In this document: positions 1 to 64,000 of the stretch, piece by piece
Position numbering within the stretch: the first letter of the stretch is position 1
How the letters are laid out: the number at the start of each line of letters is the position of its first letter
DNA from: Natronogracilivirga saccharolytica
Lineage (GTDB): Bacteria; Bacteroidota; Rhodothermia; Balneolales; Natronogracilivirgulaceae
NCBI RefSeq assembly: GCF_017921895.1
Contig: NZ_JAFIDN010000007.1
Coordinates: 1-64,000, forward strand
Length of the DNA stretch: 64,000 bases
Reading direction: 5' to 3'
Notes under the pieces: generated by a model
What the model was told of the DNA's origin: nothing
Database searches by the model: none
The model's input: only the letters and a program-made list of their open reading frames with translations
Program-made: the position numbers and the translations under genes

Positions 1-1
1 T

Positions 2-94
2 TTCAATGCCAAAGTGAAACTGTTTCGTGCCATTCAACGTGGTGTGACAGATACCGAATTCTTTCTGTTCCGCCTTTCCAAACTATATGCTTGA
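2..94 (+). CDS. C-terminal end of an ISL3-type (ISAon1-like) transposase, cut by the window edge
   Basis: Only the last 30 codons are inside the window. They read as a fragment starting FNAKVKLFRA, continuing with a GVTDTEFF segment and ending FRLSKLYA before TGA at 92-94. This pattern (ESFNAK..FRA, then G(V)xD..FFL(F/Y)RL.K(I/L)YA) is what I recall as the C-terminus of ISL3/ISAon1-family DDE transposases common in Bacteroidota. The catalytic core lies to the left of the window, so it cannot be judged whether the element is intact. The following DNA is AT-rich, in contrast to the RND block further right. Confidence 0.7.
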   Translation, partial: FNAKVKLFRAIQRGVTDTEFFLFRLSKLYA

Positions 95-275
95 TTCAAC
101 TTTCTCCCCAACAATTGCAATTGACCCGGAAAAAGCCGGTGAACAGGAAAATGCCGTACAACTTGCTTCACAAATCATCCGGATGGAAGAAAAAGTACCG
201 ACGACAGCGGCAAGGGAAATCAAGGAAGAAATGTCTGATTTTATTAATAATTCACAGCCAGAGGCAAGCCAATGA
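87..275 (+). CDS. Small 62-residue ORF, possible remnant of a gene cut by the insertion sequence
   Basis: This reading frame begins inside the last codons of the transposase and ends at TGA 273-275, one base before the ATG of the M23 peptidase (277). The product is acidic and charged, without a membrane segment or signal peptide, and matches no family I recognise. The one-base spacing to the next start is typical of translational coupling, so the 3' end may be genuine. The 5' end overlaps the transposase and is probably an accident of insertion, so the likeliest reading is the C-terminal remnant of a longer gene that once preceded the peptidase gene. It could also be chance, because the ORF is short. 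Confidence 0.3.
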   Translation: MLDSTFSPTIAIDPEKAGEQENAVQLASQIIRMEEKVPTTAAREIKEEMSDFINNSQPEASQ

Positions 276-276
276 G

Positions 277-834
277 ATGATAAAAAAATATGGTAAAAAT
301 ACAGTGTTATACTTATCAGTTTTTTTGCTGATCTCTTATGTTTTCATTCCTGCGGAGTGGATTATTATATACAGAAATCTTTCGGCAAATAATTATGCAT
401 CAGATATTATCATCCCGGTTTCTGATCTGGTGAAAGAAAATATTGAAAATACCTGGGGAGCGCCAAGACAGGGAGACAGAACCCATCAAGGTATTGATCT
501 TTTCGCATCGAGAGGCACAACTGTTGTTAGTGCTATCGATGGTGTAATTTTGATTTCCGGACGCAACACTCTGGGTGGAAATATAGTCAGGATACTGGGA
601 GATGATCGGCGGATTTATTACTATGCCCATCTTCAATCCTATCTTGATTTTGAAAGAGGCCAGCCTGTTTCACAAGGCCAAACTATCGGCTTTGTTGGCA
701 ATACCGGTAATGCCGTTTCAACACCTCCGCATCTTCATTTTGAAATCATGGTAATATCCAGGCTATTTCCGCTGCGAACGAAAAATATCAATCCTTATCC
801 CGAACTACTTGAAGCATTTTCCCAACTACCTTGA
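277..834 (+). CDS. Membrane-anchored M23 (LytM-type) metallopeptidase
   Basis: A 185-residue protein, taking ATG 277 as start because it precedes a typical N-terminal membrane anchor (TVLYLSVFLLISYVFI, residues about 9-25). The rest is an M23 domain with both zinc-binding signatures: HxxxD in THQGIDLF and HxH in PHLHFEI. Family members cut peptide cross-links in peptidoglycan or, more rarely, process secreted peptides. The anchor places the domain in the periplasm. The gene overlaps the downstream signal peptidase gene by 26 nt, so the two are probably translated together. Its AT-rich composition and its place beside a transposase end suggest acquired DNA. The frame is open further upstream to 91, but that part overlaps the small ORF and lacks signal-like sequence. 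Confidence 0.8.
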   Translation: MIKKYGKNTVLYLSVFLLISYVFIPAEWIIIYRNLSANNYASDIIIPVSDLVKENIENTWGAPRQGDRTHQGIDLFASRGTTVVSAIDGVILISGRNTLGGNIVRILGDDRRIYYYAHLQSYLDFERGQPVSQGQTIGFVGNTGNAVSTPPHLHFEIMVISRLFPLRTKNINPYPELLEAFSQLP

Positions 835-1552
835 CCTAACTTGGCATTACGGAATAAAAACGCTTTACTGGTTTTGTTATATTTTAACGATTTACCTTTT
901 AGCTTGGGTTTTAAAAAGTGTTGTTTTCTCTGTGTATACCGTGCCGACAGTTTCCATGCACCCAACAATAAAAGCCGGGGATTTTTTAGTTGTCTCCAAA
1001 ATGTCTTACCGAATCCGCACACCGGAATTTTATCCGCTGACCAATATTCCTTTTCCTTATTATTCGATTAAAGGGCCTTTTTCAGTCAAACGAGATGATG
1101 TTGTAGTATTTAAATCCCCTTTAAGCCCGGCTCACCACCCATCTTTTAAAATGACTCTCGTTAAACGCTGTATTGGTTTGCCCGGCGACACCTTATGGTT
1201 GTTTCAGAACCGGATTTACACAAAACATAAAATAAACCTGCCAGTCACCGACGAACAGAAGAAGAAAATAATCGTCCCCCAAAAAAACATGACGGTTAAA
1301 ATCGATTCTTCAAATATCGATAAATGGCTGCCTATGATCAAAAGAGATGGTGCAAGAGTTAACGAAGAGTCATTCAGCAAAGAAATAAAATCATATACCT
1401 TCAGACAAAATTTTTATTTTATGAGCGGTGATAATCCTGGTTTAAGCGCTGATAGCCGGACATGGGGTTCGATTCCGGAAGAATATTTAATCGGTCGGGC
1501 AAGAATTATAGCCTGGTCGGTAAATCGAAAAAAGATCGGAAGCAGGTTATAA
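809..1552 (+). CDS. lepB: Signal peptidase I (S26 family)
   Basis: A 247-residue membrane protease that would remove signal peptides from exported proteins. An N-terminal membrane segment (about residues 15-40) is followed by the catalytic serine in PTVSMHPT, the lysine in LVKRCIGLPGD, and the C-terminal box SGDN..DSRTWG. The order of S, K and GDN boxes matches the family and no key residue is missing. The start is TTG at 809, inside the peptidase gene; no in-frame ATG lies before the membrane segment, so the start is uncertain. Pairing with an M23 peptidase outside the usual lepB neighbourhood (no lepA, no era) suggests a dedicated accessory enzyme rather than the housekeeping one. That role is inference. 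Confidence 0.85.
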   Translation: MKHFPNYLDLTWHYGIKTLYWFCYILTIYLLAWVLKSVVFSVYTVPTVSMHPTIKAGDFLVVSKMSYRIRTPEFYPLTNIPFPYYSIKGPFSVKRDDVVVFKSPLSPAHHPSFKMTLVKRCIGLPGDTLWLFQNRIYTKHKINLPVTDEQKKKIIVPQKNMTVKIDSSNIDKWLPMIKRDGARVNEESFSKEIKSYTFRQNFYFMSGDNPGLSADSRTWGSIPEEYLIGRARIIAWSVNRKKIGSRL

Positions 1553-1844
1553 TGATGAAAGACGAAATTTTGAGAACTGAGAACTGAGCTGAATCAAGGC
1601 TCTTCCAGAAGTCACCTATTTGAAATTGAAAAGACTTTTTTCTACTTCAGACACAGCATGGTGGGGAAGTATCAGAATTATGGACAAAACCCGGTAGTTT
1701 CCCAAAACCCTGTGAGTTTCATGATTATATTTTGTAATCTGGTACAGCAAGTAAAGCCCGATTTTCTATCTATACTACAGGAATCAAATTTGACATATGT
1801 CCATCCGGGATAATCTTTGCCAACTGTGATATCATAGCGAAAAA
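1553..1844 (+). other. Intergenic junction between AT-rich patch and RND block
   Basis: This stretch has no convincing gene. It contains a short tandem repeat (TGAGAAC twice, near 1571-1586), and a GGCTCTTCC motif near 1599 that resembles the terminal bases of ISL3-family elements. At 1797-1829 there is a ten-codon ATG reading frame ending in TGA that is in frame with the following RND permease. Base composition changes from AT-rich to strongly GC-rich at its right edge. Confidence 0.5.
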
Positions 1845-4800
1845 TTGCTCCTTAAACGCCCTATAACCGCCATTATGCTCGTCCTGGCGACGTTTATCTT
1901 CGGATATATCGCCTTGCAGGAGCTTTCAGTGGATTTACTTCCGGATGTGGACGTACCTTCGCTCATGGTCCGCACCGAGTGGCCGGGGGCTTCGGCAAGT
2001 GAGGTGGAGACGCGTATCAATGAGCAGCTGGAAGCGGCGCTGGGTACGTTGCCCGGACTCCGGCGGTCCCAAAGCTTCGCCCGGCAGGGAATCGGCTTTG
2101 TCTCCCTTGAGTTTGAGTGGGGACACAATATGGATCTGGCGTTTCTCAATGCCCGCGAACGGCTCGATCAGGTCCGGTTCAGCCTCCCGCAGCAGGCCGA
2201 ACGCCCGCAGCTGGTCTACTCCGATCCCGGTGATGAACCGGTGGCCATCCTCGGGATTCAGCTGCGCGATAACCCCGACCCCGGCTACGATGAGCGGCTG
2301 GAGCTTAAACAGTGGGCCGATCGCGTGCTCACGCGCCGGCTCGAGCAGGAGCACGGCATCGCCCAGGCTGTCGTCGTCGGTGCCGTCACCCCCGAGGTGC
2401 ACATCCGGTATCAGCCCCACCTGGCGGATCGCTACGACCTCTCCACCGCCGAAATCCAGGCACGGGTCCGCGAGGCCAACGAGTTTTCTCCATCCGGGGA
2501 GCTGCGCGACGGCTGGTACCGCTACTCGCTGAAAATCGAAAGCCGTATCACCTCGGTCGAACAGCTCCGCCGCCTGCCGCTCAAGACCATCGGCGGAGAG
2601 CGTATCCTGCGGCTGCAAGATGTCGCGGAGGTTCACATGGATGAGCGCGATCCGGTCTCATTTTCCATGGTGGATGGCCGCCCGGTCCTTTCCGTCCTGG
2701 TGAAAAAGGATTTCGACAGTAACCTCGTGCAGGTGTTCCATCTGATGACCCCGGTCCTCGATGAGTTGCGCGAGCAATTTCCCGGCATCTCCATCGACGT
2801 GCTCAGCGAAAACGCCACCTTCATCGAAGCCTCGATCAACAATCTGCTCCAGACCCTGCTGCTCGGCGGCATCCTCGCCTTTTTTGTGCTCTTTTTCTTC
2901 CTGAACGACCCGCGCAGTCCGCTCACCATCGGCATCGCCATCCCCGTTAGCATCATGCTGACCTTTTTTGTGATGTACCTGTCCGGGATTCAGCTCAACA
3001 TCATCTCGCTGAGCGGACTCACCCTCGGCATCGGGTTGCTGGTCGACAACGCCATCGTGGTGCTGGAAAATATCAACCGTCACCGGAAATCCGGACTCCC
3101 GCTCTTCGATGCGGCCGGCAAAGGCACCCGCGAGATCGCCTTGGCGGTGACCGCATCCACCCTGACCACCATCTCCGTCTTTCTGCCGCTGGTCTTCCTC
3201 GGCGGATTCGAGGGCGCGTTTTTCCGGGACCAGGCCCTGACACTCTCCATCGCGCTGCTATCCTCGCTGCTGGTGGCGCTGCTGATTCTGCCGGTGCTGG
3301 TGCTTCAGGTTCAGAAGCGCAGAAAGCACAAAAGGATCGCGGATGCCGAATCCGGCCGCCGGCCCCATCCCCCCGAAACAACACCCGCGGACCTCCCCGA
3401 AGACCGGAGCACGATATTCACCCGCGCAATGGACCGCACCCAGGCCCGCTACGAAAAGCTGCTGCTCGCCAGTATCCGCCGGCCGGTGCTTGTCATCGCG
3501 CTTTTCCTGCTCGCGATGGCCCTCGCAGTAGTCGCTTTTCTCTATGTGCCGAAAGAGCTTATCCCGCAAGGGGAGGAGCAGCGGCTGCGCTACCGGGTCA
3601 CCATGCCCGGCAATACCGCGCTTCGCAGCACTGAGGAGGCGGCGCGCACGTTCACCGCATCCATCCATAATGCTGCGGGGTTGAATCCTTATACAGGCGC
3701 GACGAACCCGGATGATGGGGGGACGAGTCCGGCGGTGGGGCCCATCCTGACGCTCGGCGGCTACACCGACGACACCAACATCGCCCGGCTGGCGGATGAG
3801 GGACTCAACCGCTTTGTCATCGAAATTCCGCTGAACGATCCTCGCGCGGCCGGACGCATCCGCTCCCAAATCGAAACCCTCCGGCAGAACCAGCCGCACT
3901 GGCGCATCGAGGAGCTGGAGGCGCTGCCGCTCTTCGAAAATGTGCTCGGACGCCAGGCCGCCCCGGTAGTAGTCCACGTGGCCGGGCAAGATCGTCGAGC
4001 AGGGGCCGCCGGAGCCGAGCGTCTGCGCGGGATGCTGTCCGAGCGCAATCCGGACTGGCAGCTCGACCTGCAGCACACCGAAGAGGTAGAGACCTGGCAC
4101 CTGCATTTTCGTCCGGACCGCCTGCTGCGCTACGGCATCACCGAGCCGGAGGTGATCTCGTTTCTTGAATCCGCCGCCCGCGGCGCGATGATCACCGAGT
4201 GGATGCAGGAGGATGAAAACATCGATATCAGGCTCTATCAGCAGGTCAGCGCCCACTTCGATCCCGCCGAAATGCGCCTGCCCAGCCGCGGCCGCATGGT
4301 GCGCCTATCCGAGCTGGCGACCATCGAACATGTGGGCGAGCCGGAGCAGATTGAGCGTATCGACCAGACCCCGGTCATCAGTTACCTCAGCAACATCGGA
4401 CTGGCATCGTGGTGGTGGCAGCGCGGCGATTTCCGCGAAGTGGTGGAGGCGTTCCGGATGGAGACCGGCGTGGATGTGCATCTCTCGGGCACCGCCATCC
4501 AGGTGGAGTCGCTGCTCCGCGATATGGCGCGTCTGCTGCTCATCAGCGTGATTCTGATCTACGTCATCCTCACCGTGCAGTACGAGAACATGAAATACCC
4601 GCTGATCATCATGCTCGGGGTGCCGTTCGCGTGGATCGGATCGCTGCTGGTGCTCTGGCCGGCCGGGCTCAGCCTCAACATCCTGTCGTTCATGGGGATT
4701 CTGGTGCTCACCGGGATCGCCGTCAACGACGCCATCCTCAAGGTCGATTTCATGCGGCGCTACTTCCAGGACACCGGCAACCTCGACGAGGCTGTGCATC

Positions 4801-5078
4801 TGGCGGGGCGGCACCGGTTTCGTCCGGTCGTGATGACCACGATGACCACGCTGCTCGGACTGCTGCCCATGATCATCCCGATCGGGGATGGATACGAATT
4901 CCGGCAGTCGCTGGCCCTTGCCCTGATGGGCGGGATGGTGACCAGCACGCTGCTCACGCTCTTCCTCGTGCCGATGGTTTTCCGGTGGATCGAACGCAAA
5001 AAGCAGGGGGATATCCGGGAGCTCAAAGGAAAAGTCAGCTGGACCGGAGATCTTGATGCCATGAGAAGAAATGACTGA
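1845..5078 (+). CDS. RND-family efflux permease, first copy
   Basis: A 1077-residue inner-membrane proton-driven pump subunit. It shows the RND plan: KRPITAIMLV at the first membrane helix, two large periplasmic loops and two helix bundles. The TM4 motif GLLVDNAIVVLEN is near residue 400, with Asp-Asn instead of the Asp-Asp of AcrB. The TM10 equivalent GIAVNDAILKVDF near residue 955 lacks the AcrB relay lysine. The substrate cannot be read from sequence. The open frame starts at a TTG without a ribosome-binding site; upstream in frame lies ATG 1797 followed ten codons later by TGA (1827), so the true N-terminus is doubtful. The operon continues with the adaptor (86 nt away) and a second permease. 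GC content is much higher than in the DNA to the left. Confidence 0.9.
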   Translation: MLLKRPITAIMLVLATFIFGYIALQELSVDLLPDVDVPSLMVRTEWPGASASEVETRINEQLEAALGTLPGLRRSQSFARQGIGFVSLEFEWGHNMDLAFLNARERLDQVRFSLPQQAERPQLVYSDPGDEPVAILGIQLRDNPDPGYDERLELKQWADRVLTRRLEQEHGIAQAVVVGAVTPEVHIRYQPHLADRYDLSTAEIQARVREANEFSPSGELRDGWYRYSLKIESRITSVEQLRRLPLKTIGGERILRLQDVAEVHMDERDPVSFSMVDGRPVLSVLVKKDFDSNLVQVFHLMTPVLDELREQFPGISIDVLSENATFIEASINNLLQTLLLGGILAFFVLFFFLNDPRSPLTIGIAIPVSIMLTFFVMYLSGIQLNIISLSGLTLGIGLLVDNAIVVLENINRHRKSGLPLFDAAGKGTREIALAVTASTLTTISVFLPLVFLGGFEGAFFRDQALTLSIALLSSLLVALLILPVLVLQVQKRRKHKRIADAESGRRPHPPETTPADLPEDRSTIFTRAMDRTQARYEKLLLASIRRPVLVIALFLLAMALAVVAFLYVPKELIPQGEEQRLRYRVTMPGNTALRSTEEAARTFTASIHNAAGLNPYTGATNPDDGGTSPAVGPILTLGGYTDDTNIARLADEGLNRFVIEIPLNDPRAAGRIRSQIETLRQNQPHWRIEELEALPLFENVLGRQAAPVVVHVAGQDRRAGAAGAERLRGMLSERNPDWQLDLQHTEEVETWHLHFRPDRLLRYGITEPEVISFLESAARGAMITEWMQEDENIDIRLYQQVSAHFDPAEMRLPSRGRMVRLSELATIEHVGEPEQIERIDQTPVISYLSNIGLASWWWQRGDFREVVEAFRMETGVDVHLSGTAIQVESLLRDMARLLLISVILIYVILTVQYENMKYPLIIMLGVPFAWIGSLLVLWPAGLSLNILSFMGILVLTGIAVNDAILKVDFMRRYFQDTGNLDEAVHLAGRHRFRPVVMTTMTTLLGLLPMIIPIGDGYEFRQSLALALMGGMVTSTLLTLFLVPMVFRWIERKKQGDIRELKGKVSWTGDLDAMRRND

Positions 5079-5164
5079 TGAACTTTGATGAATCTGCCAT
5101 TTTATGAACATTCTATCTAATAAATCTGGCATGTGACTAAACTGCCACTTGAAATAGTAAAATA

Positions 5165-6274
5165 ATGATTGCATTAGCCCATTTATCCGGCAGCCGTCCT
5201 TACACGGCACCACTACTCATCCTGAGCCTGGTTTTCGGCGGATTTGCCGCGGCCTGTTCCGATGATAACGGCGGGGAGGAGGCCGGGACCCGAAGCACCG
5301 AACGGGAGGAGGTCCGGCCGGTTGTCATCTTCGACCGTGCCGATGATCAGCCCCTGTATCATCACATCGAAACGCAGGGCACCGTGGAGCCGCTCCGCGA
5401 GATCAAACTGTACAACCGCCTGGCCGGGTTCATCGAATCCAACGTGATCCGGGACGGCAGGCGTGTTGCCGGGGGCGACACCATCCTCGCACTGGACGAT
5501 CGCGAGTGGCAGATGGCGCTGGAGGATGCGCAAAACGCACTTGAAAAAGCCTCCTCCGAATATCAGATCGAGCGCAACCAGCGCCTGCGTGACGCTGGTT
5601 CGGAGGCGCTTCCGGATGAGATGGACCGGTTTCTGCGCAACGTGCACGGATATTCCGAAGCGATGGTTCAGGTCCGCCGGGCGGAGCTGGACCTCAGTTA
5701 CACCTCCCTCGTGGCCCCGTTCGACGGACAGATCCACACAAGGGAGAATTTCACGCGCGGGCAATATCTGTCGGCCGGAACCGAGCTGGGCCGCCTGGTA
5801 GATCAGTCGCAGGTGCGCGTAAGGTTCGACATGCTGGAGAGCGAGCTGGCGGATGTCGACGAGGGCATGACGGTTGAGCTTGAGACCGGATTCGGCTACC
5901 GGGCTTCCGGTGTTGTGGAGGCGGTCTCGCCGGTTGTGGATGACGAAAGCAAGACCGGACAGGTGGTGGCGCTGTTCGACAATCCGGAAGGCCGCCTGCG
6001 CGGGGGGATGACGGTTGACGGGCGGGTGCTCATCGAATCGGTCGAGGGGCGCTCCCGGATACCGCGTGCCGCAAAGCTGACGCGCGACGATCGTCCGCTC
6101 GTCTTCCGGCTCAACGGCGATGAGGTCGAATGGATTTACATCGATCCCGTCGCGGTCACATCCGAATGGGTGGTGATCAACGATGAGGAAATTACCCCCG
6201 GAGACACCCTGGCTGTTGATCAGCATTTCGCCATCAGCCACATGCAGAAGGTGAATCCGAGATTCCGGTTTTGA
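5165..6274 (+). CDS. RND periplasmic adaptor (membrane fusion) lipoprotein
   Basis: A 369-residue HlyD-type adaptor that would connect the RND permeases to an outer-membrane channel. The N-terminus has a signal with a lipobox-like GFAAAC, so the protein is probably lipid-anchored in the inner membrane. A barrel-sandwich half-motif (VEPLREIKLYNRLAGFIE, residues 75-95) is followed by a short helical hairpin (about 115-175) and the second half-motif (TSLVAPFDGQIH). A beta-barrel region (RVRFDMLESEL onward) completes the fold. The hairpin is short compared with AcrA, as in metal and mixed-substrate RND adaptors. It sits between two permeases, which suggests that both use it. Confidence 0.88.
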   Translation: MIALAHLSGSRPYTAPLLILSLVFGGFAAACSDDNGGEEAGTRSTEREEVRPVVIFDRADDQPLYHHIETQGTVEPLREIKLYNRLAGFIESNVIRDGRRVAGGDTILALDDREWQMALEDAQNALEKASSEYQIERNQRLRDAGSEALPDEMDRFLRNVHGYSEAMVQVRRAELDLSYTSLVAPFDGQIHTRENFTRGQYLSAGTELGRLVDQSQVRVRFDMLESELADVDEGMTVELETGFGYRASGVVEAVSPVVDDESKTGQVVALFDNPEGRLRGGMTVDGRVLIESVEGRSRIPRAAKLTRDDRPLVFRLNGDEVEWIYIDPVAVTSEWVVINDEEITPGDTLAVDQHFAISHMQKVNPRFRF

Positions 6275-6304
6275 TAATTTGGATTACGTCACCGCTGAAT
6301 TTCC

Positions 6305-9300
6305 ATGAAAGAACTCTTCCGGCGAAAATACCTGATTTCGATGTTCTACCTTGCGGTGGTGGCCGTCGGAATTATGGTGTGGCAGCGGATTCCGGTGGAG
6401 ATGTCGCCCGGCGTGCAGATGCCGAGCATCACGGTGAGCTACCAGTGGAGCCGGACCTCACCTGAGGTAGTCGAGCAGGAGATCACTCGCCGCGTGGAGC
6501 AGCAGGTTCGCCGGCTTCGGGATGTAGAGCGGGTGACATCGGTCAGCAACGAGGGACGCTCCTTTGTGACCGTCTATTTCCACAAACACGCCCCGGTCGA
6601 ATTCCGCAGCGTGGAGCTGCAGGAGTATCTGCGCGTGCTGGAGGAGAGCCTGCCGCCGTCGGTGCAGCCCGGCAGGGTGAGTCACCGGGTTCCGGAGGAA
6701 CTTCAGGAAATGCAGACCTTTCTGATTTACTCGATCAACAGCGGTGAGCGGGAGCCGAACGAGCTGCTGGAGTTCACCCGGCGCAACATCAAGCTGCCGA
6801 TGCTCGGGATTCGCGGCGTCGCGGGGGTGGAGCTTGAAGGGGTGCGCGACCCCGCACTGCTGGTCGACTTCGACGTGCCGGCCGCCGAACGGCTGGGCAT
6901 CAGCACCACCGATGTGATGCGGCAGGTCAATGAACGGCTTTCATGGCGGTCGGCCGGATACCGCGAACACGCCGGGATGCGGTACAGCCTGATGGTACCC
7001 CCGATGTTTGAAGGTACATCCGACATCACCGCCATGCCGGTCCGTCTTCCGGACAGCGAACGGCAGATTTCGCTGGGCGATATCGCCCGGGTGACGGTAG
7101 GCGATTATCCCGAGCGCACCGCCAGGCGTATCAACGGAAACCCGGCGCTCACCATCCGCTTCGAGCGCGAAACCGGCGTGGATGCACTTGATCTGGCCGA
7201 AACGGTGATGGCCCGGATGGATGAAATCGAAGCCGCGTTCCCGTCCGACATCCATCTGCAGATCGAACGCGACGCCACCGAGGACCTGCGCGAAGAGCTC
7301 GCCGCACTGGAACGCCAGGCGATGTTCAGCCTGCTTGCCGTGTTCCTCGTGCTGCTGCTGTTCATCCGAAAAGTCCGCGCCCCGCTGGTCATTCTCGGCA
7401 GCATCCTCTTTTCGCTGCTGCTTTCAGTGATCATGCTGCACATTCTGGGCTATACCATCAATGTAATTACGCTGGCCGGACTCACCATCGCCCTCGGGAT
7501 GATCATCGACAACGCGGTGGTGGTGTTCGAGCACATCAATCCGCGGCTCCCGCTTGCCCGGCAGGCGCGCATTGAGCATGTCCGCCGCCATCTGCCCCAT
7601 GTGCTGGTCCCGGTCATCGGCAGTACCCTCACCACCGTCGGCATCTTTGTCCCCCTGCTTTTTGCGATGGAGGAGGTGCGGATGTTCCTGATGCCGCTGG
7701 GCATGGCGCTCACGCTGACGCTGCTCGCCTCGGTGCTGATTTCGCTCACCTGGATACCTTACGCCCTGATCTGGCTTGTGCGGATGCCCGGTGCACAATC
7801 CCCATCCCCCCGCACGCTTTGGTCGAAACTTGCATCCCGCCTCCGGTTCTCTTTCCGGTCGCAGGACCCATCCCCCCGGAAAAAACGGGTCGGCCGGACC
7901 CGCATTCTGCTCGGATTCTTCACCTGGCGCCACAGGCTGCGCTGGCTGATTTATCCGGCCATGGTGCTGCTGATCGGCGTGCCGCTCTATCTCATCCCCG
8001 AGCCGGAGCGGGGCGATGATGAGGACGAGCCGGGGCGGTTGTATGAGTGGTCGCAGCTCTATTTTGATAACGAGGAAGTGATTAACCGCTATCTCGGGGG
8101 GATCGGATACCGGTTCCATCGCGGAGTCCGTTTCGGGGAAGGCTGGGCCGGGTGGCCGGAATATGATCATGTGATTGTCACAGTGCAGCCGCCGGTCGGT
8201 ACCCCGTTTGAGGAGATCGACAAGATCATCCGGCAGTTTGAGGCGCTGACCGGATCGTTTGAGCATGCCGTCACCTATTACGAGTCGCAGGTCAACGAGC
8301 AGGGGGCGTTCGGACGGCTGGAAATCCATTTCAAGGAGGAGTACCTCGACCGGCCGGATCCGTTCCGTCTGTTCGGGCAGGCATCGTATCTGGCGGCGCG
8401 GACCGGCAATACGAGGATATCGGTTCGCGGCTTTGGGGAGTCATTCGGCACCGGATTCGGCGGAGGGCGGATGCAGCACCGGATCACGCTGACCGGCTAC
8501 TCGTATGACCAGCTGGAGGCGTCGGCTGAGGAGCTTCGGCGGCGGCTGATGCGGCACCGGCGGGTGGAGGATGTGGATATCAATCAGTCAGAAAGGTTCT
8601 GGCGGGGTGATCTTTACCAGTATGTGCTGCGCCCAGACGACGACCGGATGACCAGGCGGGGGCTGGACCGTCCGGCGGTGCTGAACGCCGTGCAGCTGGA
8701 TATCAACCGGGAGCATTCGCCGTATGGGCGGATCGAATTCGGCGGTACGCAGATGTACCTGATCGCCCGGAACCTCCGTGACCGCGAGTATGTGGAGGAT
8801 TTTCTGCATGCACCCCGGCTGACAGGATCGACGGTGTTTACGCTGGCCGATATCGGGGAGCTGACACAGGAACGGACGTTGCCGCAGATCCGTCGGGAAG
8901 ATCAGATGTACACCAGGGTGGTGGCGTTCGACTTTCTCGGTCCGCATCGGCTTGCACAATCCGTTGCCGAAGAGGTCGTCGGGACGTTCCCCGTACCTCC
9001 CGGAATGTCGGTCACGACCGGCCATCAGGGCTGGTTCGGGGAGGATGAGGACCGCAGCCTGCTGCTCATCTTCCTGATGGCCATGCTGAGCGTCTGGATG
9101 ATCATCTCGGCGCTGCTGGAGCGGTGGCGCGACCCGCTGATCATCCTGCTGGCAATCCCGCTCGGCGGTATCGGAATCATGGCCGGATCGCTTTTCCATG
9201 AACTGCCATTTGACCGCAGCGCGATGGCCGGGGCGTTGCTGGTGATGGGCGTGGTGGTGAACAACGCCATCCTGCTGATGCACGGCAAGCAGAAGATGCG

Positions 9301-9523
9301 GCTGCTCGGGGTGCATGGCATACGGAGCTGGTTCAACGTCTACCGGGAGAAAATCCGACCGGTACTCATCACCTCCTGTACCACACTGGCCGGACTCCTG
9401 CCGCTCATGTTGCTGGAGGGGGACGGTTTCTGGCAAACCCTGGCCATAGTGGTGGGGTGGGGACTGGGAACGAGCACCGTTTTTCTGATCCTGCTGATGG
9501 GAATCTGGGAACGGAGGAAGTAG
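6305..9523 (+). CDS. RND-family efflux permease, second copy
   Basis: A 1072-residue RND permease, 30 nt after the adaptor. It starts MKELFRRKYLISMFYLAVV, with ATG 6305 directly before the first membrane helix. TM4 carries GMIIDNAVVVFEH (near residue 400) and TM10 carries VVVNNAILLMHG (near 980), again Asp-Asn and no relay lysine. It is clearly diverged from the first permease, for example in the C-terminal half of the periplasmic region. Two different permeases with one adaptor suggest a hetero-oligomeric pump comparable in principle to MdtBC, or two pumps sharing an adaptor. No TolC-type gene follows. A hairpin plus T-run begins at the base after the stop codon. Confidence 0.9.
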   Translation: MKELFRRKYLISMFYLAVVAVGIMVWQRIPVEMSPGVQMPSITVSYQWSRTSPEVVEQEITRRVEQQVRRLRDVERVTSVSNEGRSFVTVYFHKHAPVEFRSVELQEYLRVLEESLPPSVQPGRVSHRVPEELQEMQTFLIYSINSGEREPNELLEFTRRNIKLPMLGIRGVAGVELEGVRDPALLVDFDVPAAERLGISTTDVMRQVNERLSWRSAGYREHAGMRYSLMVPPMFEGTSDITAMPVRLPDSERQISLGDIARVTVGDYPERTARRINGNPALTIRFERETGVDALDLAETVMARMDEIEAAFPSDIHLQIERDATEDLREELAALERQAMFSLLAVFLVLLLFIRKVRAPLVILGSILFSLLLSVIMLHILGYTINVITLAGLTIALGMIIDNAVVVFEHINPRLPLARQARIEHVRRHLPHVLVPVIGSTLTTVGIFVPLLFAMEEVRMFLMPLGMALTLTLLASVLISLTWIPYALIWLVRMPGAQSPSPRTLWSKLASRLRFSFRSQDPSPRKKRVGRTRILLGFFTWRHRLRWLIYPAMVLLIGVPLYLIPEPERGDDEDEPGRLYEWSQLYFDNEEVINRYLGGIGYRFHRGVRFGEGWAGWPEYDHVIVTVQPPVGTPFEEIDKIIRQFEALTGSFEHAVTYYESQVNEQGAFGRLEIHFKEEYLDRPDPFRLFGQASYLAARTGNTRISVRGFGESFGTGFGGGRMQHRITLTGYSYDQLEASAEELRRRLMRHRRVEDVDINQSERFWRGDLYQYVLRPDDDRMTRRGLDRPAVLNAVQLDINREHSPYGRIEFGGTQMYLIARNLRDREYVEDFLHAPRLTGSTVFTLADIGELTQERTLPQIRREDQMYTRVVAFDFLGPHRLAQSVAEEVVGTFPVPPGMSVTTGHQGWFGEDEDRSLLLIFLMAMLSVWMIISALLERWRDPLIILLAIPLGGIGIMAGSLFHELPFDRSAMAGALLVMGVVVNNAILLMHGKQKMRLLGVHGIRSWFNVYREKIRPVLITSCTTLAGLLPLMLLEGDGFWQTLAIVVGWGLGTSTVFLILLMGIWERRK

Positions 9524-9546
9524 GTCGGGCATTACCGGACTTTTTT
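9524..9546 (+). terminator. Rho-independent terminator of the RND operon
   Basis: Immediately after the stop codon, GTCGG and CCGGAC form a short imperfect stem around a GCATTA loop, followed directly by six T residues. Position and T-run fit a terminator for the three-gene RND operon, although the stem is weak. Confidence 0.6.
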
Positions 9547-9604
9547 CTTGCGTGCAGGATCGCTAAATTGAATTGAAAGCTATGATTAAAGCTGAGGATG
9601 CTAT

Positions 9605-9740
9605 GAAATGTCCATGACCGGGCTGGCGCCCGGACAAACAGGCGTATGATTAAATACGGTCATGGCATTTCACTTCGTGACCTTCGGTTCATCTGACCAT
9701 ATGAATCAAAAATTTTAAACAGATGAAATGCCCATGGCGG
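9605..9740 (+). repeat. Cluster of intergenic palindromic repeat units
   Basis: GAAATGTCCATGACCG at 9605-9620 recurs in inverted orientation at 9657-9671 (CGGTCATGGCATTTC, one base shorter) and again in direct orientation from 9725 (GAAATGCCCATGGC). A GC-rich hairpin, CCGGGC-TGGC-GCCCGG, lies at 9618-9633 inside the pair. The decamer TATGATTAAA also occurs twice, near 9581 and 9645. The arrangement resembles a REP-like or MITE-like element; function is unknown. Confidence 0.5.
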
Positions 9741-9816
9741 CTTACCGTCACACAGGAGCATGATTATAGCCAACATGGGTACTACATGTGACGTCAGAAT
9801 CACAAATTATAAACAC

Positions 9817-10650
9817 ATGAAAAAACTGTCTGTACCATTAATTCTGCTGCTTGCGGTTGCCGGATGTAACATTTTTTCAAGCGACAGGGACGGCAGTGTG
9901 CCTTTTGTCAATTATCAGGAAGGGCAGACCTCGCTTTACGAAAGCAGGTCCTACTTCCGTCCGGCAGATTCCACAGAATATGAAAAGCTGTATACCGAAT
10001 TAACCGAAACGGTTGTTACAAAAGCAGACGATCATCTTGAAATCGGGGATACGCTGCTGACCGACCTCATAAAAATGGAAATGACCCTGGAACAGGAAGT
10101 ATCCGGTACCTTTCACGGCAGTGTCTGGTATCATTATGATGAGCTATTTTTTACCGAATATGTTTATTCCCGTCCGCCCTTGGGCTCACTGGCACAACCA
10201 AAAATCGCGGAATTAAGCAAAAAAATCCCACGGGCCAACATTTCACACCTGCTTGAAAAATTCAGTCCGGTGAGAATGATCACCGGAGATTTCCATCTTG
10301 AGGATAATGAGGACGAGGAGCTCTCGCTTCGGTCGGACCCCAGACGGGTACACCCTGTGAGGTTTCACATCGGGAGAAAATGGACTTCGTTCACCGATCC
10401 GTTCCTGAGTAAAAGCGAGATCACCGGTCAGAAAGTCATCGAAATTAACGATAACCAGTATGATACCTATGTGATTGAGACGACCAATTATCTCAATGGA
10501 TCCGAATTTAACATGACCTCCTATTTTGAATCCAACGGCCTTGTCAAAAGGGTTGTCGTGCAGGAACAGGATATTAGAGATGAAGTCGGAGAGGTTATTG
10601 ATGAAGGCGTTTTCCGCGGAGTCATTGAGCGCGTGTCATTTAGTGAATGA
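9817..10650 (+). CDS. Putative lipoprotein of unknown function
   Basis: A 277-residue exported protein. I choose ATG 9817 because it gives a compact signal peptide, MKKLSVPLILLLAVAGC, with a clear lipobox (AVAGC); the frame is open to 9760, but that part is not signal-like. The mature part is acidic, rich in beta-prone and charged segments, without a family motif I recognise. A segment near residues 170-230 (RFHIGRKWTSF, then VIEINDNQYDTYVIETTN) resembles lipoproteins that report total measured change in Bacteroidota, but I cannot name a family. The last 15 bases overlap the convergent sugar-kinase gene, so the two transcripts are antisense at their ends. Confidence 0.7.
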   Translation: MKKLSVPLILLLAVAGCNIFSSDRDGSVPFVNYQEGQTSLYESRSYFRPADSTEYEKLYTELTETVVTKADDHLEIGDTLLTDLIKMEMTLEQEVSGTFHGSVWYHYDELFFTEYVYSRPPLGSLAQPKIAELSKKIPRANISHLLEKFSPVRMITGDFHLEDNEDEELSLRSDPRRVHPVRFHIGRKWTSFTDPFLSKSEITGQKVIEINDNQYDTYVIETTNYLNGSEFNMTSYFESNGLVKRVVVQEQDIRDEVGEVIDEGVFRGVIERVSFSE

Positions 10651-11769
10651 ACTTCCTTTTTGGGTGACATTTGAATAATAGTTTTGAATCAGTTTCCGAC
10701 ATTCCGATTCCTCATGTAACAAGTGCTCTATGAAGCGAAACTGCGTCCTGCAGCGTCTAAGATTTTGCTCGGGGTCGTCGATGTGATAATACTGGTCACC
10801 ATTAAGATAATCAGCCAGAAAACGGATCCCCATCAAATAGGCCATAAATGGGCCCGCCAAAGCTAAAATATCTGCCTCTTCAGGAGTCAGTATTTTTCGA
10901 GTACTCTCAAAAAAACCTGAAGTGATCGCCTCATAAACCGGAAAATTGATTTGAACTTGTTCCAGATCGGCTTCATCTTCCTGGGCTGTATTTGCCGCCG
11001 TACGGATAAGATCACCAAAATCGTAGAGTACCAGACCCGGCATAACAGTATCCAGGTCTATCACACATTTTGCTTTGTCATTCTGATCAAAAAGTATGTT
11101 GTTCAATTTGGTATCGTTATGGGTTACCCTTTCAGGCAATAACCCTTGTTGAACCAACCTGGGAACAACCACCATTCGCTTGATCTGATCGCGGGCAAAT
11201 GTGATTTCCGGGTCGACCTTGTCTCTTCGTCCTGCCAGGTTCTGTTTCAATGCATCGGAGAGTTGTTCATATCGCCACTCCACTGAGTGGAAGTCAGGAA
11301 TAACAATCTCTAACTCGTCATATGGAAAATCTTCCAGATCCGTAATAAATTGACCGAAGGCTTTCCCTGCTTCATAGGCCACTTTTTCGTTGGGCACTAA
11401 ATCGTAACTGATGCCGGATTCTACTTTTAAATATAACCGCCAGTGTTCTCCACTGGAGTCAGTCAAGTAGCTATTACCCACACGGGTCGGAATTACTTTC
11501 AATACACGGTCATCGCAACAGTTTTTGTCCAAAGTAGTCGATTTTTCCCGGATATGATTTGTAACCTTTTGGATATTACTCATCATACCGTCCACCGATG
11601 AAAAAATCTTTTGATTTATCTTTTGAAGCACGTAATCGGGACGATGATCACCACTGGAACGGATTAACCATGTTTGATGAATATGTCCTGATCCGAAAGG
11701 TTCATAATCTTCTAGTGTTTCACCGGTTGCAAATTGATCAAAAATAGAGGGGATGCATGATTTATTCAT
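10636..11769 (-). CDS. N-acetylhexosamine 1-kinase-like phosphotransferase (APH fold)
   Basis: A 377-residue aminoglycoside-phosphotransferase-fold kinase. The catalytic loop THNDTKLNNILFD (near residue 215) and the metal site VIDLDTVMPG followed by YDFGD are both intact. This combination is typical of NahK-like sugar kinases, which phosphorylate N-acetylhexosamines at C1, rather than of antibiotic-resistance enzymes. The start MNKSCIPSIFDQF precedes a nucleotide-binding region (GSGHIHQTWLI). It is the third gene of a minus-strand operon, 15 nt behind the nucleotidyltransferase. The order symporter, nucleotidyltransferase, kinase suggests uptake and conversion of a sugar to a nucleotide sugar. 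The exact sugar is not readable from the sequence. Confidence 0.82.
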   Translation of the reverse strand: MNKSCIPSIFDQFATGETLEDYEPFGSGHIHQTWLIRSSGDHRPDYVLQKINQKIFSSVDGMMSNIQKVTNHIREKSTTLDKNCCDDRVLKVIPTRVGNSYLTDSSGEHWRLYLKVESGISYDLVPNEKVAYEAGKAFGQFITDLEDFPYDELEIVIPDFHSVEWRYEQLSDALKQNLAGRRDKVDPEITFARDQIKRMVVVPRLVQQGLLPERVTHNDTKLNNILFDQNDKAKCVIDLDTVMPGLVLYDFGDLIRTAANTAQEDEADLEQVQINFPVYEAITSGFFESTRKILTPEEADILALAGPFMAYLMGIRFLADYLNGDQYYHIDDPEQNLRRCRTQFRFIEHLLHEESECRKLIQNYYSNVTQKGSSFTK

Positions 11770-11784
11770 GTGTATAAAGAATAA

Positions 11785-12690
11785 TTACAGGTTACCCCAA
11801 AGATTGGATGGATATTCACCGGCATCTACTTTTTTTTGTACGGAAGTACGAACCCACTCAAGATCATCCCGATACGTGATTCCAAACCAGGGGGATTTAC
11901 AGCGAAGTACTTTGACTTGTGCTTTTCTGCTTGCAATAATACGGTCGATCACGGTTGGAATATAGAATTCGGCTTTGGGATCGTTAATATTATTTTTCAG
12001 AAAAGCGCGAAACTGCTCATGAATATATGTAAATATGTAAGGAGTGAAGCCCCACATATTCATGGATACTATGGTATCTTTCGGCAGCTCCATCCGGTTA
12101 TTTTCATATTTACCAATTATACGGCCGTTGCTTCGTATGATTTGGGTCAGCTCTGTTACCGACCGTAAATATCCGTCATTATCCACATCGCAAATTCCAC
12201 GCGAGTTACTGCCATATTGTGATATTGTGTTGGACAACTGGTAACCGATCATGGCATATAAATGATCGGTTGCATCTGATATTAAAAATCTATGCATGGT
12301 ATCATAAGCTTCCCTACCGTAAAAATCATCGGCATTGATAACGCAAAACGGAGCTTTGACTTCTTTACGTGCAGCTAAAAGTGCATGTGCTGTGCCCCAT
12401 GGTTTTTGTCGAAGTGGCGTAGCAGGAAAGCCATCGGGTAAATCGGATGAATCTTGTAGTACACAAACTGTTTCAATGCGGTCTGCGAAACGACTGACAA
12501 AATTTTTACGGAAAGAATCCTCCATTTCCTTACGGATTATGAATATAACTTTGCCAAATCCAGCACGTATGGCATCATATAAGGAATAGTCTAGAATGGC
12601 CTCGCCAGAGGGGCCGACCGTTTCAGTCTGCTTCTGACTGCCATACCGTGATGCCAGACCAGCTGCTAATATGATCAGTTCAGGTTTCAT
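11785..12690 (-). CDS. Sugar-1-phosphate nucleotidyltransferase
   Basis: A 301-residue GT-A-fold nucleotidyltransferase. The N-terminal signature LAAGLASRYGSQKQ (residues 8-21) is the pyrophosphorylase loop, with Ala in place of the second Gly of the common LAAGxGxR form. INADDFYG near residue 118 supplies the metal-binding Asp. The family transfers a nucleotide to a sugar 1-phosphate, the product expected from the kinase encoded downstream. The gene lies 40 nt after the symporter gene and 15 nt before the kinase gene, which fits one operon. Composition is AT-rich like its two partners. Whether UTP or another nucleotide is used is unknown. Confidence 0.85.
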   Translation of the reverse strand: MKPELIILAAGLASRYGSQKQTETVGPSGEAILDYSLYDAIRAGFGKVIFIIRKEMEDSFRKNFVSRFADRIETVCVLQDSSDLPDGFPATPLRQKPWGTAHALLAARKEVKAPFCVINADDFYGREAYDTMHRFLISDATDHLYAMIGYQLSNTISQYGSNSRGICDVDNDGYLRSVTELTQIIRSNGRIIGKYENNRMELPKDTIVSMNMWGFTPYIFTYIHEQFRAFLKNNINDPKAEFYIPTVIDRIIASRKAQVKVLRCKSPWFGITYRDDLEWVRTSVQKKVDAGEYPSNLWGNL

Positions 12691-12730
12691 AGAGTTTGTG
12701 TACTATCAATTATTGCTCAGTGCTTTGGAT

Positions 12731-14572
12731 TTATTTCATGCGGAGCCTATTCCAGTAGCGGGTGAGCAATAATGCGGATAATATGGCAGTTATTGCCAGA
12801 AAAAGAGCTGGAAGCAAATTTCCGTACAGTAAATTACCAATTGTAAATAGCATGCTGTATATGGAAATCGTGCCCAGTATCATGCATAAAATGCCAGTGG
12901 GTACGTCCCATCGTAAATTTTCTTCTTTAGTTAGCTCTACATTATCAGCCTTGGCACGCTCCACGACATGTTTCCAACCAGGGCCGCCAGGTTTAATTTT
13001 TGTATAAAATTTTCTCAGAGTTTCCTCGTCGACAGGTTTGGTCAAAAAAGTGACGATAATCCAGGTCAGTGAAGTCAAGGTTACGGTGCCCAGCAGCTTG
13101 ATCACATTCCAATAACTCATGGAAGTAACCAAACCAAACAGTTCAACATCACCGCTGTTATGTTGTACAAGGACGAAATTTTCTACTATGATGAACATCA
13201 AAGAAAACGTTCCGGCTGCAATCATAGCCGCAATCTCCGAAAAAGCATTAATTCGCCACCAGAACCAACGAAGAATGTAGATAAGTCCGGTTCCCGCACC
13301 GATCATCAAAATGTACTGAAAGGCTTGAAGAGCACTTTGCAATGTCAGTGCCAGAATAAGGGCAAAGAACATCAGACTAATAGTTGAAAATCTGCCAAAA
13401 CGCACCTTTTGGCGTTCAGTAGCATCGGGATTGTAAAAGCGTGCGTAAAAGTCATTCACCAAATAAGATGAACCCCAGTTGATATGCGATGCTGTGGTCG
13501 ACATATATGCAGCTATAAGTGATGCTACTACCAGACCCAGCAGGCCAGGGGGCAGAAATTCACGTAACATTGCAGGATAGGCAAAATCGTGCTGCATGTA
13601 GTGAGACGGAACATCAGGGTATTCCCTCGCCATCGAAGCAATATCGGGATAGACAATCAGGGACCCTAAGGCTACAATGATCCATGGCCATGGTCTTAAA
13701 GCATAATGGAAAAAGTTGAACATCAGTGTGGCACCTACAGCATGACGTTCGTTTTTAGCAGATAGCATGCGTTGGGCAATATATCCACCGCCGCCAGGTT
13801 CCGCACCCGGATACCATACAGACCACCATTGTACGGCAAGTGGTATTAAAAAAATGCTGACAAACAGTTCGGGTTGCGAAATACTTGGAACAAATGACAG
13901 GTTGTCTTGTACATTGGGATGTGTGAACAGATTGGTTAAGCCGCCAATTTCCGGAGATCTGACCACATAGACTGCAGCTACTACTGCTCCGAACAGTGCA
14001 AACGAAAACTGAAACAAGTCCGTCCAGAGTATAGATTTGAGACCACCAAGCCCGCTATAGAATACGACAATTATTGCGGCGACAATCAGGGCGGGAGCAG
14101 GTTGCAGTCCGAGCATCACCGCTGAAATCTTGATGAATGCCAGCGATACCGTAGCAAGCACCATTACATTAAAAAAGAAGCCCAGATACACCGCCCTGAA
14201 TCCCCGGAGAAAAGCGGCCATTTTTCCGCTATAGCGCAATTCATAGAACTCAAGATCTGTCATTACTTGTGATCGGTTCCACAATTTGGCATATACAAAA
14301 ACTGTGAGCATGCCTGTAAGCAGAAAAGCCCACCACTGCCAATTGGCTGCAACGCCACCAGTGCGAACCATGTCGGTTACCAGATTAGGAGTATCGGCTG
14401 AGAAAGTGGTTGCCACCATGGATACACCCAACAGCCACCATGGCATATTTCGCCCTGATAGGAAAAAGTTGGTGGTACTTTTACCGGCCTGATAAGAGGC
14501 CAAATAACCGATTGATACTAAAATAACAAAAAAAAGGACCAGTACTACCCAGTCAACGGTTTGAAAAATCAT
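12731..14572 (-). CDS. Sodium:solute symporter (SSS family), probable sugar transporter
   Basis: A 613-residue membrane protein with about 14 hydrophobic segments in the SSS/SGLT pattern. Family features include GKSTTNFFLSGRNMPWW near the first loop, VATTFSADTPNLV, and YSGLGGLKSILWTDLFQF, which matches the SSS signature region. The C-terminus is longer than in short SSS proteins, as in SGLT-like members. The ATG at 14572 gives an N-terminus that enters the first helix directly (MIFQTVDWVVLVLFF). It is the first gene of the sugar operon, so it probably imports the substrate of the kinase. An IS4 element is inserted 165 bp upstream and may have altered its promoter. Confidence 0.9.
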   Translation of the reverse strand: MIFQTVDWVVLVLFFVILVSIGYLASYQAGKSTTNFFLSGRNMPWWLLGVSMVATTFSADTPNLVTDMVRTGGVAANWQWWAFLLTGMLTVFVYAKLWNRSQVMTDLEFYELRYSGKMAAFLRGFRAVYLGFFFNVMVLATVSLAFIKISAVMLGLQPAPALIVAAIIVVFYSGLGGLKSILWTDLFQFSFALFGAVVAAVYVVRSPEIGGLTNLFTHPNVQDNLSFVPSISQPELFVSIFLIPLAVQWWSVWYPGAEPGGGGYIAQRMLSAKNERHAVGATLMFNFFHYALRPWPWIIVALGSLIVYPDIASMAREYPDVPSHYMQHDFAYPAMLREFLPPGLLGLVVASLIAAYMSTTASHINWGSSYLVNDFYARFYNPDATERQKVRFGRFSTISLMFFALILALTLQSALQAFQYILMIGAGTGLIYILRWFWWRINAFSEIAAMIAAGTFSLMFIIVENFVLVQHNSGDVELFGLVTSMSYWNVIKLLGTVTLTSLTWIIVTFLTKPVDEETLRKFYTKIKPGGPGWKHVVERAKADNVELTKEENLRWDVPTGILCMILGTISIYSMLFTIGNLLYGNLLPALFLAITAILSALLLTRYWNRLRMK

Positions 14573-14737
14573 AGAGATTAATTGCCAATCTTAATTACTT
14601 TGAAACAAATCAAAATTGAAAAAAACAATTTTGGGCTTCAGTTTAATGGATTTATAATAAGACAGAATAACCAATTCGTTCAATATTTTTTTTGAGTAAA
14701 ATTTTAACTTCGGGTTAAGGTATTTGAATTATTGAAT
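14573..14737 (-). promoter_or_regulatory. AT-rich upstream region of the sugar operon, bounded by the IS4 insertion
   Basis: This region carries no gene and must hold the promoter of the symporter operon. I see no full TTG-N19-TAnnTTTG match on the minus strand. The IS4 element begins at 14738, so any control sequence further upstream is now displaced by 2.2 kb. Confidence 0.4.
14729..14737 (+). repeat. Left target-site duplication of the IS4 element
   Basis: TTATTGAAT lies directly left of the element and is repeated exactly at 16924-16932 directly right of it. A 9-bp duplication suits several IS4-family groups. Confidence 0.85.
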
Positions 14738-15075
14738 CAGTAGTGTCCAATTAAGGCGGTTATGTGTTTCTGTAAATCAATGTGATACAATGGAATAGAT
14801 TCTGTTGAAATTTTTATCGACTTCAACTCGTAGCTTGCCAGTGTCTACGCAGTTTAATCCTGGATCGATATATGCTATCATGTACACTGGCCGAACCATT
14901 TTTGCACAGCTTATGGATGTTGTTCCCAAATATGAATTTCGAAAAATAGTTGAGCAATACAAAGGAGATTACCGTGCACAAAAACTCACGTGCCGGGATC
15001 AATTCCTTTGTATGTGCTTTGGGCAACTTACTTTTCGAGACAGCCTGGAGTGGACCCCAAAAACAGGACACCCGG

Positions 15076-15798
15076 TTAAGCACATTTGTTTAAGGGTTGG
15101 AGTTTGATTTCAAAATTTTCCGGACTACTGCCATCCATCCAGGAATGAGGTCGTTGCCGGTTATAAAATACAGCAATGTATTCAAATATCTCGTTGCGAA
15201 TTTGATGATAATTCATCAAGGCATGCAGATACGACTCTTTCTTCAACGAAGTAAAGAAGCTCTCCACTGGACTGTTGTCCCAGCAATCTCCTTTCCGTGA
15301 CATACTGGCAACCAGTTTATTATCCACCAATAACTTCCGGTATTCGCTACTGGCATATTGACTGCCCCGGTCCGAGTGAAAAATCACCCCGGTTGGCCGG
15401 CCTCTCATGGCCAGTGCCATCTTCAAAGCATTATTGACCAGCCTGGTATGCATGCGCCGACTCACCGACCATCCGATAATTTTGCGTGAATACAGATCCA
15501 AAACCACGGCCAGATATACAAAACCCGAACCGCATCTCAAATAGGTTATGTCGCCGCACCAAACCCGATTGGCCGCCGGGGCCGTAAAGTCCCGATCAAG
15601 CCGGTTGGGAGCAATGGGTAGATCGTGACGCGAATCAGTCGTTCTGGGTCGATATGCCCGTTTCGTGATGGCTTTGATGTCGTACTCGCGCATCAATCGC
15701 CGAAGTCTTTTGCGGGAGATGATTTCTCCCAAATCTTCCAGAAGGGGTTTCAAACGCCGTGTGCCGAACGAGCGGAACCGCTTGTTGCTTGAATTCAA
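15076..15798 (-). pseudogene. IS3-family OrfB transposase, N-terminally truncated
   Basis: A 240-codon frame containing the rve-type integrase core: Asp in WCGDITYL, Asp in FHSDRGSQYAS and Glu in NSPVESFFTSLKKE, so the DDE set is complete. The N-terminal helix-turn-helix and linker region of a usual OrfB (about 50-100 residues) is absent. The apparent start MNSSNKRF is in fact orfA sequence read in another frame. The truncated protein is unlikely to act on its own ends. Confidence 0.85.
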
Positions 15799-15841
15799 TG
15801 GGGTAGGTTCTGCGAGGTTTGTTTTCTTTCATTTCAGACAC
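15770..15841 (-). pseudogene. IS3-family OrfA, N-terminal remnant only
   Basis: The first codons encode MSEMKENKPRRTYPIEFKQQ, the usual beginning of an IS3 OrfA helix-turn-helix protein (RRTY..EFK..AV). After about 25 residues the frame runs into orfB sequence read out of frame. The junction lies near 15770, marking the internal deletion. Confidence 0.75.
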
Positions 15842-16923
15842 CTGTTTTTTTGTGGTATTCCAAGATACCGCTTCTGTTGGTTATTTCAGGTGTCCTGCTT
15901 TAGGGTACCACATCAGCCTTCGGGATCTGGCCTCCACCCTCAACGCTCTGGGTTCTCGTCGCTACCATATGGGCATCAGAACCAATGTACCCCTGAGCAC
16001 CCTGTCTTATGCTAATGCCAATCGGCCCTGGCAAATCTATCAGGATCTGGCCATGGTATTGATCGCTCATGGTCAAAAGCTTTATGGCAAGGATGAGTTC
16101 TCTGAGTCGATAAAAGCGCTGGATTCTTCGACCATTGACCTGTGTTTGTCGCTGTTCCCATGAGCTGAGTTCCGGGAGCATAAGGGGGCCATTAAGATTC
16201 ACACCCTCATGGATTTGCAGGGGGCTATACCGACATTTATTCACATTTCTGACGGCAGGACCCACGATGTGAAGATCCTGGATATGATTCCCATCATTGC
16301 CGGCAGCATCTATATTATGGATCGTGCCTACCTGGATTACCAGCGCCTGTATCATCTGCACACCAGTGGTGGTCGATTTGTGGTCCGAGCCAAGAAGAAT
16401 CTGCAGTTTTACCGAAAATCCTCCACACCGGTTGATTCCTCGACCGGATTGCAATGCGATCAAATTATCCGATTGACAGGCCCCCAGTCCAAACAACGTT
16501 ACCCGCATCCCTTGCGGCGTGTTCGGCTGATTGATCCGGAAAATCATAATGACATAGTCCTGCTGACTAACATCATGGACTGTGATGCCCAACAAATCGC
16601 GGAGTATTATAAAAGCCGCTGGCAGATTGAATTGTTTTTTAAATGGATCAAACAGAACTTGCGAATCAAGGCGTTTTACGGACAAAGCATCAATGCCGTC
16701 AAAACCCAGATCTGGACGGCTGTTTGTACTTATATGATCTTGATAATCATCCATAAAAGATATGATTTTAACGTCAATTTACGCACGATGATGCAAGTGC
16801 TCAGTGTCTCGTTATTGGAGCGTATGACGTTTAAAGAGCTATTTTTGAACCCTAAACTCACAGAACCAATAGAGTCAAACCCTAACCAATTGGGGCTCTT
16901 CGACTTTTAATTGGACACTACTG

Positions 16924-16932
16924 TTATTGAAT
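16924..16932 (+). repeat. Right target-site duplication of the IS4 element
   Basis: TTATTGAAT is identical to 14729-14737 and adjoins the right inverted end. This fixes the insertion site in the former intergenic region between the sugar operon and the small membrane peptide gene. Confidence 0.85.
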
Positions 16933-17086
16933 TGTAAATTTTTGAAATTCATAAGAGATTGTCATGGCATCTTGTGTTTTTTTTGTTTAATCAAGAGATA
17001 AGTTGCGCTAATAGGTGACTCTTTTATTATTTAAAGGTGGTAAACTCTTATAACTTCTAGTTTCGAGAAATAAGGAGGAGGGTACC

Positions 17087-17173
17087 ATGCTTGGAGAACT
17101 TTTTGAAATCTTGCTGGCCGTAGTGGTACTCTGGCTTGTCTATAAATTTATCAGAAGATATCTGATGCTGTAG
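17087..17173 (+). CDS. 28-residue single-span membrane peptide
   Basis: ATG 17087 is preceded by a near-perfect Shine-Dalgarno, AAGGAGGAG, at 17072-17080. The peptide reads MLGELFEILLAVVVLWLVYK followed by FIRRYLML: a short acidic start, one hydrophobic span of about 16 residues and a basic end, so it should sit in the inner membrane with its C-terminus inside. No family is recognised; it vaguely resembles the N-terminus of DUF4834-type small membrane proteins. The ribosome-binding site is among the strongest in the window, which argues that it is expressed. It stands alone, convergent with the Sua5 gene, with a palindrome filling the 20 bases between the two stop codons. Confidence 0.55.
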   Translation: MLGELFEILLAVVVLWLVYKFIRRYLML

Positions 17174-17192
17174 GCTGGTGGTACCGCCAACC
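17173..17192 (+). terminator. Palindrome between convergent genes, possible bidirectional terminator
   Basis: A 20-bp imperfect palindrome centred on GGTACC (halves GGCTGGTGGT and ACCGCCAACC) exactly fills the gap between the peptide stop and the Sua5 stop. There is no T-run on either side, so termination is only suggested by position. Confidence 0.4.
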
Positions 17193-18350
17193 TTATTCGC
17201 CTATGGCTTTCCTGATCCGGTTAAGCAGTGCCTCGGCTTCTTCGGGATAGCTGGAAAACGGTTCTATGGCCACTTCTTCAAAGCCTTGCAGGTCCGCCAT
17301 CCGGAAACGGTCGTACAGGTCGCGCGCCATCTCTTGATAGTCGCCGTCATAGCGTATGATAACTCCGGGCGTTGCTCCGTTTTGCATGCTTCCGAAGTCC
17401 GCGGAACCGGAATCGCCGGAAACAGGGATGTCACGATCTGCTGATACGGAAGAAGTATTTTCGCCTTTGTTTTCTTCAGGACGGATCTGATGCAGCAGGT
17501 AAAGGGTGTTTTCGGCAGGGAAGGCGGGTTCCGGAAGTTCTTCGGGATGCATCCATCGCACCAGCGCATCAGGTGCATAATGCGTGTATTTCATTCCCGG
17601 GCTGCGGGGTGCCGAAGCATGGCCGCCGAATGCTTTGTTGTCGTCACCGGATGAGGATCTATCGCGCTCCCGGACCGAGCCTACGCGTCCGCGAATTCCG
17701 CTCTCAGGGCCGGATTGTTCCGTAAATCCGCCCATCCGGACTGGCTGAAGCAGCACCTGCTCCAGCTCAGACTGGGTGATGTGTCCCGGCCGCAACACCG
17801 TGTAGGGCCGCTCTGACAGATCAAGAACCGTCGACTCAAGCCCGAACTGACACGATCCGCCGTCGATGACCGGCACATCTTTCCCAAAATCCTGACGCAC
17901 GTGTTCGCCCCGGGTCGGACTAGGCCGGCCGGATGTATTTGCACTGGGCGCGGCAATCGGGCCCGCCTCGGATATCAGACGCAGCGGGATGGGATGGTCC
18001 GGCATGCGGATGGCCACCGTCGGCAGACCTGCCGTGACGATATCCAGAACTTCCGGGCGTTTCGGCAGGATAAGGGCAAGCGGGCCGGGCCAGAACCGGT
18101 CCATCAGCCGCCGGGCATCTTCGGAAATTTCGGTTACAAGCGTAGCAGCCATTTCCAGGGAACTGACATGCACAATCAGCGGATTGTCTGGCGGGCGGCC
18201 TTTCAGAGCAAATATTTGTGCTACGGCATCTGCATTCCACGCATCGGCGCCAAGGCCGTAGACCGTTTCGGTGGGAAAAGCCACCACGTTTCCGCTTCGG
18301 ATTTGCCCGGCGTATCGGGAAAGTGATATTTCAGGATGTGTTTCTACCAT
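17193..18350 (-). CDS. tsaC: Threonylcarbamoyl-AMP synthase, Sua5 type
   Basis: A 385-residue enzyme making threonylcarbamoyl-AMP from Thr, bicarbonate and ATP for the t6A37 modification of ANN-decoding tRNAs. The YrdC domain occupies residues 1-200, with FPTETVYGLGADA, KGRPPDNPLIVHV and PSANTSGRPSPT, all typical substrate-binding motifs. The remaining 180 residues form the Sua5 C-terminal domain found only in the long version, separated by a Ser/Gly-rich linker (residues about 205-245). Start MVETHPEIS at 18350 is the only sensible one. The gene is monocistronic between convergent and unrelated neighbours. Confidence 0.92.
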   Translation of the reverse strand: MVETHPEISLSRYAGQIRSGNVVAFPTETVYGLGADAWNADAVAQIFALKGRPPDNPLIVHVSSLEMAATLVTEISEDARRLMDRFWPGPLALILPKRPEVLDIVTAGLPTVAIRMPDHPIPLRLISEAGPIAAPSANTSGRPSPTRGEHVRQDFGKDVPVIDGGSCQFGLESTVLDLSERPYTVLRPGHITQSELEQVLLQPVRMGGFTEQSGPESGIRGRVGSVRERDRSSSGDDNKAFGGHASAPRSPGMKYTHYAPDALVRWMHPEELPEPAFPAENTLYLLHQIRPEENKGENTSSVSADRDIPVSGDSGSADFGSMQNGATPGVIIRYDGDYQEMARDLYDRFRMADLQGFEEVAIEPFSSYPEEAEALLNRIRKAIGE

Positions 18351-18492
18351 GACTGCTTTTTTATGATCAATCCAATAATATAGTATTCAGAATGGACGGA
18401 GTATAATGAAAATGACAAAATGGAGATATTTTTTAACAACGGGTAGTCTCTCTTAATATGTACACATCATAAGTGACAAAATAACTATCCGG

Positions 18493-18531
18493 CTAAAGCA
18501 GATTCTCCAAAAGATCAGCAGTATTTCTCAT
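18493..18531 (-). other. Twelve-codon ORF in the toxin position behind the antitoxin-like gene
   Basis: Right after the antitoxin stop, TGAGAATG gives an immediately following ATG frame, MRNTADLLENLL, then TAG. PIN toxins paired with this antitoxin type often begin at such a coupled start. The tiny frame may therefore be the two ends of a toxin gene joined by deletion. It may also be chance. Confidence 0.25.
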
Positions 18532-18533
18532 TC

Positions 18534-18983
18534 TCAATACAGATTCAGATCCTGCGCTTGTTGTGTTAATTCTTTCAACTTCTGATCCGCTATCTTTTGT
18601 TGTTGGGCTTCATATTTTTTAAGATCAGAAAACCTCACTCGCCGGTGACGCCCCACTTTGGAAAACGGAATTTTTCCCGACTCCATTAGTTTTACGACAA
18701 ATGGCCGGGAAACATTCAGATAGTCGGCCGCCTCTTGACTGGTCAACATCTGGTCCTCACTTAATACCTCAATACTATTCCCTTGTGAAAGGTTCTTCAA
18801 GAGCTTTTCCAGATCGTCAATAGCGGACAACGGAATTTGAAGTTCAGAACCATCATCAGTTACTTTTAGTTCTAAAGGCTTTGATTGTTCCTTGTGAACC
18901 TTTGCGATTCTTCTCAGTACTTTTAAAGAATGCCTGGCCAAGGTTCTATCATCGGCTGATATCGTCTTGTCTTTTTGCTTCAT
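18534..18983 (-). CDS. Excisionase-type (MerR-like helix-turn-helix) antitoxin-like protein
   Basis: A 149-residue DNA-binding protein. Residues about 83-128 form the excisionase-family helix-turn-helix: LTSQEAADYLNVSRPFVVKL followed by GKIPFSKVGRHRRVRFSDL. The N-terminal part (AIDDLEKLLKNLSQGN) is the form seen in antitoxins that accompany PIN-domain RNases. No PIN gene follows; only a 12-codon frame occupies that position. The gene is therefore either an orphan antitoxin or a stand-alone repressor. Upstream DNA (19011-19051) has repeated CGAAATAT sites that could be its own operator. GC content is lower than in the flanking Sua5 and Mfd genes, which fits mobile origin. Confidence 0.8.
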   Translation of the reverse strand: MKQKDKTISADDRTLARHSLKVLRRIAKVHKEQSKPLELKVTDDGSELQIPLSAIDDLEKLLKNLSQGNSIEVLSEDQMLTSQEAADYLNVSRPFVVKLMESGKIPFSKVGRHRRVRFSDLKKYEAQQQKIADQKLKELTQQAQDLNLY

Positions 18984-19010
18984 GGTCTAGTAAATTTAAC
19001 GTGGATTTAT

Positions 19011-19051
19011 CGAAATATACAAAATACACGAAATATTCGAAACAATATTCG
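19011..19051 (-). promoter_or_regulatory. Repeated CGAAATAT sites upstream of the antitoxin-like gene
   Basis: CGAAATAT occurs at 19011 and 19029, an exact 18-bp spacing, followed by a related CGAAACAATATTCG at 19038-19051. The middle site CGAAATATTCG is nearly palindromic. The cluster lies 28-68 bp upstream of the antitoxin-like start and is a natural candidate for an autoregulatory operator. Confidence 0.4.
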
Positions 19052-19219
19052 GATAGTGAACCGGCTTCGCCCTGCTACAAAACATGTATATTAGACTGAC
19101 AGTGGTTTTGATATTGCTTAAGTCAATGCAGTAGTGAATGCTTACTGCATTGTTTTAACCAGTATGATGGCTGCAGTTTAAGTCCGGGCCGTAAATTTCC
19201 AGAATTCCGTTTGCCGGAC

Positions 19220-22200
19220 TCAAACCGTCTGCGGTTCTTTTGCTGTTTTCTCCGGCTGAAGTTGCTCAAGAACCGAAAGGGCCGTTTCCGGATCAGAAAT
19301 CTGCTGAACCACAAATCGCACGGCCTGATCTTTTTGTGCCAGCTGAAACGCATCGGGCCGCAACTGCTCCAGCCGGTGCATCAGATGCTGCATCACTCCC
19401 TGGTCGTAAAACCGGGATCCTGCCTCGCTGGCATGGTCCGGACACTGAAGCCACATCCGCCCGGCACGGATCGTTACTTTGGTCAGCCAGAGCCGCGATG
19501 TCAGAATTTTGATTTTTGTTGCGGTGACCAGATTCCTGGTCGCTTCCGGAAGCGGGCCGAACCGGTCAGCCACTTCATCCTGCCAGTCTGATACTTCTTT
19601 GAGCTCTGCAGATCCGGATAACCGCCGGTACAGATTCAGCCTTTCCACATTGTCGGAGACATAATCTGAGGGCAACAGCGCCGAATAGTCAAATTCCACG
19701 GTAGTCTCGGGCCGTTCGGGAATGTGCTCTGTCTCTTCAAACAGACCGGCGAACTCGGTCTCCTTGAGCTCGCGCACCGCATCGTTGAGAATTTTGTTGT
19801 ACATCTCGAAACCGACTTCATTGACGAAACCGCTCTGCTCGGCGCCCAGGATATCCCCGGCTCCGCGGATGTCGAGGTCCCGCATGGCAATGTTGAATCC
19901 CGAACCAAGGTCGGAGTACTCCTCGAGTGCCAGCAGTCGTCGCCGTGACTCCAGCGTCAGGGATTCCATCGGCGGTGTGATCAGGTAGCAGTAGGCTTTG
20001 CGGTTTGAACGCCCGACCCGTCCGCGCAGCTGGTGCAGCTCCGAAAGTCCGAAATGATTGGCCTGATTGATGATAATCGTGTTGGCATTGGCAATGTCGA
20101 TTCCGTTCTCCACGATGTTGGTTGAAACCAGCACGTCAAATTTGTGATCGTAGAAGTCCAGAATGATTTTTTCAAGCTTGCTGCCGGTCATCTGTCCGTG
20201 CGCAAAACGCACCCGGATGTTCGGTACGAGTGACCGGACCATCCCGGCAATTTCTTCAATATTCTGCACCCTGTTGTGGATGAAGAACACTTGTCCGCCG
20301 CGGCTGACCTCCTGCATGATGGCATCACGGATCAACCGCTTGTCAAAGCTGTGTATTTCGGTCAGGACAGGCTGCCGGTTGGGCGGCGGCGTGTTGATCA
20401 CACTCAGGTCCCGTGCGCCCATCAGTGAAAACTGCAGCGTACGCGGAATGGGGGTTGCCGTAAGCGTCAGTACATCCACACTGGCCCGCAGCTCTTTGAG
20501 TTTTTCCTTCACGCTCACCCCGAACCGCTGCTCTTCATCCACGATCAGCAGTCCAAGATCCCGGAAAGATACATCTTTCGATGCAATACGATGCGTTCCG
20601 ATGAGGATGTCGACCTCGCCCGACCTGGTGCGTTTGATGATATCGGTCTGCTCTGCTTTGCTGCGAAAACGCGAGATGACCTCAATGTTTACGGCAAAGT
20701 CTTTCATCCGCTCCCGGAAGGTTTTGGCGTGCTGGTCGGCCAGGATCGTTGTGGGCACCATCAGGGCAACCTGCTTTCCGTCGAGTACCGCCTTAAACGC
20801 GGCGCGCACAGCCACCTCGGTCTTGCCGAAGCCCACATCGCCGCATACCAGCCGGTCCATCGGCATTTCCTTCTGCATATCCGATTTTACATCCCGGATT
20901 ACCGAGTCCTGATCCGGCGTCTCCTCATACATGAAGGACGCTTCAAGTTCGGTCTGCATGGACGAATCCCCCGAAAAGGACCACGCTTTTTGTGCTTTGC
21001 GCTTAGCATAGAGCGTAATCAGCTCCCGGGCGATGTCCTTGACACGCTTGCGGGTTTTGGCCTTTTTCCTGGCCCATTCGCCCGATCCGAGTTTGGTGAC
21101 CTTGGGTGCAGTGCCGTCCTTGCCGGAGTATTTCTGAAGCTTGTGCAGACTGGATACGTTGACGTAAAGCGTCGAATCGTCCTGGTACCGCAGTACAACG
21201 GACTCCTGGTCAGCCCCGCGGACGGTGATTTTCCGGAACCCGGCAAATTTCCCAATGCCGTGATCAACGTGCACGACATAATCGCCGATGTTCAGGTCTT
21301 TCAGTTCTTTGAAAGAGATGCCGCCGCGGCGAACTTTTGAACGCGTTTTGGGACGATGGTAGCGATTGAAAATCTGATGATCGGTGTAAACGGCGATGTC
21401 CATTTCCGGCAGGATGAAACCGCGGTGCAGCGTTTCCATTGTAAGCCGGTAACGAAGTTCCGGTCCGGGTTCACCGAGCAGCTCCTCAAACCGGTTTCGC
21501 TGCCCCTCGTTGTCACACAAAATCCAGGTTTCGATATTCTGCAGACTGAGGTCGGCCAGGTCTTTCCGGAGCAGCTTGACCGAAGAGTTGAAGTCCGGCT
21601 GCGGGCGCGCCTGGAGGGTAAACTCGGCATCAGGTGTCAGATCAGGCGGGATGGCACCGAAAAGCAGGCGGGGATGGCGCTGCAGTTCACCGGCCAGCTC
21701 GTCTGCGGTCATGTACCGGTGCTCCGGAGGTTTTGGAGCGGCTTTTTTATTTTCACTCACTACTTCGCGATACCGCTGAGCCGCTTCTTCACTGAGCCTG
21801 TGGATCTCCGACACAATGCCCGGATAATCCACGGCGGCAATCACCGCATGTTCATCAAAAAAGGAGATCAGCGACTGCCGCGCTGCGTCCGAAAAAGACT
21901 CCAGATTGGGCAGCAGCCGTATCTGATCCAGAAATGCAACGGACCGCTGTGAATCAGGATCAAACTCCCGGATGGATTCGATTTCGTTGCCGAAAAATTC
22001 CAGCCGTACCGGATATTCACCGGAAAACGGGAAAATGTCGATGATGCCGCCACGCCGGGCATATTCACCGGGTTCATTGACAAACGATACCGTCTGATAC
22101 TGCTGGTCGGCAAGCTTCTCCGCGAGCGCGTCCGGATCCATTTCACTCTGTTTCTTCAACGAAATGGATGCTTTGTCGAAATGATCGGCCGATGCCATTT

Positions 22201-22582
22201 TTTCAAAGACTGCCTCTGCGGATGTCACCACGACGACCTCTCTGGTTTCCCGGATCTGGTCAATGACATCCGAACGCTGCGCGGTAACGGTCGTATCGCT
22301 TACTCGTCCGGACTGATAGGGCCGGGCGCCGGAAGGCGGAAAGTAAAGCGAGTTTCCGTTTCCGAGTGCGTCAATATCTGACTTCAGGAACTGCGCCCGT
22401 TCCGCGTCGGGTGTTATTACGATAAGAGGGAGGTGCTTCTTTGCCAGCCCGGACATAAGCAGGGCGGGGGTGGACCCCACGAAGTGCTGTAGCCGCACGC
22501 TTTTTCCGGGGGCTATGTTGCCGGAAAGCTCGTCAACAGGAAAATGTTTGGAAAATATCTCAGCAATGTTCTTCAGAGACAT
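19220..22582 (-). CDS. mfd: Transcription-repair coupling factor Mfd
   Basis: A 1120-residue DNA translocase that removes stalled RNA polymerase and recruits UvrA. I use ATG 22582 (MSLKNIAEIF), because the 38 codons upstream are not conserved-looking and would cross the intergenic gap. Modules in order: UvrB-like region (residues 1-340, FPPSGARPYQSGR), CarD-like polymerase-interacting domain (GDYVVHVDHGIGKF, near 450), and translocase motor with Walker A GDVGFGKT near 582 and DEEQ box near 680. TATPIPRTLQFS follows, then the C-terminal TRCF domain. Nothing is missing. It lies 77 nt after the BatA-like gene and may be co-transcribed with it. Confidence 0.95.
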   Translation of the reverse strand: MSLKNIAEIFSKHFPVDELSGNIAPGKSVRLQHFVGSTPALLMSGLAKKHLPLIVITPDAERAQFLKSDIDALGNGNSLYFPPSGARPYQSGRVSDTTVTAQRSDVIDQIRETREVVVVTSAEAVFEKMASADHFDKASISLKKQSEMDPDALAEKLADQQYQTVSFVNEPGEYARRGGIIDIFPFSGEYPVRLEFFGNEIESIREFDPDSQRSVAFLDQIRLLPNLESFSDAARQSLISFFDEHAVIAAVDYPGIVSEIHRLSEEAAQRYREVVSENKKAAPKPPEHRYMTADELAGELQRHPRLLFGAIPPDLTPDAEFTLQARPQPDFNSSVKLLRKDLADLSLQNIETWILCDNEGQRNRFEELLGEPGPELRYRLTMETLHRGFILPEMDIAVYTDHQIFNRYHRPKTRSKVRRGGISFKELKDLNIGDYVVHVDHGIGKFAGFRKITVRGADQESVVLRYQDDSTLYVNVSSLHKLQKYSGKDGTAPKVTKLGSGEWARKKAKTRKRVKDIARELITLYAKRKAQKAWSFSGDSSMQTELEASFMYEETPDQDSVIRDVKSDMQKEMPMDRLVCGDVGFGKTEVAVRAAFKAVLDGKQVALMVPTTILADQHAKTFRERMKDFAVNIEVISRFRSKAEQTDIIKRTRSGEVDILIGTHRIASKDVSFRDLGLLIVDEEQRFGVSVKEKLKELRASVDVLTLTATPIPRTLQFSLMGARDLSVINTPPPNRQPVLTEIHSFDKRLIRDAIMQEVSRGGQVFFIHNRVQNIEEIAGMVRSLVPNIRVRFAHGQMTGSKLEKIILDFYDHKFDVLVSTNIVENGIDIANANTIIINQANHFGLSELHQLRGRVGRSNRKAYCYLITPPMESLTLESRRRLLALEEYSDLGSGFNIAMRDLDIRGAGDILGAEQSGFVNEVGFEMYNKILNDAVRELKETEFAGLFEETEHIPERPETTVEFDYSALLPSDYVSDNVERLNLYRRLSGSAELKEVSDWQDEVADRFGPLPEATRNLVTATKIKILTSRLWLTKVTIRAGRMWLQCPDHASEAGSRFYDQGVMQHLMHRLEQLRPDAFQLAQKDQAVRFVVQQISDPETALSVLEQLQPEKTAKEPQTV

Positions 22583-22659
22583 GAAAACAATAGTAATATG
22601 CAGTTGAAAAAAAATGGTAACATCTGAAACAGTTGCAGCAAGAAGCAGTTGCGGCAGCG

Positions 22660-23655
22660 TTAGTTGAGCTCGATGCGGAACAGCCACCTGTCGCATGCAA
22701 ACGACAGAAGAAGGAGTATCATTCCCCAGGCCAGGTAACCCTGATAGGCGTCAGCAAGTTCATGGTAAACCGACTCCTCAAACTCGGTTCTTTCAAGTTC
22801 ATCAATTTCATTGTAGACCTGTTCGAGGGACTCATTGTCTGTTGCCCGGAAATAGCGTCCGCCGGTCCGTTCCGCAATATCCCGCATCATGTCCTCGTCG
22901 ATTTGAACTACAATTTCATGATAGCGCGTGCCGCGTATGGGATCATCAACCGGGTAGGGGGCGGTCCGAGCATCCGTACTGGCGCCGATCGTGTAGACCC
23001 TGATGCCGAACGTAGCTGCCAGCTCCCCTGCGGTGATGGGATCGATTTCCCCGGCATTGTTTTCGCCGTCCGTAAGAAGTACAATTACCCGGTTTTCAGC
23101 ATCGCTGTTGCGAAGCCGGTTTACGGCTGTAGCCAGTCCCATGCCGATTGCCGTGCCGTCGCGCACCATGCCCAGGTCGACATGCTCAAGCTGGGATTGA
23201 AGCAGCTGATAATCGAGTGTCGGCGGGACCAGCGTAAAGCTCTCCCTGGCAAAGACTACCAGCCCGATGCGGTCAGACTCCCTCCGGTCTATAAAACCGG
23301 AAGCCACATCTTTCACGGCAAGGAGCCTGTTGGGCTGCATATCCTCGGCAAGCATGGATGAGGAGATATCCAGCACCAGCATGATATCGATGCCTTCTAC
23401 CGTACGCTCGGTATATACCTGTTCGTGCTGAGGACGTGCAAGTGCGGTGATGATCAGAATGACAGCGATGATCTGAAGACCGAACCCCGCAAAAATCCCG
23501 TAGGTACGCCAATTGCCGGGCAGGTGATCCAGATCGGAGGTATCCGAATAGGTCAGCCAGGCAATCTGCCGCCGCTTGAAATAGCGATACTGTACCCATA
23601 CCATCACGGGAATGATCAGCAATGCCCAAAACCATGCGGGATTATCCCAAATCAT
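22660..23655 (-). CDS. batA: BatA-like von Willebrand factor A membrane protein
   Basis: A 331-residue inner-membrane protein: two N-terminal membrane segments (about 6-24 and 52-72), a VWA domain with the full MIDAS motif DISSSML near residue 97, and a C-terminal segment (YLAWGMILLLLSFA). The VWA domain would face the periplasm. Bat proteins are linked to envelope stress tolerance in Bacteroides and Leptospira, but their biochemistry is unsettled. It overlaps the BatD-like gene by 14 nt, so translation is coupled. There is no BatB or TPR-containing BatC/E after it; Mfd follows instead, so the operon is short. Confidence 0.85.
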   Translation of the reverse strand: MIWDNPAWFWALLIIPVMVWVQYRYFKRRQIAWLTYSDTSDLDHLPGNWRTYGIFAGFGLQIIAVILIITALARPQHEQVYTERTVEGIDIMLVLDISSSMLAEDMQPNRLLAVKDVASGFIDRRESDRIGLVVFARESFTLVPPTLDYQLLQSQLEHVDLGMVRDGTAIGMGLATAVNRLRNSDAENRVIVLLTDGENNAGEIDPITAGELAATFGIRVYTIGASTDARTAPYPVDDPIRGTRYHEIVVQIDEDMMRDIAERTGGRYFRATDNESLEQVYNEIDELERTEFEESVYHELADAYQGYLAWGMILLLLSFACDRWLFRIELN

Positions 23656-24742
23656 CTTTTTTTTCTTCCTGTAATTTGGCTTGTTGTTCTTCTTCGTGTT
23701 TTCGTCGCAGCTCTTCGAGCCTCTCCTTGTCTGTAAGGGAAATGCGGTCGACGAGTGCCGAACCGTATTTCATAACGTCGGAACAGTCGGATTCATTGGG
23801 CTCAAATCGGGCAAATTTCACCAGGTCGGCTGTTTCCAGGATCAACCTCAGGAAACGGATCACCTCGCCGTCAAATCCCCGGCTCTTCAGATAGGTGAGC
23901 AGTTCGGATGTGGTGGACTCCAGTGCCGGAAATCCGTGAACCTCTTCGATGTAGGTCCGGAAGGCATCTCCGAGCTCGGTGAAATAGGGCACCGGGTTTT
24001 TTACAGGCTCTTTGTGAGTTTCTTCAATGCGTTTGAGCTCAATGCGCAGGCGCCAAAGCGGACTGCGGAAGGGTTCGGCCTTTGGCTGGCGGGGCTTTGG
24101 CTCCGGTTTCTTTCGCTGACCAAAAATCCGCTCGCGGTACAGGTATAATACCCAGGCGGCTGCCAGCGCCAGAATGACAGCTGCAATGATCCAGGGCAGC
24201 CAGTTGCGGAAAAACGGGAAAATCGGTTTCAGCGGACGAAGTGCTGTTTCTGCGTCATCGACCCGGGATTCGTAAACAAATGGCTGAGCGGGAATGGTCG
24301 CATCAAGAGTATCGGTGCCGTCAACCAGCCGTACCGGTATTTCCGGAACATAATCGACATCAACGCCGAAAAAATGCAGGGTGTACGTGCGTCTTTCACC
24401 GGCATTGTCAGGCACGGTTTGAGTGTCCCGGATGATGAAATCCGGTCCGAATGACGCGCTGTCAGGATAGATAACCGCGTCATATGCCGCCCGGTTGGCT
24501 AATGTGACATGATACTCGAACATATCGCCGGTTCGCAGCGTGTCCCTGTCCATTTCTGATTCCACGGTTTGGGCAGGGGTCAGGCCCGGTGTAGCTGCCA
24601 TAACTGCCAATGCCGCACATCCTGCAGCAGTAATACGCACAGCAAACGCACTTGAAGCAATGTACTCAGCCGCATGCCGGGACAGGCTTTCTGCAACCGT
24701 GGCAATGATTTTATCTAAAATAACGGATAAGATTTTCTGCAC
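23642..24742 (-). CDS. BatD-like membrane protein
   Basis: A 366-residue protein with a signal-like N-terminus (ALAVMAATPGLTPAQT, near residues 45-60), a beta-rich periplasmic domain (residues 60-175) and a single membrane segment (WLPWIIAAVILALAAAWVLY, near 185). A cytoplasmic charged tail follows, containing FRTYIEEVHGFPALESTTSE and ending in Lys/Glu-rich coiled sequence. This layout matches BatD/DUF4381-type proteins between DUF58 and VWA genes. It is 77 nt after the DUF58 gene. The start at 24742 leaves an unusually long n-region, so a later start is possible. Confidence 0.75.
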   Translation of the reverse strand: MQKILSVILDKIIATVAESLSRHAAEYIASSAFAVRITAAGCAALAVMAATPGLTPAQTVESEMDRDTLRTGDMFEYHVTLANRAAYDAVIYPDSASFGPDFIIRDTQTVPDNAGERRTYTLHFFGVDVDYVPEIPVRLVDGTDTLDATIPAQPFVYESRVDDAETALRPLKPIFPFFRNWLPWIIAAVILALAAAWVLYLYRERIFGQRKKPEPKPRQPKAEPFRSPLWRLRIELKRIEETHKEPVKNPVPYFTELGDAFRTYIEEVHGFPALESTTSELLTYLKSRGFDGEVIRFLRLILETADLVKFARFEPNESDCSDVMKYGSALVDRISLTDKERLEELRRKHEEEQQAKLQEEKKDDLG

Positions 24743-24819
24743 GCTGAATGTGAATTGTCGGCGTCACGGAACCTGAGCACCTGCGATTCCGGACGTTTTG
24801 TTGCAGGGATTCTGACAGA

Positions 24820-25695
24820 TCACCGGCGCCGCAGCCGGAGTTTGAAAAAGGATATCAGCGGGTCAATATACGACTCATTGGTTTGCAATGTAATGGAATC
24901 TATCTGATATCGGATAAACAGTTTTCTGAGCCGATCCAGGCGGTTCTTCCGGCGCTTCCGATAGTGGATGCGGACCTGTTCGCTGGAGGTATCAACGATG
25001 CGAATCCGCCCGGTTTCCGCATCATGCAGCGGCAGAAGGCCCAGCTCGGGCAGTTCCCGCTCAAGCGGATCATCGATCACTATGGCAGCAAAATCGTGTT
25101 TGCGGTTGGCAATGCGCAGCTGCTTTTCGAAGCCCGATGCCTGAAAATCACTGATGAGGATGAAAATGGAGCGACGTTTGAGAATTTTTGTCAGATATCC
25201 GGCCGCGCCGGCAATATCGGTGCCGGTACCGGCAGGATTGGTTGTCAGCAGTTCCCGGATCAGACGCAGCACGTGTCCGCGGCCTTTGCGTGGCATAACC
25301 ACCTTTTCGATACGGTCGGTGAACAGGAGCAGGCCCACCTTGTCATTATTTTTGATGGCGCTGAAGGCCAGAACGGCTGACAGCTCGGTGACCAGATCCA
25401 GCTTACGCCTGTCTCCGCTTCCGAACTGGCCGCTCGGAGAGATATCGACGCACAGCATCAGCGTCTGCTCACGCTCCTCTTCGAAAATTTTGATATACGG
25501 CTCCTGGCTGCGTGCCGTGACATTCCAGTCGATCTGACGCACATCATCGCCGAACTGATAAGGCCGCACTTCGGAAAATGTCATGCCGCGTCCCTTGAAG
25601 GCCGACTGGTACTCCCCACCGAAAATCTCGTTGACAAGACCTTTTGTGTGGATTTCGATGCGTCGTATTTTTTTAAAAAGCTCTTTGGAGATCAT
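24820..25695 (-). CDS. DUF58 domain protein of the Bat operon
   Basis: A 291-residue cytoplasmic protein. The DUF58 core is clear: EVRPYQFGDDVRQIDWNVTA near residues 42-62, then YIKIFEEEREQTLMLCVDIS and KLDLVTELSAVLAFSA. The second half has a degenerate VWA fold (IFILISDFQ). DUF58 proteins normally follow a MoxR AAA ATPase gene and work with BatD/BatA. Here it is the first gene of the group, and upstream lies only 198 bp and then divergent ald, so MoxR must be elsewhere or absent. Start MISKELFKKIRR at 25695 is supported by the position of the conserved N-terminal KIRRIEI. Confidence 0.88.
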   Translation of the reverse strand: MISKELFKKIRRIEIHTKGLVNEIFGGEYQSAFKGRGMTFSEVRPYQFGDDVRQIDWNVTARSQEPYIKIFEEEREQTLMLCVDISPSGQFGSGDRRKLDLVTELSAVLAFSAIKNNDKVGLLLFTDRIEKVVMPRKGRGHVLRLIRELLTTNPAGTGTDIAGAAGYLTKILKRRSIFILISDFQASGFEKQLRIANRKHDFAAIVIDDPLERELPELGLLPLHDAETGRIRIVDTSSEQVRIHYRKRRKNRLDRLRKLFIRYQIDSITLQTNESYIDPLISFFKLRLRRR

Positions 25696-25893
25696 GGCAT
25701 CAGCAGAATTAGGTACCGCTCATAATACGGAAGTCCGGCATGTGATTTCAAATGCGATGTCATCTGCTTTAATGAATCCCTCAGAAAGAAGCTGATTTGC
25801 ATACTTTCAGGTGTCGTAACATAGCGGTATTTTTTTACTGCCATTTCATTATTTTCTCAGAAGCCATTAACCATCATTAACGGGGATAGTATT

Positions 25894-27009
25894 ATGCTTA
25901 TCGGAGTACCCAAAGAAATTAAATCACATGAAAGCAGAGTGGCGCTGCTGCCATCCGGTGCACTCGGATTGATTCGCCATGGTCATGAAGTCATTGTAGA
26001 AGCCGGCGCGGGTGCCGGAAGCGGATTTCCAGATGAAGCCTACGAAAAAAACGGAGCCAGAATTGTTTCGGATGTCGAGAAGCTCTGGGCAGATGCCGAA
26101 ATGATCATGAAAGTGAAGGAGCCGGTCGGACCCGAGTACAAGCGCATGCGCGAAGGGCAGATCGTCTTCACCTTTTTCCATTTTGCCGCCAGTGAAGAGC
26201 TTACAAAGGCCGTCATGGATTCCGGCTGCATCGCTATCGCCTACGAAACCGTAGAAAATCCTGATCGTTCGCTGCCGCTGCTGGTTCCCATGAGTGAGGT
26301 GGCCGGACGGATGTCCGTACAGCAGGGTGCGAAGTATCTTGAAAAAGCCCAGGGCGGACGCGGAGTGCTGCTCAGTGGTATCCCCGGTGTGAAACCCGGC
26401 AACGTCCTTGTCCTTGGCGGCGGTATTGTGGGTGTAAACGCCGCAAAAATGGCTGCAGGAATGGGGGCCAATGTCACTATCATGGATATCAGCCTGCCCA
26501 GGCTGCGCTATCTTGATGATATCATGCCGCGAAATGTAACCACCATATACTCCTCGGAAGCCAATATCCGTGAAATGCTTCCCAATCTGGATCTGGTGAT
26601 CGGCGGTGTGCTTATTCCCGGCGCCAAAGCGCCCAAACTGATAACCCGCGACATGCTCAAGACCATGCGTCCGGGCTCAGTCCTGGTCGATGTCGCCATC
26701 GACCAGGGAGGCTGCATCGAAACGGCCAAACCGACAACACATGACAATCCCATTTATACGGTGGATGATGTCATCCATTACTGTGTCGCCAACATGCCGG
26801 GTGCGGTTCCCTACACCTCGACGGTCGGACTGACCAACGCGACTACCCCGTATGCGGTCGAGATTGCCAACCACGGCTGGAAGAAAGCGCTGAGGAAATA
26901 TCCAGAGCTCATACCCGGGCTGAATGTCGCTTACGGCGATATCACACATAAAGATGTTGCCGGCGCATTTGATCTGGATTGGAAGCCTGTTGAGGAGTTC
27001 ATCAACTGA
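25894..27009 (+). CDS. ald: Alanine dehydrogenase
   Basis: A 371-residue NAD-dependent enzyme interconverting L-alanine and pyruvate plus ammonia. It starts MLIGVPKEIKSHESRVALLP and carries MKVKEPVGPEYKRMREGQIV, the catalytic-region histidine in FTFFHFAA, the NAD-binding loop VLGGGIVGVNAA (near residue 172) and DVAIDQGGC near 270. Length is exactly typical. It is monocistronic and ends at a strong hairpin (27062-27091) before the convergent LolC/E-type gene. A GGGGATAG ribosome-binding-like sequence precedes the ATG. Confidence 0.96.
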   Translation: MLIGVPKEIKSHESRVALLPSGALGLIRHGHEVIVEAGAGAGSGFPDEAYEKNGARIVSDVEKLWADAEMIMKVKEPVGPEYKRMREGQIVFTFFHFAASEELTKAVMDSGCIAIAYETVENPDRSLPLLVPMSEVAGRMSVQQGAKYLEKAQGGRGVLLSGIPGVKPGNVLVLGGGIVGVNAAKMAAGMGANVTIMDISLPRLRYLDDIMPRNVTTIYSSEANIREMLPNLDLVIGGVLIPGAKAPKLITRDMLKTMRPGSVLVDVAIDQGGCIETAKPTTHDNPIYTVDDVIHYCVANMPGAVPYTSTVGLTNATTPYAVEIANHGWKKALRKYPELIPGLNVAYGDITHKDVAGAFDLDWKPVEEFIN

Positions 27010-27061
27010 ACCGGCGCAGCGTAATCCGGTACTGAGAGCAAAATAAGATAATGATACGTTT

Positions 27062-27091
27062 TGCCGGGGGGACGAAATCACGCCCCCGGCA
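27062..27091 (+). terminator. Strong hairpin between convergent ald and LolC/E-type gene
   Basis: TGCCGGGGG (27062-27070) and CCCCCGGCA (27083-27091) form a perfect 9-bp GC-rich stem with a 12-base loop. No T-run follows in either direction, but the position between convergent stops suggests a shared terminator or transcript-stabilising hairpin. Confidence 0.55.
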
Positions 27092-27144
27092 GATGTATCA
27101 ACAGCGGTTGTTCAGCAAGTGGCTTTCTGGCCAACAGCAGCTTC

Positions 27145-28371
27145 TCAGCGCCCGTATGATATCACAGAGAGGGGGTTCAGTCTGGCGGCAACCCGTGCCG
27201 GAAGCCAGGATGCAAGAGCGCACAGAATCAGTGTGATGGTGCTGACTAACACAAAGTCGAACCATCGCGGCTGCACTGGTGCTGCAGTCATGTAGTAACT
27301 CTCCTCAGGCAGTGGAATGACCTGCCATGTATCCTGGATCACATAGAACGCCAGTGACAGAAAAATTCCGATCAGCAGTCCGGCAATACCCACGATAATC
27401 CCCTCAATCAGGAAGATCGAACGGACACTTTTGTCGTTTGCCCCCATGGTCTTAAGAATGCCTATGTCCCGCGTCCGTTCCAGCACCATGATAAGCACGG
27501 TTCCGATGAGGTTGAATGCCGCCACAATAATCATCACGGCAATGACAAAAGGAATCGTTTGCTCCTGAAGGTTGATCCAGGCAAAAATGCTCCTGTAGCG
27601 TTCGTAAATGGTTTCGGTATAATAGGGAAACGGCAGCCTGTCACTGAGCAGAGCGCTGACTTTCTCAATTTCGTCCAGATCAGCAACACGCAGGTCCACC
27701 TGGGTCGCTCTTGGCGGGGGCATTTCGAACAGCCCGCGGGCATAGTCAACGTCAACCAGCATCAGCACATCATCAAACTGATCTATGCCGGTATGATAGA
27801 TACCCGATACATGAAACTGCTGTATTTGCGGAAGGTTGAGCGGCGTCGGCATGCCTCTGATGGCATAGGCGGTTATTACGCTGCCGGGTGAGGCATCGAG
27901 GTTGCGGGCCAGCCGGGCGCCGATCACGGCGCCGGGCAGACCTTCCTCATTCGGCCCCAGATTGTACTCTCCGTCGCGTATGTATTGACGGATATTGGAC
28001 AAGTCACCGTCACGGTCAACGCCTTTGATAAAGGTGCCCTCGGCGAAGTCGCGGGTTTGCACCATCCCCTGGGAGTAGATTACCGCCTGACTGTCATCGA
28101 CGCCCGGAATATCTTGCAGATAAACCGCAAGAGTATCGCTGCGGTAGAGCGGGTCATCGGCATAGGTCGATATGGAAATATGTGTTCCGTAACCGAGGAT
28201 TTTTTCCTGGATCACCGAACTGAATCCGTGCACGATTGACAGTGCAATGAGCAGTCCGGCCGATCCGATAGCAACGCCTGCAACAGCCATGATCTTGATA
28301 AATGAAAGAAAGGCGCTGCCAGTGGTGCGGCCGCGAAAGTAACGGTATGCAAGAAACCATTTAAAATTCAT
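27145..28371 (-). CDS. LolC/LolE-type ABC permease (lipoprotein release)
   Basis: A 408-residue inner-membrane protein with one N-terminal helix (SFIKIMAVAGVAIGSAGLLIA, about 24-45), a large periplasmic MacB_PCD-like domain (50-260) and three C-terminal helices. MVLERTRDIGILKTMGA is the coupling motif of the FtsX/LolCE family. These permeases work with the LolD ATPase to extract lipoproteins for transport to the outer membrane, which suits this lipoprotein-rich genome. No LolD gene is adjacent. The gene follows lysS by 14 nt, so it is very likely co-transcribed with it. Confidence 0.88.
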   Translation of the reverse strand: MNFKWFLAYRYFRGRTTGSAFLSFIKIMAVAGVAIGSAGLLIALSIVHGFSSVIQEKILGYGTHISISTYADDPLYRSDTLAVYLQDIPGVDDSQAVIYSQGMVQTRDFAEGTFIKGVDRDGDLSNIRQYIRDGEYNLGPNEEGLPGAVIGARLARNLDASPGSVITAYAIRGMPTPLNLPQIQQFHVSGIYHTGIDQFDDVLMLVDVDYARGLFEMPPPRATQVDLRVADLDEIEKVSALLSDRLPFPYYTETIYERYRSIFAWINLQEQTIPFVIAVMIIVAAFNLIGTVLIMVLERTRDIGILKTMGANDKSVRSIFLIEGIIVGIAGLLIGIFLSLAFYVIQDTWQVIPLPEESYYMTAAPVQPRWFDFVLVSTITLILCALASWLPARVAARLNPLSVISYGR

Positions 28372-28385
28372 AGGAGACTAACGTA

Positions 28386-29909
28386 TCACTCCGGCCGCAT
28401 ATGCGGGAAAAAGAGCACATCCCGGATCGACTCCTGATTGGTCAGGATCATCGCAAGCCGGTCAATGCCGATTCCCAGTCCGGCCGTCGGCGGCATGCCG
28501 TATTCAAGCGCCTTGAGAAAGTCTTCATCCACCACCATCGCTTCATCATCACCTTCAGACCGCAGTCTGGCCTGTTCTTCAAGACGCTGCCGCTGATCCA
28601 CGGGGTCATTGAGCTCGGTGAAGGCATTGCAAAGTTCCTTGCCGTTGCAGATCAGCTCAAACCGCTCCACCAGCCCTTCTTTTGAGCGGTGCTTTTTCGC
28701 GAGCGGACTCATTTCGATCGGGTAGTCGGTTATGAATGTAGGCTGAACAAGTTTGGCCTCCACTTTTTCGCCGAAAATTTCGTCAATCAGCTTGCCTTTG
28801 CCCATCGTCTCATCCACCGGAACGCCGAGTTCACGTGCGGTTTTACGGATGGCATCCTCATCCATCCCGGAGAGGTCCTTCCCGGTTTCCTGAGCGATGG
28901 CATCCAGCATCGGGATGCGGGCCCAGGGAGCCTTGAAGTCAATTTCATTCTTCCCGACGGTGATTTTGGTGGTTCCGTGCAGGGCTTTGACCACATGCTC
29001 GATCATCTGCTCCACGAAGCCCATCATCCAGTCATAGTCCTTGTAGGCAACATACAGCTCCACCTGTGTGAATTCCGGATTGTGGAAGCGGCTCATTCCC
29101 TCATTGCGGAAGTCCTTCGCAAACTCAAAGACACCCTCGTAGCCGCCGATGATGAGCCGTTTGAGGTACAGCTCGTTTGCTATCCGCAGAAACAGGGTCA
29201 TGTCCAGCGCGTTGTGATGCGTCTCAAACGGGCGCGCGGCGGCACCGCCGTAAACCGGCTGCAGGATGGGCGTTTCCACCTCCAGATAACCCATGTCTGC
29301 CATGTAGTTGCGCATTTCACGGATCATTCTGGACCGCTTTTCGAATACGCCGCGAACCTCCGGGTTGACAATAAGATCAAGGTAGCGCTGACGGTAGCGG
29401 TGCTCTTTGTCCGCAAAAGCGTCGTAGGTGACCTTGTTGCCCTGCTCATCCTCAACTTCCTTGGCCACCGGAAGGGGGCGAAGTGTTTTGGTCAGCAGCT
29501 CAAAGGACTCGGCGTGAACCGTAAGTTCACCGGTCCGGGTCTTGAAAACAAATCCGCTCACACCGACAATATCACCGATGTCAATCAGCTTTTTGAAAAG
29601 GGTATTATAGATATCTGTACCCACATCATCCCGGCGAATATAGACCTGAATGGTTCCGGACTCGTCCTGCAGATTGAAAAAAGCCGCTTTGCCCATGATG
29701 CGGCGGGTCATGATGCGTCCGGCAATGCGTACCCGTTTCCGCTCAGCCTCTTCGCCGTCAAGAAGTTCCGGGGTATTCCGGATTTCTTCGGCATGATGAT
29801 CCGTTTCAAAATCATGGGGATAGGGATCCAGACCCATTTTGCGGATTTCATCCAGTTTTTCCCGGCGGATGCGTGCCTGTTCGGTCAGACTGAGCTCGGT
29901 TTCTTGCAT
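28386..29909 (-). CDS. lysS: Lysyl-tRNA synthetase, class II
   Basis: A 507-residue enzyme charging tRNA-Lys. The N-terminal OB-fold (residues 60-160, [20 protein letters not shown]) binds the anticodon. The catalytic domain has class II motif 1 around the [18 protein letters not shown] segment, motif 2 [15 protein letters not shown] near 271 and motif 3 [13 protein letters not shown] near 478. All motifs are intact and the length is standard. The start [11 protein letters not shown] at 29909 is preceded at 29946-29953 by a minus-strand TAATTTTG that fits the Bacteroidota -7 element, although no good -33 TTG is seen. Confidence 0.96.
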
Positions 29910-29996
29910 GTATAATGTGTTTTGTTACGGATAATTTTGAAGTGCCAAAATTACGGAAATGATTGCAAAAAAACGGTATAAATTCCGCTTTTTATC

Positions 29997-30004
29997 TATA
30001 TTTG
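29997..30004 (+). promoter_or_regulatory. Bacteroidota-type -7 element for the PPTase operon
   Basis: TATATTTG matches TAnnTTTG exactly, about 105 bp before the GTG start of the PPTase gene. No TTG is found at the usual -33 spacing, so this is a partial match. Confidence 0.4.
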
Positions 30005-30107
30005 AGAGGACGGACAGGATGCCGCTCTGACCGTAATGTCGGGCTTTTTCTGTTGCCTGCCGGTTTTCCGGCGTAACTGATATCATTCGATTAATTGAGA
30101 GGTACTC

Positions 30108-30698
30108 GTGGAGTGGTTAGTTCATACCCATGTGCCGGTTGCTTTTCCGCCCGGATGCATCCTGATGGCTGTGGGTGGCGAACCCGGAAAAGACCGGCCT
30201 GCCGGTGCCGACCCCGTTCAGGTGCTGTCCCGGCTCATTGACAGGCAGGGACTCGATTCCGGCTCGTTTAAGCTCAGGAAAATGGATACGGGCAAACCAT
30301 TCGGTCTTGTGAACGGAGAGAATATCGGCATCGGGATTTCACACTGCAGCTCGCTGCTGGTTTGCGGCATTCACACCAGCGGCGAGATCGGACTGGATGT
30401 GGAACCTGCCGGGCGAACACTCCATCCGCGCCTGCGCGAGCGCATATGCCATCCGGAGGAAGAGGAAATGCTGCCTGATGATCTGTGCTGCATTCGCATG
30501 TGGACCATCAAAGAGGCGGCCCTGAAATTCCTGGGAACGGGCCTTCGTCTGGCCATGAGCAAAATCAGACTCGATATGCTGGATGAGAACAGGTTCCGGG
30601 CTGAAACCGGGGTGGATACCCTCGAAATCTTTTCGTTTCTTTTCAGGGAGCACTGGATTGCAGTGGCACTGAAAGAAAAGGAAAATCAGGAGGTATGA
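30108..30698 (+). CDS. 4'-phosphopantetheinyl transferase, Sfp type
   Basis: A 196-residue enzyme that moves the phosphopantetheine arm of CoA onto a carrier-protein serine. The motifs are ISHCSS (near residue 82), IGLDVEPAGR with the metal-binding Asp (near 95) and MWTIKEAALKFLGTGL with the catalytic Glu and Lys (near 135). The start is GTG 30108, well placed behind GAGAGG. No polyketide or peptide synthetase gene is near, so the substrate may be the general acyl carrier protein. It is the first gene of a four-gene run and overlaps the next by 4 nt (ATGA). Confidence 0.88.
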   Translation: MEWLVHTHVPVAFPPGCILMAVGGEPGKDRPAGADPVQVLSRLIDRQGLDSGSFKLRKMDTGKPFGLVNGENIGIGISHCSSLLVCGIHTSGEIGLDVEPAGRTLHPRLRERICHPEEEEMLPDDLCCIRMWTIKEAALKFLGTGLRLAMSKIRLDMLDENRFRAETGVDTLEIFSFLFREHWIAVALKEKENQEV

Positions 30699-31465
30699 TA
30701 CACGATCATTTTGTCTGCGAACGCAAGCTCCCCTTCACAAATGAAGAGTTGAAGGAGCGGATGGCGTCAATGCCTTACTGCGGTCAGGACGGCCTGCGCA
30801 TGCTTTTTCTCCCGCCACGCATGACCACTCAGAATGCGGATGAGTTCTGCTTTGTCTACCGTCAGATCATGGATACGGATTACGATACCATAGTGATTAT
30901 CGAGCCGGACTCATGGCATGCAAAGCGAAAAATTCAGCTTCTTGCAGGGAGAAGTGTTGAGACGCCGTCCGGGCCGGTTCCGCTGGATGAGCGGCTGAGA
31001 GACGATTTTTGCGATGAAGAAGATGATTTTTATATCCGTGAAGATGCGGATGTGACCCATCTGGGATTCTTCGATCATCTGCAGATGCTTCAGCTGACGC
31101 AAAATGACTTTAGTGTGGTTGGCATGCAGCTCATGGATGAATCGCCGCCGATTGTTCAGGAACTGACCTTTGTCCTGAAGGAGATCATGCCATTTAAAAA
31201 CGGATTGATCGTATTCTGTTGTGAAATGCCGGCACAGTATCAGGATACCTTCGATAAGCTGACCAGGGCCATATCCGAAGAAAATGACACACGACTGAAT
31301 AATCTGATATACAGCGGCGAGTCCCACATACACGGAGCCGGCGTTTTTCTCTCCGGAGTGATGGCGGCACGATATCGCGAACGGGAAATCCGATTTTACC
31401 GGACATCATCCGGCAATCCGGATGACAACCTGCTTTCCGCCCATGCCGGTTTCCCAGACAGATAA
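30695..31465 (+). CDS. Memo-like protein (divergent AmmeMemoRadiSam protein B family)
   Basis: A 256-residue protein whose layout resembles the Memo family: VETPSGPVPLDERL corresponds to the usual (T)PLG..P.D segment. DVTHLGFFDHLQMLQL stands where DeaHSlEvQLPFLQ normally lies, and IHGAGVFLSGVMAARY resembles the C-terminal glycine-rich end. Several usual metal-site residues differ, so this is a distant relative at best. Memo proteins have an unsettled role; they share a fold with extradiol dioxygenases. No AMMECR1 or radical SAM partner is nearby. Instead it is translationally coupled to the PPTase (ATGA overlap), and the DUF2520 gene follows 3 nt later. Confidence 0.55.
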   Translation: MIHDHFVCERKLPFTNEELKERMASMPYCGQDGLRMLFLPPRMTTQNADEFCFVYRQIMDTDYDTIVIIEPDSWHAKRKIQLLAGRSVETPSGPVPLDERLRDDFCDEEDDFYIREDADVTHLGFFDHLQMLQLTQNDFSVVGMQLMDESPPIVQELTFVLKEIMPFKNGLIVFCCEMPAQYQDTFDKLTRAISEENDTRLNNLIYSGESHIHGAGVFLSGVMAARYREREIRFYRTSSGNPDDNLLSAHAGFPDR

Positions 31466-31468
31466 GAT

Positions 31469-32428
31469 ATGACACCACTTGAATCCAGCAAACAGCGCTT
31501 TCCCGGAGGCATATCCATCATAGGCACAGGACGTCTCGGGTCGTCTCTTGCCCTGCGGCTCCACAGCAAGGGATACACCATTAAAAGTCTCTACAGCCGG
31601 AACCCCGAATCATGTGAACGTATTGCAGATAAGGTTGATGCCGGGATATGCAACACCTTTCCGCTGAAACGGTCGGATCTGGGAGATCTGGTTTTTTTGT
31701 GTCTGCCGGATAATCAGATATCACGTTTTGCGTATGACGTTGCACAGCAAATCTACGGGGATCAGGATCCCGGCGAATATAACCCGGACAAGCGCAAGGG
31801 GGCGGGCGGAAACGGAAACTATCTGCATCCCGCCTGGATACACACTTCAGGTGCTCTGCCGGCTGAGGTACTGAAGCCTCTTTCGGATAAAGGGGCGGGA
31901 ACCGCATCATTTCACCCGATTCAAACATTTACCTCCGGAAACCAGGAAGCGGCTTTTGAACAGTGTTTTATTACGCTGCAGGGTAATGCCGGACTGTGTG
32001 CTGACTTGAAGCTGTTGGTCCGTGCCATCGGTGCACGGCCACTACCCGTTGATCGTGATCAGAAATCTGCAGTCCATCTTGGTGCGGTATTCGTCTGCAA
32101 TTTCTTGGCGCCGCTTTTTGATGCATCACAGCAGGTGCTTACTGCAAGCGGAAACAATGTCCGGGCCCGGGAGATTTTCCGTCCGCTGGTTGAGCAGACG
32201 GTCAAGGGGCTGCTTGAGAATCCGCCCGAAGAGGTTCTGACCGGACCTGTTATGCGTGGTGATACCAAAACCATCGAAAAGCATATTGAACTGCTCGCCG
32301 GCAACCCGGAGGCGCTGCGTTTGTACCGCGAACTGGGACAGGCTGCCCTGAGGGTCGCAAAGCGGGTAGACGGCAGGGATGATTCCCGCGACAGTGAACT
32401 TGAAAGCTGGCTGAACGAAGAAGAATGA
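31469..32428 (+). CDS. Rossmann-fold and DUF2520 protein, predicted NAD(P)-dependent oxidoreductase
   Basis: A 319-residue protein. The Rossmann loop IIGTGRLGSSLALRL (residues about 16-30) is followed by LVFLCLPDNQIS and WIHTSGALPAEVL, then ASFHPIQTF: together the signature of the ProC-like plus DUF2520 family. The helical C-terminal half (residues 165-300, AVHLGAVFVCNFL) is DUF2520. No substrate is established for the family; relation to 6-phosphogluconate dehydrogenases and ketopantoate reductases suggests reduction of a keto-acid. The start ATG 31469 lies 3 nt after the Memo-like stop, and the end overlaps the MGMT gene by 4 nt. Confidence 0.85.
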   Translation: MTPLESSKQRFPGGISIIGTGRLGSSLALRLHSKGYTIKSLYSRNPESCERIADKVDAGICNTFPLKRSDLGDLVFLCLPDNQISRFAYDVAQQIYGDQDPGEYNPDKRKGAGGNGNYLHPAWIHTSGALPAEVLKPLSDKGAGTASFHPIQTFTSGNQEAAFEQCFITLQGNAGLCADLKLLVRAIGARPLPVDRDQKSAVHLGAVFVCNFLAPLFDASQQVLTASGNNVRAREIFRPLVEQTVKGLLENPPEEVLTGPVMRGDTKTIEKHIELLAGNPEALRLYRELGQAALRVAKRVDGRDDSRDSELESWLNEEE

Positions 32429-32790
32429 CTGCAGGCGGAAATAAAAAAAATGGTTCCGGGAAGGATTTTTACGAGCGCGTTTTTGAAGTGGTAGCGCGCA
32501 TACCCGAAGGCAAAGTAACGACATACGGCGCCATTGCCCGGCATCTGGGTACGGGTGGCAGTGCCCGGCTGGTGGGATGGGCATTGAACAGCACCCTGTC
32601 GGAAGAAAAAGCCGGAACAAATGAAGGGCAAACCATGCTGCCTTGTCACAGGGTTGTGAACCGCAACGGTGAACTGACCGGCAAAGCCTGGTTTGGCGGT
32701 GATGTAATGGAGGATCTGCTCAGATCTGAGGGGGTGCGCTTTGATCCGGACGGCAGCGTTGATATGTCACGGCATTACTGGGAACCTTGA
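32425..32790 (+). CDS. Single-domain MGMT-family protein with PCHR motif
   Basis: A 121-residue protein equal to the DNA-binding domain of O6-alkylguanine-DNA alkyltransferases. It has KVTTYGAIARHLG, the helix-turn-helix arginine in SARLVGWAL, and MLPCHRVVNRNG with the alkyl-accepting Cys. Short Bacteroidota homologues with the TGKxxF(G)G tail usually carry Ala or Trp instead of that Cys and act as alkyltransferase-like damage sensors. Here the Cys is kept, so true self-methylation is possible although the N-terminal domain of Ogt is absent. It overlaps the DUF2520 gene by 4 nt and is last in the operon. Confidence 0.85.
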   Translation: MTAGGNKKNGSGKDFYERVFEVVARIPEGKVTTYGAIARHLGTGGSARLVGWALNSTLSEEKAGTNEGQTMLPCHRVVNRNGELTGKAWFGGDVMEDLLRSEGVRFDPDGSVDMSRHYWEP

Positions 32791-32875
32791 ATTGCAGCTA
32801 CGGGTTGGCTCCGAAGCATCCGGTTCTGACGGACGGGTACTGCATATTATGCACAATCTTCTGCCTGTTTTTCGT

Positions 32876-32883
32876 TACCTTTG
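32876..32883 (+). promoter_or_regulatory. -7 element upstream of queE
   Basis: TACCTTTG matches TAnnTTTG. Transcription would start near 32890, which excludes the TTG at 32881 as start of QueE and supports ATG 32923. No -33 TTG is present. Confidence 0.4.
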
Positions 32884-32922
32884 CATGCTGTACTCAAATC
32901 AAAAGCAACACATCATAATGCA

Positions 32923-33585
32923 ATGCCTGCATCATTGAGCACGACCTCATCCCGCAATACCGGAAACAAGGAGCGGTCAGACTGGAAGCTGACGGCTTAT
33001 CCCGTCATGGAGCACTTTTATACGATTCAGGGCGAAGGAGCCCATGCAGGTCAGGCCGCGTATTTCATTCGCCTGGCCGGATGTGATGTCGGATGCTGGT
33101 GGTGCGATGTACAGGAAAGCTGGGATGCATCGGTTCACCCGGAAATTGCTGCGGAAGAGCTGGTTGATGCCGCCTGTGAATCAGGCAGTTCAATTGTCGT
33201 CATAACCGGAGGAGAACCGCTGATGCACGACCTGACGGCTTTGACTGAAGGCCTTCACGAGGCGGGACTGCAGATTCACCTTGAAACCAGCGGCTCCTCG
33301 CCGCTGACGGGCCATATCGACTGGGTTACATTGTCACCCAAAAGGTTCAAGGAACCGCTCGTGGAGATTTTTCCGCACGTAGATGAATTGAAAGTGGTGG
33401 TGCTCACGCGTAAAGATCTCATTTATGCAGAAAAAAACGCGGCTGAATGTCCTGCCGGCACCCTGAAAATGCTTCAGCCGGAGTGGGACACCCCGGAGTC
33501 GGTTCCGCTTATCGTCAAATACGTCAAGGAAAATCCTGACTGGCGGATCAGCCTGCAAACACACAAACTCCTGAATGTACCCTGA
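32923..33585 (+). CDS. queE: 7-carboxy-7-deazaguanine synthase QueE
   Basis: A 220-residue radical SAM enzyme making 7-carboxy-7-deazaguanine in the queuosine pathway. The cluster motif is CDVGCWWC (CxxxCxxC), preceded by MEHFYTIQGEGAHAGQAAYF, the usual QueE N-terminus. VVITGGEPLMH and ETSGSSPL bind SAM and substrate. The start is chosen at ATG 32923 because a promoter-like -7 element (32876-32883) lies over the more upstream TTG. The extra 25 or so residues before the core look poorly conserved. No other queuosine gene is near and no preQ1 riboswitch is visible. It is convergent with purC, 15 nt between the stops. Confidence 0.92.
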   Translation: MPASLSTTSSRNTGNKERSDWKLTAYPVMEHFYTIQGEGAHAGQAAYFIRLAGCDVGCWWCDVQESWDASVHPEIAAEELVDAACESGSSIVVITGGEPLMHDLTALTEGLHEAGLQIHLETSGSSPLTGHIDWVTLSPKRFKEPLVEIFPHVDELKVVVLTRKDLIYAEKNAAECPAGTLKMLQPEWDTPESVPLIVKYVKENPDWRISLQTHKLLNVP

Positions 33586-33600
33586 TTCTGCAAGGATCCG

Positions 33601-34569
33601 TCACTTGCGGTCATACCATGCCAGCAGATCCGCGAGAAAGGCATTGAAACCGGGAGTAGGGGTCGGTTCAAACGATGTGCCGGTCAGTTTTTCATAGAGC
33701 TCGCGATACCGCTCATAGATCGAAATCCGCAAATCATCCGGCAGCCGGGGCAGTTGATTGTCAAGATTCTCGTGGTGCCTGTTCTCAATCAGCCACTCCC
33801 TGAGAAACTCTTTTGAAAGCTGTTTCTGGGGTGCATCTTCAGCCAGCCGTTTTTCATATTCATCCGCATAGAAATAGCGCGATGAATCCGGAGTGTGTAC
33901 CTCATCGATAAGTACAAGCTCGTTGTTGCTGATACCGAATTCATATTTGGTATCAACCAGGATCAGTCCCTTTTGTGCTGCCATTTCTGAACCCTGATCA
34001 AACAGGGAAAGTGATACACGTCTGATCTCTTCCCACCGGTCGGGATGCACGAGTCCTCCGGAAATGATCTCATCTTCGGAAATATCTTCATCATGTCCGC
34101 GGGTTGCTTTTGTTGTGGGCGTGATCAGCGGTTCCGGAAGTGCCTCATTCCTGCGAAGCCCCTCCGGAAGTTTTTTTCCGCAAAGTGTTCTGCCGCCTTG
34201 ATCGTAGACCCGCCATGCGTGTCCGGCCAGGTATCCCCTGACGACAACCTCCACCGGCAGGGGATCGCATCTGCGTGCAATAGTGACGTTGGGATGGGGG
34301 ACATCCAGCACATGATGGGGACAGACAGGCTGTATTGCCTTGAAGTTATGCCATGCGATCAGATTCAGCAACTGCCCTTTGAAAGGTATGGCTTCCGGAA
34401 AAATGTGATCAAAAGCAGATATGCGGTCGGTAACCACGATCGCCATCTGATTATCCGGGAGATTGTAAATATCCCGGACTTTGCCGCGGTAATCCGGGAG
34501 GCGTCCGGAGGCATCGGTTTCGTTAATGCAGTGGTCAAGCAGGTTCTGGCTGTACTCGGTCTGGCTCAC
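33601..34569 (-). CDS. purC: SAICAR synthase PurC
   Basis: A 322-residue enzyme of purine synthesis joining CAIR and aspartate. It carries YRGKVRDIYNLPDNQMAIVV at the N-terminus, then ARRCDPLPVEVVVRGYLAGH and ILVDTKYEFG, all typical. The length is that of the long, eukaryote-like PurC class (about 300 residues) rather than the 240-residue E. coli type. The first codon overlaps the end of the LacI gene by 4 nt, so it is translated after the regulator. No other pur gene is adjacent. guaA, which acts later in purine synthesis, is 22 kb away. Confidence 0.95.
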   Translation of the reverse strand: MSQTEYSQNLLDHCINETDASGRLPDYRGKVRDIYNLPDNQMAIVVTDRISAFDHIFPEAIPFKGQLLNLIAWHNFKAIQPVCPHHVLDVPHPNVTIARRCDPLPVEVVVRGYLAGHAWRVYDQGGRTLCGKKLPEGLRRNEALPEPLITPTTKATRGHDEDISEDEIISGGLVHPDRWEEIRRVSLSLFDQGSEMAAQKGLILVDTKYEFGISNNELVLIDEVHTPDSSRYFYADEYEKRLAEDAPQKQLSKEFLREWLIENRHHENLDNQLPRLPDDLRISIYERYRELYEKLTGTSFEPTPTPGFNAFLADLLAWYDRK

Positions 34570-35576
34570 GGTTTGCGGGTTGATTTTCGGACAATTAGTT
34601 TGGGCTCGATCTCTTTCTGAACGAGCGACCGGTCTTTGTCCTTGATCATTTTTGTTATTCGGGAGATGGCCTCGGTGCCTACTTCATACATCTGCTGATC
34701 TATGGTGGAAAGGCCAAGATATTGGGCAGTTTTTATATTGTCATATCCCATTACGGCGATATCATCGGGAATGCGCAGGTTCAGCTCATCCAGCGCGTGG
34801 ATGACCCCGATCGCCTGGGCATCGTTGGTGCAAAAGATAGCTTCCGGTAACCCGCCGCGCTCACGCATGATCTGAACCGATTCGTAGCCGGCTTCCTCGC
34901 TGTAACCGGAGTGCTTTTTGGTGATACCCTTTACAAAAAAGTTCTCATCCAGAGGGAGGTTGTATTTGACCAGCACATCGCGGAATCCGTTTTCCCTGGA
35001 GTCGGCAACAGGAGATTTGCTGTGCGACCGGACCATTCCGATTTTCTGATACCCTTCCTTGATCAGATGCTCCCCGGCCAGATAACCGCCCTTGTAATTG
35101 TTCCAGTACAGGTAATTGAAATCTTCGTGCTTGAATCCAACAAGCACCACCGGGATGCCGGCATTCAGCAGGCGTTTTCTGGTATCTTCATCCAGATTGA
35201 TTGAAAAGATGATGAGTGCATCCGGAATGCCCCGGTCAAGAAATGTCTTCAGTGTCTCTTCGGGATTGTCAGAGCCGGTGTTGTAGATGATAAAATCAAG
35301 GTCGGTGTCCTTTATCTTATCCTTGACCCCTTTGAGGACCTCATTGAAAAAAGGCGTTGTAAACGTAGGCAATGCTACTGCAATGATCTGGGCTTCCTGC
35401 CGGGCTAATTTGCGGGCATTGACCTGCGGTCTGAAATCCAGCTGGTCAATTGCCTTCTGGACACGCTCTTTGGTGTCATTGGAAACGTAGGGCGATCCGT
35501 TCAAAACCCGCGATACGGTGGAAATAGCCACATTGGCTATGCGAGCCACATCATAGATTGTATGTTTTTTTGCCAT
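34566..35576 (-). CDS. LacI-family transcriptional regulator
   Basis: A 336-residue repressor-type protein. The helix-turn-helix is at residues 5-25 (TIYDVARIANVAISTVSRVL), the hinge at about 50-60 (RPQVNARKLAR), then a periplasmic-binding-like sensor domain ending in the usual FxT..Q.....G..A region (STIDQQMYEVGTEAISRI). Most LacI proteins sense sugars, but PurR senses purine bases. Here the gene is directly upstream of purC with a 4-nt overlap, so a purine-related role is conceivable. The effector-binding residues do not let me decide. The upstream intergenic region (35577-36067) is the natural place for its operator. Confidence 0.9.
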   Translation of the reverse strand: MAKKHTIYDVARIANVAISTVSRVLNGSPYVSNDTKERVQKAIDQLDFRPQVNARKLARQEAQIIAVALPTFTTPFFNEVLKGVKDKIKDTDLDFIIYNTGSDNPEETLKTFLDRGIPDALIIFSINLDEDTRKRLLNAGIPVVLVGFKHEDFNYLYWNNYKGGYLAGEHLIKEGYQKIGMVRSHSKSPVADSRENGFRDVLVKYNLPLDENFFVKGITKKHSGYSEEAGYESVQIMRERGGLPEAIFCTNDAQAIGVIHALDELNLRIPDDIAVMGYDNIKTAQYLGLSTIDQQMYEVGTEAISRITKMIKDKDRSLVQKEIEPKLIVRKSTRKP

Positions 35577-36067
35577 TGATCTGTAAAATTAACCTGTAAG
35601 CCTGATAAAAATATTTGCAGCAGGTGGATGTAACATATACATGACCCTCAGTCCCGTATATTTACTGTGTTTGTCAGCCGGTTTTTCATTGACATCAGAA
35701 GCAGTACAAACTTCAGCTCATTCCGTAAACTGATCAACCGGAATGACATCAAACCGGCCGGAATAAAAATATTTCTGCTGATTAAAATTATTATTACATA
35801 ATAGTAAAATTTAAGGAAAAATTATATCGGCATTTGCATGCGGCGTTTGCAGTATACGGTTCATCGGGGTTAGTTTGGCTGATAAGCAGGCAGATGTGAT
35901 TGTCCCGAAGCTAAAGGATGTTACGACAGCGGGTTGAAAGCAATATTGCGTTTGCTTCCGGGAACGATTTTTTTTCTGAATCACTTTTGGCTTTTACGGT
36001 CTCCAAAACGGTCTTGCAGAGACAATTCAACAGACATGCATAGTTTTCTATTTATAACCATTTATTA
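35577..36067 (+). other. 491-bp divergent intergenic region, no gene found
   Basis: This lies between the divergent LacI-purC operon and the squalene/phytoene synthase gene. It is AT-rich with no convincing ORF or RNA gene. Around 35735-35765, CCGG motifs recur (ATCAACCGGAAT and ATCAAACCGGCCGGAAT, a partial direct repeat) and could be regulator sites. TATATTTA near 35657 is a one-mismatch -7 element on the plus strand. Confidence 0.4.
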
Positions 36068-37042
36068 ATGAGCAAGCGAACCGGCATATCAGCTTTCCAG
36101 GCGTTACGGCCGATGTATGAACGAACATCAATGCACAGGAATGTTATCGAGGAGGTGGATGACTCCTGTGTCCGTGATGCCTATGCCCATTGCCGATCGG
36201 TCACACGTGAACACGCGAAAACATTTTATCTTGCCACCCGGTTTCTGCCAAATCACAAGCAAAGAAGCATTTTTGCCATTTACGCACTTTGCCGCCATCT
36301 GGACAATATCGTAGATGAAGCCGAGGATCTCTCAGGGGCAAACCCTGTTGCCATCCGGGACGCCGGGACGGCTTTGAACGAATGGAAGTTCAAGCTTGAG
36401 CAGACTTATGAGGAAAAGCAGGCGGATAATTACGTGCTGGTTGCATTTTCCGATGTGCTGAAGCGTCACGCCATCCCCATATCGCTCCCCTTCGAACTGA
36501 TCGATGGAGTGCAGAGCGACCTTGTGAAAAACAGGTATGAGAATTTTGAAGAGCTGTACGACTATTCGTACAAGGTGGCTTCGGTGGTCGGGCTCATGAC
36601 ATCCGAAGTTTTCGGTTACGATGATGAGAAGGCCCTTGACCGGGCAGTTGATCTTGGGATAGCAATGCAGCTGACCAATATCCTGCGGGATATAGGAGAA
36701 GATCTGCAGCGAGACCGGATATATCTCCCGCTGGATGAGCTTCACAGTTTTGGTCTGACAGAGAATGATATTCAGCAAAAGCAGGTGACTCCGGACTTCA
36801 AGAGTTTTATGCGTTTTCAGATTGATCGTGCCCGCAGATATTACGCCAGTTCCGATGAAGGCATCCCGCTGCTGTCACCAGACAGCAGGATTCCGGTATT
36901 GCTTGCGCGCCATAATTATGCGCGTATTCTCGATTGCATCGAAAAAAACAACTATCAGGTATTTGATTCGCGTGCCCATCTCACCTGGATGCAGAAAATG
37001 ACCATTCTGCCGAAAGCATGGTGGCTTTCTAACCGTTTTTGA
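36068..37042 (+). CDS. crtB: Squalene/phytoene synthase
   Basis: A 324-residue prenyltransferase that joins two isoprenyl diphosphates head to head. Both Asp-rich motifs are present: CRHLDNIVDEAED (near residue 80) and NILRDIGEDLQRDRIYLP (near 210). YLATRFLPNHKQRSIFAIYA is the usual first helix. Squalene and phytoene synthases cannot be separated on these motifs. No phytoene desaturase, cyclase or hopanoid gene is adjacent. The N-terminus (about 35 residues before CVRDAYAHC) is longer than normal, so the true start may be the ATG at 36131 (MHRNVIEEVDD). Confidence 0.9.
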   Translation: MSKRTGISAFQALRPMYERTSMHRNVIEEVDDSCVRDAYAHCRSVTREHAKTFYLATRFLPNHKQRSIFAIYALCRHLDNIVDEAEDLSGANPVAIRDAGTALNEWKFKLEQTYEEKQADNYVLVAFSDVLKRHAIPISLPFELIDGVQSDLVKNRYENFEELYDYSYKVASVVGLMTSEVFGYDDEKALDRAVDLGIAMQLTNILRDIGEDLQRDRIYLPLDELHSFGLTENDIQQKQVTPDFKSFMRFQIDRARRYYASSDEGIPLLSPDSRIPVLLARHNYARILDCIEKNNYQVFDSRAHLTWMQKMTILPKAWWLSNRF

Positions 37043-37128
37043 CGGAAATTGTTTTAAAATTCATTCCGATGCATTAGCTTGCTGGTGATTCGGATCATTC
37101 ACTATCAGCTGCTAAAAGAGAACAAAAG

Positions 37129-37842
37129 ATGCAAAAGAAAGAGCACCACTGGCAGAGTCCCAGTCTTGGAAGGAAAACATCGGTGACGGTCTATGGTTTT
37201 GAGGGTACTCCCTTGCTGGCTTTTCCCGGAGATGCAGGCAACCGGAATGACTGGGAAGAGCATGGGCTTATCGAAGCACTGTCTTATCAGATCGATAACG
37301 GGCACAATATGATTTTCTGCGTTGATTCCGTCGATCAGGAAAGCTTTTTCAACAGTGATATCGATCCTGCTTCACGGATCAGACGCTACAGGAAATATGA
37401 AAAATATATCATTGATGAGGTACTGCCCTTTATACGCAAACAGTCAGATGACCTGTTTGTCATGGCATCCGGAATTCACATGGGCGGATACCATGCACTC
37501 AATCTCCTGTTCAAATATCCAAGCCAGATCCAGAAAGTCATCTCCATTGGCGGACGCGTTCAGATACGTCCGTTCATGGACGATTACTTTGATGACAATG
37601 TGTATTATAACAATCCGCTTGAGTATCTGCCCAATCTCGAGGAACAGTCTCTTCTTGATGACATAAAAAATGCCGACATCCGTCTGGTCATCACCCCGGA
37701 TGACCCTTACTCCGATATCAACTACATGCTGAGTGATATTCTGCGCTCAAAAGCCATAGACCATGTATTTGACTACTGGATTGAAACGGGGGAAGATCTT
37801 TGGGAAATATGGGGTGATATACTGCGGCGCCACGTACCCTGA
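37129..37842 (+). CDS. Esterase-fold (alpha/beta hydrolase) protein lacking the nucleophile serine
   Basis: A 237-residue protein with the putative-esterase (esterase D-like) fold: PLLAFPGDAGNRNDWEEHG near the N-terminus, then the nucleophile-elbow position reading ASGIHMGGYHALNLLF near residue 115. Canonical enzymes have GxSMGG here; this protein has His in place of the catalytic Ser. The acid and base positions look kept (ITPDDPYSD and the His in KAIDHVFDYW). It is thus probably a pseudo-hydrolase or uses another chemistry. No codon bias or frameshift suggests decay; the frame is clean. It stands alone, 86 nt behind the squalene/phytoene synthase gene. Confidence 0.8.
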   Translation: MQKKEHHWQSPSLGRKTSVTVYGFEGTPLLAFPGDAGNRNDWEEHGLIEALSYQIDNGHNMIFCVDSVDQESFFNSDIDPASRIRRYRKYEKYIIDEVLPFIRKQSDDLFVMASGIHMGGYHALNLLFKYPSQIQKVISIGGRVQIRPFMDDYFDDNVYYNNPLEYLPNLEEQSLLDDIKNADIRLVITPDDPYSDINYMLSDILRSKAIDHVFDYWIETGEDLWEIWGDILRRHVP

Positions 37843-37987
37843 ATCTTTCTTCGGCATCTTTCTTCGGCCGGATGTGCCTTTTTGATTCTGCCTGCCGGCG
37901 CAAGGATGCCAATGCGATGGGCAAACGGCAAATGGAAAACCGCGGACCGGCATCCCGATTTTTCAAAACACCTTCATACAACTTCCG

Positions 37988-37995
37988 TATATTTG
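37988..37995 (+). promoter_or_regulatory. -7 element upstream of murQ
   Basis: TATATTTG is an exact TAnnTTTG match about 110 bp before the murQ start. The -33 position has no TTG, so support is partial. Confidence 0.4.
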
Positions 37996-38103
37996 CAGTT
38001 ATTGCAGATGGGTGCTTTGCCTGAGGTTATCAAACGGACTTATCTGCATATGTATGAACAGGGACATTACAATTCAACCAATTAAGAAATACGGAGTACT
38101 GAT

Positions 38104-39039
38104 TTGTCTGATAGCCAAAAACTTTACGACCAGCTCAAGAAACTCGAAACAGAACAGCGGAACCCTGAAACCCTGCATATTGACCTTGCTGATCCGGGCG
38201 AAATAGTAAGGCTCATGAACGAACAGGACAAAAAGGTTGCCGAGTATGTAAGCGCGCGAAAAGATCAGATTGCCATGGCCGTTGATTTTGCTCACAAGGC
38301 ACTGGCAAAGGGCGGACGCCTTATTTATACCGGCGCCGGGACAAGCGGCAGGCTTGGTGTGCTTGATGCCGCAGAATGCCCGCCTACTTTCGGGACCCAT
38401 CCCGACCAGGTGATCGGTCTCATTGCCGGTGGCAGAGAAGCCATGTTTGTGGCTCAGGAGGGATCTGAAGATCTTCCCGAACACGGAGAAAGGGACATCG
38501 CCGAGCTGAATGTCTCCGACAAGGATGTGGTCTGCGGACTTGCCGCCAGCGGACGGACCCCCTATGTGCTTGGAACGCTGGATGAAGCCAAGAGAAGGGG
38601 AGCCAGAACCGTGATGGTCTGCTGTGTGGTTGCAGACCGGGTAAAACTGGAAAAAGAACCCGATGTCATGATTGACGTGCCGGTCGGGCCGGAGGTCATC
38701 ATGGGAAGCACGCGGCTGAAAAGTGCCACCGCTCAAAAAATGGTTTGCAACATGATTTCTACCGGAGCGATGATCAGACTTGGAAAAGTTTACGAGAATG
38801 TCATGGTAGACCTGATGCTTACCAATAAGAAACTTGTAGAGCGCTCACGGCGTATCATAAGCATGTTTACCGATGCCGGTTACGAAGAGTCATCACGCCT
38901 GTTAAAAGAGTCTGGAGGAAAGGTGAAAATTGCCTTGCTGATGGGCCTGGCAAAGGTGAGCAGGGAAGAGGCCGAAAAAAAGCTCGAAGACCACAACGGT
39001 TTTATCCGTGCTGCGTTACAGTCCTACGAAAAGGATTAA
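38104..39039 (+). CDS. murQ: N-acetylmuramic acid 6-phosphate etherase MurQ
   Basis: A 311-residue SIS-domain enzyme cleaving the lactyl ether of MurNAc-6-phosphate in cell-wall recycling. Motifs include IYTGAGTSGRLGVLDAAE, the catalytic-region PPTFG, GLAASGRTPYVLG and MGSTRLKSATAQK with GAMIRLGKVYENVMVD. The start is TTG 38104, with GGAG seven bases upstream; there is no ATG before the conserved LETEQRNP. No PTS transporter, AnmK or AmpG gene is adjacent, so recycling genes are dispersed here. The sugar-kinase cassette at 10.6-14.6 kb and MltG at 52.5 kb may feed related amino-sugar flow, which is inference. Confidence 0.94.
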   Translation: MSDSQKLYDQLKKLETEQRNPETLHIDLADPGEIVRLMNEQDKKVAEYVSARKDQIAMAVDFAHKALAKGGRLIYTGAGTSGRLGVLDAAECPPTFGTHPDQVIGLIAGGREAMFVAQEGSEDLPEHGERDIAELNVSDKDVVCGLAASGRTPYVLGTLDEAKRRGARTVMVCCVVADRVKLEKEPDVMIDVPVGPEVIMGSTRLKSATAQKMVCNMISTGAMIRLGKVYENVMVDLMLTNKKLVERSRRIISMFTDAGYEESSRLLKESGGKVKIALLMGLAKVSREEAEKKLEDHNGFIRAALQSYEKD

Positions 39040-39097
39040 TTGCGTTGGTCGTTGGATCTGACAGCTTTCGCCTCCGGCTGACAAAACAAGCGTAATT

Positions 39098-39769
39098 GTG
39101 AGGCTTATTCATTCCATAGACAGGCGAGACCAGGTTTATTATTTCCGAATTCAGATAGCCGTAATCACATCATTGATTGTGTTTATTATGCTGTTCCGGT
39201 TCTGGCCTGATTTTGAACAATCGGATCAGGATTTGTCGGAGCGCTTTTCAAATGAAGAGCTGATTGACCAGGATTTTGTCATCGCACGGCAAGAAGTGAC
39301 CGTGCAGCGTGATGCTCCCCCGGTTCCGCGGCCTGATGTTACCGTTCCCGATGATGAAGTGGTCGATGTGGAATATGATCTCGACTTGAATGGTATGGAT
39401 GACGGCGACCTGGCCCCGTTTGCTGAAGATCCCGGTCCCGCTGAAATTGTCGGACAACCTGACCAGCCTCCCAGTGTCCGCAGGATTGTCGAACCGGTTA
39501 CTCCTTCGGCTGCGCGACGGGACGGTTTGCGTGTGGAGGTTATTGTTTCTTACGTGGTATCGGAAACCGGAGAGGTTGAAGAGGCAGAAATCGAGGATCT
39601 CCGGGTTTTTAATGAAGAAACCGGGCAGTTTGAGTCGGTTAGCGAGACAGGATACGGCTTCAGGGAAATTACGCTTCGGGCCGCCAGGCAGTGGCGGTTT
39701 AACCCCGCCATGTATCAGGGCGAACCGGTAAGGTCCACGACCAGCCATCGCTTTACATTTGGCAGCTGA
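39098..39769 (+). CDS. TonB-type energy transducer
   Basis: A 223-residue protein: a short cytoplasmic part, one membrane helix (IAVITSLIVFIMLFRFW, about residues 21-37), an acidic and proline-containing periplasmic linker (40-130) and a TonB C-terminal domain (LRVEVIVSYVVSETGEVEEA). It ends with AARQWRFNPAMYQGEPVRS, the typical motif. Such proteins pass proton-motive energy to outer-membrane receptors. No ExbB/ExbD or receptor gene lies next to it. The start is GTG 39098; there is no clear ribosome-binding site, but no alternative start precedes the helix. Confidence 0.85.
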   Translation: MRLIHSIDRRDQVYYFRIQIAVITSLIVFIMLFRFWPDFEQSDQDLSERFSNEELIDQDFVIARQEVTVQRDAPPVPRPDVTVPDDEVVDVEYDLDLNGMDDGDLAPFAEDPGPAEIVGQPDQPPSVRRIVEPVTPSAARRDGLRVEVIVSYVVSETGEVEEAEIEDLRVFNEETGQFESVSETGYGFREITLRAARQWRFNPAMYQGEPVRSTTSHRFTFGS

Positions 39770-39917
39770 ACATGCCCGATGCCTGACTGCCGGTGTATTT
39801 CTTGCCGTGGTGTTATTTTGGAGCCGGCAAAATACCATTGAAAATATCCTTGCTCTGTTGCCCCGCGATGGTATTTGTCATATATTGGCATCCTCGATTA
39901 CCGGGGCTGACAGAAAT

Positions 39918-40005
39918 GGAGAGATGCCGGAGTGGTCGAACGGGCTCGCCTGGAAAGCGAGTGTACCCTAACCGGGTACCGAGGGTTCGAATCCCTCTCT
40001 CTCCG
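39918..40005 (+). tRNA. tRNA-Ser (anticodon GGA)
   Basis: An 88-nt cloverleaf. GGAGAGA (39918-39924) pairs with TCTCTCC (39998-40004), with discriminator G. The anticodon stem CTCGC/GCGAG encloses loop CTGGAAA, giving GGA. A long variable arm (around TACCCTAACCGGGTA) marks it as class II serine tRNA. The T arm is GAGGG-TTCGAAT-CCCTC. CCA is not encoded. A T-run about a dozen bases downstream (40010-40016) may end the transcript. Confidence 0.97.
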
Positions 40006-40291
40006 CTCCTTTTTTATCGCCCCTCCTCTGGCAGTCCGTTATTTAGACAAATCCCTGAAAATTGTTGGCGGAAAGGTGTCGCTTTTGTAATATTAAAATA
40101 TTATAATAAAACTGTTTGTTAATGTTGTATCCGGAATCTTCCGGTAACCTTGTTGTAAGACAGCTTATTTTTTCTGAACGGTTTCACTAAGCATTGGGAG
40201 CAAAAACTCCTTTTTCCCAAAAATAATATTCTGACTGTGTAATTCATTATCCATTCCTGCGGGGTTGTTAGTGGGGTTTTACCATTTTTCC

Positions 40292-43200
40292 ATGAAAAAA
40301 GTATTTGCGATAGCATTTCTGACTGCTGCATTGCTGGTGGCATGTGAACGTCCGTCAAGTCCCGATTTTCAGGTGAATCAGGAAATGGAGATACCGGTAT
40401 TCAGTGATCTGAGCTACCGCTTTGTGGGTGAGGGCAGCAGAGCGATCATAGACACTACCCGTACCGATTTTCGGGAACTGTTTTCTGCCGGTGACGGGGG
40501 GCTGGTTTACTTTTCCTCTGAATTTGATTTCGAAACGGGTGATCTTGATAATATTATCCCCGCCCTGAATGTTGATCCGCAAAGCATGGATGCCGAACTG
40601 GGACTGATAGAAGTTGACGATTTTTCGTCATCTTTTGAGTCGGATATCGGCAAAATTCAGAATGAACCGGAAGCTGTTGATGATCAGAATAACAGGGTGG
40701 GCACTTTTGAGCTGGAGTATGAAGCACAGGGGTCTGCCGCTTTCAGTGATGTTGTTGATCAGCCGGGTGTATCACCAGGACCGGGCGATCCGCTGCCAGG
40801 ATCCGATCCCGATCAGCCTCCGACTACGGTTATCATTCTGGACGATGATGATCTCATCTCAGCCGAAATTCAGCAAGGCAGCATGCAGGTGGAAATTGCC
40901 AATGATCTCGGGTTTGATTTATCCGAAGTTGAAGTGACACTCTTGTCAGACTATTCAGAAGAGAACGGAACAGGAAGCCCTGTGGGAACGCCGCTTCTCT
41001 TTGAAAACCTGCAGCACGGTTCACAGGATAGTGGTTCCATCGCTTTTTCAGACGGGGATCTCCTCGAAGCATCTCTGGCATTAGAGGTAACAACGGAATG
41101 GGATGACCAGAACATGAGTTCAGACCAGGGTGAGCTTCATTTCCGGATATCAGATCAGCGGTTGCGGGCAAGAAACGCTGTTGGGAATGTCAGACAACAG
41201 GGACTGGAACCGGAAAAGGATGATCTGAAGGTTTCTGATCCTGATTTTGATTACGCTGTTGTCTCTGATGATCCGGAGCCGGGCAGCCCTTACGAACTTA
41301 TCGTAACGATCGTGAATGAAACCGAGCTGCCTGTGGCGGACAGCTTGATTTCAGGCATGCCGGTGATCACAATATTCAACTCCGACGGAGAGCAGCTGGA
41401 TGGCCCGGGGCGGTTTGAAAATGAAAGCACGCCCGGGGCAGACAGGCTGAATCAGGACGAAACGGCAACGGCTGTTTTTGATTTGTCTGGACAAAAACTG
41501 ACCCGGGACCTTACCTACGAGATCGATATAGGCACAACCGGAGGCAGAAACCTGACTGTGGATGAAAACGACCTGATTGTAATCACCGCTGAAACTACCG
41601 AGCTTGAATTCGAGGAAGTCCGTTCAGCCATTGATCCTCAATCCGACATCATCCTTGAAGATGTAAAAGATGTTGACGGCGATTTTGTGGAAGCAGAGGT
41701 TGAAGAGGGGCAGATCGAAGTGACTTTTATCAATGAAAGCGAGCTCCCGCTGACCATTGATTACCTGCAGTTTTACAATGACCAGGCGTTCCGGGCGAAA
41801 AATACAGGCGCCTTTTTCGACCGCGGATCACAAATCGGTGAAATCGAGGGAGTTGAAATTCCTCCGATGTCCGAGATAACGGAAATTATACCACTTGAAA
41901 ACACCGGAATTTCCAATCGCATTGCATACGAGGGCACGGCTTCTTCTCAGGGAACAGCAGAACCGGCAACCGTACTTTCCGGCGACGTTATTCGAACTGA
42001 AATGGAAGGTTCCGTGCTGCTGACCTCAGCCTCATCTGTGTTGCGCCCTCAGGAGTTTACAAAAAGTGACGCATCAGACATTTCAGATGAAGAGCTGCTG
42101 TTCACATCCCCTGATCATTATGTGGAAATTGCCTCCGGCGTGCTCGTAATACGTGATATCGAGAATCAGATAGATCTGGATGTTGACACGCTTATTGTCT
42201 CATTTCCAACCATCATCAAAGACCGCAACGGGGCTTACGATCCGGCTGACTCCCTGTGGATAGAACTTTCGGGACCGGATCGCATCAGGCGATCATCAGA
42301 TGCCGGGGCCGGACAGCCCGGGATCAGACATGATCTGGACAATTATCGCATATATGCTCCGGACAACAAGATACCGTACCACCTTTCTGCGGTCACCGAA
42401 GATACGCGTACTGCTGCCGGAAATGATACTGTGCGCACGGTTGAATCACATCATGCGGTTTCAAGTTTGTTTGAAGTTGAGAATCTGGAGCTTCGCAGGG
42501 CGTTCGGGAAAGTGACACCGCGCACCGAGCTGATCAACGAGGATGAAGGGGATGACGGAATAATCGATATATTCAACGACAATGAGGCGGAAATCACCAA
42601 TATAGAAGATCTTGAAGGGTTTTCAGAAAGAGTATCCGGAATATCAGTCACCGATCCCGTTATCAATCTGTTTTATGATACCAATATCGGAGTGGAAGGT
42701 GAGGTGATTGCTGCCATAGTGGGTGTCAATGAGGAAGGAGAGAAGGTGTTTTTGTCCGGAAAACCGGGAACCGACAGGGAAGCACCGCCCGTTGATGATC
42801 CCCCCGCTTTATACGCGGACGGCAATCCGATAGACAGGAGCAATCTCATATCGTTTGAACTGGAACCTGCATCCGGTCCGGGTGAAAAGTCGCGTGATAA
42901 TGTAGTCAGATTTGATGCCGGCACTACAAATGTGGATGAGTTTCTCAGCAATTTCCCCGTTGAGGTACGGTTTATCGGGATGGTTGCCGCCAATCCGGAC
43001 AATAAGCCGGGATTCATTGAAGATCCGGTTATATTCAATACATCCATGGGCATTGATATTCCCGTTTCCTTCTCGACCGGCGATGGTGACCGTGCCACTA
43101 TCAGTGACATCATTGATGCCGACCTTTCCGACCTTCCTGACAGCCAGGATGACCTGAGCCTGACGGAAGCCGAGTTCATTATCACCTATGTGAACGGGTT

Positions 43201-43537
43201 CCCCTTTGACAGCGAATTTACTTTCGAGTTTCTGGATGCATCCGATAATGTCATAACAACATCACGCGGTGAACCTGTTGAAAGTCTCAGTTTCACTGTG
43301 GACGGGGCCACTGTCAATCCGGAAACCCGTTTTACTGAACGGCCGAAAGATGGTCTTACGAAAATTACTGTGAGCGGTGAACAGGCTGATTATTTGTACA
43401 GGACACGGAAAATTCGACTTACGGGCGATCTTGCCACAAGCAGGGATGATATTTCCGGTGAGGTTAAAGTGCGTGCCCGCGATACCATAACCCTGAGCGT
43501 CAATGTCAATATTTCAACAAATCTGAAAGTTAACTGA
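40292..43537 (+). CDS. Large acidic surface lipoprotein of unknown function
   Basis: A 1081-residue exported protein. ATG 40292 gives MKKVFAIAFLTAALLVAC, a signal with lipobox; upstream codons do not fit. The protein is very acidic and beta-rich. A module of about 95 residues appears at least twice: near residue 190 (AEIQQGSMQVEIANDLGFDL) and near 466 (AEVEEGQIEVTFINESELPL), each followed by a segment of similar pattern. I know no function for it. The C-terminus (KIRLTGDLATSRDD..VKVRARDTITLSV) looks like a beta-sandwich. The DUF5723 gene follows 118 nt later, and such pairs plausibly build an envelope assembly. It is probably an outer-membrane or surface-exposed protein. Confidence 0.75.
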   Translation: MKKVFAIAFLTAALLVACERPSSPDFQVNQEMEIPVFSDLSYRFVGEGSRAIIDTTRTDFRELFSAGDGGLVYFSSEFDFETGDLDNIIPALNVDPQSMDAELGLIEVDDFSSSFESDIGKIQNEPEAVDDQNNRVGTFELEYEAQGSAAFSDVVDQPGVSPGPGDPLPGSDPDQPPTTVIILDDDDLISAEIQQGSMQVEIANDLGFDLSEVEVTLLSDYSEENGTGSPVGTPLLFENLQHGSQDSGSIAFSDGDLLEASLALEVTTEWDDQNMSSDQGELHFRISDQRLRARNAVGNVRQQGLEPEKDDLKVSDPDFDYAVVSDDPEPGSPYELIVTIVNETELPVADSLISGMPVITIFNSDGEQLDGPGRFENESTPGADRLNQDETATAVFDLSGQKLTRDLTYEIDIGTTGGRNLTVDENDLIVITAETTELEFEEVRSAIDPQSDIILEDVKDVDGDFVEAEVEEGQIEVTFINESELPLTIDYLQFYNDQAFRAKNTGAFFDRGSQIGEIEGVEIPPMSEITEIIPLENTGISNRIAYEGTASSQGTAEPATVLSGDVIRTEMEGSVLLTSASSVLRPQEFTKSDASDISDEELLFTSPDHYVEIASGVLVIRDIENQIDLDVDTLIVSFPTIIKDRNGAYDPADSLWIELSGPDRIRRSSDAGAGQPGIRHDLDNYRIYAPDNKIPYHLSAVTEDTRTAAGNDTVRTVESHHAVSSLFEVENLELRRAFGKVTPRTELINEDEGDDGIIDIFNDNEAEITNIEDLEGFSERVSGISVTDPVINLFYDTNIGVEGEVIAAIVGVNEEGEKVFLSGKPGTDREAPPVDDPPALYADGNPIDRSNLISFELEPASGPGEKSRDNVVRFDAGTTNVDEFLSNFPVEVRFIGMVAANPDNKPGFIEDPVIFNTSMGIDIPVSFSTGDGDRATISDIIDADLSDLPDSQDDLSLTEAEFIITYVNGFPFDSEFTFEFLDASDNVITTSRGEPVESLSFTVDGATVNPETRFTERPKDGLTKITVSGEQADYLYRTRKIRLTGDLATSRDDISGEVKVRARDTITLSVNVNISTNLKVN

Positions 43538-43655
43538 CCCATTTTTGATCACACTAACATACTGCGTGGCAAAGCATGAGCTCTGCAACGCAGGAATATC
43601 ATTAAACACTGTTACTGAAGAACAGGTGGTCCGATAAACCGGTCATTTTAAACAC

Positions 43656-45212
43656 ATGAATCTGCGAAAAGGCATATTGCTCCCGGTGTTGCTGACGATT
43701 GCCGGGCTGATATTTCAGCCCGGGTACTGTGCTTTTGCGCAGGGAATGCATACCACTGCCACAAGTATGGCCCTTGGCGGGGGCGGCTCGGCTTATGTGC
43801 CGGGTTACCATGCTGCCTTTGTAAATCCGGCCAATCTCATGCTCCCGGAGCGCGACACACGCATTACACTGGGTGTGCTGGGTGGTGTTCGTTCCTCTGC
43901 CGGCGGCAGCCTCGTCAATATATCACTCTACAACAAGCATTTCACAAAAGGCCATGTCCTGGATTCCGACCGGGTTATGGATATTTCAGATGACTGGTTC
44001 GGTACATCGCGCAATGCCATGGGATATGCGGGAGCCGATGTCAGCGTTGTGCCGCTTGGTGCAAGTTATCGCCGGGATCGTATGGCCTTCAGTTCTGCCA
44101 TACGTGCCCGGACTCTCAGCAGCGCCCGCATGAGCAAAGGCTTCTTTGAACTGGCGCTGACCGGACTCAGCTCAAAGGTATTCAAAGATCCCAAAAATGT
44201 TGATCTGTCAGGTGAGTTCCTTGGAATGTGGGAGTGGTCTTTCGGATATGCCATGGAGGTATGGAGAAATTCGGAACGTTTTGAGCCCGGTGCACAGCGT
44301 ATTTATGCCGGGATTGCACCCAAACTCCTTTTCGGAATGGGTTATGCCCGTATCGGACTGGAATCGTCCCTGCAAGTCACCGGTCAGAATCAGGGTCAGG
44401 CCAGGGTGCATCATGAATTTGATTACAAGCTGCTGACCGTGGGAAATCTTACGGATGACCTGGAGGCCTATTACCAGGAAAGGCGTGTCAGGGGGAATGA
44501 AGACGCCCTGCTCTCCGACTTTGTCGATGACGATTCGTTCTCGGATCTGGGCGGTGTGTTTGGCACCGGATTGGGACTGGATCTGGGTGCTACCTGGGAA
44601 TGGTACCGGGGAGACATCGACCTGCCGGTCATAGGCTCGGGTCCGCAAATTATCAGAGCCTCTTTTTCAATCACGGATATCGGAGCTATCTCCTTTGATG
44701 ATAATGCCGGTGAGTTTCGTGCCGCTGATACCTTCGACTGGGAAGGAGTGACCGTTGACTTTGACTATATCGACAGGGAGCATGACGGTGACGTGCTGGA
44801 TTATCTCGAATATGTCGTCAAAGACAGTATCGGCAGTGATATTTATGGCAACTTTTCATCCAGGGAAACAAGCAGTCACCGGATTGGGTTGACGCCTGCA
44901 TTCACCTTCGGGGGAGCAGTAACCATGGGGAAGCTGGGTGTGATGCTCGATATCGGGAAGGGAATCAACAACCGGGGTGTAAACAGCCGGAGATTTTATA
45001 CGGCACTGGGCAGTCAATATATGCTGATCAATGCCATTCCGCTGCGTTTTGGAATCAGGGCCGGAGGCGGTTCAAGCGTCAATCTGTCCTTCGGAACCGG
45101 GGTTGATGTAAGAAATTTTGAATTCAGCTTCAGTGTAATGACAACCCCGGGGTCGGAGCGCAGAGGAGGCAATATCGGTGCGGCCCTGAGCGGATTCGTC
45201 GTCCGGTTCTGA
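43656..45212 (+). CDS. DUF5723-type outer-membrane beta-barrel protein
   Basis: A 518-residue protein with a signal peptide (MNLRKGILLPVLLTIAGLIF, cleavage near GYCAFAQG). The mature start ATSMALGGGGSAYVPGYHAA followed by FVNPANL is typical of FadL/PorV-like barrels and DUF5723 proteins. The rest shows alternating patterns suited to membrane strands and ends in an aromatic, ...SGFVVRF, as outer-membrane proteins often do. Its ligand or partner is unknown. It follows the large lipoprotein by 118 nt in the same direction, so joint function is likely though unproven. Confidence 0.78.
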   Translation: MNLRKGILLPVLLTIAGLIFQPGYCAFAQGMHTTATSMALGGGGSAYVPGYHAAFVNPANLMLPERDTRITLGVLGGVRSSAGGSLVNISLYNKHFTKGHVLDSDRVMDISDDWFGTSRNAMGYAGADVSVVPLGASYRRDRMAFSSAIRARTLSSARMSKGFFELALTGLSSKVFKDPKNVDLSGEFLGMWEWSFGYAMEVWRNSERFEPGAQRIYAGIAPKLLFGMGYARIGLESSLQVTGQNQGQARVHHEFDYKLLTVGNLTDDLEAYYQERRVRGNEDALLSDFVDDDSFSDLGGVFGTGLGLDLGATWEWYRGDIDLPVIGSGPQIIRASFSITDIGAISFDDNAGEFRAADTFDWEGVTVDFDYIDREHDGDVLDYLEYVVKDSIGSDIYGNFSSRETSSHRIGLTPAFTFGGAVTMGKLGVMLDIGKGINNRGVNSRRFYTALGSQYMLINAIPLRFGIRAGGGSSVNLSFGTGVDVRNFEFSFSVMTTPGSERRGGNIGAALSGFVVRF

Positions 45213-45262
45213 AGTGTACAATTTCCCGGAACACGGCGTGACTGATTGAACAGATTCAAATG

Positions 45263-46384
45263 TTACTCTTCAGCCGCTTGTTCCCTGAGGTCCCGCAGTT
45301 TGGAAAACCTGAAAAGGGATAACTCTTTAGGCAGCTTTTCTCCGCGGATCAGGTGCTCGGCCAGCCCGGCGGCAATGCATTCGGAGTAAAGCAGGCCCTT
45401 GGAACCCAGTCCGGCGAAAATGTAAAGGCCTTTCTCGGAATAGTGCTCTCCGACCAGAGGAATACGATCGGGTGTCGTGGCGCGGATGCCGGACCACTGA
45501 CCAATTCTGCGGCATTTGGTGTATAAATCGGGCAGAAGCTCATTGAGTTTTTGATCGAGCAGGCCGGCACCCTGATCATCCGGGTTTTCGTCATGGAAAT
45601 GGTGTTCATAGGTACTTCCAACGACCAGACGGTTGCGGGAGATCGGTGCGATATAACCGTAGGCAGATATCGCCGGCAGGTCGCTCACATTTTCCTGGCA
45701 TTCATAAATGGCGAGCTGGCCTTTGACGGAATTCAGCGGCAGTTCATTCCAGTATTTGTTTTCACGGCTTTTGTAGCCGGCGGTTAGGATGACAGTCGGA
45801 GCCGTTGCCTGTTTTTTGAAGCTGGTAAGGGTCCAGTTACGTTCACGCTCCAGCTGGTAGGGTCCGCCGTATTGAAACTGAACTCCCTGTTCTTGCAAAT
45901 ATCTGACGCAGGCATTGAGATATTCCGGAGTCTGCACTACCATGCCCTTTCGTATGAAGAGCCCTCCCGATTGATCTTTCAGGCGGGGGACGAGACCGGA
46001 AACGGCATCCGGCTGGAGCCACTCTACCCAGCCTTTCGGCCAGCGGGAGCGCTTCAGCGCATTACGAAAATTTTCACTCAAAGCCTCATCTATGGCAGGA
46101 CGCAATACACCGTTCCTGGTCCACAGCTTTTCATCTGTGTATGCTGAAACACGCTTCAGCCGCTCCTCGAGCATATGCATGCAGCTCTCTGCATTCCAGG
46201 CAATCCGGGCCCTCTGTCCGGTAGCGGGATTTACCATTGCCCCGGGTACTCCGGACGCTCCCTGACCAACTTCCCTGGCTTCGTGTACCAGTATCCGGAG
46301 TTTTTTGTTTTTCTCAATAAGCTGTGCTGCCGTTGCAAGTCCGGCCAATCCACCGCCGATGACGATGACATCAAATTTTTCCAT
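45263..46384 (-). CDS. FAD-dependent oxidoreductase, DAO family
   Basis: A 373-residue flavoenzyme. The N-terminal dinucleotide-binding loop is VIVIGGGLAGLATAAQL; then come GASGVPGAMVNPATG and, at the C-terminus, GLYIFAGLGSKGLLYSECIA. The layout resembles the C-terminal half of MnmC (FAD-dependent cmnm5U-forming domain) and glycine/D-amino-acid oxidases; SGVPGAMVNP in particular is MnmC-like. The substrate is not certain. It lacks the methyltransferase half of MnmC. The gene is convergent with the DUF5723 gene and 72 nt downstream of pncA, so it may share the pncBA transcript. Confidence 0.8.
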   Translation of the reverse strand: MEKFDVIVIGGGLAGLATAAQLIEKNKKLRILVHEAREVGQGASGVPGAMVNPATGQRARIAWNAESCMHMLEERLKRVSAYTDEKLWTRNGVLRPAIDEALSENFRNALKRSRWPKGWVEWLQPDAVSGLVPRLKDQSGGLFIRKGMVVQTPEYLNACVRYLQEQGVQFQYGGPYQLERERNWTLTSFKKQATAPTVILTAGYKSRENKYWNELPLNSVKGQLAIYECQENVSDLPAISAYGYIAPISRNRLVVGSTYEHHFHDENPDDQGAGLLDQKLNELLPDLYTKCRRIGQWSGIRATTPDRIPLVGEHYSEKGLYIFAGLGSKGLLYSECIAAGLAEHLIRGEKLPKELSLFRFSKLRDLREQAAEE

Positions 46385-46456
46385 GCTTCACATTACTTTT
46401 TTCAAATTCAGGACACGACATCCGTTTGCCGGTAGTTGTCATCGTGACTGCGGTAC

Positions 46457-47074
46457 TTACGCAAGAAGTTGTTTGGATTCAATGAAATGAGCCCCTGACG
46501 CGGACATCTCGTGCCAGGCCTGATCCAGCGACCCGTTCACATCAAGGCCCTGTACCGCATCTTTTACAACATGTACCTGAAAGCCCAGTTTCCGGGCATC
46601 CAGGACAGTCCATTTTACGCAAAAATCTGCTGCTAATCCAGCGATATAAAGTGTTTCAACATCTCTTTCTTTGAGATATCCTGCAAGTCCGGTTGCCGTC
46701 TGATGATCGTTTTCAAAAAACCCGGAGTAGGAATCAATTTCTTTGCGAAACCCCTTGCGGATAATAAGCTGGGCGGATTCGACATTCAGATCGGGGTGAA
46801 ATTCGGCGCCTTTGGTCCCCTGGATGCAATGATCCGGCCAGAGTACCTGTCTGCCGTAGTCCATGGTCACTTCATCAAAAGGTTCTTTGGCGCTGTGAGA
46901 TGAGGCAAAGGAGTGATGTCCGGCAGGATGCCAGTCCTGGGTAAGAATGATATTCCGGAATTTTCCGGTGAGCTGATTGATAACCGGTACGACCCGGTCT
47001 CCCTCAGGCACAGCCAGTGCGCCGCCGGGGCAGAAATCATTTTGAGTATCAACTATCAAAAGAGCTGAATTCAT
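46457..47074 (-). CDS. pncA: Nicotinamidase
   Basis: A 205-residue cysteine hydrolase turning nicotinamide into nicotinate. The catalytic Asp is in LLIVDTQNDFCPGGAL, the metal site in QDWHPAGHHSF and the nucleophile Cys in AADFCVKWTVLDA. All are present and the length is standard. It lies 45 nt after pncB on the same strand, so the pair encodes the two-step route from nicotinamide to nicotinate mononucleotide. Confidence 0.95.
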   Translation of the reverse strand: MNSALLIVDTQNDFCPGGALAVPEGDRVVPVINQLTGKFRNIILTQDWHPAGHHSFASSHSAKEPFDEVTMDYGRQVLWPDHCIQGTKGAEFHPDLNVESAQLIIRKGFRKEIDSYSGFFENDHQTATGLAGYLKERDVETLYIAGLAADFCVKWTVLDARKLGFQVHVVKDAVQGLDVNGSLDQAWHEMSASGAHFIESKQLLA

Positions 47075-47119
47075 AAAAACTGTGAAATTGTTTTGCTGAG
47101 ATGTATGTCCTGTTATGGA

Positions 47120-48520
47120 TTACACTTTCTGCTTCAGTTTATCTATAAGGTTTGCAATGCTTTGATTGATTCTGATGTCATAACAAGCCGGATTGCTTAA
47201 TCGTTTTACAGGTTCCGGAACCCTGTCTGTTCTTTCTGAGCTGAAACCTGCGATAGCGGAAAGGTCGGTGGTGGTTTTTGTGATTTTGCCGTTCTGCATC
47301 ACGAGCTTTCGGATAAACTGCTGCGTATTGACGGAATCCCGTCCGTCAGGACCATCGCTGTCTGCTTCGGGATCACTGCTGCCGGTTTTTTTCAGTGATA
47401 TGATATCGTGGCGGAAAGTACCGTCTTCATCAGACACGCGGGACAGGCTTTTGATACCGGGAAGGCTTCGTTTCGATGGCTCATCAGTATACTTCATCGT
47501 TGGGCGGTCTCCGAACCAGCTCATCTTGTACACCCCGCTCAGAGCCCCGTCAGGGTGGCCGGTAATAAGCCGGGTACCAACTCCGAAATAATCTATCGGG
47601 GCTTTATCACGCATCAATGATACAATCCGGCCTTCATCCAGCTGGTCAGAAACAGCAATGGCCACATAATCGAGACCGGCATCGTCCAGCATCGCCCGGG
47701 CCTTGCGGGACAGCTCAAGAGGGTTGCCGCTGTCCAGACGGATCGCCAGCAGCCGGTTGCCGCGTTCCTCCAGTTCCTTTGCGACCGTGATCGCATTCGG
47801 AATGCCTGAGCCGACCGAGTCGTATGTATCTACAAGCAGGATGGACGTATCCGGATACATATCGGCGTACTTTTGGAAAGCGTTGAGCTCGCTGTCAAAA
47901 CACTGGATCCAGGAGTGTGCCATGGTTCCCGAAACAGGGATGTTGTGACGATAGCCGGCAAGCACGTTGGAAGTGGCGCTGACGCCTCCGATGGCGGCCG
48001 CGCGCGATGCGGCAATTGCTCCGGTCCCCTGTCCACGCCGAAGGCCGAAATCGATCAGCTTCCGGTCACCGCAGGCAAGTTTGAGTCTGCGGGCTTTTGT
48101 GGCAATAAGCGATTGAAAGTTGAGGATGTTGAGCAGCAGGGTTTCTATCAGCTGACAGGAAAGCATCGAGCCCGAAACAGTGAGTACGGGTTCAGCCGGA
48201 AAAACGATTTCTCCTTCCCTGACACTGATGACGGTTCCGTCGAAACGATAACCGGAAAGATAATCACAGAACTCGCGGTCAAATCCTTTGTCCAGCAGCC
48301 AGTTGCACTCATCTTTGCTGAACCGGTAGGATTCCAGCACTTCCAGCAGGTCAGCCAGGCCTGCGAATACGACAAACTGCCCCCCGAATGGAGCCTGCCG
48401 GAAAAAGTAGTCAAAACAGGCCGGCTTTTTATGCATTCCCGTCCTGAAGTATCCCTGACTCATTGTCAGTTGATACAGATCGGTATACAAGCCGGGGTGC
48501 GATATGTCCCTTATTCCCAT
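47120..48520 (-). CDS. pncB: Nicotinate phosphoribosyltransferase
   Basis: A 466-residue enzyme using PRPP and ATP to form nicotinate mononucleotide. The start ATG 48520 gives MGIRDISHPGLYTDLYQLTM, the normal N-terminus. The frame is open to 48670, but that extension lies across a strong promoter match (48601-48630), so it is excluded. Family features: FDYFFRQAPFGGQFVVFAGL, IDFGLRRGQG and the active-site-region GTMAHSWIQCFDSE. It is the first gene of the pncB-pncA unit. An insertion-like acidic segment near residues 380-400 (SDPEADSDGPDGRD) is unusual and fits a halophile. Confidence 0.93.
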   Translation of the reverse strand: MGIRDISHPGLYTDLYQLTMSQGYFRTGMHKKPACFDYFFRQAPFGGQFVVFAGLADLLEVLESYRFSKDECNWLLDKGFDREFCDYLSGYRFDGTVISVREGEIVFPAEPVLTVSGSMLSCQLIETLLLNILNFQSLIATKARRLKLACGDRKLIDFGLRRGQGTGAIAASRAAAIGGVSATSNVLAGYRHNIPVSGTMAHSWIQCFDSELNAFQKYADMYPDTSILLVDTYDSVGSGIPNAITVAKELEERGNRLLAIRLDSGNPLELSRKARAMLDDAGLDYVAIAVSDQLDEGRIVSLMRDKAPIDYFGVGTRLITGHPDGALSGVYKMSWFGDRPTMKYTDEPSKRSLPGIKSLSRVSDEDGTFRHDIISLKKTGSSDPEADSDGPDGRDSVNTQQFIRKLVMQNGKITKTTTDLSAIAGFSSERTDRVPEPVKRLSNPACYDIRINQSIANLIDKLKQKV

Positions 48521-48600
48521 GTACAGATAATTAAATTCAGGTGATATACAGAGAAGTAACAAGCTATCCCGGCAATCAGTTTGCTCTGAATGTAACGGTA

Positions 48601-48630
48601 CAAACTTAGTGTTACCAATTCGTAATTCAA
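48601..48630 (-). promoter_or_regulatory. Full Bacteroidota-type promoter of pncB
   Basis: On the minus strand TTG (48630-48628), a 19-bp spacer and TAAGTTTG (48608-48601) match the -33/-7 promoter consensus exactly. Transcription would begin near 48594, leaving a leader of about 73 nt before ATG 48520. Confidence 0.7.
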
Positions 48631-48729
48631 AACAAGTTAGGTATATTGCCTTGGAAAACGGCATTTCCACAATCAGGTATTTGCTGTTGCAACAAATTTG
48701 GTCATCTCATTCTGAAAAATGCGTTAAAA

Positions 48730-49413
48730 ATGATGTCGTGTCCCAGGTTGAAATATTTACCGGTAAGCATATTCATTTCATTTTTATTCATGGCGGTCTT
48801 GCTGCAACCCGGCCGGGCAATGTCCCCGGAAGCAGGTGACCCCGCCGGTGACTCCGGCTCCGATAGCGACGATACGGTAGCTTCTAATGCTTCCGTCGTT
48901 GCCGGGGAGACCGTCAGGATCATACTGGATCATGTCGATTCGGACAACAACCTGCTGGCCGGAGACGACAGAATCATCCCGCAGCCGGTTTATCTTGATA
49001 TGGATGTGCCGGCTTCGGTGCGTGACCAGATGTACCGGAGCCTGCTTGAGGAAGGCATCAGGCTGGCCGATTCTTCCGGTGAACGGCATGTGATTCGTAT
49101 CGAGTGGGAACCTGAAAATACCGTTATCATTGAACGTGGCGGATCCAGCCGCAGGATCCTGAGCTCCGATCTGTTTTTTACCTGGCTGGATCCGGATCAG
49201 GAGATACAAATTGCATGGAGCAGCTCGTTTCATGTGGAGGACGAGATACCTTCCGGTCAGGTTTCGGATCTGGCGGGCACTTGGAACCCGGCAAGGTTTC
49301 ATCACAGGGAAGAGTCCCGGCGATTCTCCGTGCTCAGCCGGCTGGCTGAACCAGCAATTATTACCGGAGCAGTAGCTGTCACCATTTACCTTCTCTATAA
49401 CGTAAGAAGTTGA
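48730..49413 (+). CDS. Exported protein of unknown function with C-terminal membrane helix
   Basis: A 227-residue protein. The start is taken at ATG 48730 (a second ATG follows at once), giving a signal-like N-terminus PVSIFISFLFMAVLLQPGRA. The mature part is acidic (SGSDSDDTVASN), then beta-rich with EGIRLADSSGERHVIRIEWE, and ends in a membrane helix (PAIITGAVAVTIYLLYNV) with a short basic tail. No family is recognised. A helix at the extreme C-terminus with most of the chain outside suggests anchoring to the inner membrane from the periplasmic side. Its stop TGA overlaps the ATG of the next lipoprotein gene (TGATG), so the two are translationally coupled. Confidence 0.65.
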   Translation: MMSCPRLKYLPVSIFISFLFMAVLLQPGRAMSPEAGDPAGDSGSDSDDTVASNASVVAGETVRIILDHVDSDNNLLAGDDRIIPQPVYLDMDVPASVRDQMYRSLLEEGIRLADSSGERHVIRIEWEPENTVIIERGGSSRRILSSDLFFTWLDPDQEIQIAWSSSFHVEDEIPSGQVSDLAGTWNPARFHHREESRRFSVLSRLAEPAIITGAVAVTIYLLYNVRS

Positions 49414-51059
49414 TGCAACCCGGAATGCACCGATTTTTATTCTTTCTTCTGATTGTCAGCACAGCATTTTTATTGGTGGAGTGCGCCACGCCCACGCAGC
49501 CTTCCGGTGGACCTGCCGACCGCACTCCTCCGGAAGTAGTGGAAACCGACCCGCCGTCCGGCACCACTATGTTTGACGGTGACCGGATCACCTTTCAGTT
49601 TTCAAAGTATGTTGACCGTGACAGTTTCCGGGAGGCCTTTCAGATGGAACCGGATGTCGACATAGAATATGATATCAGTTTCCGGCGCAGGTCGGTCAGG
49701 GTTACATTTGAAGATCCGTTGCCGGATACAACCACCATCATTTTCACTTTGGGAACCGATCTTTCCGATACCCGCAACAACAGAATCAATTCCCCTTACC
49801 AGCTTGCCATTTCCACCGGACCTGATATCGACGAAGGGAAGATAACGGCCAGGGTCAGGGATGCCGGCACCGGTGAGGGCAAGAGGGGCGAGCGGGTGGT
49901 GCTCTACCGCTATCCTGTCGATCTTGAAACCGGCGCCGATTATGTAGCCCAGGCTGATTCTGCCGGTGTGGTCAGCTTCAATTATCTTCGTGAAGGCAAG
50001 TACAAGGCGTTCTGGCTCGATGACCGGAACAGAAACCGCAGATGGGATCGTGACCGCGAAGACGCCCAGCCGTTTCGCACAGATACCATCGGGCTTGGGA
50101 GAGCAGATGAGCTGGATATCGGCACGGTTTTCGTAACCCGTGAGGACACCATCCCCCCGAGACTCCAGGGAGTGGGAATGCTTTCTGAAGTGCGCTTGAG
50201 GCTGCGGTTCAGCGAAGAGGTGATGATCGAAGATGATGCACTGCTGGAAATTACAGATACCGGCGGGCAGTTCATAACCGATGCCATCCCGCTTTATGTA
50301 GATGAACAGGATCAGGGCATCATACTTGCCCAGTCACCTGAGCCGCTTCCCGACGGCGTGTCATACAAACTGCAGATGCAGGGTATAACCGACCTGGCCG
50401 GAAACACGGCTGAATCGGATGTTGAAGAGTTTCCGGGGTCGGATGAAGCCGACACGACGTTTGCACGCTATATTGGCAACGATACCAGGCATGGAATTAC
50501 TCCGGATGAACCCCTCGTCTTTCGGTATGCAAGACTCCTGGATGATTCTCCGGATGTGCTGGACTCACTTATTGTGGTGGAAAGCCAGACGACCCACAGC
50601 CCGTGGCCGCACGCCGAAATAAGGGATAATCTGCTGTTTGTGTATCCTGACGGGGAGTGGAGCAGCAGCGAATCATATGAGATACGCGTCTGGGATGAAG
50701 CGGATATGAGCCGCAGAACGATTCAGCCTCAGATTCATTACGAAGACGACATGGGCGGGATGAATGTGATCATTGAAGAGGATGAAAACGGTGAAATCGA
50801 AAAGGATACCCTCACCTATCGCGTCCGCATTATCGATGAACGGGGCCATGTTGTGCGTGATGAGGAAATGACCGGGGAACGGGAGTTCGAAAAGCTGCCG
50901 CCGGGAAATTATGTGGTGAAGGTATTCGAAATAAGGGATGATTCACGAAACTGGGATCCCGGACGGGTTGATCCGTTCCGGAAGCCGGCTCTGTATTTTA
51001 TACAGGAAGATGTGCCGGTGGAGCGCGGGCTGACCGGCCAGGTATATGTTGAATTTTAG
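49413..51059 (+). CDS. Ig-like (SbsA/Big_5) lipoprotein
   Basis: A 548-residue lipoprotein. The N-terminus MMQ is avoided; ATG 49413 gives MQPGMHRFLFFLLIVSTAF and a Cys in LLVECATPTQPSGGPADRTP, the hallmark of Bacteroidota Ig-like lipoproteins (C..P..P.GGP.D..PP). Residues 33-130 form a first Ig-like domain (VVETDPPSGTTMF, ITFQFSKYVDRDSF). Residues 145-215 look like a carboxypeptidase-regulatory-type fold (GKITARVRDAGTGEGKRGE). A second Ig-like domain starts near 235 (DTIPPRLQGVGMLSEVRL). It is likely exposed at the outer membrane. It is coupled upstream through TGATG and overlaps the next gene by 14 nt. Confidence 0.82.
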   Translation: MQPGMHRFLFFLLIVSTAFLLVECATPTQPSGGPADRTPPEVVETDPPSGTTMFDGDRITFQFSKYVDRDSFREAFQMEPDVDIEYDISFRRRSVRVTFEDPLPDTTTIIFTLGTDLSDTRNNRINSPYQLAISTGPDIDEGKITARVRDAGTGEGKRGERVVLYRYPVDLETGADYVAQADSAGVVSFNYLREGKYKAFWLDDRNRNRRWDRDREDAQPFRTDTIGLGRADELDIGTVFVTREDTIPPRLQGVGMLSEVRLRLRFSEEVMIEDDALLEITDTGGQFITDAIPLYVDEQDQGIILAQSPEPLPDGVSYKLQMQGITDLAGNTAESDVEEFPGSDEADTTFARYIGNDTRHGITPDEPLVFRYARLLDDSPDVLDSLIVVESQTTHSPWPHAEIRDNLLFVYPDGEWSSSESYEIRVWDEADMSRRTIQPQIHYEDDMGGMNVIIEEDENGEIEKDTLTYRVRIIDERGHVVRDEEMTGEREFEKLPPGNYVVKVFEIRDDSRNWDPGRVDPFRKPALYFIQEDVPVERGLTGQVYVEF

Positions 51060-52053
51060 AGAACGGCTGCACATGCATTTTCCGGGTGACATAAAAAAGG
51101 CTGTTTTTGGCGGAATGGTAGTTTTGCTCGTTTGTTTCGCACAGAAAGCAGAGGGTTTTGCGGATAAGGAACATGATGAACGGTCAGATACCCTGCGGCT
51201 CAATGAAATCGAGATGGTCGGCGGGCTGGAGGAGGCGAAATCCATGGTTGTCCGCGAAAACAGCGAGCTGATTATCGCCGAAGCCGGAGCAGACAGGATC
51301 TCCGTTTACCAGGTATCATTTGATGAAGAGGACGCGGATGCATCCGGAGAAACGGATAGCTCCACAGATGACACAGAAACTGCTGAAGATGACCATGCAG
51401 CGCCTGCCGATGCTGTCAGCGAAGAACGCATCCTGCCGGATCTGGACAAGCCGGAGTCACTCTCACTGATCCTGGATACCGAAATTCTGGTAGTGAGCTC
51501 AGGTTCACAGCAGGTTCATTGGCTGGATCACGACTTTGGATATGTCCGGTCGTTTACAGTGCCTTCGTGGGCACTTGAAGACACAGAATTTTCACCAGCA
51601 GATGTGACCACCAATGAAATCGGGGAGGTATATGTGCTGGACCGCCGGAACAGACGGGTGTTTCATTTCAATGCCAACGGCAGCTATTTGCAGCATTTCC
51701 GGCTTGATGACCTCGAAGACCCGACGCGCCTGATCTATTTTGATGAATCACTGTTTATCACCGATTACAAAAGCGGAACGATTTACATCATGACCGATAC
51801 GGGCAGGGAGCTGGCCAGCATCGGCACCTTCGCTGATCTGGAGCGCGTCCGTGTGGCTGACCGCCGGATATGGGTCCTGTCCGGAAGCGTGCTGCACCTG
51901 TTTGATTTGTCCGGGCAGCATCTCGGCAACTGGCGGGTTGATGAGCCCTGGAAAAAACTTCGGGATATCGCCGTTATTGAGCAAAGAGTATTTCTATTGA
52001 CATCCGGTTCTTTGTATTATTCAGAGTTCTCAGAAACCAAACAGGAGAATTAA
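51046..52053 (+). CDS. Secreted beta-propeller-like (NHL-type) protein
   Basis: A 335-residue exported protein, signal segment KKAVFGGMVVLLVCFAQKAEG. After an acidic low-complexity stretch (residues about 95-125, DEEDADASGETDSSTDDTE) come repeated blade-like motifs such as PSWALEDTEFSPADVTTNEIG, with RRVFHFNANGSYLQHF and LADLERVRVADRRIWVLSG-type strands, as in 6-bladed NHL propellers. The number of blades is small. The start could be ATG 51046 or 51073; both precede the signal. It overlaps the Ig-like lipoprotein gene by 14 nt, so it belongs to the same transcript. The function is unknown; protein binding in the periplasm is a guess. Confidence 0.7.
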   Translation: MLNFRERLHMHFPGDIKKAVFGGMVVLLVCFAQKAEGFADKEHDERSDTLRLNEIEMVGGLEEAKSMVVRENSELIIAEAGADRISVYQVSFDEEDADASGETDSSTDDTETAEDDHAAPADAVSEERILPDLDKPESLSLILDTEILVVSSGSQQVHWLDHDFGYVRSFTVPSWALEDTEFSPADVTTNEIGEVYVLDRRNRRVFHFNANGSYLQHFRLDDLEDPTRLIYFDESLFITDYKSGTIYIMTDTGRELASIGTFADLERVRVADRRIWVLSGSVLHLFDLSGQHLGNWRVDEPWKKLRDIAVIEQRVFLLTSGSLYYSEFSETKQEN

Positions 52054-52056
52054 AAA

Positions 52057-52524
52057 TTGGCTGTGCAGATACATTTTATGATGAATTCCAATACAGGTAA
52101 GCGCCGTGTATTTCACGCACTGCTGGCCATCGTGACAGGCGTGCTTGTCATGCTCTGGCCGGATGCGCTGTACTACATCATTGGCAGTTACCTGATTGCA
52201 ACCGGTCTTGTTTTTCTGGTGTTCAAGGCTCCCGCTGTGATTGTTGCGGCATCCGTGGTGACCGGTATATTCATTTTTGTTTTTCCCTCGTTTATACCTT
52301 ATTTCTTTGCTTTTTTTCTTCTGGTTATAGGAATCGGTTCCCTGCTTAGTGGCGGATTTACCCTGTTTGCTGTTATTCCGCTGCTGGCGGCAGTATTGCT
52401 CATTTCGTTTCCGGATATCATATCCATCATTGTTGCGGCATTTCTGCTGCTTTACGGGATAACAACCATCATTGCGATGATCCGGTCCAGGCGAAATGAA
52501 AAAGAGATCATTGAAGTTTATTAG
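52057..52524 (+). CDS. Small multi-span membrane protein, DUF308-like
   Basis: A 155-residue protein consisting almost wholly of about five hydrophobic helices (ALLAIVTGVLVMLWPDAL, YIIGSYLIATGLVFLVF and others) with the WPDxxxxxIG pattern seen in DUF308/HdeD-like proteins. The start TTG 52057 is supported by AGGAG nine bases upstream, inside the end of the preceding gene; ATG 52078 has no such site. The tail RSRRNEKEIIEVY is charged and cytoplasmic. The role is unknown. It lies 3 nt after the propeller gene and 8 nt before mltG, so it links these genes in one operon. Confidence 0.7.
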   Translation: MAVQIHFMMNSNTGKRRVFHALLAIVTGVLVMLWPDALYYIIGSYLIATGLVFLVFKAPAVIVAASVVTGIFIFVFPSFIPYFFAFFLLVIGIGSLLSGGFTLFAVIPLLAAVLLISFPDIISIIVAAFLLLYGITTIIAMIRSRRNEKEIIEVY

Positions 52525-52532
52525 TTACAGAG

Positions 52533-53645
52533 ATGCTTTCAAGAAATAAGGTGATGATGTTTATATCAGGTTTCAACCATTTGCAACTCAGGGAATGGGC
52601 TGCCGGTGTGCTGGTTCTCTTACTGGCTTTTGTTTTGGTTTTCTCTTCACGGACATACCGTCTCAACTCTGATTCAGCCATTCAGGCGCCGCCCGCTACC
52701 GTGCTGCTCATCGATGAGAGAATACAATTGGATGAGTTGATTTCCCTTTTGGAAGAAAGCGGCATTTCCTTTGATGCAGATGAATTGCGGTGGGCCTCAG
52801 GCATTGTGGGGTTGCGGAATTTCAGCACCGGCCGGTATGAATTTGACGGAGGCATTAGCTACCCTGAGTTCCTCAACAAACTTGCCATGGGCCTGCAGGA
52901 TCCCATGACGCTTCGCATACCTCCCGGCGCTGACAAGGAGAGACTGAAAGAGCGCATAGCCTCTCAGATGCAGTTTGAAGCCGATGATCTTGCAGCAGCC
53001 ATGTCCGACACAAGCATACTGAACCGGTATGGCATTGAGGCGCATGAACTTTACGGGCGGATTATAGGTGATTCCTATGAAGTCTACTGGACCACCTCGC
53101 CTGAGCGTCTTGTCAACAGACTGCTTTCGGAGTTTGAAAGGCGGATTATGGAAAGTTACGCTGACCGGATGGATGAGCTTGGCCTTAGTGCCGATGAAGT
53201 TACAACACTGGCATCCATCATAGAGTGGGAAGCTAAATATGACGATGAGAAACCGGCTATCAGCGGCCTTTACTGGAACCGGCTGGACAGTAGATGGCGT
53301 CTGCAGGCTGATCCGACAGTCAATTACGCGAAAGGGACAAGAAGCAGGCTGGTGTATGCCGACTACAGAATCGATCACCCGTATAACACCTATCGCATTC
53401 ACGGTCTTCCGCCCGGACCAATTACTAATCCTTCGTACTCATCACTGCGTGCCGCACTATATCCGGAAGATCACGATTACATGTTCATGGTGGCACGGCC
53501 CGACGGTTACCATGCGTTCTCAAGAACATATGCCGAACATCGGCGGAAGAGCAGGGAGTGGACCGACTGGCTCCGGGAGCAGCGTATGAAGCAGGCAGAG
53601 ATGGAGAGGGAAGAAGCAGCACGGCAGGGAGCAGCGGCAGACTGA
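52533..53645 (+). CDS. mltG: Endolytic peptidoglycan transglycosylase MltG
   Basis: A 370-residue inner-membrane enzyme that cuts nascent glycan strands. A single helix (AAGVLVLLLAFVLVFSSRTY, about residues 23-42) is followed by a LysM-like region and the YceG domain. The catalytic Glu is in TLASIIEWEAKYDDEKP near residue 232, and RLQADPTVNYAKG and PYNTYRIHGLPPGPITNPS are the conserved pocket. The C-terminal tail is highly charged. It sits in an operon with envelope proteins, matching its role in wall growth. ATG 52533 is used; ATG 52554 is also possible. Confidence 0.94.
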   Translation: MLSRNKVMMFISGFNHLQLREWAAGVLVLLLAFVLVFSSRTYRLNSDSAIQAPPATVLLIDERIQLDELISLLEESGISFDADELRWASGIVGLRNFSTGRYEFDGGISYPEFLNKLAMGLQDPMTLRIPPGADKERLKERIASQMQFEADDLAAAMSDTSILNRYGIEAHELYGRIIGDSYEVYWTTSPERLVNRLLSEFERRIMESYADRMDELGLSADEVTTLASIIEWEAKYDDEKPAISGLYWNRLDSRWRLQADPTVNYAKGTRSRLVYADYRIDHPYNTYRIHGLPPGPITNPSYSSLRAALYPEDHDYMFMVARPDGYHAFSRTYAEHRRKSREWTDWLREQRMKQAEMEREEAARQGAAAD

Positions 53646-53714
53646 ACGTATTATTACAAAATCGTTTTATGAATCGCTGACAGAGGGTCAGTTGATCACA
53701 AAGAGGGAAGGGAA

Positions 53715-54305
53715 ATGGAAATACTGGATATTTTTACGTTCGAATTCAGCTGGTTCGGCTGGGTCATTTTGCCCCTGCTGATACTCATTGCGAGAGTTGT
53801 CGATGTGACCCTTGGAACACTCCGGATTATATTTGTATCCCGGGGAATGAGGAAAATTGCCCCGCTGATCGGTTTTTTTGAATCGCTGATCTGGCTGGTG
53901 GCCATAGGGCAGATCATGCAAAGCCTGACCAATGCCGGACTCTATCTGGCATATGCAACCGGATTTGCACTTGGCAATTATGTCGGAATATATCTGGAAG
54001 AAAAAATCGCCATGGGACTGATATGCGTCCGCACGATTACCAACGAAGATGCTACCGAACTGATCGACTATCTGAAGGAAAAAGAGTTCGGGGTGACATC
54101 AATATCGGCAAGTGGTGTCAGCGGTCAGGTACGTCTTATACTGAGCGTAATAAAGCGTCGGGACCTGCAGGAAATGATCGGAATTATCAATGAAAAAATG
54201 CCGAAAGCCTTCATTTCAGTAGAGGATGTCCGCTCTGCCAGCGAAGGGTACTTCCCGCAGAAAAAAATCAGCCTGTTTTCCAGGCTTCCGATAATGCGAA
54301 AATAA
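53715..54305 (+). CDS. UPF0316 membrane protein (DUF5698 plus DUF2179)
   Basis: A 196-residue protein with three N-terminal membrane helices (ILPLLILIARVVDVTLGTLR and two more, to residue 90), then a soluble DUF2179 domain (EDATELIDYLKEKEFGVTSI). This is the exact layout of UPF0316/YebE-like proteins, which have no settled function; DUF2179 domains are ligand-binding folds. The end SLFSRLPIMRK is basic. It lies 69 nt downstream of mltG in the same direction. Confidence 0.9.
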   Translation: MEILDIFTFEFSWFGWVILPLLILIARVVDVTLGTLRIIFVSRGMRKIAPLIGFFESLIWLVAIGQIMQSLTNAGLYLAYATGFALGNYVGIYLEEKIAMGLICVRTITNEDATELIDYLKEKEFGVTSISASGVSGQVRLILSVIKRRDLQEMIGIINEKMPKAFISVEDVRSASEGYFPQKKISLFSRLPIMRK

Positions 54306-54402
54306 GTCGTCCCAACTGGTAACAATCCGGCAACTCTGCTGATAAACCCGGTCCGGAATTCTCTCAGCATCTCAGGGCGATCTTTTTCTCTGAGAAAAAA
54401 AC

Positions 54403-54459
54403 ATCATTTCATGATGGCACGATCATCTCAGGATGGTATCATCATCCCGGGACGGCATC
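54403..54459 (+). repeat. Three 19-bp tandem repeats at the end of the LpoA-like gene
   Basis: Three degenerate copies follow each other without gaps: ATCATTTCATGATGGCACG (54403), ATCATCTCAGGATGGTATC (54422) and ATCATCCCGGGACGGCATC (54441). The last copy overlaps the stop codon of the minus-strand gene. The copies are partially self-complementary, so hairpins are possible. Confidence 0.7.
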
Positions 54460-56344
54460 ATTCATCCGTATTCCCGTCATTATCACCGTTATCTTCGTCT
54501 TCATCATCCTCATCCTCATCTTTTTCAGGGACATAAAGAATGGTTTCATCTCTGGTGACATGCAGAAAATGGAGATAATTATTGATGTGAGAGCCCTGGA
54601 AGTCGATGTTTGTAATCACTCCTTCGTATTCAGGCAAATGACGCAGGCGCGGCTTGATTCTTCCGGGATTCTGCAATTCAGTCAGGCTCTTGAAAAGATA
54701 TGTGGCCACATCATAGCCAAGGTGCGCAAAGTTGTCGGCGCCGGAGCCGGTGAGTGACTGGTAGTTGTCCTGAAATCTGCGGGTTGCCCGTTTATCTTCA
54801 TCGGTGTGGAAAAAATCACTGTAATATATGTCAAAATAGCGGCGTCTATCATCGCTCAGGTCGACATGTGACATCTCCTCGTTTCCAAGTATCGTAACCT
54901 CGCTCCGGTTCGCCTGAAGGTCTGTCAATATGATATCAATGAGCTGATCCGACCCTGATCCGGTTACCGAAAGATAGAGTCCTTTTATCGGTACAAGAGG
55001 ATAGTCATCAGGGTCTACACCTCTTCCCAGATGCCGCTCGCTCCGTGCAAACCAGGGAGTGATATGATCGACATCAAAAGCGGTCTCTTCAAAATTTTCA
55101 CTGAAGTAATGCACCACCTTGGCTCCCAGTTTTTCGGCTTCATTTCTGAAAGCCTGGGCTTCGCGGACCACAGGCTGGTTGCTCTGGGTGATCACGGCCA
55201 GTGTATCCAGCTCCAGTTTGTTTACGGCAAAGCGCGCCATGGCCTTGCCTCTGACTTCGAATGTCGGGTTAATTTGGTAGATGTATGGATTTTCGATGTT
55301 CAGGGTATCCGCATTGGCAAGTGGCGGGATGACGGGTATTTGATAATATTCGGCAAGGTCCCGGATTTCATAAGCCGCCTCGGAAAACAGCGGCCCGATT
55401 ACCGCGTCAGCATGATATTTCCAGGCCATTTTTGCCATCGCCGCCTTGTTTGTGAGTGCAGTATCGGAAGTTGTTACATGATGCAGACGGATATGCTTGT
55501 CGTCATTCTCTCTGTTGAATTCTTCGGCTGCAAGCAGGTATCCGTTATACAGAGACCGCGCCACACGCCACTCTCTTGATTCGCTTTCCGTTTCAGGAAG
55601 CAGCACTCCGATATTGTAGACGATGCCTTCAGGAGCGGGCCCGTATCTGGCCGATGCACTTCTCTGCTCCGGCAACCGGTCGATCCGTCTTTTCAGAGCG
55701 GCTACCATATTGGTATCGATGGTGTCATGGAAATAATTCTCAAGTGTACTGTACAGCTCTGATGCTTCCGGTCTGGCCATGTAGTCCAGCCCGTAACGCA
55801 GCAGATCAAACTGCACCCTCGGATACTCACTCTGCATAAATGCCTTGCGGCGTTGTCCGGTTGTGAGGTACCCTATGATCTGATCATAGAGAATTTCGGC
55901 ATCTTCATGCAGATCCTGGTAGGCAGGACGGGATTTGAGATTGTACAGCTTATCAAGACTTTTTCCGTACTGGCGGGTCTGAAAATCGGCAAGTGACAGT
56001 GTATAGCGGGCCTCATCATGCAGCCGGGGATCATCATCCCGTGTCAGCTGGCGAAGCTTGTTTTTGGCTTTTGGGTACTCGCTGAGGGCAAAGTAGCTTT
56101 TGCCCAGGAAAAGCTTTGCTTCAGGAGTCTCCAGGCCGGAGAAAAAATATGCCGCTGAGTCAAACTGAGCATTCCGGTAATGATCCATTCCTTTCTCGAA
56201 GCGGTCATCGGTATCGGTTGCTTCTGTGCCGCCGGACATGCCGGTAATCCCCGCAGAACCATTTGCAGTCAGACCTGAAAAAAGCAGCAATCCGCCGAAA
56301 AAAATGATGGAAAAGAGACCGGACAAATAACGGTGGTTGTTCAT
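54458..56344 (-). CDS. Exported TPR plus type I periplasmic-binding protein, LpoA-like architecture
   Basis: A 628-residue exported protein. A signal peptide (LFSIIFFGGLLLFSGLTANG) is followed by TPR-like helices at residues about 48-165 (FEKGMDHYRNAQFDSAAYFF) and a type I periplasmic-binding fold at 235-590. The latter contains VYNIGVLLPETESESRE, ADAVIGPLFSEAAYEI and IPVIPPLANADTLNIENPYI. The tail is a run of Asp/Glu/Asn. Databases would call it a branched-chain amino-acid receptor, yet no permease or ATPase gene is near. The order of TPR then PBP is that of LpoA, the outer-membrane activator of PBP1A. Unlike LpoA it has no lipobox Cys. It follows guaA by 79 nt. Confidence 0.75.
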   Translation of the reverse strand: MNNHRYLSGLFSIIFFGGLLLFSGLTANGSAGITGMSGGTEATDTDDRFEKGMDHYRNAQFDSAAYFFSGLETPEAKLFLGKSYFALSEYPKAKNKLRQLTRDDDPRLHDEARYTLSLADFQTRQYGKSLDKLYNLKSRPAYQDLHEDAEILYDQIIGYLTTGQRRKAFMQSEYPRVQFDLLRYGLDYMARPEASELYSTLENYFHDTIDTNMVAALKRRIDRLPEQRSASARYGPAPEGIVYNIGVLLPETESESREWRVARSLYNGYLLAAEEFNRENDDKHIRLHHVTTSDTALTNKAAMAKMAWKYHADAVIGPLFSEAAYEIRDLAEYYQIPVIPPLANADTLNIENPYIYQINPTFEVRGKAMARFAVNKLELDTLAVITQSNQPVVREAQAFRNEAEKLGAKVVHYFSENFEETAFDVDHITPWFARSERHLGRGVDPDDYPLVPIKGLYLSVTGSGSDQLIDIILTDLQANRSEVTILGNEEMSHVDLSDDRRRYFDIYYSDFFHTDEDKRATRRFQDNYQSLTGSGADNFAHLGYDVATYLFKSLTELQNPGRIKPRLRHLPEYEGVITNIDFQGSHINNYLHFLHVTRDETILYVPEKDEDEDDEDEDNGDNDGNTDE

Positions 56345-56423
56345 AAAGGATAATTTAAATAGAATGATTTACCAGTTAACGTATAACTCATTGAAGGAAA
56401 TACATCTGCTGTTGCCGATATGC

Positions 56424-57983
56424 CTATTCCCACTCGATCGTTGCCGGGGGCTTGGAGCTGATATCGTAGACAACCCTGTTGATACCTTTGACCTCGTTGA
56501 TGATCCGGTTGGATACCTTTGCAAGAAAATCGTATGGGAGGTGGGCCCAGTCGGCCGTCATTCCGTCTACACTTGTAACAGCCCGCAGGCCGACCACAAA
56601 CTCATAGGTGCGCTCGTCTCCCATTACTCCCACACTCTGAACCGGGAGCAGGACCACAAAGGCCTGCCAGACCGAATCATACAGGTTATGTGAGCGCAGT
56701 TCTTCGATGTAGATGGCATCGGCTTCCTGAAGCAGGCGGACTTTCTCGCGGGTGACGTCGGAAAGAATTCTGATCGATAGTCCGGGACCGGGAAAGGGGT
56801 GGCGTCCAAGAAAATCGAAAGGAATATCGAGGGCGGCGCCGACTTTGCGAACCTCATCTTTAAACAGTTCCCGGAGCGGCTCCAGAAGCTTCAGGTTCAT
56901 TTTTTCAGGCAGCCCGCCAACATTGTGATGCGATTTGATGGTAACGGAAGGACCGCGAAATGAAACGCTCTCGATAACATCGGGGTAAAGTGTGCCCTGT
57001 GCCAGATGGGTAAATCCATTTTCCTCGCTGACGGCATTGTCGAATACTTCAATAAAGGTATTGCCGATGATCTTCCGTTTTTTTTCCGGATCGCTTACTC
57101 CTTTCAGACGGTCGAGAAACAGGTCGGACGCATCCACAGCCTTGACCGGGAGTTTCAGCTTTTCGGTATAAAGATGCTGTACATCGGAAAATTCATTTTT
57201 TCGCAGTACGCCGTTGTTTACAAAAACGCATAACAGTCGGTCGCCGATAGCGCGGTGCAAAAGCGTTGCGGCTACGGTAGAGTCCACCCCGCCGGACAAT
57301 CCGCATATGACTTTGCCGTCGCCGGCCTGCTCACGGATCCGTTTAATGGTGCTGTCGACAAAAGATTCCGGCGTCCAGTAACCCTTCAGGCCGCAAATTT
57401 TGCGCACAAAATTGTGGAGTATGTCACGGCCGTGTTCGGTATGCACCACCTCCGGATGAAACTGTACGCCGTAAACTGGCCGGGTATGATCTTTAACGGC
57501 GGCTACCGGAGCATTGTCTGTCCGGGCGATGACATCAAAGCTGTCCGGCAGGTGGATGATGTGGTCACCATGACTCATCCAGACGGTATTTTCATCGGGA
57601 ATTCCTGCAAACAGGGCATTCCTTTTGATTACGCTGATTTTTGCCCTGCCATATTCCCGCTTTTCTGCATTGCTGACGGAGCCGGGCTTCAGGTGGTGAG
57701 CCATTGCCTGCAATCCGTAGCAGATACCCAGGACCGGCACGTTCAGATCCAGTACTTCCTTGTTGAATGCCGGTGCATCGGGATCATTGACACTCATTGG
57801 TCCGCCTGAAAGGATGATTCCGCCGGGCGGCCGGGCGGAAAACTGCTTCAGATCGGTGTCAAAGGGGTGTATTTCACAGTACACCTGGTTTTCCCGTATG
57901 CGACGGGCAATCAGCTGATTATACTGGGAACCGTAATCCAGTATAAGTATCCATTCTTGCTCCGGACTGGTAATTCCTGTCAT
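56424..57983 (-). CDS. guaA: GMP synthase (glutamine-hydrolysing)
   Basis: A 519-residue enzyme converting XMP to GMP. The N-terminal amidotransferase has the nucleophile Cys in LGICYGLQ and the catalytic His/Glu in GVQFHPEV. The ATP-pyrophosphatase domain has the P-loop GLSGGVDST (near residue 230) and the C-terminal dimerisation domain ends KPPATIEWE. All key residues are intact. The ATG at 57983 lies 3 nt after the gcvH stop, indicating co-transcription from the efp side. Confidence 0.97.
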
Positions 57984-57986
57984 CTG

Positions 57987-58367
57987 TCAGGCAATGATCT
58001 CGTTGTAATCATCTACAGAGAGCAGCGAATCCAGCTGTGAGGTATCACTCATTTTGATTTTGATCAGCCAGCCCTCGCCGTAAGGATCGTTGTTGATAAG
58101 CTCGGGGTCATCCTCCAGTCCTTCATTCCATTCGAGAATTTCGCCGGAGACAGGCATGTAGAGTTCGGAAACGGTTTTGACCGCTTCCACGGTGCCGAAA
58201 GTGTCATCCTTGTCGACGGATTCGCCGACTTTGTCAATTTCCACGAAAACAATGTCGCCGAGCTCACTTTGGGCAAAATCGGTGATACCGACTGTGGCGG
58301 TTCCATCCCCGTTGTCACGTACCCATTCATGCTCTTTGGTGTATTTCAATTCTTTCGGATGGTTCAT
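57987..58367 (-). CDS. gcvH: Glycine cleavage system H protein
   Basis: A 126-residue lipoyl carrier. The start ATG 58367 gives MNHPKELKYTKEHEWVRDNG, the usual N-terminus; the frame is open further upstream but that part overlaps accC. The lipoylated Lys is in TVEAVKTVSELYMPVSG near residue 64. GcvH shuttles the aminomethyl group between P, T and L proteins; none of those genes is here. It sits 10 nt after accC and 3 nt before guaA. In many bacteria GcvH also serves in lipoate handling, which could explain its place beside another swinging-arm protein, AccB. Confidence 0.95.
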   Translation of the reverse strand: MNHPKELKYTKEHEWVRDNGDGTATVGITDFAQSELGDIVFVEIDKVGESVDKDDTFGTVEAVKTVSELYMPVSGEILEWNEGLEDDPELINNDPYGEGWLIKIKMSDTSQLDSLLSVDDYNEIIA

Positions 58368-58377
58368 AATAGCTTTG

Positions 58378-59730
58378 TTATGTTGGATCGGGATTGAACT
58401 TGAATTGATTCTCAAGATACTTTGTATCGAATTTGCCGGCAATGAAATTCGGGTCATCCATCAGCTGAAGCTGATATGGAATGTTGGTTTGAATACCTTC
58501 AATGACGAACTCGTTCAGGGCGCGCTTCATGCGGTGTATGGCCTGCTTGCGGTCCGGCGCACTGACAATCAGTTTGGCGATCATGGAGTCATAAAACGGA
58601 GGCACATCATATCCGGCATAAACGTGCGTATCGACACGGACACTGTGACCGCCCGGCAGATGAAACGCCTTTACCTTGCCGGCTGAAGGACGGAAATTGA
58701 ACTTCGGATCCTCTGCATTGATCCTGCATTCAATGGCATGGCCACGCATTTTGAGCTTTTTCTTCTGGATGGGCAGCCCTGCGGCCACTTCAATCTGACG
58801 CTGAATAAGATCTTCATTGGTGACTTCCTCTGTAACCGGATGCTCCACCTGTATCCGGGTGTTCATCTCCATGAAATAGAAATTTTTGTCCCGGTCCAGC
58901 AGAAATTCGATGGTCCCCGCGCCTTCATAATGAATGGTTTCAGCGGCATTTACGGCTGCCTGTCCCATTTTTTCACGCAGTTCCGGAGTCATGCCGGGTG
59001 AGGGGGACTCTTCAAGCATCTTCTGATGACGGCGCTGCATGGAACAGTCTCGTTCACCAAAATGGACCACCTGGCCGTGGCGGTCACCAAGTATCTGAAT
59101 TTCGACATGCCGTGGTTCGACAATGAATTTTTCGAGATAGATTTCGGCGCTTCCAAAGCAAGCCTCTGATTCATTTCTTGCGGCAACAAGCTGCTTTTCA
59201 ATTTCACTTTCATCGGAGCAGATACGCATCCCCCGTCCGCCACCACCGGCGGAAGCCTTGAAAATTACGGGATAGCCGATTTCGGCGGCAATTTTTTTCG
59301 CCTGTTCCGGCGATGTAATGATGCCGGTACTTCCCGGAATTGTAGGCACGCCGTATTTCTGCATATTTTCCCGCGCCATGGATTTGTTGCCCATGGTGTC
59401 GATCATTTTCGGGGAAGGACCGATAAACTTGATGTTGTGCTCTTCGCAAATCCTGGAAAACTCAGCGTTTTCGGCAAGAAATCCGTATCCGGGGTGGATG
59501 GCTTTGGCATCGGTGATTTCCGCTGCAGCAATAATTCTGGGAATTTTCAGGTAGCTGTCCTTCGCAGCAGGCGGACCAATGCAGACAGCCTCGTCAGCGA
59601 ACTTGACATGCAGGCTTTTTTCATCCGCCGTGGAGTAAACGGCAACGGTCTTGATGCCCATTTCCCGGCAAGTGCGGATGATTCGCAGTGCAATTTCGCC
59701 ACGGTTGGCGATCAGAATTTTGTCAAACAT
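58378..59730 (-). CDS. accC: Acetyl-CoA carboxylase, biotin carboxylase subunit
   Basis: A 450-residue ATP-grasp enzyme carboxylating biotin on Acc[21 protein letters not shown] opens the protein, [14 protein letters not shown] is the ATP lid (near residue 160) and [17 protein letters not shown] is the active-site segment (near 290). The length is typical. It is 18 nt behind accB, the usual order. The carboxyltransferase genes accA and accD are not in the window. Confidence 0.97.
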
Positions 59731-59748
59731 AGCGTGATTCAGGTATGA

Positions 59749-60267
59749 TCAGGAGGGATCAATGAGAAATAGCGGCTGGTCGTACTCAACCGGCTGGGAA
59801 TTATCCGCCAGAATCTGTACGATCTTTCCGGAGTGCTCCGACTCAATCTCATTCATGATTTTCATGGCCTCCACTATGCAAAGGACATCTCCCTTGGAAA
59901 CGGAATCGCCAATTTCAACGAATGCATCTGATTCGGGTGAAGGCGACCGGTAGAAGGTTCCTACTATGGGTGATTTTATGGTGATGTATTTGTCATCTTC
60001 AGAGGTACTCTCAGCTGTCGGCTGCGGCTGATTTGCAACCGGCTGCTGCGGAGGAGCATTTTCAGGAGACGGCTGCGGGGCCTGCTGAGTCATCTGATAC
60101 CCGGCACCGGCCTGGCTTCCCGCGTAAACGGGTGCAGATTCGCTCTTGTATATGGTATCAGCCTGTTTTTTGACTTTGATTTTAAAGTCTCCCTCCTCAA
60201 TTTCCACCTCATTGACATCACTCTCGGAAATCAGGTTAAGCAGGTTTTTTACGGTTTTTAAATCCAT
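59749..60267 (-). CDS. accB: Acetyl-CoA carboxylase, biotin carboxyl carrier protein
   Basis: A 172-residue carrier. An N-terminal dimerisation part ([20 protein letters not shown]) is followed by a flexible Gln/Pro-rich linker (residues 55-90) and a C-terminal biotinyl domain with the biotin-accepting Lys in [13 protein letters not shown] near residue 137. The order efp-accB-accC is conserved in many bacteria. The start is 29 nt after the efp stop. Confidence 0.96.
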
Positions 60268-60296
60268 AAGAGATAGTTAGACAGGATAAATGACAG

Positions 60297-60869
60297 TTAT
60301 ATTTTCACACGTTCCAGATACGAACCTTCCTTGGTGTTCACTTTCAGCATATCGCCTTCGTTGATGAACAATGGTACCTGAATGGTTGCCCCGGTCTCGA
60401 GTTTGGCTGATTTGGATCCACCCTGGGCCGTGTCACCCTTGACTCCGGGTTCGGTTTCAGCAACCTTGAGCACAACCTGGTCCGGTATTTCGGCAAACAG
60501 GATTTCCTCGTTTTCTGCATGTACAACGACCTGAACATCCTGATTTTCTTTCAGAAATACAGACCGGTCGATCTTTTCTTCAGGAACGGGTATCTGTTCA
60601 AAAGTTTCCTTGTGCATAAAGTGGTAAATATCACCTTCCCTGTACAGGAACTGGTAGGGGCGACGCTCAACGCGCACGGCTTCTACGGATTCACCGGCGC
60701 GGAAGGTCTTGTCCAGAACTTTGCCGTTGACCACTCCTTTCAATTTGGTCCGGACAAAGGCGCCGCCTTTTCCGGGTTTGACATGCAGAAACTCAAGTAT
60801 GCTGTAAATCTCACCATTAAGCATAATGGTGAGGCCGTTGCGAAAATCGGATGTTGAAACTTTTGCCAT
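60297..60869 (-). CDS. efp: Elongation factor P
   Basis: A 190-residue factor that relieves ribosome stalling at proline runs. Three beta-barrel domains are recognisable: the KOW-like domain with the loop VKPGKGGAFVRTKLK (the Lys near residue 34 is the site modified in relatives), then YQFLYREGDIYHFMHKETFE and the C-terminal ...KVNTKEGSYLERVKI. No EpmA or EarP modifying gene is near. It is the first gene of the fatty-acid/purine run and has a good promoter match at 60906-60936. Confidence 0.97.
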   Translation of the reverse strand: MAKVSTSDFRNGLTIMLNGEIYSILEFLHVKPGKGGAFVRTKLKGVVNGKVLDKTFRAGESVEAVRVERRPYQFLYREGDIYHFMHKETFEQIPVPEEKIDRSVFLKENQDVQVVVHAENEEILFAEIPDQVVLKVAETEPGVKGDTAQGGSKSAKLETGATIQVPLFINEGDMLKVNTKEGSYLERVKI

Positions 60870-60905
60870 AAATAAAAAGATAATGATAATATTCTATATA
60901 GAAAC

Positions 60906-60936
60906 CAAAAATACCACTGTTAGCGCTTGGAGACAA
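60906..60936 (-). promoter_or_regulatory. Bacteroidota-type promoter of the efp operon
   Basis: On the minus strand TTG (60936-60934), a 20-bp spacer and TATTTTTG (60913-60906) fit the -33/-7 consensus. A start near 60899 gives a leader of about 30 nt before efp. Confidence 0.55.
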
Positions 60937-61026
60937 ATTCTGAGTTGTTTTTGTATAGCCCCGGCTTACTGTGTGATACCAAAAGCGGGGTGCGGTCGAT
61001 ATGGGCACTCAGTAACTGCTGAAATG

Positions 61027-62382
61027 TCAGAAGATCAGATTGTAAAGGGTTGTAATCAGAACCAGTGCAATCAGTACCGGGCAAATGTATTTGATGAAAA
61101 CTCCCCAGATAAGCGGGAACTTGCCGTTGTCGACATCACTGTAGCCATGCCTGAGCTCGGCAACAGCATTTTCGGTTTTCCAGAAGTAGGCAAGAAAAAT
61201 ACTGAGCATCAATCCGCCCAGGGGAAGCCCGACATTGTTGAAGATGGTGGCGAACACGTCAATCAGGTCAATGTTGAATGAAATTACGAGAGATACGGTT
61301 ACGACAATGCTGCCGACGATCAGTGACGCCTTTTTCCTGGCAATTTTGTGTTCATCAATGATATAGGAGACAGGCACTTCCAGAAGGGATATGGTTGAAG
61401 TGAGAGCAGCCATGCTCAGCAGTATGAAAAAAGCCATGCCGAAGATCAGGCCAAACATGCCGCCCATGGCTTTGAACATGTCCGGAAGTACGTCAAAAAC
61501 AAGTGTTGCACTGGAAAACAGCCTGCCGTCTTCACCCATAATGGTGATTCCGGCACTCTGGGCAACAAACATGGCAGGAATGATCAACAGTCCGGCCAGG
61601 AAGGCAATACTCATGTCAGCAACAGTCACATACGTTGCTGATTCCACTATGTTCTGATTTCTTTTCAGATAGGACCCGTAAGTCAGCAAAGCGCCCATCC
61701 CCAGGGAAAGGGAGAAAAACGCCTGGCCGAGAGCAGAAAATACAAGCCCGGTGTCAACGAGTGAGAAGTCGGGCAGGAGGTACATTTTCAGCCCTTCGGA
61801 GCTTCCTTCCAGGGTCATCACATAGCCGATCATGATAATCAGGACAAGAATCAGAATGGGCATCATGGTCTTGGTGGCACGTTCAATGCCGTTGCTGACG
61901 CCGCCGTTGATGATCGCCACGGTTCCGGTCATGAACAAGATGGTGAATATGGCATTTTTAACTCCGTTCTGAAGATCGCCGAACCACTCGGAAAGAGCTG
62001 TGAGACCGGTAAAATAAAACAGTTCTTCAAAAATGTAGCTGAATGTCCAGCCGGCTATGACCATGTAAAAGGTGAGAATCATCACACCGCAGATCACACC
62101 CCAGATACCGATTAATGGCGGAAACCAGCCGTTGCCGAGTTTTTTGAACGCACCCACAGGGTTTCTGCGGGTATGACGCCCGATTGCGAACTCAGCAATC
62201 ATGACCGGCAGGCCAACTGCAAGGCAGCAAATGATGTAAATCAGAATGAATGAAGCCCCGCCGTTGTCAGCAACCTGCGTGGGAAATCCCCAGATATTTC
62301 CAAGCCCCACTGCAGAACCGGCTGCCGCCAGTACAAATCCCAGTTTTGTATTCCATCTACCCCGATCCTTATGTTCTGACAA
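61027..62382 (-). CDS. Sodium-dependent transporter, NSS (SNF) family
   Basis: A 451-residue membrane protein, about 11-12 helices, of the bacterial LeuT/MhsT-like group. RWNTKLGFVLAAAGSAVGLG followed by NIWGFPTQVADNGGASF forms the first helices with the sodium and substrate sites. Such proteins import amino acids with sodium ions. The start is probably TTG 62382 (MSEHKDRGRW), with GGAG seven bases upstream; the frame is open to 62439 but adds a basic stretch unlike family members. It is transcribed towards efp but separated from it by 157 bp, so it likely forms its own unit. Confidence 0.92.
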   Translation of the reverse strand: MSEHKDRGRWNTKLGFVLAAAGSAVGLGNIWGFPTQVADNGGASFILIYIICCLAVGLPVMIAEFAIGRHTRRNPVGAFKKLGNGWFPPLIGIWGVICGVMILTFYMVIAGWTFSYIFEELFYFTGLTALSEWFGDLQNGVKNAIFTILFMTGTVAIINGGVSNGIERATKTMMPILILVLIIMIGYVMTLEGSSEGLKMYLLPDFSLVDTGLVFSALGQAFFSLSLGMGALLTYGSYLKRNQNIVESATYVTVADMSIAFLAGLLIIPAMFVAQSAGITIMGEDGRLFSSATLVFDVLPDMFKAMGGMFGLIFGMAFFILLSMAALTSTISLLEVPVSYIIDEHKIARKKASLIVGSIVVTVSLVISFNIDLIDVFATIFNNVGLPLGGLMLSIFLAYFWKTENAVAELRHGYSDVDNGKFPLIWGVFIKYICPVLIALVLITTLYNLIF

Positions 62383-62492
62383 GATAATTCTCCGTTTTGT
62401 CCTGCTCAGTCCTATAATTATTCTGCCTCGAAGGCACAAAATATTTCATTTGTGCTATTCAATTCAACTTAAAAAAGAAGTTGGCTCAACCG

Positions 62493-64000
62493 TCAGGCGG
62501 ATGTGCGGCGCAGTATGATTCCGGATGTCCGGGGAACGTCAATTTTTTTGCCGCGGACCGGAACCGGTTTGTCCGCATATATCCCGCTATGATCGGCAAT
62601 TAAGTCCCACTTTCCTTCAGGCAGGTGCACAGCGTGATCCGAGTCCGGATTTCCGTTCAGACTTACCAGGTAAACGGTTTCCGGAGTATGCTTTGCAGAA
62701 ACTTCAAATGTGATATGGCGTGCATCTTCGTACGGGTGGAAGTTGATATCACGTGCTTTTGCCAGCCGGAAAGCTTCGGTGTTTTTACGGAGCCGGATAA
62801 GTCCCCTGTAATAATCGAACAGCTCCGGATTGTAACCAATTTCCGAAAAATCGAGATAATTGGTGGCGTTGTCTTTTTCGTAACTGTTGTGATCCAGTTT
62901 CTGAGCGTCCGGATCGTTATTGTTTTCCGGCACGATCCATTTTGAGCGGGCCCACTCCTGGCCCTGGTGAATCATCGGAATTCCCTGAGAGGTGAACAGG
63001 AAGAGAGCGGCCAGTTTGGCACAGCGCATCTCCTGTTCGTCAAGAGCAATAGTTGACAGTTTATGATCAAACTGTTTGTCTTTCTTTTGATGATCCAGAG
63101 CAATGCGGATGAAATCGCCAAGCGTATACCCGTCGTGTGACTCCAGGTAATTCAGGGCATGTTCCTGACGGTGAAAGCGGCCGTTGGATTCATGAATCAA
63201 TGTGCCCCGTATGTAGTTTTCAAGTGCTTCGCGGTTGGTCTCGTAATGCCACCGGCCGAATATGAATCCGGGTGTGAATATGGGGTCATAGCCCTTCACC
63301 CCGTTCCGGATCTGGTCATTCCAGGAGCTCCATCCGTGTCCGGAAAACCCGGTGGGGTCATATCCGCCGCCCCATGGCTCGGCGATGAGCAGCGCATTCG
63401 GATTGATTTTATCTGTTTCCTTGCGGATTTCGGCGATGGTCTGCCGGTCAATCAGGTTGGCAAGGTCGAACCGGAATCCGTCAATGTGGTACTCTTTCAT
63501 CCACCAGACTACCGAAGATACAATCAAATCCCGGATATACGGATCTTCGGTCCGCAAATCATTACCGCACCCGCTTTCAGAAGTGAGGTTGCCGTCATGG
63601 TCTGTCCGGAAAAAGTCCTGCTGGTCAGTGTATTTCAAAGGGCTCAGGTCATATTGTGAGACATGGTTATAAACCACATCCATGATCACAGCTATACCTG
63701 CCTTGTGCAGTTCCTTGATAACCTGCTTGAGTTCCCTGGCCGCAACTTCCGGACTGCCTCCGTACTCTCCGGGATGTGAACCGGCATCGGACGCATAGAG
63801 GGTTTCGGGTGCAAAAAAGAAGCTTGTCATGTAACCCCAGTAATTCCGGCTGTACGGATTCCATGTATTCAGAAAGCCCTCTGGTGTATTTTTGTTAAAG
63901 GGAGGCTCGAAGCCGGCTGCCTTCTGCAGCGGAAGAAATTCTACTGCATTGACGCCGAGTCGCTTGAGGTGTTCAATGCCCCCGGTTATTCCCGGCTCGA
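62493..64000 (-). CDS. GH13 alpha-glucan hydrolase (pullulanase / debranching type), 5' end outside the window
   Basis: About 500 residues of a larger enzyme; the frame is open to the right edge and its N-terminus is beyond 64000. Text before the first Met inside the window (GIEHLKRLGVNAVEFLPLQ, then TWNPYSRNYWGY) already belongs to the GH13 barrel. The conserved regions are DVVYNH, DGFRFDLANLI with the nucleophile Asp, LIAEPW with the acid/base Glu, and YLESHDGYTL with the transition-state Asp. The C-terminal beta domain ends KIDVPRTSGIILRRTSA. It would cut alpha-1,4 or alpha-1,6 links in glycogen-like glucans. Full length and any N-terminal carbohydrate-binding domain are needed to choose between pullulanase and GlgX. 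Confidence 0.88.
   Translation of the reverse strand, partial: EPGITGGIEHLKRLGVNAVEFLPLQKAAGFEPPFNKNTPEGFLNTWNPYSRNYWGYMTSFFFAPETLYASDAGSHPGEYGGSPEVAARELKQVIKELHKAGIAVIMDVVYNHVSQYDLSPLKYTDQQDFFRTDHDGNLTSESGCGNDLRTEDPYIRDLIVSSVVWWMKEYHIDGFRFDLANLIDRQTIAEIRKETDKINPNALLIAEPWGGGYDPTGFSGHGWSSWNDQIRNGVKGYDPIFTPGFIFGRWHYETNREALENYIRGTLIHESNGRFHRQEHALNYLESHDGYTLGDFIRIALDHQKKDKQFDHKLSTIALDEQEMRCAKLAALFLFTSQGIPMIHQGQEWARSKWIVPENNNDPDAQKLDHNSYEKDNATNYLDFSEIGYNPELFDYYRGLIRLRKNTEAFRLAKARDINFHPYEDARHITFEVSAKHTPETVYLVSLNGNPDSDHAVHLPEGKWDLIADHSGIYADKPVPVRGKKIDVPRTSGIILRRTSA

Follow-up and report, generated by a model that had tools for sequence, protein, structure and literature searches.

What does a protein that joins a helical TPR arm to a type I periplasmic-binding fold do in a bacterium whose genome yields no match to the branched-chain permease family? 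The question is raised by a gene in a stretch of 64,000 nucleotides of Natronogracilivirga saccharolytica (contig NZ_JAFIDN010000007.1, positions 1 to 64,000), referred to here as the window. A preliminary description, made from the letters of the window, had compared the encoded protein with LpoA, the activator of the peptidoglycan synthase PBP1A, and had doubted the usual label of amino-acid receptor. We examined both ideas by structure prediction, profile searches and comparison of gene neighbourhoods. NCBI places the order of this organism in a phylum of its own, Balneolota; the counts given below for the phylum and the class use the GTDB groups, which we take to be Bacteroidota and Rhodothermia, respectively.

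Domain architecture of the encoded protein

The gene is a single uninterrupted frame encoding 628 residues (Table 1). The protein matches Peripla_BP_6 over the Pfam cut-off (7.9e-17), its TPR-type Pfam matches all fall under the cut-off, and no LysM was found in it at E<=1. An AlphaFold2 model was built from 26 sequences, the window protein and 25 relatives from the named loci introduced below. The full-length model (mean pLDDT 85.3, pTM 0.81) predicts 11 helices within residues 39-222, after which the binding fold, with its strands and helices, begins at residue 241. Residues 1-39 and most of the acidic tail are modelled with low confidence, and a low-pLDDT helix spans residues 9-22, within the signal-peptide-like start. 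The order of signal peptide, TPR-like helices and type I periplasmic-binding fold, which the preliminary description had likened to that of LpoA, is thus recovered by AlphaFold2 and Foldseek, with the signal peptide read by eye, and the protein would presumably be secreted.

Two further features noted earlier, the lack of a lipobox and a long acidic tail, were also seen on closer analysis. A simple pattern applied to the first 60 residues found no lipobox in any of 26 rows (the protein and its 25 relatives, the L041 row being without its N-terminus), and the 628-residue protein contains no Cys at all. The acidic tail is common to most of the closest relatives, with the exception of L044. Among the Balneolaceae rows at greater distance, most have no such tail and stop between a few and 14 residues past the fold; L058 and L052 have longer C-termini with a milder acidic tail. 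Judged from these alignments, the tail is a lineage-specific trait and does not define the family.

Table 1. Features of the locus, in coordinates of the window.
Feature	Position	Strand	Remarks
TPR + type I periplasmic-binding-fold protein, 628 aa	54458..56344	(-)	secretion-type N-terminus; ORF, Pfam, AlphaFold2
Predicted signal peptide, Sec type, ~residues 1-31	56252..56344	(-)	read by eye from sequence; cleavage site putative
TPR-type helical domain, residues 39-222	55679..56230	(-)	Pfam, AlphaFold2, fold searches
Type I periplasmic-binding fold, residues 239-607	54524..55630	(-)	Pfam, AlphaFold2, fold searches
Cleft motifs, S321 to N344	55313..55384	(-)	LivJ Ser79 and Thr102 positions by alignment
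Acidic tail, residues 604-628, 15/25 D/E	54461..54535	(-)	lineage-specific; from sequence
guaA (GMP synthase), conserved partner	56424..57983	(-)	79 bp upstream, same strand
gcvH, accC, accB, efp, rest of the conserved run upstream of guaA	57987..60869	(-)	
mltG (YceG), convergent neighbour, conserved within the order	52533..53645	(+)	Pfam YceG
DUF5698/DUF2179 protein between mltG and the gene	53715..54305	(+)	found in L031-L045, not L046-L061

Comparison with known folds

When the model is compared with known structures by Foldseek and VIA-align (the best 50 rows of each run were considered), two kinds of protein stand out. Leucine-type binding proteins rank first in Foldseek with the full model, and full-length Haemophilus LpoA (5kcn, 5vbg, 5vat) occupies ranks 6, 7, 16 and 21, with alignments of 587-594 columns at E 7.7e-14 to 2.8e-12. 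Since the next longest alignment among these 50 rows has only 478 columns, LpoA alone among them is aligned over a length sufficient for both domains, as read from column counts and not from aligned ranges. The two proteins do not superpose jointly over both domains (rmsd ~24-26 A in Foldseek), so either the domains are placed differently from those of LpoA or the predicted angle is wrong. In VIA-align 3hut, a putative receptor for branched-chain amino acids, has the best Z, 26.8, at 2.7 A for 335 aligned residues. The best 50 VIA-align rows for the whole model are aligned from about residue 239 to 607, with one starting at 154, and LpoA is absent from them.

The helical domain was also modelled alone (pLDDT 90.9). 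It gave no Foldseek match at E<=0.001, and its first rows were BamD, an APC/C subunit, LapB and YbgF; VIA-align placed type III chaperones and YbgF first at Z ~13, a level that the tool rates as common for helical repeats. Generic TPR thus rank first for this domain, and LpoA-N is absent from the best 50 rows of both programs, which is no proof of a different fold.

A link to LpoA at the level of sequence was considered and rejected as evidence of homology, as the profile alignment to E. coli LpoA covered no more than 84 columns, in the TPR part, at probability 9. By the same comparison LivJ reached probability 76 over 285 columns, and the best profile matches are branched-chain amino-acid binding proteins. 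LppC (PF04348) has no match in the 628-residue protein (Pfam, E<=1) or in its genome; the positive control, E. coli LpoA (b3147), scored 5.9e-135. LppC matches occur in 6 of 198 genomes of the phylum, one of them over the cut-off, and L116, a distant relative, carries a sub-threshold LppC match (0.0016). The domain order is therefore that of LpoA, and the separate domains, as modelled, are not specifically LpoA's.

Is the protein a transport receptor?

A receptor for amino-acid transport would be the conventional reading of a Peripla_BP_6 protein, and we searched for its permease. The organism's own genome, which is 97% complete, encodes one Peripla_BP_6 protein, the 628-residue protein itself, and has no match to the BPD_transp_2 (PF02653) permease (both Pfam, E<=0.001); 12 of 14 control genomes were positive for PF02653. 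Within the order, 50 of 55 genomes are without a match, and one of the five that have one has it weakly. PF02653 matches are found in 17 of 46 other genomes of the class and in 156 of 392 genomes of the phylum, which we take, from the same sample size and handles, to be the 392 genomes used below for the family profile. Sugar permeases, too, fall under PF02653. We also searched 102 loci that surround family genes (31 named and 71 other loci, some fetched twice, with flanks from nothing to ~10 kb) by tblastn at E<=1e-3, and found no match to E. coli LivH or LivM. In the same searches the positive control worked, and E. coli LivK weakly matched certain family genes themselves. The earlier remark that no permease accompanies the gene is thus borne out for PF02653 in the genome and for LivH and LivM in these loci.

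The ligand cleft gives a more divided picture. By alignment to E. coli LivJ, Ser79 corresponds to S321, Thr102 to N344 and Glu226 to E489, the three LivJ residues being, we assume, those of the backbone pocket for the amino-acid ligand. Of the two findings that the preliminary description would have held against its own reading, linkage to branched-chain permeases was not found and a conserved amino-acid pocket was found in part: S321 is identical in all 26 rows of the order, N344 likewise keeps Asn in place of Thr in 26/26, and the Glu226 position is Glu in 18/26 and otherwise variable. All 18 loci from the class's other orders have Ser at the Ser position, and 16 of them have Thr at the Thr position. 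The Ser79 position is Lys, Gln, Leu or Arg in the LysM-bearing versions described below and Lys in E. coli LpoA. The invariance of S321 and N344 within the order is what would be expected if a ligand were bound. From these alignments a working ligand cleft may persist in this class; it is not a trait of the whole family.

When these results are taken together, an ordinary amino-acid ABC receptor with an added TPR arm, its permease encoded elsewhere or belonging to another family, is improbable. It would explain the Peripla_BP_6 match, the branched-chain proteins that lead both the fold and the profile searches, the retained Ser and the LivK matches; it is disfavoured by the missing PF02653 match in the genome itself and in most of the order, the lack of LivH and LivM around the family genes, the Asn at the Thr102 position and the variable Glu226 position. 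Its conserved neighbours, moreover, are guaA, gcvH, accC and mltG. Relative to LivJ/LivK, 3hut and 4gnr the protein shares the type I fold and the Ser at the LivJ Ser79 position, and differs from them in its TPR arm, the Thr102 position, the absence of a PF02653 match in its genome and its guaA synteny. A transport role is unlikely because the genome has no permease match and the conserved synteny includes no transport genes, and the doubt first cast on the receptor label is strengthened by these observations together with the structure search.

Distribution and genomic context

The gene is present in 54 of 55 sampled genomes of the order, a count that includes the organism's own genome and its taxonomic family and misses only G142, and the family is present in all 46 other genomes of the class. 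Within the taxonomic family, orthologues were found in 18 of 20 genomes, the two misses being 60% and 80% complete. Orthologues align at 32-67% identity across the order, a conservation that, on these sequences, is far beyond chance. From the whole phylum, 192 of 392 genomes match the family profile, many of those outside the class only partially. Two family-profile matches each were seen in seven genomes of the order (G041, G065, G080, G123, G131, G158 and G210), which may be split hits or paralogues. A plasmid search with the 628-residue protein gave no match.

We compared gene order in 31 named loci, which were retrieved with a family alignment query (a single-protein query of contigs matched none). 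All are Balneolales by title (Balneolales, Balneolaceae, Aliifodinibius and Rhodohalobacter, the latter two genera belonging, we assume, to Balneolales), and their best segments are 33-68% identical; they overlap the family genomes (e.g. L031 and L004), so the two sets are not independent. The names guaA, gcvH, accC, accB and efp are those that we presume for the window genes from their sequences. No terminator-like site was found by a terminator scan in the 79-bp gap between guaA and the gene. Of the 31 named loci, 29 have guaA immediately upstream of the gene and on its strand, the exceptions being L041, whose contig begins inside the gene, and L046, where no neighbour was recognised within 6 kb; the gene order efp, accB, accC, gcvH, guaA is largely preserved where the contig is long enough. 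L046 (SLJN01000337.1) is itself unusual as an orthologue without any queried neighbour in ~6 kb upstream. Beyond the named set, guaA also stands upstream and on the same strand in 19 of 20 loci, L106 being the exception; other orders of the class contribute 18 of these 20 loci, and other families of the order contribute two. In the rest of the phylum, guaA was found within the fetched stretch in 9 of 19 loci, which had been selected mostly for their high scores; in all nine it is on the same strand and upstream, and in five it lies within 1 kb. As the guaA product is a cytosolic enzyme, this synteny is by itself no hint to function.

On the other side of the gene lies mltG, which the preliminary description had placed 0.8 kb away on the opposite strand; the distance is 813 bp, with the DUF5698/DUF2179 gene between. 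A convergent MltG gene is found in 28 of the 31 named loci, the exceptions being L039 and L060, where the contig ends, and L046. Such a neighbour was seen only inside the order, MltG being found in none of 39 loci beyond the named set (18 from other orders, two from other families and 19 from the rest of the phylum). MltG associates with peptidoglycan synthases according to an excerpt of PMC8135044. We considered this linkage as a functional proof and rejected it, since the two genes are convergent and none of the 18 loci outside the order but within the class shows the arrangement. Near the MltG cluster, the window also encodes a putative lipoprotein (49410-51059, (+)) with a Cys in LLVEC near its start, which is kept in several of the closest relatives.

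LysM-bearing relatives

LysM is a peptidoglycan-binding module. Outside the class, some relatives carry TPR matches before the binding fold (L135 and L139 included), and in seven others (L136, L143, L150, L153, L158, L193 and L197) three to four LysM precede it. Five guaA-linked relatives (L126, L130, L138, L154 and L157) show neither TPR nor LysM by Pfam. L193 is the gene of L140, and L199 and L200 are second fetches of L153 and L158. The Peripla_BP_6 match lies under the Pfam cut-off in five of the seven LysM relatives, which match the family weakly: the genome search gave E 1.6e-8 to 2.6e-4, with the binding fold covered in part, and a comparison limited to a few ORFs gave E 1.6e-13 to 2.4e-7. 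The 24 genomes of this genome search were preselected for weak matches, and their 24/24 matches are no statistic. We leave out of this discussion L147, L148, L149, L151, L152, L155 and L156, which match mainly in the TPR part; L144 also matches first in that part.

The genomic position of these genes helps to tie the two versions together. L153 and L158, with LysM, lie directly downstream of guaA, and so do the TPR-bearing L135 and L139. In L194, L196 and L197, from genomes that appear from their sequences to be Flavobacterium-like, the LysM version shares its strand with guaA and follows it at a distance of ~2 kb; the order in L197 (genes at 4326-6242 and 6297-8402) is guaA, a four-LysM protein with a long middle part and then the LysM and binding-fold protein. 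Near the LysM versions L193, L195 and L198, guaA was not found within 16 kb. We link the LysM and TPR versions because of the profile matches to the binding fold and the shared genomic slot. Set beside the LysM proteins of L140, L143, L153 and L158, which belong to the same GTDB phylum, the window protein has a similar binding-fold C-terminus and, as in several of them, guaA upstream; it differs from them in that they carry LysM instead of TPR, a diverged fold and no Ser at the Ser79 position. This apparent replacement of TPR by LysM in some relatives hints at the cell wall and is the strongest single clue to function that we have.

A candidate partner and the relation to LpoA

The genome encodes one Transgly protein (E<=0.001), a class A PBP (L021:9370-11811), on a different contig (G000:C4) from the gene of the 628-residue protein (G000:C7). 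This lack of linkage is uninformative either way, because lpoA and mrcA also lie apart in E. coli K-12, by ~230 kb. E. coli MrcA has PCB_OB at 316-425, a region that we take to be ODD, the LpoA docking domain of MrcA, and no PCB_OB was found in the class A PBP of this genome (Pfam, E<=1). Among 30 class A PBPs of the class (L021, its own, and L161-L189), the distance from a TTLD-like motif to the start of the transpeptidase is 88-108 residues in 20; eight of the remainder have a similar stretch whose end was missed by the pattern, and two are without the first motif. The comparable distance in MrcA is 142 residues, PCB_OB included. Lying where MrcA has PCB_OB, this stretch is no more than a candidate for docking.

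These results allow the likeness to LpoA to be placed more exactly. The LpoA N-domain is TPR-like, and its C-domain has a substrate-binding-protein fold and touches PBP1A (excerpt of PMC4111904). Compared with LpoA/LppC (E. coli b3147, H. influenzae 5kcn), the window protein likewise has a signal peptide, a TPR-like arm and a type I periplasmic-binding fold, with no transporter. Unlike LpoA, it has no lipobox and no LppC match, its TPR is nearer to generic TPR, the model gives its domains another placement, and PCB_OB was not found in the class A PBP of its genome. That it is a true LpoA orthologue, inherited or transferred, which activates PBP1A by the known route, is very improbable on these grounds, even with the same domain order, a Foldseek alignment long enough for both domains and the scattered LppC matches in the phylum. 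An excerpt of PMC3060616 describes LpoA and LpoB, outer-membrane activators of peptidoglycan synthases, as confined to gamma-proteobacteria, LpoA together with its docking region; its authors add that sequence-unrelated proteins may do similar work in other phyla. The LpoA-like interpretation of the preliminary description accordingly stands as a statement on architecture, LpoA being the only protein among the best 50 Foldseek rows with an alignment long enough to span both domains. It does not extend to membership of the LpoA family, given the missing LppC match, lipobox and PCB_OB and a TPR that, as tested, is not specifically LpoA-N-like; taken by itself, the binding fold comes closest to leucine-type receptors.

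Proposed role

Our best reading, to which we give slightly less than even confidence, is that of a secreted, non-transport envelope scaffold, analogous to LpoA, that most likely acts on peptidoglycan synthesis via a class A PBP. The type I periplasmic-binding fold would act as a protein-docking or conformational module, and the TPR arm would bind a partner; in some relatives LysM repeats, which would hold peptidoglycan, replace this arm. The protein would be stationed in the periplasm or at the wall itself, with no outer-membrane lipid anchor, and would do LpoA-like work by touching, and perhaps stimulating, the cell's one class A PBP. Activation of the PBP by the 628-residue protein is hypothetical, and a working LpoA analogue is plausible. 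In favour of this reading are the long LpoA alignment, the missing permease matches, the conservation of the gene across the order, the LysM versions near guaA and the MltG neighbour. Against it are the likeness of the isolated binding fold to leucine-type receptors, the two invariant cleft positions, the absence of LpoA-N from the lists for the helical domain, the failure of the two domains to superpose jointly on LpoA, a class A PBP without PCB_OB and on another contig, the weak matches of the LysM relatives, the guaA-linked relatives that show neither TPR nor LysM, and the three LysM versions without guaA within 16 kb.

A possible, if doubtful, alternative is that the protein is an envelope scaffold or sensor of another pathway, such as outer-membrane protein assembly, Tol-Pal-type constriction or secretion, and makes no contact with a PBP. 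The TPR arm would then dock a partner in the manner of BamD or CpoB, and the periplasmic-binding fold would sense a small ligand. Such a role would suit the helical domain, whose nearest matches in searches with that domain by itself are BamD, LapB, YbgF/CpoB and further generic TPR, the two cleft residues invariant in 26/26 rows and the unlinked class A PBP gene. It is opposed by the LysM versions among guaA-linked relatives, which point to peptidoglycan, and by MltG, a neighbour of the gene within the order.

A broader form of the LpoA-analogous scaffold reading is somewhat unlikely in our estimation: a guaA-linked family of cell-wall regulators with the periplasmic-binding fold in GTDB Bacteroidota, matching LpoA in role beyond gamma-proteobacteria, with TPR in the class and peptidoglycan-bound LysM in Flavobacterium-like members, that would use another docking part of the class A PBP and possibly be gated by a small ligand in the conserved cleft. 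Among the listed matches of an open-licence literature search, judged by titles and the starts of abstracts, none concerned a TPR- or LysM-bearing wall regulator of the PBP1 fold in Bacteroidota, and a paper on the Flavobacterium johnsoniae BAM does not mention LysM, TPR or peptidoglycan in its main text.

If the LpoA-analogous scaffold reading is correct, a receptor fold would have been reused for the same job in another phylum, and this kind of control over wall growth would have a much wider reach, whether by origin or by spread. Proteins that profiles label as mere periplasmic binding proteins would gain a function as well.
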